20,733 nucleotides of DNA from a virus, in the IMG/VR virus record IMGVR_UViG_3300020442_002027, positions 1-20,733 of that record; one strand, written 5' to 3'. A program made the translations under genes and the position numbers. This document shows, in pieces, positions 1 to 20,733 of this stretch (position 1 is its first letter; each line of letters starts with the position of its first letter). The notes below the pieces were generated by a model. It was not told where the DNA came from and made no database searches. It saw only the letters and a program-made list of their open reading frames with translations.

Positions 1-1
1 A

Positions 2-40
2 GAGCTAGAAGCTCGAATAACTGCTTTAGAAAGCAAGTGA
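2..40 (+). CDS. 3' end of upstream gene (partial)
   Basis: In the second frame the window opens inside a reading frame that ends at a TGA at 38-40. The visible residues are ELEARITALESK, a heptad-like, charged, coiled-coil-type C-terminus. Its position just before a head-tail connector fits the end of a head gene or a small gene after the capsid, but 12 residues are too few to assign a family. The 29-base gap to the next start contains the next gene's purine-rich Shine-Dalgarno region (AAGGGGAAG). Confidence 0.5.
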   Translation, partial: ELEARITALESK

Positions 41-69
41 ATAGGCTAAAGGTATAAGGGGAAGATAAA

Positions 70-741
70 ATGAGCGGATTGACAATTACAACAGCCCCAG
101 CAAATGAGCCTTTGGATGCGGCTGAGACTATTTCTTACCTCAGAATTGATTCTGGTGTTGACACAACTTTGATTGATAATCTTATTCAAGCCGCTAGGTT
201 TTGGGCAGAAGATTATACAAACAGAACCTTTTTAACCACCACTTTCACTTTGTCCTTGGATGCCATTGGTGAGGTTGATGTGCCTTTGAAAGAAGGTTTT
301 CACACTGGATACTCTGATACGCCAAGGGTGAATTATATTGAATTACCTCGCTCACCAGTGCAATCAGTAACAAGCATCAAATCATTTGCAGATGATAACA
401 CGGAAACCACGCTTGCAACGTCAAACTATCTGGTTGACACAGTTAGGGTTCCAGCAAGGGTTGTTTTGAGAGATGGCGGCACATGGCCTACCGATTTGCG
501 AAACGCAAACGGTATTGAGGTGCTTTATGTCGCTGGCTACGGTGATTCAAGGGCAACTATACCAGAGCCAATCAGGGTTGCTATGCTTGAATATATTTCT
601 TTTCTTTATGAACACAGAGGCGATGATGAAGGCAGGGCGTTGAACCCACCAATGATGATTCGATCATTACTTCAACCTTATGTCATCATGAGGTATGGTG
701 TCTCGCCGTTCAACGGAGGCATGGCTGTTGGCTATAGGTAA
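70..741 (+). CDS. head-tail connector protein, phiE125 gp8 / HK97 gp6 type
   Basis: This 223-aa protein is the adaptor that docks onto the portal ring and starts the neck of a siphovirus-type virion. The N-terminal segment LDAAETISYLRIDSGVDTTL, followed by a helix with AARFWAEDYTNRTF, is the hallmark of the phiE125 gp8 family: a DNA-packaging-like helical bundle where a short loop links two long helices. A beta-rich insert (about 60-150) and the C-terminal helix EPIRVAMLEYISFLYEHRGD (about 165-185) complete the fold. The ATG at 70 has the purine-rich AAGGGGAAG upstream. It is first in a run of overlapping neck and tail genes, as in HK97-like phages and GTAs. The family call is confident; the ring position is inferred from the family. 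Confidence 0.85.
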   Translation: MSGLTITTAPANEPLDAAETISYLRIDSGVDTTLIDNLIQAARFWAEDYTNRTFLTTTFTLSLDAIGEVDVPLKEGFHTGYSDTPRVNYIELPRSPVQSVTSIKSFADDNTETTLATSNYLVDTVRVPARVVLRDGGTWPTDLRNANGIEVLYVAGYGDSRATIPEPIRVAMLEYISFLYEHRGDDEGRALNPPMMIRSLLQPYVIMRYGVSPFNGGMAVGYR

Positions 742-1075
742 AATGCAACATCAACTTGCTTTGCAAAGCAAGGCATCTAGTGCGGATGGTGGTGGGGGGT
801 CATCAGGTGCTTTCTCAACCTTTGCCACAACATTTGGTCGAATTGAGGCAGTCGGCGGGGGTGAGAGATTCTATGGTGATCAGAATGAGGACAGAACCAC
901 ACACAAAATCACAATTAGACACAGACGGAATCTAACGATAGCTCACAGGATTCTTTATCAGTTCACAGTGGATGGAACCACATACAACAGATTATTTAAT
1001 ATCAAGCGAATAATAAACGTAGGAGAGCGCGATAAATACCTCGAAATTTTGGCAGAGGAGGGCGTTGCTACCTGA
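728..1075 (+). CDS. phage head-tail adaptor (head closure), SPP1 gp16-like
   Basis: A neck protein of about 115 aa that closes the head and joins it to the tail. The opening AIGKMQHQLALQSK matches the 'GxLxHRIxLQ' start typical of head-tail adaptors, and the later pattern ERFYGDQNEDRTTHKITIRHR plus the C-terminal NVGERDKYLEILAEE also fits. I chose a TTG start at 728, eight bases after GGAGG (715-719), because it puts the conserved motif at the N-terminus. ATG 695 lies far inside the upstream gene, and ATG 743 is 23 bases from the ribosome site and would cut the motif. The gene overlaps its upstream neighbour by 14 bases. The family is likely; the start is inferred. Confidence 0.75.
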   Translation: MAIGKMQHQLALQSKASSADGGGGSSGAFSTFATTFGRIEAVGGGERFYGDQNEDRTTHKITIRHRRNLTIAHRILYQFTVDGTTYNRLFNIKRIINVGERDKYLEILAEEGVAT

Positions 1076-1494
1076 TGGCTAGTGTAAGAACAACAGTTAT
1101 TCGTAAAAGCCGAACACAAGTTGTAAGAAAACAATATGAAGCAAGTGCAAGGCAGATTGTCGGAATGGCTGGAAATCTAGTTAGAAACACCGCAGTAGAC
1201 TCCATAAATCAGGGCGCGAGGAGCGGGGCTGTCTACCAAAGGGGCGGGAAAACAGGCCAGAGATCGGCGGCTGGAGAGCCACCGAAAACAGATCAAGGTA
1301 CATTAGTGCAAAACATCCGACTTATACTCGATGCAGATAATTTAGGGGCAAGCGTTGAAAGTGGTGCTAACTATTCTGAGGCATTGGAATTTGGTACGTC
1401 GAAAATGGCGGCTAGACCATTTTTGCAACCCGCTTTGGAGGCTAACAGGCCAAAGATAAGAGCGTTACAAAAAAAATTATTTAAGGCGAAATAA
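1075..1494 (+). CDS. HK97 gp10-like tail-completion / neck protein
   Basis: A 139-aa protein of the HK97 gp10 family, which acts in neck or tail completion. The signature is clear near the C-terminus: ANYSEALEFGTSKMAARPFLQPAL (about 97-120), where the 'YaxxLEFGTSKMxARPFLxPA' block is diagnostic. The N-terminus is strongly basic, and a glycine/arginine-rich loop (about 48-65) sits where family members have a flexible insert. Its ATG overlaps the adaptor's stop codon (TGATG), so the two are probably translationally coupled. It lies between the adaptor and a DUF3168 protein, the usual order. Confidence 0.85.
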   Translation: MASVRTTVIRKSRTQVVRKQYEASARQIVGMAGNLVRNTAVDSINQGARSGAVYQRGGKTGQRSAAGEPPKTDQGTLVQNIRLILDADNLGASVESGANYSEALEFGTSKMAARPFLQPALEANRPKIRALQKKLFKAK

Positions 1495-1904
1495 TGTCGA
1501 TACACAGTTTCGAGTTACAGAAAACAGTTTTCTCTGCTTTGAATGGCGGCAGTATCACAGATGCCGCTGGCTCCGCGATCACTGGTGTATTCGATGATGT
1601 GCCTACGAATACCGCCTATCCATATATTCGTATAGGCGAAGAAACGGTTTCTGATAATTCCAGTAAAGACAAAGACATATTTGAACATACACTGACGATT
1701 CATATATGGTCGCAATACAGAGGAAACCGTGATATAAAAGAAATCATGAAGCAGATACATGACTTATTGCATGATAGTTCATTGACTGTTTCTGGTGCTT
1801 CAATGGTGAATATGAGACAGGAGTTTCATACAACCATTACCGAAGCTGATGGAATAACGCGGCATGGTGTCATGCGATTTCGTGCCGTTGTGTCAGACAG
1901 CTAA
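1494..1904 (+). CDS. DUF3168 family tail terminator
   Basis: A 136-aa protein of the DUF3168 / tail-terminator type, which caps the head-proximal end of the tail tube. Visible family features are VFDDVPTNTAYPYIRIGEET (about 27-46), the strand HTLTIHIWSQYRG (about 63-75), the following helix NRDIKEIMKQIHDLLHD, and the C-terminal strand HGVMRFRAVVSD. Length and order (after gp10-like, before the major tail protein) match HK97-like neck modules. The ATG overlaps the previous TAA (TAATG), so coupling is likely. The assignment rests on motif layout, not on a search. Confidence 0.8.
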   Translation: MSIHSFELQKTVFSALNGGSITDAAGSAITGVFDDVPTNTAYPYIRIGEETVSDNSSKDKDIFEHTLTIHIWSQYRGNRDIKEIMKQIHDLLHDSSLTVSGASMVNMRQEFHTTITEADGITRHGVMRFRAVVSDS

Positions 1905-1920
1905 TTAAGGAGATTTGGAC

Positions 1921-2334
1921 ATGGCGGCACAAAAAGGCGCAGACTTACTTATGAAAATCGGTGATGGTGGAAGTCCTGAGAGCTTCACAACTATTGGCGG
2001 TATGCGGTCAACCTCTTTATCAATGAATGATGAAATGGTTGATATCACTAACAAAGACACTGGCAGGGCGAGGACAATTCTAGCCCAAGGTGGCACAACA
2101 TCAATGACTGTCACTGGCAGTGGTGTTTTTACTGACACCCCATCTGAAACCACACTGAGAAGCAAGTTTGATGAATCAGGAACAACCAATTTTCAGTTTT
2201 TAGTTCCCAACTTTGGAACATTCACAGGTGGTTTTCGTTTGACGACACTTGAATATGGTGGTGAGTTCAACGGCGAAGTGACCTACAGCTTCACATTTGA
2301 AAGCTCTGGCACAATTACATTCGCAACGGTGTAA
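1921..2334 (+). CDS. major tail tube protein, TP901-1-like
   Basis: A 137-aa beta-rich protein consistent with the subunit that stacks in hexamers to build the tail tube. The N-terminus AQKGADLLMKIGDG and the stretches ITNKDTGRARTILAQGGTTSMTVTGSG and GGEFNGEVTYSFTFESSGTITF follow the pattern of phage major tail proteins of the TP901-1/HK97 class. In that pattern the protein 'type' is declared early and closing strands end in a TFESSG-like loop. I chose ATG 1921 because AAGGAG (1907-1912) lies eight bases upstream; the in-frame TTG at 1915 is too close. Its position between tail terminator and tail chaperone agrees. Confidence 0.82.
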   Translation: MAAQKGADLLMKIGDGGSPESFTTIGGMRSTSLSMNDEMVDITNKDTGRARTILAQGGTTSMTVTGSGVFTDTPSETTLRSKFDESGTTNFQFLVPNFGTFTGGFRLTTLEYGGEFNGEVTYSFTFESSGTITFATV

Positions 2335-2338
2335 ACTG

Positions 2339-2611
2339 ATGTCTTGGGAACAAGTAGAGATTGAAGTTGGTGGAAAAACATTTTCTGGTCATGTGATGAT
2401 CGGGGATGAGGCCACCGTCTTCAATATCCCACCTGCTTCTGGATTAGAGGAAGGTGGGAAATTTAAGTGTGGCGGCAAAACATACACCGCCGCAAGCGTT
2501 CACGACGTTGCTCAGAGGGGCGAAGAATTATTGGTAGAAACCAAGGAGAGTGCAAGTGGAAAATCCAAAGCGAGGGGAACTGACGATAGTTCTGGGGGAG
2601 AAGAAGTATAA
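2339..2611 (+). CDS. small tail-module protein of unknown function
   Basis: A 90-aa protein I do not recognise. It reads as a small beta-rich domain (WEQVEIEVGGKTFSGHVMI and FKCGGKTYTAASVHDVAQRG) followed by a disordered acidic/serine tail (KARGTDDSSGGEEV). The ATG at 2339 is four bases after the major tail protein's stop and has no clear Shine-Dalgarno site, so re-initiation is likely. In-frame upstream starts would overlap the tail gene and add no sensible domain. Its last 56 bases overlap the tail chaperone gene. Position suggests a tail assembly or tube-associated role, but nothing in the sequence proves it. Confidence 0.65.
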   Translation: MSWEQVEIEVGGKTFSGHVMIGDEATVFNIPPASGLEEGGKFKCGGKTYTAASVHDVAQRGEELLVETKESASGKSKARGTDDSSGGEEV

Positions 2612-2903
2612 AGGAAAAGTTACTATGGATGTCATCATGCGGATTGAAAATTCATGCGGCATGGGCATCGTAAAAATCGCACAAACTTTATCACTGGGGG
2701 AGTTGACCACATCCCAAATGGTGAATGTTTTGACTCCAGCCATCAGGGCGGGAGGTAATGACATCAAAGAAAAACAAGTTGGCGAGGCTCTTTGGGGGGC
2801 TGGCTTGGCAGACGGCATGAAGGCCATCAGTGAAATTTTATCAACTGTGCTTAGTGCGGGAGAAGAAGAGGGAAACGAAGTAGAGGCGGATCGGCTAGTG
2901 TAG
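2556..2903 (+). CDS. GTA gp10-like tail assembly chaperone (G-type product)
   Basis: A 115-aa protein opening ENPKRGELTIVLGEKKYKGK, with MRIENSCGMGIVKIAQTL after it. This is the pattern of the GTA gp10 family (PF11836 type), found between the major tail protein and the tape measure in alphaproteobacterial GTAs and siphophages. I chose GTG 2556 because AAGGAG (2543-2548) is seven bases upstream; GTG 2550 is too close. The acidic C-terminus EEEGNEVEADRLV overlaps an open -1 frame, and the heptamer GGGAAAC at 2870-2876 is in correct phase for slippage. This makes it the likely counterpart of lambda gpG, which coats the tape measure during tail assembly. The family is likely; the chaperone role is inferred from position and frameshift. 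Confidence 0.8.
   Translation: MENPKRGELTIVLGEKKYKGKVTMDVIMRIENSCGMGIVKIAQTLSLGELTTSQMVNVLTPAIRAGGNDIKEKQVGEALWGAGLADGMKAISEILSTVLSAGEEEGNEVEADRLV
2870..2876 (+). other. programmed -1 frameshift slippery heptamer
   Basis: The heptamer GGGAAAC is read in the zero frame as G GGA AAC (codons 2871-2873 and 2874-2876), the exact X XXY YYZ arrangement for tandem -1 slippage. Lambda's gpG/gpGT site is GGGAAAG. The -1 frame is open from 2855 and continues without a stop to 3097, directly before the tape measure gene. I see no strong downstream stem-loop. Confidence 0.8.
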
Positions 2904-3097
2904 AGGAATTGCCTTGGGATCACTGGATGCAAACAGCCCTTGGCAAAATGGGAATCAGCCCTGTTGTATTTTGGGATATGAGCTTTCCAGAGTTTTACGC
3001 CGCCATTGAGGGTTTCGCAGAATTTCATTCTGGTGGGAAGCCGCCCCCGCTGAGAAAGAATGATTTGGAAGAATTGATGGAGTTATACCCCGACTAA
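2876..3097 (+). CDS. tail assembly chaperone -1 frameshift extension (T-like part)
   Basis: After slippage at GGGAAAC, translation continues for 73 codons from RSRGGSASVEELPWDHWMQT to LEELMELYPD, giving a predicted 180-aa GT-type fusion (107 + 73). The extension contains ALGKMGISPVVFWDMSFPEF, matching the small phage tail assembly chaperone family of GTA-like phages ('...LGLSPxxFWxMTPxEF'). As an independent gene it would need a TTG at 2909 with only a weak GAGG close by, so the frameshifted product is the better reading. It ends at TAATG, overlapping the tape measure start. In lambda, the T portion recruits tail tube subunits to the tape measure; the same role is inferred here. Confidence 0.75.
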   Translation, partial: RSRGGSASVEELPWDHWMQTALGKMGISPVVFWDMSFPEFYAAIEGFAEFHSGGKPPPLRKNDLEELMELYPD

Positions 3098-5154
3098 TGG
3101 CAACCGTTGACACCCTTTTAGTACGCATTGAAGCAGATATGTCAGGCATTAGGCGTGATTTACAACGCTTAGAACGCCAGACAGGCGATGCCTCAAAAAA
3201 GATGCAGTCCAATTTTTCCAAGATGGGAACCGCCGTCAAGGCGGCTCTTGGTGTTGCCGCTGTTGGGATTATTGGTCGCTTTATTGCCGCAAATGTCAAA
3301 TTAGCTTCTTCAGTAGAAGAAATGCAGTCCAAATCGTCGGTTGTTTTTGGGCAGTTTGTTGGTGACGTAAGAAAAGATTTAGAAGAATTTGGAAATGCTG
3401 TCGGAAGAAGCACCTTTGAACTAGAGGGCATGGCTTCAAGCGTGCAAGATACGTTTGTGCCTCTTGGTTTCGCAAGAGGTGAGGCGGCAGATTTATCAGT
3501 GGCACTTACAAAACTTGCTGTTGATGTTGCGTCATTCAACAACGCCTCTGACACAGAAACCATGCAAGCCTTCCAATCAGCATTGGTTGGAAACCATGAG
3601 GCTGTCAGGCGTTTTGGAATAGTAATCACTGAAGCAGAGTTAAAAGCTGAACTATTCCGCATGGGCATTACAAAAAATGCAAATGAGGTAGATGCGGCGA
3701 CTAAAGTACAAGCACGACTGAATCTCATAATGGCTGGCACAACAGATGCTCAAGGTGATGCAGAAAGGACTGCTGATAGTTTTGCTAATAGGTCAAAGGC
3801 TTTAGGTGCGGCATTAGATGAATTAGCTGTAAATGTTTTGACCCCATTGCTTCCAATATTGGCGGATTTCGTTGGGGGGCTTACTTCAGCCATCAATTCA
3901 GTCAATGAGTTTTTAACAGCATCAGGTTTGCTTTCGCAAGACCTGAGCAACCAAAGTGTTGTTGTTGAGTTACTCACGCAAAAGCTATCAGAACTGGGCA
4001 TAGCTGAAGATAGTCTGGAAGGCAAATCAGGCAGAAACAGAAAAAGTGTCAAGGATAGAATAAAAGCCCTGAAAGAAGAAATACTGACTTTAGAAGCTCA
4101 TTTTGACGCCAATGAAAAAAGGGCGGCTCAGTTGGCAAAGGTTACTGAAGTAGCCAAAAAGGCAGAAGGCCCATCAAAAGAGGAAGTTGAAAGAACAAAG
4201 AAAATAACCGAAGCAATAAATGAATTGAGCAAATCAAATGAATTGTTGGCTCTGGGCAAGGTCAATCTAACAGAGGCAGAAAGAGCTTATCAGGAGCTTC
4301 TCATTGAGCTAGGCCCTTTAACAGAAGAACAATCAACAAAATTAAAAGCCTTAACATCTGAGGCGGCGGCGTTGAATAAAGCCTTTGAGGACGCCGCAAA
4401 AGCAAATGCTAAATTCAATGAAAAGGTTCAACAAGGGACAACCATAGCCAAAGGGTTTGAATCTTCACAAACAGAGCTAGAGGAAAAATTAGAAAAAGTA
4501 AAATTCGCAATGAGAACAGCGGCAGAAGAGGATTTGCCTATGTTTGAAAACGCGATCAAGGAAATTGATTTAGAAATAAAGCGGCTTGATCCATCTTTTC
4601 AGCGGATGGAAGCGGCGGTAAACACATTTGCAGATGGAATGTCAAACGCTCTTGCTGATGCGTTTCTTGATGGTAAGTTATCAATGGAGAGCCTGAGAGA
4701 TGTATTTAGAAGCGTTGTCAAACAAATGATTGCAGAAGCTATAAGAGCGCAAATCGTTAAACAATTGATGAATTTTAGCATGAGCTTTTTTGGCGGTGGG
4801 GGTGCTGTAGGTGGCTCCTCTAGCACTGGCACATTTGGTGCGTCTGATTCTTTTGCTGGCGGTGGGAGAATACCCGCAAGGGCAAGTGGTGGCCCTGTAA
4901 TGGTTGGAGAGAGAGGGCCAGAGTTATTCATACCGAATAGCTCTGGTGTGATTAGAAATAACCATGACACGTTGAACATGATGGCTGGGGCTACAAGAGA
5001 GCCAGTAGTCAATCAGACAATAAATGTTACAACAGGCGTAGCCACAACGGTCAGGGCTGAAATTTTGAGCATGATGCCTAGAATCAAATCAGAGACAATA
5101 AGCGCGATGATTGATGGCAAAAAACGCGGGAATGTTGTTGGAAAGGTGTTTTAA
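3097..5154 (+). CDS. tail tape measure protein
   Basis: A 685-aa protein that sets tail length and is probably injected with the DNA. The N-terminus (about 1-35) is an alpha-helical, charged segment (IEADMSGIRRDLQRLERQTG), followed by a hydrophobic stretch (AALGVAAVGIIGRFIAA, about 50-66). Residues 70-250 carry the tape-measure pattern with SALVGNHEAVRRFGIVITEA and GDAERTADSFANRSKALGAAL. A long coiled-coil region (about 300-520) follows. The C-terminus has the lambda-H-like block FAGGGRIPARASGGPVMVGE then RGPELFIPNSSGVIRNN (about 588-625). At the usual 0.15 nm per residue this implies a tail near 100 nm, so a short-to-medium siphovirus tail. It follows the frameshifted chaperone, as expected. 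Confidence 0.92.
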   Translation: MATVDTLLVRIEADMSGIRRDLQRLERQTGDASKKMQSNFSKMGTAVKAALGVAAVGIIGRFIAANVKLASSVEEMQSKSSVVFGQFVGDVRKDLEEFGNAVGRSTFELEGMASSVQDTFVPLGFARGEAADLSVALTKLAVDVASFNNASDTETMQAFQSALVGNHEAVRRFGIVITEAELKAELFRMGITKNANEVDAATKVQARLNLIMAGTTDAQGDAERTADSFANRSKALGAALDELAVNVLTPLLPILADFVGGLTSAINSVNEFLTASGLLSQDLSNQSVVVELLTQKLSELGIAEDSLEGKSGRNRKSVKDRIKALKEEILTLEAHFDANEKRAAQLAKVTEVAKKAEGPSKEEVERTKKITEAINELSKSNELLALGKVNLTEAERAYQELLIELGPLTEEQSTKLKALTSEAAALNKAFEDAAKANAKFNEKVQQGTTIAKGFESSQTELEEKLEKVKFAMRTAAEEDLPMFENAIKEIDLEIKRLDPSFQRMEAAVNTFADGMSNALADAFLDGKLSMESLRDVFRSVVKQMIAEAIRAQIVKQLMNFSMSFFGGGGAVGGSSSTGTFGASDSFAGGGRIPARASGGPVMVGERGPELFIPNSSGVIRNNHDTLNMMAGATREPVVNQTINVTTGVATTVRAEILSMMPRIKSETISAMIDGKKRGNVVGKVF

Positions 5155-5157
5155 GTT

Positions 5158-5784
5158 ATGGCGGCTCCTACTTATCCACTTACCTTACCAACTGCCCCAG
5201 CCTTCTCAAAGGCGCGATGGACACTCAAACGTGCTACCGCCTTGTCTGAGTCACCTTTTACAGGCCAGCAACAGGTTTTTGATTACGGCTATGCCCTTTG
5301 GACAGCAACACTGACTTTACCGCCCATGATGCGTGAACAAGCCGCAAACTGGGAGGCTTTTATGATGAAGTTACATGGTCGCAAAGGCACGTTTTTATTG
5401 GGTGATCCAGACGCAAAAACAATACAGGGTGGGGCAAATACTACTGCAACACTGAACGCAGATATTGCTGTTGGTGATTTTACGATTGAAATAAATACTA
5501 ATAACGCGAATCTTGTGAATGTTTTCAAAGCTGGTGACTATATTCAGTTGGGTACGGCGGGGACAGCTAAACTTTATATGATAGTGGATAACGCAACATC
5601 AAATAGTTCTGGTGTCGCGACTGTGAATGTAGAGCCACAGATAAAAACAGCGGGTTCCAGTGGTGATGCAGTTGACTATACAGGCGCACAGGGTGTGTTC
5701 AGAATGGATACTCCTGAATTAGGATGGGATACAAATGAGGTATCTAGATATGGGATTACCTTTTCCTGTACTGAGGCATTGTGA
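5158..5784 (+). CDS. putative distal/minor tail protein
   Basis: A 208-aa protein starting three bases after the tape measure stop. The N-terminal part (LPTAPAFSKARWTLKRATAL, then SPFTGQQQVFDYGYALWTAT) and the line REQAANWEAFMMKLHGRKGTFLLGDPDAK resemble small phage tail-tip proteins that carry a gluing beta-sandwich domain. The middle (about 95-180) is rich in T, N, V and D with VGDFTIEINT and AGDYIQLGTAG, suggesting a beta-sandwich or OB-type insertion. The end, ELGWDTNEVSRYGITFSCTEAL, resembles the closing strand of minor tail proteins. Position straight after the tape measure supports a distal-tail role. I cannot name the exact family. Confidence 0.6.
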   Translation: MAAPTYPLTLPTAPAFSKARWTLKRATALSESPFTGQQQVFDYGYALWTATLTLPPMMREQAANWEAFMMKLHGRKGTFLLGDPDAKTIQGGANTTATLNADIAVGDFTIEINTNNANLVNVFKAGDYIQLGTAGTAKLYMIVDNATSNSSGVATVNVEPQIKTAGSSGDAVDYTGAQGVFRMDTPELGWDTNEVSRYGITFSCTEAL

Positions 5785-6017
5785 TGGAAGATATAACCTT
5801 GGCAAATATCCTTTGGTTTGTTGGCACTTTACTAATTGGGTTTTTCATAAAAACAATTTGGGACAGAATAACCGCTTTGAGCCAAAGAGTAGACAGCTGG
5901 GCAAGCCTTTTGCCTGAGACATATGTGAGGCGCGATGATTACCGTGAAGATATCCGCGACATCAAAGATATGCTGGCTAAAATTTTTGACAGATTAGAGA
6001 TGAAGGCAGACAAATGA
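5784..6017 (+). CDS. small N-terminally anchored coiled-coil membrane protein (lysis module)
   Basis: A 77-aa protein with one membrane segment near the N-terminus (ANILWFVGTLLIGFFIKTIW, about 7-26) followed by a charged helix (about 30-77) with coiled-coil character (REDIRDIKDMLAKIFDRLEM). The ATG at 5784 overlaps the upstream stop (TGATG). It sits immediately before the lysozyme, overlapping it by four bases, the classic place for a holin or spanin-like accessory. A single membrane pass with a coiled-coil tail could be a pinholin, an i-spanin-like factor or a tail-associated anchor; sequence alone cannot decide. Membrane topology is inferred from hydrophobicity. Confidence 0.6.
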   Translation: MEDITLANILWFVGTLLIGFFIKTIWDRITALSQRVDSWASLLPETYVRRDDYREDIRDIKDMLAKIFDRLEMKADK

Positions 6018-6442
6018 ACAAGAATAGATTTATCAAGCAAATACGTTTCCATGAGGGCGTCGAGAGTAAGGTATACAAAGACCATCTCGGCATTGAAACG
6101 ATTGGGGTGGGTAGAAACCTGAAAGACCGTGGATTGTCAGAGGATGAGATTGATTATCTGCTTACCAATGATATTCAAATCATTGAAAACGAGTTAGACA
6201 GTGCGATGCCTTGGTGGCGGGATCTAGATGAGGTACGGCAAAGAGCGTTAGCTGATTTGGCTTTCAACATGGGTTTGCCGCGTTTGCATGGTTTTGTCAA
6301 AATGCTGGATGGTTTACAGCGCAGGGATTATCATGCCGCCGCAGAAGAGTTATTGGATTCCAAGTATGCCAAGCAAGTAGGCGCACGCAGTGAGCGTGTA
6401 GCGGGTATGATTCGAACAGGTGAGGATAGTGCAGATTTCTAA
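6014..6442 (+). CDS. endolysin, T4-type lysozyme (GH24)
   Basis: A 142-aa muramidase that cleaves the glycan strands of peptidoglycan at the end of infection. The N-terminus aligns with T4 lysozyme: catalytic Glu14 in FHEG (T4 Glu11), Asp23 in YKDHLG (T4 Asp20) and Thr29 in ETIGVGRNL (T4 Thr26). The second half keeps the helical lobe with RQRALADLAFNMGLPRLHGF and the typical ending GARSERVAGMIRTGE. There is no signal peptide or N-terminal anchor, so release would need a holin. It overlaps the upstream membrane gene by four bases and the downstream nuclease by one. All catalytic residues are present and length is normal for a minimal lysozyme. Confidence 0.93.
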   Translation: MNKNRFIKQIRFHEGVESKVYKDHLGIETIGVGRNLKDRGLSEDEIDYLLTNDIQIIENELDSAMPWWRDLDEVRQRALADLAFNMGLPRLHGFVKMLDGLQRRDYHAAAEELLDSKYAKQVGARSERVAGMIRTGEDSADF

Positions 6443-6828
6443 TGTATGAGTACAAAATCACAAAAGTTCTGAAAGTTGTGGATGGTGATACTGTAGATGT
6501 CATTCTTGATCTTGGATTCGATATGTTCAAAAAGGAGCGGGTGAGACTTGCTGGTATCGATACGCCAGAAAGCAGGACAAAGAATCTAGAGGAAAAAGAG
6601 CTAGGCATAGATGCAAAAGAATTTTTGGAACGCCGTATGATGGAGTGTGAGGATCTATGGGTTCGAACGGAAAAGGATGGCAAATACGGGCGAATGTTGG
6701 GGGAGATTTGGTGTGCTACAACGTGCATCAATGAGGAAATGGTTTATCGGGGGTATGCATGGGAGTATGACGGCGGCAAAAAAGAAAAAGATTTAGAGAT
6801 TTTGAGGGCAAAAAGGTTTCTTGTTTGA
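6442..6828 (+). CDS. staphylococcal-nuclease-like (SNase/thermonuclease) enzyme
   Basis: A 128-aa single-domain SNase-fold nuclease. Key residues are all visible: calcium-binding Asp16 in VVDGDT, Arg35 and Asp40-Thr41-Pro42-Glu43 in RVRLAGIDTPE, and Arg84 in DGKYGRMLG, corresponding to Asp21, Arg35, Asp40, Thr41, Glu43 and Arg87 of micrococcal nuclease. No signal peptide is seen, so it probably acts in the infected cytoplasm, or outside after lysis. It is placed straight after the lysozyme with a one-base overlap (TAATG). Possible roles are host DNA breakdown for nucleotide recycling, or clearing DNA viscosity at lysis. The role is inferred; the family is firm. Confidence 0.9.
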   Translation: MYEYKITKVLKVVDGDTVDVILDLGFDMFKKERVRLAGIDTPESRTKNLEEKELGIDAKEFLERRMMECEDLWVRTEKDGKYGRMLGEIWCATTCINEEMVYRGYAWEYDGGKKEKDLEILRAKRFLV

Positions 6829-7067
6829 TTGAAATACACCACACTGTTGAATTAGCTTTTGTTCTTGTCATCTCAATGTGGGGTCACAATGGCACGAATT
6901 GGGAATACATCGGGAATCAGATAACACTGCAACAACAAATGACAGAAGAACAGTGTATATATTTGATTCAAAAAGAAATGTGGGAGGCCAGTTACAACAA
7001 CGAATATTACCAATTAAGGGCGCACTGTTTCCCCTTGGATTGTCGTGGAAAGGAAAGCTGTGACTGA
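6825..7067 (+). CDS. small cysteine-containing protein with N-terminal hydrophobic segment
   Basis: An 80-aa protein I do not recognise. Residues about 8-18 (VELAFVLVISM) form a short hydrophobic stretch that could be a signal sequence or anchor. The rest is polar with tryptophans and four cysteines (one in EEQCIYL, one in AHCFPLDC, two more at the C-terminus), suggesting disulfides after export. The only plausible start is TTG at 6825, eight bases after AAGG (6813-6816), overlapping the nuclease by four bases. Its location inside the lysis block hints at an envelope role. Confidence 0.5.
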   Translation: MIEIHHTVELAFVLVISMWGHNGTNWEYIGNQITLQQQMTEEQCIYLIQKEMWEASYNNEYYQLRAHCFPLDCRGKESCD

Positions 7068-7272
7068 AGAAAAGAAAAAGCCTGTATCAATAAGCGTCGG
7101 AGAAAATAGCTTTGAGCTTGTTTTGCGGATCTTGGGCAATGAATTTATAGCAATTAAATTAGGCTCCACTAATTTTTCTGGGAAGTTAATATTTGGTGGA
7201 GTTTTGTTGATGTTTTTCACCTTTATGATGTTGGAGGTTTTTGGCCTGTCTCAGGTCGTGGGTCTTGAGTGA
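7060..7272 (+). CDS. small C-terminally anchored membrane protein
   Basis: A 70-aa protein. The polar N-terminal half (EEKKKPVSISVGENSFELVL, then RILGNEFIAIKLGSTNFSGK) is followed by one membrane span (LIFGGVLLMFFTFMMLEVFG, about 47-66). I chose GTG 7060, which lies after AAAGGA (7049-7054) and overlaps the previous gene by eight bases; GTG 7045 is also possible. The pattern resembles small tail-anchored proteins that I associate with uncultured marine phages, but I cannot name a family. It is one of four small membrane or exported proteins near the lysozyme and could be part of a lysis or superinfection-exclusion set. Confidence 0.55.
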   Translation: MTEEKKKPVSISVGENSFELVLRILGNEFIAIKLGSTNFSGKLIFGGVLLMFFTFMMLEVFGLSQVVGLE

Positions 7273-7676
7273 TGCCGACTAAGTTAAGTGAAAACACTGA
7301 ATTATCCATGCCAATTCGAAACCTTATCGCAATGGTTTTTGGTGCGGCTATCGGAACATGGGCATATTTTGGAATCATAGAAAGGTTAAATAGCATAGAG
7401 AATGACATTATACTCATTGAGGCTGATTTAGGTCAAAACACAGAATTTCGCATAAAATGGCCCAGAGGCGAGGCGGGGAGCCTACCGCAAGATGCAGAGC
7501 AATATATGCTGATCGAGAATCTATCGGTTCAGCTTGCAAAATTACAAGAACAGGCAGACTCAGGAAAACTGCCACATGATCAAACCCAGAAACTCACTTT
7601 GGATTTTTTTGAAAAGCGTTTAACAAACATCGAGTCAACCATTGAAAAAATGAGGAATGAGCAACGTGGTGACTGA
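7272..7676 (+). CDS. membrane-anchored coiled-coil protein
   Basis: A 134-aa protein with an N-terminal membrane span (MPIRNLIAMVFGAAIGTWAY, about 13-32) followed by an extended helical region with coiled-coil heptads (about 38-130). A central motif TEFRIKWPRGEAGSLPQDAE and then QYMLIENLSVQLAKLQEQ looks conserved, and I associate it with small proteins of uncultured marine phages. The ATG at 7272 overlaps the previous stop (TGATG). N-in/C-out topology with a periplasmic coiled coil would resemble an inner-membrane spanin, but no outer-membrane partner is adjacent. Function unknown. Confidence 0.6.
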   Translation: MPTKLSENTELSMPIRNLIAMVFGAAIGTWAYFGIIERLNSIENDIILIEADLGQNTEFRIKWPRGEAGSLPQDAEQYMLIENLSVQLAKLQEQADSGKLPHDQTQKLTLDFFEKRLTNIESTIEKMRNEQRGD

Positions 7677-7884
7677 GACAATAACTTTGATATTATATCT
7701 GGGCGGCAGTGTTTCAGAGCATACACCCTTTGAACAAATAGCAAAATGTTTGAAGGCCAAACGCACCATAGAGCGGAACCTTTATAAGAAAAGCGGAAAT
7801 GTAAGATATTCTTGTGAAGAAAAAACCGTTGAGATTGACAAGGGCGTAGATGGAAAAACTTTCATTGTAAGGATTATCGAATGA
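7657..7884 (+). CDS. small conserved hypothetical protein
   Basis: A 75-aa protein predicted to be a small alpha/beta domain: a strand (TETITLILYLGGSVSEHTPF), a helix (FEQIAKCLKAKRTIERNLYK), then strands (NVRYSCEEKTVEIDKGVDGK). Two cysteines (in AKCLKAK and RYSCEEK) have a disulfide-like layout. Three starts are possible: ATG 7657, GTG 7666 and GTG 7669. GAGGA at 7652-7656 fits GTG 7666 best, so the true N-terminus may be MTETITL or close to it. It overlaps the coiled-coil membrane gene by up to 20 bases and the holin-like gene by four. Function unknown. Confidence 0.6.
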   Translation: MSNVVTETITLILYLGGSVSEHTPFEQIAKCLKAKRTIERNLYKKSGNVRYSCEEKTVEIDKGVDGKTFIVRIIE

Positions 7885-8276
7885 TTCAATTTTTAGGGCC
7901 GATTGCTAACCTTGCGGGGTCATGGATACAGGGCAAGGCAGATCAAAAACTTGCTGAAACCGAAGCCAAAGTCGCTATGAAAAAGGCGGAAGCCAAAGTT
8001 TATGAGACTGAGGCAACAAGCTCAATGCTTATGGAGCAACGCCTCACTGACCACATGGGTGACAGCATCAAGGATGAAATTTGGACGATTTGGTTCGTGT
8101 TGGTTCTGACTGGGTGCTTCTTGCCTTGGACTCAAGAATATGTGAAGAACGGCTTTATCTTTTTGGATGAGCATACGCCAGATTGGTTTCACCATATGCT
8201 CTACATAGTAATAGGCTCATCCTTTGGATATCGGTTTGGCAAGCAAGGTTTACAGCTTATCAACAGGAAAAAGTAG
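7881..8276 (+). CDS. putative holin / two-span membrane protein
   Basis: A 131-aa protein. A weakly hydrophobic, amphipathic start (MIQFLGPIANLAGSWIQGKA) leads into a charged Ala/Glu/Lys helix (about 20-55). Two membrane spans follow (EIWTIWFVLVLTGCFLPWTQ, about 66-85, and WFHHMLYIVIGSSFGYRFGK, about 102-121), and the end is basic (INRKK). The layout, with a charged helix, two spans and a tryptophan/proline turn between them, matches holin-like proteins commonly annotated in marine phages and GTA-linked holins. No other typical two-span holin is seen on this strand near the lysozyme, so this is my best holin candidate. Not proven. Confidence 0.55.
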   Translation: MIQFLGPIANLAGSWIQGKADQKLAETEAKVAMKKAEAKVYETEATSSMLMEQRLTDHMGDSIKDEIWTIWFVLVLTGCFLPWTQEYVKNGFIFLDEHTPDWFHHMLYIVIGSSFGYRFGKQGLQLINRKK

Positions 8277-8278
8277 CA

Positions 8279-8518
8279 TTGTCTAAGAAAAGTCGCACAG
8301 GTTTAAGCAATGTTCAAAACGTGCGGCTAGGCGGTTTGATAGCAGTTTTATCAGGTCGTGATCCTTACGATTTCATCCTAGATGGACTTTTAGATGATGG
8401 ATTCGTACAGCGAAAAGGCAACAAATTAGAAATTACTGATAAAGGAATGCGAGAAAAAGATCGCCTCATAACCCTTGCAGGGCTTATGTTTGAGAAAAAT
8501 AATCTACATCAAACCTAA
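8279..8518 (+). CDS. small winged-helix-like protein
   Basis: A 79-aa protein beginning at TTG 8279, ten bases after AGGA (8265-8268) and three bases after the holin-like gene. An upstream ATG (8183) would lie wholly inside the holin gene and is unlikely. The stretch LGGLIAVLSGRDPYDFILDG, then LLDDGFVQRKGNKLEITDKG, resembles a winged helix: a helix pair, then a wing ending in 'LxxxGxxLxITxKG', as in small regulator and mar-type proteins. It closes the left-arm operon and could be a DNA-binding regulator. Low certainty on function. Confidence 0.5.
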   Translation: MSKKSRTGLSNVQNVRLGGLIAVLSGRDPYDFILDGLLDDGFVQRKGNKLEITDKGMREKDRLITLAGLMFEKNNLHQT

Positions 8519-8536
8519 TTTTTTTTGTTTGTCGTG

Positions 8537-8565
8537 TTGACATATGAAAACAATGCCCCCATAAT
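8537..8565 (+). promoter_or_regulatory. sigma70-type promoter P1 of the accessory operon
   Basis: A perfect -35 TTGACA (8537-8542), a 17-base spacer and CATAAT (8560-8565, five of six matches) lie in the 81-base gap before 8600. Transcription should start near 8572, just ahead of the GACCAAATCT element at 8575-8584. The same layout recurs at 16017 and, more loosely, at 19202. Confidence 0.75.
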
Positions 8566-8574
8566 CTTATCATC

Positions 8575-8600
8575 GACCAAATCTAACACGGAGAAAAAAA
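8575..8600 (+). promoter_or_regulatory. conserved leader element, copy 1
   Basis: The short 5' leader holds GACCAAATCT (8575-8584), then GGAG (8590-8593), an A-run and ATG at 8600. Related leaders sit before 9218, 16079 and 19262. The predicted transcript start places GACCAAAT within the first few bases of the mRNA. Confidence 0.6.
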
Positions 8601-8938
8601 TGAAGAAGTATTCAATTTATCAGTTCACAAAGTATCACTTTGAAACAAACAATGCTGAACACAACAAAGATGTTCATAAGTTGTACTTAGATAGCATGGT
8701 GTTAGGCAAAGTTGCCCCACGCACATTTGATTTGCATTACGGGTTGGTGGGTTGGATTCATGCCGACAATCTGGATGAGGTGTTCGAGATTGGCAACATT
8801 GGCCCAGAAGGAAGAGTTATCAAGTTCTCAAAAAAGATGCGTTCTATCTCTGTCGGTGATGTTATCTGTGTCGATCATGAGCTTTACGTTGTGAAGCCAT
8901 GCGGTTTTGAACTGTTAGAAGAAGGGGTAGCGGCGTAA
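8600..8938 (+). CDS. accessory protein, possible YodL-like domain
   Basis: A 112-aa protein, first gene of the P1 operon. ATG 8600 has GGAG six bases upstream and an A-run between. The layout YSIYQFTKYHFETN, a middle YGLVGWIHADNLDEVFEIGN, and the end MRSISVGDVICVDHELYVVK then PCGFELLEE resembles the YodL-like domain (PF14191 type), where 'YxIYQL', 'LExIyxxFN' and 'SLSVSDVVxL...YYVDsxGFxxL' are conserved. YodL-like domains turn up in plasmid and phage accessory proteins near antirestriction-type genes. The match is by eye and partial, so the function stays open. The stop codon lies in the loop of a GC hairpin (8930-8943). Confidence 0.6.
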   Translation: MKKYSIYQFTKYHFETNNAEHNKDVHKLYLDSMVLGKVAPRTFDLHYGLVGWIHADNLDEVFEIGNIGPEGRVIKFSKKMRSISVGDVICVDHELYVVKPCGFELLEEGVAA

Positions 8939-8943
8939 GCCGC
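8930..8943 (+). other. GC hairpin with the stop codon in its GNRA loop
   Basis: GCGGC (8930-8934) pairs perfectly with GCCGC (8939-8943) around a GTAA tetraloop, a GNRA-type loop that contains the TAA stop (8936-8938). No T-run follows, so it is not a standard terminator. It may be an mRNA stability or processing element. Confidence 0.5.
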
Positions 8944-8961
8944 CCCCAAAGGGAGATGAAA

Positions 8962-9156
8962 ATGTTTTATAAAATCAGATTGATCAATATCGCTGGTTCA
9001 TCAGTTGAAGATAAAGTCTTTCATCAACTTGATGAGGCTAAGTCTGCCGCAGAGGCAACTGGTTTCGATACAGTTGTTGAGGGATATTCAGAGGGTTTTG
9101 ATGGTGGCTTAGAGTTCATGCTCTGTTATTCAGTCATATCTGGCTGGTCACAATAA
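8962..9156 (+). CDS. small hypothetical protein
   Basis: A 64-aa protein with no family I recognise. It reads as beta-alpha-beta (MFYKIRLINIAGSSVEDKVF, DEAKSAAEATGFDTVVEGYS, EFMLCYSVISGW). I chose ATG 8962 because GGGAG (8951-8955) is six bases upstream; ATG 8956 directly abuts it. It is the second gene of the P1 operon and is followed by a strong hairpin. Confidence 0.6.
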   Translation: MFYKIRLINIAGSSVEDKVFHQLDEAKSAAEATGFDTVVEGYSEGFDGGLEFMLCYSVISGWSQ

Positions 9157-9167
9157 CCACTCTGGAA

Positions 9168-9189
9168 GGTGGGGGCATAAGCCCCTGCC
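9168..9189 (+). other. strong intercistronic hairpin
   Basis: A nine-pair stem (9168-9176 with 9181-9189, core GGGGC/GCCCC, two G-U pairs) closes on the tetraloop ATAA. No T-run follows, but GACCAAAT (9196-9203) does. This combination in mid-operon suggests RNA processing or stabilisation rather than termination. Confidence 0.6.
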
Positions 9190-9195
9190 CATAGG

Positions 9196-9218
9196 CGACC
9201 AAATTTAGGAGAAAAAAA
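9196..9218 (+). promoter_or_regulatory. conserved leader element, copy 2 (no promoter)
   Basis: GACCAAAT (9196-9203), AGGAG (9207-9211), an A-run and ATG 9218 repeat the P1 leader, but no -10/-35 is visible upstream; a hairpin is there instead. This copy argues that the element acts in RNA. Confidence 0.55.
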
Positions 9219-9475
9219 TGAACTTGTTCGAAAAAAGAATCAATGAATATTCACAAAGCTACTCACAGTTCTGTGAAGCCGTGAAGGCATATTATAAAAT
9301 GACAGAGGAGCAGAGGAAAATATCAACAGATTTGAAACATGAGATTTATCATCATGTGGATGTGTGTAATGCGATAGCCGAAAAAATTGGATTTCAATCA
9401 CTCACAAAAGATTTCAGCAATCTAGGCACAGCTTATGATTGGCTGTTGATCGTACTCTCACAGGAGAAAAAATAA
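9218..9475 (+). CDS. small helical hypothetical protein
   Basis: An 85-aa mostly helical protein (NLFEKRINEYSQSYSQFCEA, TEEQRKISTDLKHEIYHHVD), with AIAEKIGFQSLTKDF and AYDWLLIVLSQEKK at the end. It is preceded by the second leader element with AGGAG six bases from the ATG. No family is recognised. Its TAA overlaps the next ATG (TAATG), so the two are coupled. Confidence 0.65.
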   Translation: MNLFEKRINEYSQSYSQFCEAVKAYYKMTEEQRKISTDLKHEIYHHVDVCNAIAEKIGFQSLTKDFSNLGTAYDWLLIVLSQEKK

Positions 9476-9843
9476 TGTTTATGGAAAGAACACTTGGCGA
9501 ATTAAAGCCTATCATTGACCAGCTTCATAAACTTGTACCGTATGAGGGAGCTTGTGAATCACCGCGTTCTAAGAATAAGGCTTTGGATAAATACAGGCGT
9601 GCGACTAACTGCGTTTATGATTTCTTCAATAACGGCCTCATCAACAGAAGAAGTGAGTTTGTGCGAATGTTTGGGAATGCACCTTACATAGACTCTTTCC
9701 GTTATATGTCACCTGATGGGTGGGACAGATGGGAGGATATCATTGCGCCACAGTTCAGACAAATCATCATGGATGCGGCTAAAGAACAGGGCATTCAGTC
9801 TGAGCCGACTTATCTTGACCTTTATTCTGAGGAGGCAAGCTGA
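9475..9843 (+). CDS. hypothetical protein of the P1 operon
   Basis: A 122-aa protein of unknown function, helical at the N-terminus (ERTLGELKPIIDQLHKLVPY) and aromatic later on (YIDSFRYMSPDGWDRWEDII). ATG 9475 follows AGGAG (9462-9466) by eight bases; an in-frame TTG at 9439 lies inside the previous gene without a ribosome site. It overlaps both neighbours by one base, so it belongs to the same transcript. No catalytic motif is seen. Confidence 0.65.
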   Translation: MFMERTLGELKPIIDQLHKLVPYEGACESPRSKNKALDKYRRATNCVYDFFNNGLINRRSEFVRMFGNAPYIDSFRYMSPDGWDRWEDIIAPQFRQIIMDAAKEQGIQSEPTYLDLYSEEAS

Positions 9844-11036
9844 TGGAAACTATCCTATTTAATGAGGCGATGAATGCCTTGGCAGTTCCAGATAGGGGCA
9901 TCTTAGGTTATTCGAAAAGCAAGATTGCTGAACATACAAAGCGTCACTTACAGGCAGAGATGATCGGATCTCAGAGGTTTGTGCTTGATGATAATATGGT
10001 CAGGCATTGCGTTGAGGCTTCTTTCGAAAAACCGTCCAATTTGCTGAAGTTTGCTGACAGGGCTATCCCGCCATTTGATTCTGTTTTTATTGAGTGGGAT
10101 GAAAAGACTAAATTGAGTCATGTCAAAAGCCAAACGGAGAAATTGGTTGGCGAGGATAAAGTTGACCCTGATGATTCAATGTCATCAAAAAAATGCGGTT
10201 ATCTAATCAGGCGTCTTAATGACAGGATTTTATATACTTGTGTTTGGTCTGACCCTGATGTGGGTGTGTATTTTGTGCCATATGGATTCTATTTCGAGCC
10301 AGATAGTCCTGTCTTTTTCAAAGACACACAAGGAACTGTGCTTGATAATGACATCGGGTATTCTTCAGTTGAGGAGGGTGAAGAGGCCTTTAGAAATCAC
10401 CAAATCACATCTGCGCTGATTTTGATGGGTCGCACTTACTGGATGACCCAAAAAGAGATAGATTCTGGATTTCGTGCAATCAATCCTGATTATCTAAATG
10501 ACCCACATTCCGCTGGTGACCAAGACAGTTGGCTGGATGTGTTGGAGGGCTTTAAAGCTTTTAATTGGTTTAGACAGCGGATTTTGACGGCAGAAACCGC
10601 GATGGGGCTTTATATGAATGACGATGAATATGTCAGAGGATATGACCCAAACGAAAACACGAAATTCGTCAATCAATGCAATGTCTCTATGGAAGGCGAT
10701 GTGAGATTTCTGATTTGCGCTTTAGGTTTCTTGAATTATGACCACATCGTTATCGAAAACAAAAAGCCTGAGCATGACATAACACCCCGTAAATATGGGC
10801 GTATCATTCCTCAAAATGAGTATCGGGTGGTATCTATTGATCTTCCTACGCGAGCAAAAAAGATCAGGCGTGGTATTCTTACGGGCAACGGAACGCCTAA
10901 AAAGCGTCACTGGTGCAGGGGTCATATTAGGCGGTACTCTGATGGTAGGCGTGTATGGATCAAGCCTCATGAGCGTGGAAACGAGGCTTATGGCACTATT
11001 TACCACGATTATCTGTTAAAAGGGAAAACTGCATAG
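9843..11036 (+). CDS. large hypothetical protein with HWxRGHxRR C-terminal motif
   Basis: A 397-aa protein, the largest of the P1 operon. ATG 9843 overlaps the previous stop and has GGAGG (9831-9835) seven bases upstream. The N-terminal two thirds are acidic and aromatic with no motif I recognise. The last 80 residues are basic: IIPQNEYRVVSIDLPTR, then KKIRRGILTG, RHWCRGHIRRYSDGRRVWIK, PHERGN and YHDYLLKG. A block of this type (HWxRGHxRRxxxGxxxWxxPxxRG) is familiar from unrelated phage proteins of unknown function, often at the C-terminus, and looks like a nucleic-acid-binding or structural basic tail. Function unknown. Confidence 0.65.
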   Translation: METILFNEAMNALAVPDRGILGYSKSKIAEHTKRHLQAEMIGSQRFVLDDNMVRHCVEASFEKPSNLLKFADRAIPPFDSVFIEWDEKTKLSHVKSQTEKLVGEDKVDPDDSMSSKKCGYLIRRLNDRILYTCVWSDPDVGVYFVPYGFYFEPDSPVFFKDTQGTVLDNDIGYSSVEEGEEAFRNHQITSALILMGRTYWMTQKEIDSGFRAINPDYLNDPHSAGDQDSWLDVLEGFKAFNWFRQRILTAETAMGLYMNDDEYVRGYDPNENTKFVNQCNVSMEGDVRFLICALGFLNYDHIVIENKKPEHDITPRKYGRIIPQNEYRVVSIDLPTRAKKIRRGILTGNGTPKKRHWCRGHIRRYSDGRRVWIKPHERGNEAYGTIYHDYLLKGKTA

Positions 11037-11045
11037 GAGAATATT

Positions 11046-11678
11046 ATGACAGATTTTGATAATATGATGGGTGTACATTATTTTGTAGAATATCGGCTTG
11101 AGTATCATTATGGCCCGTCTTTTACTTTTACCGACTCAGGTCACGTAGATATGGAGGCTTTCGATGAGCGTGACGCAGATGATCATTTTGAAGTGCTTGC
11201 TGTCTTTCATGATGAAGAAACAGAAAAACTATTCAGAACGCTTCATCCTCAATTAGATGAATATCACAAAAAAATTCATGCAGAAGATTCTTCAATCTAC
11301 GAATGTGATGAAGTACAGGTCACTAGAAATGAAATATCAAAAGCAAAAGCCACGCCTTGGGAGCCAGATATTGAATGGTGGTGGGAAAACATCGCCTGTA
11401 TAGATGGTGGTTTTGACCCTGATGAACATGGCTGGGATGCTACTGATAATAGCGGGAATCCATTTGAGTGGGAGAGCGATGACCTTCTGAAACAGGTTCC
11501 TAAGTTGAAAGATTTCATAAAGGTTTCCAATAAGCATTTTAACTGGAGAATAGATCTGACATCTTACGATGGGTTTACCTTTGAAGAAATCAGAAAAAGT
11601 TTTTCTGATGATGCCTACAATGTAATGACTTTGATGAAAGATATTTATTATTCTAGTGGCGATGATCTTTGGTATTGA
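11046..11678 (+). CDS. very acidic hypothetical protein
   Basis: A 210-aa protein with AGGAG just upstream of ATG 11046. By count it has 49 Asp/Glu against 18 Lys/Arg, spread along its length, and an unusual tryptophan cluster (PDIEWWWENIACIDGGFDPD, then EWESDD). No enzyme motif is seen. Such composition is typical of DNA mimics, of secreted or halophilic proteins, and of some anti-restriction or anti-defence factors. Here a phage DNA-mimic role is only a hypothesis. It is the last gene before the terminator at 11708. Confidence 0.6.
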   Translation: MTDFDNMMGVHYFVEYRLEYHYGPSFTFTDSGHVDMEAFDERDADDHFEVLAVFHDEETEKLFRTLHPQLDEYHKKIHAEDSSIYECDEVQVTRNEISKAKATPWEPDIEWWWENIACIDGGFDPDEHGWDATDNSGNPFEWESDDLLKQVPKLKDFIKVSNKHFNWRIDLTSYDGFTFEEIRKSFSDDAYNVMTLMKDIYYSSGDDLWY

Positions 11679-11707
11679 ATCCGCTTGGTTTGGTCGCTAA
11701 CGGATGG

Positions 11708-11740
11708 GAGGGGCAAGTCTAAGGCTTGCCTCTTTCTTTA
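11708..11740 (+). terminator. rho-independent terminator of the P1 operon
   Basis: GAGGGGCAAG (11708-11717) pairs with 11725-11734 (CTTGCCTCTT, ten pairs including two G-U) around a seven-base loop, followed by a T-rich run. It sits 30 bases after the last + gene and faces a minus-strand operon. The reverse strand has no T-run, so it acts on the + transcript. The loop also contains the stop codon of the minus-strand zinc-ribbon gene. Confidence 0.75.
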
Positions 11741-11886
11741 TGTTCACTGCAATACCAAGTCTTTCCATAATCGAATGAATAACAAGCCAAGGGGCTACCG
11801 CAGATTTTGCACTCGTGGCCTTGATGGATTTTAGCTGTGGGCTTATGAAGTCTTGGTATTTTTGGCCTTGCTCTTCTTGGCTTCAT
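11719..11886 (-). CDS. 55-aa zinc-ribbon-like protein
   Basis: A small minus-strand reading frame. It starts at an ATG on the complement of 11884-11886 and stops at 11719-11721. After a basic N-terminus (KPRRARPKIPRLHKPTAKIH) comes ECKICGSPLACYSFDYGKTW and then YCSEHKERGKP. Cys26, Cys29, Cys46 and His49 form a plausible C-x2-C...C-x2-H zinc site. It overlaps the upstream 41-aa gene in another frame by 44 bases. The Shine-Dalgarno site is weak (GAAAG), so coupled translation is likely. The zinc-binding pattern and basic N-terminus argue that it is real; a DNA- or RNA-binding role is inferred. Confidence 0.5.
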   Translation of the reverse strand: MKPRRARPKIPRLHKPTAKIHQGHECKICGSPLACYSFDYGKTWYCSEHKERGKP

Positions 11887-11968
11887 CTTTCAATAAATCT
11901 TTCACGGCTTTTATTCTTTGCTTTAGAATAAAAACAACCGATTCCCAATCAATATTTTTATGCGCCAT
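11843..11968 (-). CDS. 41-aa basic helical protein
   Basis: A tiny minus-strand gene whose ATG (complement of 11966-11968) lies inside the end of the EF-hand membrane gene, overlapping it by 11 bases in another frame. The product, starting MAHKNIDWESVVFILKQRIK and ending in a Lys/Ala/Asp tail, is one amphipathic, basic helix. The tight overlap fits the operon style, but at this length the call is tentative. Function unknown. Confidence 0.42.
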   Translation of the reverse strand: MAHKNIDWESVVFILKQRIKAVKDLLKDEAKKSKAKNTKTS

Positions 11969-12287
11969 TCTCTTTAACCCGTGTAAAGGCTGTGGCTCCC
12001 ATAAAAGCCGCTACAATGCCCATGTTGGCTACAACGTAGGTTGAAAGCAAAGCCGTCACCATAGGCACTCTGGCATCGTCTATAAGCGGGGAAACCACTA
12101 ATGCGATGCTAATTGCGCTGGCGATGACACTGACCCAGCATATCAACCGCTGTTGGTCTTGGAGCTTGTCGTTGTTTTCAATTCTAATCATACGCTCATG
12201 GCGGTCTAACTCGCTGTTTGTGATCTCACCATCCCCATCTAAGTCTGCTGGGTTTAATACGCTGTCTGCCGATAATTTCTTTGCCAT
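11958..12287 (-). CDS. two-span membrane protein with an EF-hand-like loop
   Basis: A 109-aa protein. Residues 14-27 hold ADLDGDGEITNSEL, a calcium-loop-like D-x-D-x-D-G-x-I-x-x-x-E motif. A charged helix follows (DRHERMIRIENNDKLQDQQR), and then two membrane spans (about 48-68, CWVSVIASAISIALVVSPLI, and about 78-98, TALLSTYVVANMGIVAAFMG). The ATG (complement of 12285-12287) follows a GGGG-type ribosome site. EF-hand plus two-span small proteins occur among uncultured marine phages, as I recall. A calcium-responsive holin or exclusion protein is conceivable, but no function is shown. It directly follows another membrane gene. Confidence 0.65.
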   Translation of the reverse strand: MAKKLSADSVLNPADLDGDGEITNSELDRHERMIRIENNDKLQDQQRLICWVSVIASAISIALVVSPLIDDARVPMVTALLSTYVVANMGIVAAFMGATAFTRVKENGA

Positions 12288-12290
12288 TTT

Positions 12291-12764
12291 TCACCCCTTT
12301 ACAAAAAGCCATGCCATACCTATTGCCACGGCTGATAAGATAATTACACCTAATGCCATTGTTAGCATCTCATAAAATGCATCTCGTTTTTTCTGCTTTT
12401 TTATTCGCTCTTGCCGCGCCGCCTCTTTTGCTTCTCTCATGCGCCTTGCCCTCTCATCAACAATGCCTTGCCAAGTTCCATGTCCAAATCGCAAATCAAT
12501 CATTGAGGCCACTTCCCTCAGTTTTTCTTGTGCTAGTTTCGCATCAATAACTTCTTTAGCTACATTTTCTAAACCCAGTTGATCTGAAAGAGTCGTGCCT
12601 GATTTTTTGGCTCTAGCCTTTTGACATTCTTGTTCGCCTCGCAACAAGTCATCTATTTGTGACCCAATCTGGCGAATATCACTCACAGTGTCTAAATTTG
12701 ATTTGATGAAGTCTGTTGCTTGTTTTACAAGCGCGATACCTGTCAATACTTCTGCAACAACCAT
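12291..12764 (-). CDS. C-terminally anchored coiled-coil membrane protein
   Basis: A 157-aa minus-strand protein. The N-terminus (VVAEVLTGIALVKQATDFIK) is amphipathic. The middle is a long charged coiled coil containing MIDLRFGHGTWQGIVDERAR (about 98-117) and RRMREAKEAARQERIKKQ. The C-terminus is a membrane span (YEMLTMALGVIILSAVAIGM, about 131-150). I chose the ATG at 12764 because AAGGG lies seven bases upstream; the ATG at 12797 has no ribosome site. The 'IDxRxGxGTWxxIxxER' block looks conserved and recalls small marine-phage proteins of unknown function. A membrane-tethered assembly role is a guess. Confidence 0.6.
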   Translation of the reverse strand: MVVAEVLTGIALVKQATDFIKSNLDTVSDIRQIGSQIDDLLRGEQECQKARAKKSGTTLSDQLGLENVAKEVIDAKLAQEKLREVASMIDLRFGHGTWQGIVDERARRMREAKEAARQERIKKQKKRDAFYEMLTMALGVIILSAVAIGMAWLFVKG

Positions 12765-12823
12765 TGGACTACCCTTCAGTAGCCCAGATGGACTCATTTC
12801 TGTCTGATGACTAAATTAATATA

Positions 12824-13147
12824 TCAATAAATCTCTGTGATTTCCACAGGGGGGTCATATGTCTTCAAAATCTTTTTCTTGATTTGATACACAGGAGTCC
12901 GTGTTGCCTTGGACTTTACGTCTTCTATAATTTGCTTTCCAGAAAGATCATATTGAAAATCTGCAATATAGTAACCGATTTTAACCCCGTTCACCATTAG
13001 CGGAAATCTGGGTTGCAATCTCAAGTTATCTATCTTCCCCTGTGATTCCAGTAAGGCGAGAATCTTGTAACGCTCTGCTTCTTTTTTGCTGGCAAAGGTA
13101 ATGCCATCAATAACTGTCTTAACCGCGCCAAATTTGTTTTTACGCAT
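12824..13147 (-). CDS. DUF1064 family PD-(D/E)XK-type nuclease
   Basis: A 107-aa protein starting MRKNKFGAVKTVIDGITF, as DUF1064 proteins do. The KEAERY motif holds Glu23; the catalytic core is Asp63 (GYYIADFQYD) with Asp76-x-Lys78 in EDVKSKATRT, typical of small phage PD-(D/E)XK nucleases. The end ILKTYDPPVEITEIY is also characteristic. I chose the ATG complementary to 13145-13147 because GGAG lies five bases upstream; the ATG at 13183 would add an atypical extension. It heads the minus-strand operon, divergent from the recombination exonuclease. Likely roles are Holliday-junction or flap cleavage, or host DNA degradation; substrate not known. Confidence 0.8.
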   Translation of the reverse strand: MRKNKFGAVKTVIDGITFASKKEAERYKILALLESQGKIDNLRLQPRFPLMVNGVKIGYYIADFQYDLSGKQIIEDVKSKATRTPVYQIKKKILKTYDPPVEITEIY

Positions 13148-13259
13148 CCATTCTCCGCAAGATGTTGGTGATTTTGCGATCATAACAAAATAATGGGTTG
13201 CCTGTAATCAATTTTGTGATTATAAACCAATATGTATCTATAAGTGTCAGAGGGCGACC
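13148..13259. promoter_or_regulatory. divergent AT-rich promoter region
   Basis: A 112-base gap between the divergent nuclease and exonuclease genes. On the minus strand a perfect TATAAT lies at 13224-13219, with CTGACA (13250-13245) 20 bases upstream, a wide spacer. On the + strand TTGTGA (13214-13219) and TATAAG (13239-13244) are 19 apart. Both could be weak or activator-dependent promoters. AGGG (13251-13254) serves the + gene. Confidence 0.4.
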
Positions 13260-14024
13260 ATGAATGTATTTGAAAAACACGGAGTTATGCACTTATCAGC
13301 ATCAACTCTCAATCTCTGGGTATCACAACCCGCCAGATGTTTGATGAAAATAGCTGGAAAATTAGACGGTAGTGTAGGCGCATCAGCTTGGCGCGGCACG
13401 GCAGTTGATAAAGTTGTGACCCGAAAATTACAAAATCCTGAATTGAAACACGATGATCTAACCGCCGAAGCAGAGCGATTATTTGATCTGGAATCCAAAC
13501 AATCCAAATTTGAGCAACCAGAAGCCAAGTTGAAAAAAGAGCGGGGTGATTTGGGGGCGTTCATCAAATCAGCGACAGATTATTATGAGGAGTTGGGTGA
13601 GCCGTATGAGTCCGCCCAAGGCAAAGTGACTACTATGTTGCCTGATGTGCCTGTGCCATTTATCGGTTATTATGATTTGCGGCTAGGCGAAAAAGTGCGT
13701 GACATGAAAACAGGGAACGCCGTCAGTGCGTTGACATATGCTCATGCAAGGCAGGGATCAATCTATGGCTACGCTCTGAAGCGGGTTCCTGTGATTGATT
13801 ATATATCAAAAAAGGGCGTGACCAGCTTTGAGGTTACTGATGTTGATTATCATATCAGGCAAATTCAGATTGCGGCACGATCCCTTGAAATAGCGTTATC
13901 TTATAGCGATGACATACTGGAATGTTGTCAGCTTGTTTATCCAGATTTAGACCATTGGATGTGGTCTGATTCCGAGCGGGAAACCGCAAAATCAATATGG
14001 CAAATGGAGGCGACCAATGAGTAA
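13260..14024 (+). CDS. RecB/Cas4-like PD-(D/E)XK exonuclease
   Basis: A 254-aa nuclease, the probable 5'-3' exonuclease partner of the annealing protein next door. Residues 11-25 (HLSASTLNLWVSQPA) match the 'LSxSxLxxWxxCP' start of RecB-like nucleases. AWRGTAVDKVVTR (43-55) is the 'GxxxH/D' helix. The core is Asp139 in FIGYYDLRL and Asp148-x-Lys150 in VRDMKTGNA, with Gln165-x3-Tyr169 in ARQGSIYGYAL as motif QxxxY. No Fe-S cysteine set is seen, so it is not a classic Cas4. AGGG lies five bases before the ATG. It overlaps the annealing gene by eight bases. A lambda-exo-like resection role is inferred from context. Confidence 0.85.
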   Translation: MNVFEKHGVMHLSASTLNLWVSQPARCLMKIAGKLDGSVGASAWRGTAVDKVVTRKLQNPELKHDDLTAEAERLFDLESKQSKFEQPEAKLKKERGDLGAFIKSATDYYEELGEPYESAQGKVTTMLPDVPVPFIGYYDLRLGEKVRDMKTGNAVSALTYAHARQGSIYGYALKRVPVIDYISKKGVTSFEVTDVDYHIRQIQIAARSLEIALSYSDDILECCQLVYPDLDHWMWSDSERETAKSIWQMEATNE

Positions 14025-14496
14025 AAATGGAATCGTTTACAAACACATTTGGGATACGTTCAGGGCAGTGGAGTTTGCCCCTGATGATATCTCGGCAATC
14101 GAAAGCAACCCCAACCGCAATGGTGAGATAACCAAATTGCATTATCTGAAATGGTCAGTTGCTTTACGGATTCTGACAGAGAACTTCCCCGATCACAAAA
14201 TAGAATTTGAGCGTTTTGACAGAGGCGGCAAGGTGTATGATGTGATGTATTACGCCAGCGAGGGTTGCAGTGTGCATTGCACTATTACTATTGAAGGGGT
14301 TAGCCGTGATATGTGGCTGGCTGTTACAGACTACCGTCACAATGCTGTTACCAACCCAGATGCAAGAGACATCAGCGATTCTAAAATGCGGTGCATGGTA
14401 AAATGTCTGGCATTGTTTGGCTTGGGTATTGAAATCTATGAGGGCAAATATGTTGAGCCAGCGGAGGCGCAAGATGAAAGCCAAAAAAGTCAGTAA
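14017..14496 (+). CDS. Sak3-like single-strand annealing protein (DUF1071)
   Basis: A 159-aa protein with the DUF1071/Sak3 pattern. An N-terminal HIWDTFRAVEF is followed by TKLHYLKWSVALRILTENFP. The basic/aromatic core RDMWLAVTDYRHNAVTNPDA comes next, then the signature DISDSKMRCMVKCLALFGLG and IEIYEGKY. These phage recombinases anneal complementary single strands in replication and repair. ATG 14017 follows GGAGGCGACCA (a GGAGG site six bases upstream) and overlaps the exonuclease gene by eight bases, so the two are coupled like exo and bet in lambda. The serine/glutamate tail (EAQDESQKSQ) looks disordered. Confidence 0.85.
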   Translation: MSKNGIVYKHIWDTFRAVEFAPDDISAIESNPNRNGEITKLHYLKWSVALRILTENFPDHKIEFERFDRGGKVYDVMYYASEGCSVHCTITIEGVSRDMWLAVTDYRHNAVTNPDARDISDSKMRCMVKCLALFGLGIEIYEGKYVEPAEAQDESQKSQ

Positions 14497-14731
14497 ATTG
14501 TGGCAAGGCAGATTTGTTTCGGTTCGGGATTATGAGGTGCAATCCGCTATCAATAAGGGCGGTTTGCGGCTGTTTCACAACGAGCAAATCATGGAGTTGT
14601 CGGTTGATGAATTGAAAGCTCTGAAACCAAAAGGACAACATCATCAATCAAAGTTTGGCGGTTCTTATCAGTTAATAGATATCACTTGGAAGCCGCTTAC
14701 ACACGATCCACGACAGGAGACATTAATATGA
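14474..14731 (+). CDS. conserved hypothetical protein of the recombination module
   Basis: An 85-aa protein starting at ATG 14474, with GGAGG (14463-14467) six bases upstream; longer in-frame starts lack a ribosome site. The protein (KLWQGRFVSVRDYEVQSAIN, GGLRLFHNEQIMELSVDELK, HQSKFGGSYQLIDITWKPL) reads as a small mixed domain. I recognise it as a conserved neighbour of recombination and SSB genes in alphaproteobacterial phages, without known function. It overlaps the annealing gene by 23 bases and the SSB-like gene by four. Confidence 0.7.
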   Translation: MKAKKVSKLWQGRFVSVRDYEVQSAINKGGLRLFHNEQIMELSVDELKALKPKGQHHQSKFGGSYQLIDITWKPLTHDPRQETLI

Positions 14732-15120
14732 ACAAGAAATATGAAAATTCTGGAAACCTATTTCCAGCCGCAAACACAGAAGTTGTCAGGAAAGGAACGG
14801 TTGACATCGATGGAACTGAGGCAGAAATGGTCATCACTCGCACTAGAACTAAGGATGGAAAAAGTATTTACGAGGCTTGGTTTAAGGCTGGTGGTTTGTT
14901 CGTAAACAATGAGGTCACTGAAAAGCGTGGTTTCAATATGTCTGGGGAAATCTTGCATATTTTCGACAAGATGATGTGTTGGTGTTATAAGCGCATGGAT
15001 AAAAATAGCAATCCATATACCAGAGTAAGTTTTGCGCCAGCAAAGCCCAAGGAGAATAAGCCTGAAATCAATCAAATAGAAAACAAATCAGATGATTTTG
15101 ATGATGATATTCCATTTTGA
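14728..15120 (+). CDS. SSB-like protein with acidic C-terminal tip
   Basis: A 130-aa protein ending in SDDFDDDIPF, a textbook SSB-type acidic tip that in bacteria docks RecO, PriA, RecQ and other repair proteins. The body (EVVRKGTVDIDGTEAEMVIT, KSIYEAWFKAGGLFVNNEVT, YKRMDKNSNPYTRVSFAPAK) is strand-rich, in the style of small phage OB/DUF736-like domains, followed by a Lys/Asn/Glu linker. ATG 14728 follows AGGAGA and overlaps the upstream gene. Single-strand binding is inferred from the tip, linker and position beside an annealing protein. It could instead be a non-SSB protein that mimics the tip to recruit host factors. Confidence 0.75.
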   Translation: MNKKYENSGNLFPAANTEVVRKGTVDIDGTEAEMVITRTRTKDGKSIYEAWFKAGGLFVNNEVTEKRGFNMSGEILHIFDKMMCWCYKRMDKNSNPYTRVSFAPAKPKENKPEINQIENKSDDFDDDIPF

Positions 15121-15122
15121 TT

Positions 15123-15455
15123 ATGGCTAAACGACGCAGAATTAAGCCCAAGCGGTATGCAAACAAGAAACACATGGATTGGATTCATATCCATCCATGT
15201 TGCCTGACCGCCGCTGGTGATTGTTTGGGGGCTGTACAGGCGCATCATTTACTCAAGCCTTGGGATGGTGTGAGGGGTATGGGACTCAAAGCCAATGATA
15301 AAAACCTGATTCCTCTTTGCCAAAGACATCATATTATGTTGCACAAGCGAGGTAATGAGCTTGCGTTTTTCGAAGAAATGGCGGGGTTTGCAGATTATGG
15401 CAAAGTAACCGCTCAGAGGTATTGGACAAGGAGTCCGCATAACGATGATAACTGA
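15123..15455 (+). CDS. HNH-type nuclease (DUF968-like)
   Basis: A 110-aa basic protein. The central block holds cysteines in HPCCLTAAGDC, then QAHHLLKPWDGVRGMGLKAN and DKNLIPLCQRHHIMLHKRGN. His42, Asn61 and His70 fit the HNH beta-beta-alpha-metal core; Cys26/Cys34 and Cys66/His69 are candidate structural zinc ligands. GMGLKAxDxxxIPLCxxHHxxLH is the signature of DUF968-like HNH proteins in phage recombination regions. ATG 15123 is two bases past the SSB-like stop with no clear ribosome site, so it is coupled. A branched-DNA or nicking activity is plausible; the substrate is unknown. Confidence 0.8.
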   Translation: MAKRRRIKPKRYANKKHMDWIHIHPCCLTAAGDCLGAVQAHHLLKPWDGVRGMGLKANDKNLIPLCQRHHIMLHKRGNELAFFEEMAGFADYGKVTAQRYWTRSPHNDDN

Positions 15456-15768
15456 AGAAGAGGTGGAAAAGGCTATTGATTACTTGCGTGATACCGCCAC
15501 AGAAGCGGCACAGGCAAGGGCAGACAGGATCTATCTGGAGGAGTACCGCAAGAGCCTCAAGGCCATGATAATGAGCGAATTTGCGGGGCTGGCGATAGGC
15601 GCACAGGAGCGGCAAGCGTATCGGGATCAACGGTATGTAGATCACTTAGAGGCTCTTAAACTGGCAGTTTTTGCAGATGAAAAGATAAGATTCATGCGGG
15701 TTGCCGCAAGCGCAAAGATTGAGGCATGGCGCAGTCAAAGCGCAAATCACAGGGCGGTAACAATATGA
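15445..15768 (+). CDS. conserved helical protein of alphaproteobacterial phages
   Basis: A 107-aa protein, nearly all helix (VEKAIDYLRDTATEAAQARA, EEYRKSLKAMIMSEFAGLAI, GAQERQAYRDQRYVDHLEAL, RFMRVAASAKIEAWRSQSAN). I recognise this layout as a recurring hypothetical in phages and prophages of Alphaproteobacteria. It has no catalytic motif and might be a structural or adaptor protein in the replisome module. ATG 15445 follows AAGGAG (15428-15433) by 11 bases and overlaps the HNH gene. Confidence 0.7.
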   Translation: MITEEEVEKAIDYLRDTATEAAQARADRIYLEEYRKSLKAMIMSEFAGLAIGAQERQAYRDQRYVDHLEALKLAVFADEKIRFMRVAASAKIEAWRSQSANHRAVTI

Positions 15769-15959
15769 TTAGACTTATAAGCGCACAAGAATCAGCAAAA
15801 TATCTTGGTTTGAGCAAGACAACATTTCTTAGAATGGTTAAAGATCACTCTTTGCCACAGCCGATTCGCATAACAGAAAGGCGAATCGTATGGGATAAAA
15901 ACGATTTAGACAGCTACATAGAGCATATAAAATCTGAAAAAACCCCCAGATTCCGCTGA
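15765..15959 (+). CDS. AlpA/excisionase-like HTH protein
   Basis: A 64-aa DNA-binding protein. AQESAKYLGLSKTTFLRMVK (7-26) is a MerR/AlpA-type helix-turn-helix, and the wing SLPQPIRITERRIVWDKNDL with DSYIEHIKS completes the small winged fold used by AlpA regulators and recombination directionality factors. ATG 15765 overlaps the previous stop (ATGA). Such proteins either excise prophages together with an integrase or regulate nearby genes; no integrase is in view, so either role is open. The gene ends inside the terminator-like hairpin that follows. Confidence 0.75.
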   Translation: MIRLISAQESAKYLGLSKTTFLRMVKDHSLPQPIRITERRIVWDKNDLDSYIEHIKSEKTPRFR

Positions 15960-15974
15960 AAAAGGGGGAGTTTT
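15943..15974 (+). terminator. probable terminator after the recombination operon
   Basis: CCCCC (15943-15947) can pair with GGGGG (15964-15968), with flanking A-run and TTTT (15971-15974) adding weaker pairs across a small internal loop. The TGA of the HTH gene lies in the loop. It fits the end of an operon right before promoter P2, but the T-run is short. Confidence 0.45.
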
Positions 15975-16016
15975 GGGAGGATTTTATTAATATACCATGA
16001 TTTTTTGTTCACAGTG

Positions 16017-16045
16017 TTGACGTAGGTCAACAATGGGTGTAGATT
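16017..16045 (+). promoter_or_regulatory. sigma70-type promoter P2 with an inverted repeat on the -35
   Basis: TTGACG (16017-16022), a 17-base spacer and TAGATT (16040-16045) repeat the P1 architecture. The -35 is half of a perfect inverted repeat, TTGAC-GTAG-GTCAA (16017-16030), a likely operator. Predicted start near 16052. Confidence 0.65.
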
Positions 16046-16054
16046 TTAAGGATA

Positions 16055-16079
16055 GACCAAATCTTAACGGAGTAAAAAA
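16055..16079 (+). promoter_or_regulatory. conserved leader element, copy 3
   Basis: GACCAAATCT (16055-16064) is identical to the ten bases in P1, then come ACGGAG, an A-run and ATG 16079. The distance from the -35 to the ATG is 62 bases here and 63 in P1. Confidence 0.6.
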
Positions 16080-16876
16080 TGACTATCGATGCTGAATACA
16101 TTATTTGCACAGGCCAAGGTGGCGGGATGTTCACCTTGCGCTGTTTTTATGATCATGCGTGGGATGGCACACCCAAGATGGCTCACATCAAAAATCTAAG
16201 CCGCGACCCTCATGAGGCTTTACAGAAAGCTCGTGACTATATCGTTTCTCAGGGCGGCGATCCAGATGGATTTTTTGCTAGTGACGTTCCAGTTCTCGCT
16301 GAGTTTGACCCAGAAAAGGTTTCTGATTTGAATACTTGGGGTGAATGTGACCCAAGGCGTCAGCACGATTTGAGTTTGATTGCAAAAGGTGAAATGCCTT
16401 TCGGCAAACATTCTGGTCAGGCGATTGCTGATATTCCTATTGAGTATTTTGCAAATTGGTATCTCGATGGTGACATTGACACAAAGCGTTCTGATACCGT
16501 GAAGGAGCGCATTCGTTTACAGCTTTTGTCTCGCCGTGATGAGTTTATGGCGGTTGTTGAGACAAACAAAGCGGCAGAAGCAAGACGGGAAGCAGAGCTT
16601 GAAGCCAAGCGGTCAAAGTCAAGTCACGTTGGTCAGATTGGTGATCGCATCGATATCACCGCAACAATTCAAGTTTGCAAGCAAGTAGAAGGCTTCTATG
16701 GAATTTCTTTTTTCACCATTCTTGAGAACAGCAAGGGCGATGTTTTCAAATATTTTGGCAGTGCAGAGCTTGGTGAAAAGGGTGAAACTATCACCTTGAA
16801 GGCGACCATCAAGGATCATTCTGAATATGATCAGGTCAAGCAGACCGTTATCAACCGCCCGAAAATAAAGGAGTAG
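16079..16876 (+). CDS. DUF3820-like plus OB-fold-like protein
   Basis: A 265-aa protein, first of the P2 operon. Residues 104-130 carry GEMPFGKHSGQAIADIPIEY, then FANWYL. This is the DUF3820 pattern ('MPFGKYKGxxLxDIPxxYLxW'). A charged helix (about 140-180) leads to a C-terminal domain (about 185-262; GQIGDRIDITATIQVCKQVE and GETITLKATIKDHSEYDQVK) resembling an OB-fold seen in phage proteins ('VGxxxxxxxTVxxV...TLKATVKxHxEYxxxKQTxxxR'). This suggests a nucleic-acid-binding protein, possibly replication-linked. The N-terminal 100 residues are unknown. The combination is inferred by eye. Confidence 0.65.
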   Translation: MTIDAEYIICTGQGGGMFTLRCFYDHAWDGTPKMAHIKNLSRDPHEALQKARDYIVSQGGDPDGFFASDVPVLAEFDPEKVSDLNTWGECDPRRQHDLSLIAKGEMPFGKHSGQAIADIPIEYFANWYLDGDIDTKRSDTVKERIRLQLLSRRDEFMAVVETNKAAEARREAELEAKRSKSSHVGQIGDRIDITATIQVCKQVEGFYGISFFTILENSKGDVFKYFGSAELGEKGETITLKATIKDHSEYDQVKQTVINRPKIKE

Positions 16877-16879
16877 ATT

Positions 16880-17119
16880 ATGTCTAAGAGATGGATGCAG
16901 TTTGACACTAAAGGATTCAAGGGCAATGCAATTCCAAGAGAAGTGCATAACGATGTTGCAAAAGTTCTTGTCAGGTGGATGCGGAAACAGGGGTATACGC
17001 CAGCCAGTAAAGATATGGAGGTTTACCTTGAGTTCGCAATGTTTGTAAAAGATAAACCAATGGCGGGTTTCAATAGCCCAGAAAGGAAGGCGACCAATGA
17101 CATCACCCATTCATATTGA
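16880..17119 (+). CDS. small hypothetical protein
   Basis: A 79-aa basic protein (KRWMQFDTKGFKGNAIPREV, DVAKVLVRWMRKQGYTPASK, DMEVYLEFAMFVKDKPM). ATG 16880 follows AAGGAG (16868-16873), three bases after the previous stop. No family is recognised. Its end overlaps the next gene by 23 bases. Confidence 0.6.
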   Translation: MSKRWMQFDTKGFKGNAIPREVHNDVAKVLVRWMRKQGYTPASKDMEVYLEFAMFVKDKPMAGFNSPERKATNDITHSY

Positions 17120-17324
17120 TCAAGATCAAGGCGGCACAGAGGCTTTTTGTGCCGCACTTAAATCTATTGCAGAGGATCACACACCCGCGAACTTACAAGC
17201 TGTTGTGTGTAGTTTAACCGAGGATGAGTGCCGACTCTTACAGGCTCTTGTTTTCAAAATTGAAGATTACTTGCATGATCGTGTGCAAGTATTTGATGAG
17301 GAGTTTTTATATGAAACCAGATGA
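17097..17324 (+). CDS. small acidic hypothetical protein
   Basis: A 75-aa mostly helical acidic protein (GGTEAFCAALKSIAEDHTPA, SLTEDECRLLQALVFKIEDY). The ATG at 17097 is preceded by GGAAGGCGACCA, the same GGnnGGCGACCA context seen before 14017. It overlaps both neighbours. No family recognised. Confidence 0.6.
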   Translation: MTSPIHIDQDQGGTEAFCAALKSIAEDHTPANLQAVVCSLTEDECRLLQALVFKIEDYLHDRVQVFDEEFLYETR

Positions 17325-17508
17325 ATTGAGAAAAATGCGTTTGCAATCGGGTATGTCGCAAGAGCAGTTGGCAAGGCGACTAGGTTACAATCACAGATCG
17401 AGCATTTCTATGTTTGAATCTGGCAAACGGTACATCAACCCGCGTATGCGGGTGGCGATGGAGGCCGTTTTACAAAAGGGGCAATTAGAAAATGATAAGC
17501 TGGCATAA
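17311..17508 (+). CDS. XRE/Cro-CI family helix-turn-helix regulator
   Basis: A 65-aa protein consisting of one HTH_3-type domain: DELRKMRLQSGMSQEQLARR, LGYNHRSSISMFESGKRYIN, PRMRVAMEAVL. The 'MSQEQLA...SxxSISxxExGxRxI' spacing is typical of Cro/CI-like regulators. ATG 17311 has GAGGAG (17297-17302) eight bases upstream; the longer in-frame starts fall inside the previous gene. It could act on the inverted repeats at P2 or P3, but the target is unknown. Minimal length suggests a Cro-like repressor rather than a cleavable CI. Confidence 0.8.
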   Translation: MKPDELRKMRLQSGMSQEQLARRLGYNHRSSISMFESGKRYINPRMRVAMEAVLQKGQLENDKLA

Positions 17509-17713
17509 TTATCCGAAACACTCACACAAAGGCTATGTATACTTGCCAGAGGTTGATGAGGATGAGGAGGGCATACGGAAGGCGACACATCGTTGTGTAA
17601 GCCGTACAGACCCCACAGACGTTATGATACATCAGACATTCACACCTTATGAATGGATGACAGAGCTTCAGTTCAAGGAATTTGTAAACAAAATGGTGAG
17701 GGTAAGACAATGA
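17492..17713 (+). CDS. small hypothetical protein
   Basis: A 73-aa protein with aromatic and charged residues (ISWHNYPKHSHKGYVYLPEV, DEDEEGIRKATHRCVSRTDP, PYEWMTELQFKEFVNKM). It overlaps the regulator gene by 17 bases and the lipoprotein gene by four. AAGGGG lies about 11 bases upstream. No family recognised. Confidence 0.55.
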   Translation: MISWHNYPKHSHKGYVYLPEVDEDEEGIRKATHRCVSRTDPTDVMIHQTFTPYEWMTELQFKEFVNKMVRVRQ

Positions 17714-17949
17714 AGTATTTTATTGTGACTGCATTAATTCTGCTTACAAGTTGCACTCATACGCCTGTCGTTGATTTACGGGCATCTAAAGAACAGGCTC
17801 AGGTTTTTCAGCGTGATTTGATGGAATGTGAGGTGCTTGCAAAACAGATTACAGGGAATGCTATTTCAAGAGTTCTGTTTACAGGCTACCGTCAAGCAAT
17901 GAATAATTGCATAACAGGCAGGGGTCATTCAGTGTTGAATAATTGGTAG
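17710..17949 (+). CDS. small lipoprotein
   Basis: A 79-aa predicted lipoprotein. The signal peptide MKYFIVTALILLTSC has a lysine at position 2, a hydrophobic core and the lipobox LTSC, so Cys15 would be lipidated after cleavage. The mature part (THTPVVDLRASKEQAQVFQR, DLMECEVLAKQITGNA) has two more cysteines and resembles small phage and bacterial lipoproteins that start 'CxxxPVxDxxxxxxxxYxxDLxEC'. ATG 17710 follows GAGGG (17698-17702) by seven bases. Surface modification, exclusion or lysis roles are possible; it lies far from the lysozyme, so it is not an obvious o-spanin. Confidence 0.75.
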   Translation: MKYFIVTALILLTSCTHTPVVDLRASKEQAQVFQRDLMECEVLAKQITGNAISRVLFTGYRQAMNNCITGRGHSVLNNW

Positions 17950-17955
17950 GGGATT

Positions 17956-18126
17956 ATGTATATCGCTGTTTATTATCAGAATGAACCCGTTTTTGTTTGT
18001 CATACAAAATATAAGCAAGCCGCCAAAGAAGTGTTGGATCATTGGGAAAAAATATCAAAAGAGTTTGATGATTTCAAAATTGTAGAGTTACAGTTTGATC
18101 CGTTTTTTCAGGGTACTTGTCACTGA
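17956..18126 (+). CDS. 56-aa hypothetical protein
   Basis: A short reading frame starting MYIAVYYQNEPVFVCHTKYK and ending QFDPFFQGTCH before TGA 18124-18126. AGGGGA (17948-17953) is close upstream. The beta-alpha-beta look (strand, helix AAKEVLDHWEKISKEF, strand KIVELQF) and its perfect fit into the gap between neighbours argue that it is a real gene. Function unknown. Confidence 0.6.
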   Translation: MYIAVYYQNEPVFVCHTKYKQAAKEVLDHWEKISKEFDDFKIVELQFDPFFQGTCH

Positions 18127-18139
18127 TATGGAGATGAAT

Positions 18140-18319
18140 ATGAGTATGAGATTTGTGAAAACCATCAAACTTTTTTCAGTAATTATCGCTCTTTTTTTCT
18201 TTATGTTGTTTTTCGAGTGGATGATCATAAACGCAGTTTTGGGTTGCTATCAGTGGAATCAAGTAATGTGGACTGATCATCAAATCTGTTTCACTATGAA
18301 GCAGTTTATAGGAGCATAA
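18140..18319 (+). CDS. small membrane protein
   Basis: A 59-aa protein with a long hydrophobic span (KLFSVIIALFFFMLFFEWMI, about 10-29) and a polar tail with two cysteines (LGCYQWNQVMWTDHQICFTM). Four in-frame ATGs lie within 20 bases; 18140 is six bases after GGAG (18130-18133). Function unknown. Its stop is one base before the dioxygenase start. Confidence 0.55.
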   Translation: MSMRFVKTIKLFSVIIALFFFMLFFEWMIINAVLGCYQWNQVMWTDHQICFTMKQFIGA

Positions 18320-18320
18320 A

Positions 18321-18896
18321 ATGGCACTTGCAGTCCCGCCTAAAAATAGTGAACGTGAATTTTCTATTTTATCAGCGTTTCAGATTTCACAAAAAGATTG
18401 TCAAAACCTGATTAATTTACACAAAAATTCACAAAATCCACAGAAACAAGGCAGAGTGATAGATGATGGTTCAAATGTTGTGAATCTTTCAACCAGAGAT
18501 GTAGATGTATGGGTCATTCATGAAGATAATATCGGGGTTGATGAGCTTATGTTGAAGGCCGCGATTGAGGCTAACAAAAGCTATGATATGCAAATCACAG
18601 GCATAATTGAAAGACCGCAACTGTTGAGATATACCGCACCGTCTAATGGGTATGGCTGGCATTTAGATATTGGGCGAGGGGATGCCTCAACCCGAAAAAT
18701 CAGCGTGTCTTTATTGCTGAATGATGATTATGAGGGCGGTGAATTAGGCTTTTTTTCAGAAAAAGAAAGTTTTATCAGGCCAGAAACAGGCATGGCGGTC
18801 TGTTTTCCAGCATTTATGCCTCACTGTGTTAAGCCTATCACCAAGGGTGAGCGGTGGTCATTGGTATGCTGGGTTGGCGGGGAGCCTTTACGATGA
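18321..18896 (+). CDS. 2-oxoglutarate/Fe(II)-dependent dioxygenase (PKHD/P4H type)
   Basis: A 191-aa enzyme of the prolyl-4-hydroxylase-like superfamily, which uses 2-oxoglutarate and O2 to hydroxylate or demethylate a substrate. The iron triad is visible: His114 and Asp116 in YGWHLDIGRGD, and His168 in AFMPHCVKPI; Arg178 in KGERWSLVCWVGG would bind 2-oxoglutarate. The central sheet is SVSLLLNDDYEGGELGFFSE. This resembles PiuC-like PKHD hydroxylases, frequent in marine phages and cyanophages. AGGAG (18310-18314) lies six bases upstream. The substrate is unknown; protein, nucleic acid or a small molecule are all possible. It converges with the next gene by nine bases. Confidence 0.9.
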   Translation: MALAVPPKNSEREFSILSAFQISQKDCQNLINLHKNSQNPQKQGRVIDDGSNVVNLSTRDVDVWVIHEDNIGVDELMLKAAIEANKSYDMQITGIIERPQLLRYTAPSNGYGWHLDIGRGDASTRKISVSLLLNDDYEGGELGFFSEKESFIRPETGMAVCFPAFMPHCVKPITKGERWSLVCWVGGEPLR

Positions 18897-19193
18897 TTCA
18901 TCATCACCATAAAAATACGCCTCAACCTCTTCATCAGTCATGGAGGCAAAATCTGGTTCTTTTGGAACGAGTCTCAATCGGGGTGTTGATTTTTTCTTTT
19001 TACTACGGGGCTTTAATTTTTTTTCTGGTTTTGGTTTTTCTATGGGCGGTAATACGATGACAGTTTCAAGGGTGGTAAATCTTGTCTCACATCTTAGACA
19101 CATCCGTAATCTTGTTTTGCCGCTGGGCAAGTCCCTCGGCTTGGTTGGGAAAACTTTTAGTTCAGTAGATTTACAATTCGGACAAGTAAGCAT
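18888..19193 (-). CDS. NrdR-like zinc-ribbon protein without ATP-cone
   Basis: A 101-aa minus-strand protein. The N-terminus copies the NrdR zinc ribbon: Cys4-x2-Cys7 (MLTCPNCKSTELKVF) and Cys32-x2-Cys35 followed by RFTTLE (38-43), the NrdR signature. NrdR normally continues into an ATP-cone that senses dATP/ATP; here it is replaced by a Lys/Pro/Ser-rich basic stretch (EKKLKPRSKKKKSTPRLRLV) and an acidic tail (MTDEEVEAYFYGDDESS). It is thus a DNA-binding ribbon on a flexible tail. It is the only minus gene among + genes here and is divergent from the initiator, with a perfect inverted repeat between them. A regulatory role is inferred. Confidence 0.75.
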   Translation of the reverse strand: MLTCPNCKSTELKVFPTKPRDLPSGKTRLRMCLRCETRFTTLETVIVLPPIEKPKPEKKLKPRSKKKKSTPRLRLVPKEPDFASMTDEEVEAYFYGDDESS

Positions 19194-19201
19194 GATATAA
19201 G

Positions 19202-19230
19202 TTTACATCAAATGTTACAAAATGTAACAT
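19202..19230 (+). promoter_or_regulatory. promoter P3 and palindromic operator
   Basis: TTTACA (19202-19207), 17 bases and TAACAT (19225-19230) form a weaker version of P1/P2. ATGTTACA-AAA-TGTAACAT (19212-19230) is a perfect 8-bp inverted repeat covering the spacer and -10, an ideal repressor site in the divergent gap between the zinc-ribbon gene and the initiator gene. Confidence 0.65.
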
Positions 19231-19239
19231 TATATAAGC

Positions 19240-19262
19240 GACCAAATGAACGGAGTATTTTA
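19240..19262 (+). promoter_or_regulatory. conserved leader element, copy 4
   Basis: GACCAAAT (19240-19247), ACGGAG and ATG 19262 repeat the leader of P1 and P2. The -35 to ATG distance is 60 bases. Confidence 0.55.
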
Positions 19263-19885
19263 TGAGCTTTCAAGCAATGTCATGGGCGGCAGAACAGAAT
19301 TGTCCCAGTTCTGTGTCTAAGCTGGTATTATTGATGCTAGCTAACTATGCAAATGACCGCCATCAAACCTACCCATCTTATAAAAAGTTGGCTGAGTTGT
19401 GTGCCTGTAATGAAAGGACAGTTATGAGGGCAATCAATCAGCTCAAAGAGCTTAATCTTTTGACAGTCACAAAGCGTTATGGGGAGGATGGCAAGCAAAC
19501 AAGCAATACCTTTACCTTATATGTTAGGGGTGACAAAAAAGACAGGGTGGGGGTGACAAAAAGAACACCCAATACTATCAGAGATATACATAATAATAAT
19601 AATGTTGTTAGGGGTGACAAATACACCAGTGAGTTTTTAGAATGGTGGAATCTATATCCGCGTAAAGATGGATCAAAGGCCAAGGCTTTCGAGAGTTGGA
19701 AAAAGGCCACAAGCAAATTTATTGAAAAGTCAGATTTATTCTCAGCAACAAAAAAGTTTAAGCAGTCATGTTCGGGTCAGGAGAAAGCTTATATTCCTCA
19801 TGCAACCACATGGCTTAATCAAAAGAGATGGGAAACTGTCTCAGTAGAACAGGCGACCACAAACAGAAATCAGCTTGCGGGGTAA
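19262..19885 (+). CDS. lambda-O-like replication initiator (HTH + DnaT/O-like C-domain)
   Basis: A 207-aa replication protein. Residues about 5-75 are a winged helix-turn-helix (SSVSKLVLLMLANYANDRHQ, YPSYKKLAELCACNERTVMR, AINQLKELNLLTVTKR) of the kind that binds phage origins. A linker (about 85-120) follows, and then a C-terminal domain (EFLEWWNLYPRKDGSKAKAF, KAYIPHATTWLNQKRWE) typical of phage replication proteins that recruit helicase. The linker DNA contains three direct repeats and an AT-rich tract, as in lambda O. It has its own promoter and leader and is followed two bases later by a primase-helicase. Family call good; origin role inferred. Confidence 0.82.
   Translation: MSFQAMSWAAEQNCPSSVSKLVLLMLANYANDRHQTYPSYKKLAELCACNERTVMRAINQLKELNLLTVTKRYGEDGKQTSNTFTLYVRGDKKDRVGVTKRTPNTIRDIHNNNNVVRGDKYTSEFLEWWNLYPRKDGSKAKAFESWKKATSKFIEKSDLFSATKKFKQSCSGQEKAYIPHATTWLNQKRWETVSVEQATTNRNQLAG
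19527..19621 (+). other. candidate replication origin: three iterons and an AT-rich tract
   Basis: GGGGTGACAAA occurs at 19527-19537, 19550-19560 and 19611-19621; the first and third extend to a 15-base match, GTTAGGGGTGACAAA. Copies 1 and 3 share a reading frame but copy 2 is in another, so the repeat is kept as DNA, not as protein. Between copies 2 and 3 lies an AT-rich tract with ATAATAATAATAATG (from 19590). No copy is seen in the reverse orientation. Confidence 0.65.
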
Positions 19886-19887
19886 AA

Positions 19888-20733
19888 ATGGAAAAATTGA
19901 TAGAACAAGGAATTCAGCTAAGAAATTTTAGGGTAGGTGATCACAAAACAACTTGCCCACAATGTTCGCATACAAGGCGAAATAAAAAAGATCAGTGCTT
20001 ATCGGTTACTGTTGAAAGCGATGGCGGTGCTGTTTGGAAATGTCATCACTGTGAATGGACAGGGGCAATCGCGGGAAGCAATTTTAAACGTGATATGCCT
20101 TTGCCAAAGCGCAAGGAATATAAAAAACCAACACCACCGCAAAACGCCGATGCAGAGAGCAAGTCAATGTTTGAATGGTTTGCAAGGCGTGGCATCAGTG
20201 TTGAGACTGTGACGGATTTTAACATATCAAGAACAAGCACATGGTTCGGTGAAGGTGAAGCCGCTTGTTATGCGTTTCCTTATTACAAAGACGGTGAGTT
20301 GGTGAATATCAAATATAGATCCAAAGATAAGAGATTCAGACAAGAGGGGAACGCCGAGAGAACTTTATTCAATATGGATGCGGTAAAGCGGTGGTGGGAT
20401 ACCACTGGCGAAAAGACAGTTATTTTTGCTGAAGGGGAAATGGATGTTCTTTCATTGCATGAGGTTGGATTTTCCTATGCAGTGTCATTGCCAGACGGCG
20501 CGCCAAAGACAGCAAAATTTGATGAAAATGATAAACGATTCCAAGCCTTACAAAATTGTGATTGGTTGCAAGAAGCGGAGAAGGTCATAATCGCCGTTGA
20601 TGCAGATGAGGCAGGGGAGGCACTAAAGCTGGAATTGATACACAGATTTGGTAAAGATCGCTGTTGGACTGTGCAGTATCCAAATATGTATGACATTGAT
20701 TGCAAAGATGCCAACGAAGTGTTGGTGGGCCAT
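19888..20733 (+). CDS. T7 gp4-like primase-helicase, 5' part (cut by window end)
   Basis: The reading frame runs 282 codons and remains open at the window edge. A zinc ribbon (Cys23, Cys26 in TTCPQCSHTRR and Cys52, Cys55 in WKCHHCEWTG) would read template for primer synthesis. The TOPRIM catalytic part follows: Glu182 in IFAEGEMDVLSL and Asp238-x-Asp240 in VIIAVDADEAGE. A preceding segment (WFARRGISVETVTDFNISRT, CYAFPYYKDGELVNIKYRSK) is the usual linker of T7 gp4/Twinkle-like primases. The RecA-like helicase half should lie beyond 20733. ATG 19888 is two bases after the initiator stop. Confidence 0.9.
   Translation, partial: MEKLIEQGIQLRNFRVGDHKTTCPQCSHTRRNKKDQCLSVTVESDGGAVWKCHHCEWTGAIAGSNFKRDMPLPKRKEYKKPTPPQNADAESKSMFEWFARRGISVETVTDFNISRTSTWFGEGEAACYAFPYYKDGELVNIKYRSKDKRFRQEGNAERTLFNMDAVKRWWDTTGEKTVIFAEGEMDVLSLHEVGFSYAVSLPDGAPKTAKFDENDKRFQALQNCDWLQEAEKVIIAVDADEAGEALKLELIHRFGKDRCWTVQYPNMYDIDCKDANEVLVGH

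Follow-up and report, generated by a model that had tools for sequence, protein, structure and literature searches.

Promoters and leader boxes of the window

The window, a 20.7-kb virus record analysed over all its 20,733 nucleotides, contains three non-coding modules (P1, P2 and P3) of similar design that stand before different genes, and they raise the question of whether one control cassette has been copied or whether several signals are combined, and what would read them. All three modules possess promoter hexamers, GACCAAAT, GGAG and ATG at the positions that the initial annotation had assigned to them. P1 consists of TTGACA at 8537, CATAAT at 8560 (spacer 17), GACCAAAT at 8575, GGAG at 8590 and ATG at 8600, and P2 of TTGACG at 16017, TAGATT at 16040 (spacer 17), GACCAAAT at 16055, GGAG at 16069 and ATG at 16079; the spacing of 17 and the distances of 63 (P1) and 62 (P2) bases from -35 to ATG, both claimed earlier, were recovered from the sequence. 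P3, which had been described as a weaker version of the same plan, is just that, with TTTACA at 19202, TAACAT at 19225 (spacer 17), GACCAAAT at 19240, GGAG at 19252 and ATG at 19262, 60 bases from the -35. Scored as sigma-70-type promoters (-35 and -10 hexamers separated by 16–18 bases), P1 (TTGACA-17-CATAAT, 8537–8565, plus strand) has 11 of 12 consensus bases, the joint best value in the window, and P2 (TTGACG-17-TAGATT, 16017–16045, plus strand) and P3 (TTTACA-17-TAACAT, 19202–19230, plus strand) have 9 of 12 each. A constant absent from the initial annotation is the distance from the first base of the -35 to the start of GACCAAAT, which is exactly 38 bases in P1, P2 and P3. Judged from the position of the -10 hexamer, it would therefore lie at about +3 of the transcript. 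A spaced search similar to the one that had been proposed as a check, TTGAC-N28-42-GACCAAAT, returned two matches in the window, compared with 0.03 expected in shuffles, and GACCAAAT-N3-12-GGAG was found four times on the plus strand and never on the minus strand, with no match for the reversed control pattern.

The leader box of P1, CGACCAAAT...CACGGAG (8575–8593, plus strand), combines a candidate antisense target with the Shine-Dalgarno sequence and precedes ORF 8600–8938, a gene for which a search for close relatives found none; 10 nt of this box pair with the loop of a hairpin in the window itself, described below. The P2 box, GACCAAATC...ACGGAG (16055–16072, plus strand), was identified by pattern search and loop match and precedes ORF 16079–16876. 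In P3, the box AGCGACCAAAT-GAAC-GGAG (19240–19255, plus strand) precedes the replication initiator gene (19262–19885), has an 11-nt match to the window's own loop, and is kept in relatives whose protein is 83% identical. The P3 promoter is located between a divergent NrdR-like ORF (18888–19193, minus strand) and the rep gene, and includes a perfect palindrome, ATGTTACA-AAA-TGTAACAT (19212–19230), that is unlike the dyad of P1 and P2 discussed below. P1 leads an operon of ORFs 8600–11678, P2 one of 16079–18896, and P3 the replication initiator gene. The P2 operon ends with a 2OG-Fe(II) oxygenase gene (18321–18896; Pfam PF13640, PHROG 61).

A fourth box, GGCGACCAAAT-TTA-GGAG (9197–9211, plus strand), is intercistronic and promoterless; it follows a GC hairpin, GGGGGC-ATAA-GCCCC, and precedes ORF 9218–9475. 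GC hairpins at gene ends were seen at 8914–8953 and 9160–9196 of the window and in four relatives (G010 9852, G019 18616, G022 8516 and G029 8834). Several of them hold the TAA stop codon of the upstream gene in the loop (GGGGC-nTAA-GCCCC); they have no U-run, and the ribosome-binding site of the next gene follows directly.

Two separable layers

The modules can be divided into two layers. The first is the sigma-70-type promoter, whose -35 lies inside a dyad, TGTTGAC-N4-GNNAACA, and the second is the leader box, (G)CGACCAAAY, placed shortly before the Shine-Dalgarno sequence. The dyad is imperfect in P1 (TGTTGAC-ATAT-GAAAACA, 8535–8552, plus strand) and perfect in P2 (TGTTGAC-GTAG-GTCAACA, 16015–16032, plus strand). 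The AACAATG block noted initially is present, and corresponds to the right half of this dyad, which is probably an operator. The window also encodes an HTH protein (17224–17508), a candidate for binding the dyad. Ten aligned module copies have in common GTTGAC, the second half-site (A/C)AAC, the -10 region and GACCAAA; the intervening bases vary freely. A single relative can have the dyad at as many as four of its promoters, and it is also present in G015 and G016, whose leaders have a different box. Leader boxes without a promoter occur at 9197 of the window, at 9852 of G010 and at 18616 of G019, in each case behind a hairpin. Because the box is found without the promoter, and the promoter and operator without the box (G015, G016), the layers are separable, and the single promoter-plus-leader unit implied by the initial annotation is not borne out.

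The same module precedes many unrelated genes in related marine phages. A scan of IMG/VR for the spaced module returned 23 stretches, about 16 of which are clear modules before assorted genes, and GACCAAA..GGAG occurs 29 times in 11 records, compared with one occurrence of the reversed control; since these records, and the first copies of the RNA described below, were found by motif search, some of the counts are partly circular. This circularity does not affect the subgroups collected through homology of the terminase or the helicase; these contain less GACCAAA and more AACCACGGAG, the word matched by a second seed, (U)UCGUGGUU. The records are fragmentary, and ORF starts were taken from a crude script. 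Of the two explanations offered initially, co-regulation is thus well supported by the presence of the module before many different genes, while simple duplication of a cassette was rejected, as the copies have only the boxes in common and the sequences between them are unrelated. A host regulon was likewise rejected: the stricter module pattern gave 12 scattered matches, about the chance level, in 257 Gb from 85,000 bacterial and archaeal genomes. Among cultured phages, no close relative was found.

The position of GACCAAAT at about +3 could also mean that it acts in the DNA, as an initial transcribed sequence or a downstream operator, in which case the modules would merely be co-regulated promoters. 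The fixed distance of 38 from the -35, shared by P1, P2, P3 and both G010 promoters, would fit such an element. However, the distance is 40–41 in other relatives, the boxes at 9197, G010 9852 and G019 18616 have no promoter, and G015 and G016 have the same operator without the box, which makes this explanation very improbable.

A complementary hairpin in related phages

The first clue to a partner of the leader box came from GACCAAA..GGAG matches in the gap before the terminase small-subunit gene (terS) that run opposite to the genes on either side. These were rejected as further leaders, as the flanking genes, the promoter and the terminator are on the other strand. Related phages carry a hairpin with UUUGGUC(G), the complement of the leader box, in its loop. 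It is mostly free-standing in the replication-to-terminase interval, where it has a promoter to itself and, in the majority of subgroups, a terminator as well. On the coding strand, the unit comprises a TAGACA-16/17-TAAATT/TAATAT promoter, in most cases a 5' hairpin, CUCCGU, a small hairpin with the loop GGUUUGGUCGCC, and an intrinsic terminator. G001, G004, G006, G022, G023, L184, L194 and L205 have the CUCCGU...GGUUUGGUCGCC unit between their replication and terminase genes, and further copies were found by pattern and by terminase homology. The seed is invariant across copies while other parts vary, and the terminator stem of L194 differs yet still pairs. The copy in G029, with AUUUGGUC, has diverged completely, and each of the three leaders of this phage has GACCAAAT, with U at the matching place.

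A terminator-anchored search, which does not start from the motif, recovered most units and two further forms. The first, in other subgroups, has the promoter TGGACA-16-TATNAT, the stretch (U)UCGUGGUU, a 10-bp stem and the invariant loop UUUGGUCG; (U)UCGUGGUU matches the commonest leader of those subgroups, AACCACGGA(G), with one wobble pair. In one subgroup, CUCC is complementary to the Shine-Dalgarno sequence at a matching distance. Where subgroups have both seeds, their order is wrong for one single linear duplex with one leader. G015, G016 and their kin, which have no CUCC...UUUGGUC before terS, had served as "sRNA-negative" controls, and were dropped when this search found another form in them; the argument from co-occurrence was dropped as well. 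A hairpin with GACCAAA in L137, a different phage, was judged unrelated, and in Roseobacter phage CRP-6 (terL 47% identical) none of the five TTTGGTC sites resembles the hairpin. The very diverged phages L198–L231 keep TTTTCGTGGTATnA with an A-run before terS (for example near 3470 in L198), perhaps a cos site, a packaging site or a promoter.

In the relatives, the units have sequence features expected of a trans-encoded sRNA: an own promoter and an intrinsic terminator without a coding frame, the T-tract being weak in some copies of the helicase subgroup, and a conserved seed complementary to several mRNAs. The units do not fit the pattern of cis-antisense phage RNAs such as OOP and sar, which are transcribed opposite their target; they are situated kilobases away from the boxes, in spaces that separate other genes.

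The hairpin in the window

The second further form includes the window's own copy, which lies in the 3'UTR of the P1 operon (11679–11736). A candidate antisense seed hairpin, ATCCG[CTTGGTTTGGTCGCTAA]CGGAT (11679–11705, plus strand), recovered by the terminator-anchored search and by its loop matches, directly follows the stop codon of ORF 11046–11678, and is itself followed by an intrinsic terminator (11706–11739, plus strand), the most paired terminator-like site in the scan. This copy, which precedes the strongest terminator of the window, shares 12 nt, TGGTTTGGTCGC, with the relatives. In G027 and G028, the hairpin is in the same kind of place, after the operon's last gene or a homologue of it and before the terminator. 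The seed is placed between stop codon and shared terminator in all three (11676–11739 in the window), the arrangement of a 3'UTR-derived sRNA. In location, the window copy differs from the relatives' free-standing units with their own promoter. The window ends before the replication-to-terminase interval, and the 3'UTR copy is the only one assignable to this phage.

This location would also allow pairing within one molecule, since the P1 transcript carries a box at its 5' end: rather than acting in trans, the 3'UTR hairpin might bind the leader of its own mRNA, for protection or for feedback on translation, and its place after the operon's last gene or a homologue, before the terminator, in the window, G027 and G028 would suit such a role. 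Yet in most relatives the hairpin stands apart, with a promoter of its own, and the box is also present in the P2 and P3 leaders, which belong to other transcripts. We consider pairing restricted to one mRNA quite unlikely.

Covariation and target matches

The stem of the hairpin covaries strongly while its loop stays fixed. In the class with a 10-bp stem, all 10 pairs are formed in 8 of 8 sequences, and 9 of the 10 have changed on both sides; 15 cells are double changes, compared with 4.0 ± 1.8 in shuffles (0 of 500 reached the observed count), and slid controls were all far lower. The class with a 5-bp stem has 55 of 55 cells paired, with 3–5 pair types per position. Of 63 TTTGGTCG sites in these genomes, 17 are in the loop of a hairpin closed by at least 5 Watson-Crick pairs, compared with about 5–12% for similar 7-mers.

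Matches of at least 8 pairs to the loop or to the single-stranded seed were found at 92 of 654 gene starts; shuffled seeds gave 18.9 and control windows within coding sequence gave 8. The small records alone do not reach significance, and a seed with CUCC has by itself a preference for Shine-Dalgarno regions. Within the window itself, the 17-base loop finds a match at 9 of 48 starts, a value reached by none of 1000 shuffles and by one of 2438 other 17-mers of the window. With the G001 seed, the four box-led genes rank 1–4 of 45 by duplex energy, partly by construction.

Besides the replication initiator and small early genes, the predicted targets in the window include some of a second type, GGCGACCA. 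One, of the GGCGACC-AATG type, is located between the Shine-Dalgarno sequence and the ATG of ORF 14017, which encodes a Sak annealase (14009–14016, plus strand, 9-nt match), and another precedes the ATG of ORF 17097 (17089–17096, plus strand, 9-nt match). A weaker candidate is GGCGACC before the ATG of the exonuclease-like ORF 13260 (13253–13259, plus strand), where an 8-nt match lies elsewhere in the upstream region. Across all records, GGCGACC stands 7–8 bases before the ATG of 19 genes, so that the target word has another position as well, following the Shine-Dalgarno sequence and preceding the start codon. Many gene starts of G072, G077, G078 and G065 have AACCACGGAGACCAAA-ATG, a second target word that is matched by (U)UCGUGGUU of their RNA unit.

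The box might instead be a translation enhancer, an A/C-rich, unstructured standby or S1 site that works without an antisense RNA, with the hairpins being terminators whose loops match by chance. GACCAAA and AACCAC are indeed A/C-rich and lie just upstream of the Shine-Dalgarno sequence, where ACA motifs enhance translation of the GcvB targets yifK and dppA (PMC3879156), and boxes are also fused to the Shine-Dalgarno sequence, as in GACCAAAGGAG. Left unexplained, however, are the invariant loop on a fully covarying stem, the conserved promoter ahead of the hairpin, and CUCC at a matching distance to the Shine-Dalgarno sequence in one subgroup. An enhancer without an antisense RNA is therefore unlikely; the two ideas are compatible, as GcvB silences just such A/C-rich enhancer elements at that place (PMC3879156).

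Discussion

We propose, with a probability of roughly 0.7, that these phages encode a multi-target antisense RNA that pairs beside or over the ribosome-binding sites of phage genes. Direct support is provided by the recurrence of the module, the complementarity, the covarying stem, the conserved promoter, the terminator and the gene position. Transcription of the RNA and its pairing in cells, repression rather than activation, and timing are what we infer from these sequence features. P1, P2 and P3 would be early-gene promoters of a marine tailed phage, the dyad operator of P1 and P2 probably being read by a phage repressor or activator, and the leader box (G)CGACCAAAY of P1, P2, P3 and 9197 would be the target of the antisense RNA. 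The hairpin with the UUUGGUC(G) loop would be made as a free small RNA from its own promoter in the relatives, and in the window as the 3'UTR of the P1 operon, ended by the terminator. Its 8–13 base pairs, formed next to or across the Shine-Dalgarno sequence and inside the 30S footprint, would block 30S loading, and in some relatives CUCC would add pairing to GGAG itself. Repression is proposed because such pairing ordinarily represses translation initiation, as in GcvB. Translation would be lowered for a set of early genes, encoding the replication initiator, recombination functions and small early proteins, and the outcome would be feedback or an early-to-late switch. In the window, where the RNA would come from the P1-operon 3'UTR, feedback is likely; in the relatives, the free unit in the replication-to-terminase interval could possibly serve an early-to-late switch or immunity.

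A search of Rfam 15, which includes the C4 antisense RNA, gave no match above the gathering cut-off in the window or the relatives. The c4 antisense RNA of phages P1 and P7 offers a likeness, as it pairs with repeated complementary sites in the phage's own leaders. The same is true of the P4 CI RNA with seqA and seqC (PMC4825925); that RNA, however, causes premature transcription termination, confers immunity and is cut out of the very leader that it regulates, whereas the unit described here is far from its boxes and has a promoter of its own, and the boxes adjoin the ribosome-binding sites of several operons. The enterobacterial sRNA GcvB blocks the translation of many mRNAs by pairing its one GU-rich seed to an A/C-rich element that shortly precedes their Shine-Dalgarno sequence (PMC3879156). 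One seed, many leaders and an A/C-rich site by the Shine-Dalgarno sequence are common to both systems, but GcvB is chromosomal and longer with an unstructured seed, whereas the RNA proposed here is encoded by the phage, addresses phage mRNAs and presents its seed in a hairpin loop; the two are unrelated in sequence. Lambda OOP, P22 sar and lambda aQ are also small phage RNAs that pair with phage mRNA (PMC12197685), but each is cis-antisense to one overlapping gene, in contrast to the short repeated trans sites here. VpdS of phage VP882 and PreS of lambda are phage sRNAs that stand free and work in trans; the target of PreS is a host gene, VpdS acts through Hfq on host and phage RNAs, and a shared leader code in the phage's own operons is not described there (PMC12197685). 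OOP, sar, aQ, the P4 CI RNA, VpdS and PreS each share one property with the RNA proposed here, but a target word that recurs at several operons of the same phage is found with none of them. Plasmid antisense RNAs of the CopA/RNAI type resemble it in their covarying stem and conserved U-rich loop that starts pairing, but have one cis-encoded target and control copy number, whereas many targets are found here. The UUUGG of the loop fits the YUNR U-turn. Literature searches that covered few subscription journals yielded nothing relevant for GACCAAAT together with phage, and no description of this system.

More tentatively, and with rather less confidence than the pairing itself, these phages may form a marine family with a "leader code", in which one RNA box before the ribosome-binding sites of the early operons is silenced jointly by one fast-evolving antisense RNA, its loop frozen and its body drifting, either to switch from early to late expression or to give immunity to superinfection by relatives that use the same code. 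In the sources consulted, the phage antisense RNAs described so far mostly act on one overlapping gene or on host mRNAs. If true, an RNA for which the phage reserves a target word in several of its operons would be a compact post-transcriptional regulon, found from sequence in uncultured marine phages, and the combination of recurring leader words with hairpins that display their complement would provide a way to find similar RNAs.
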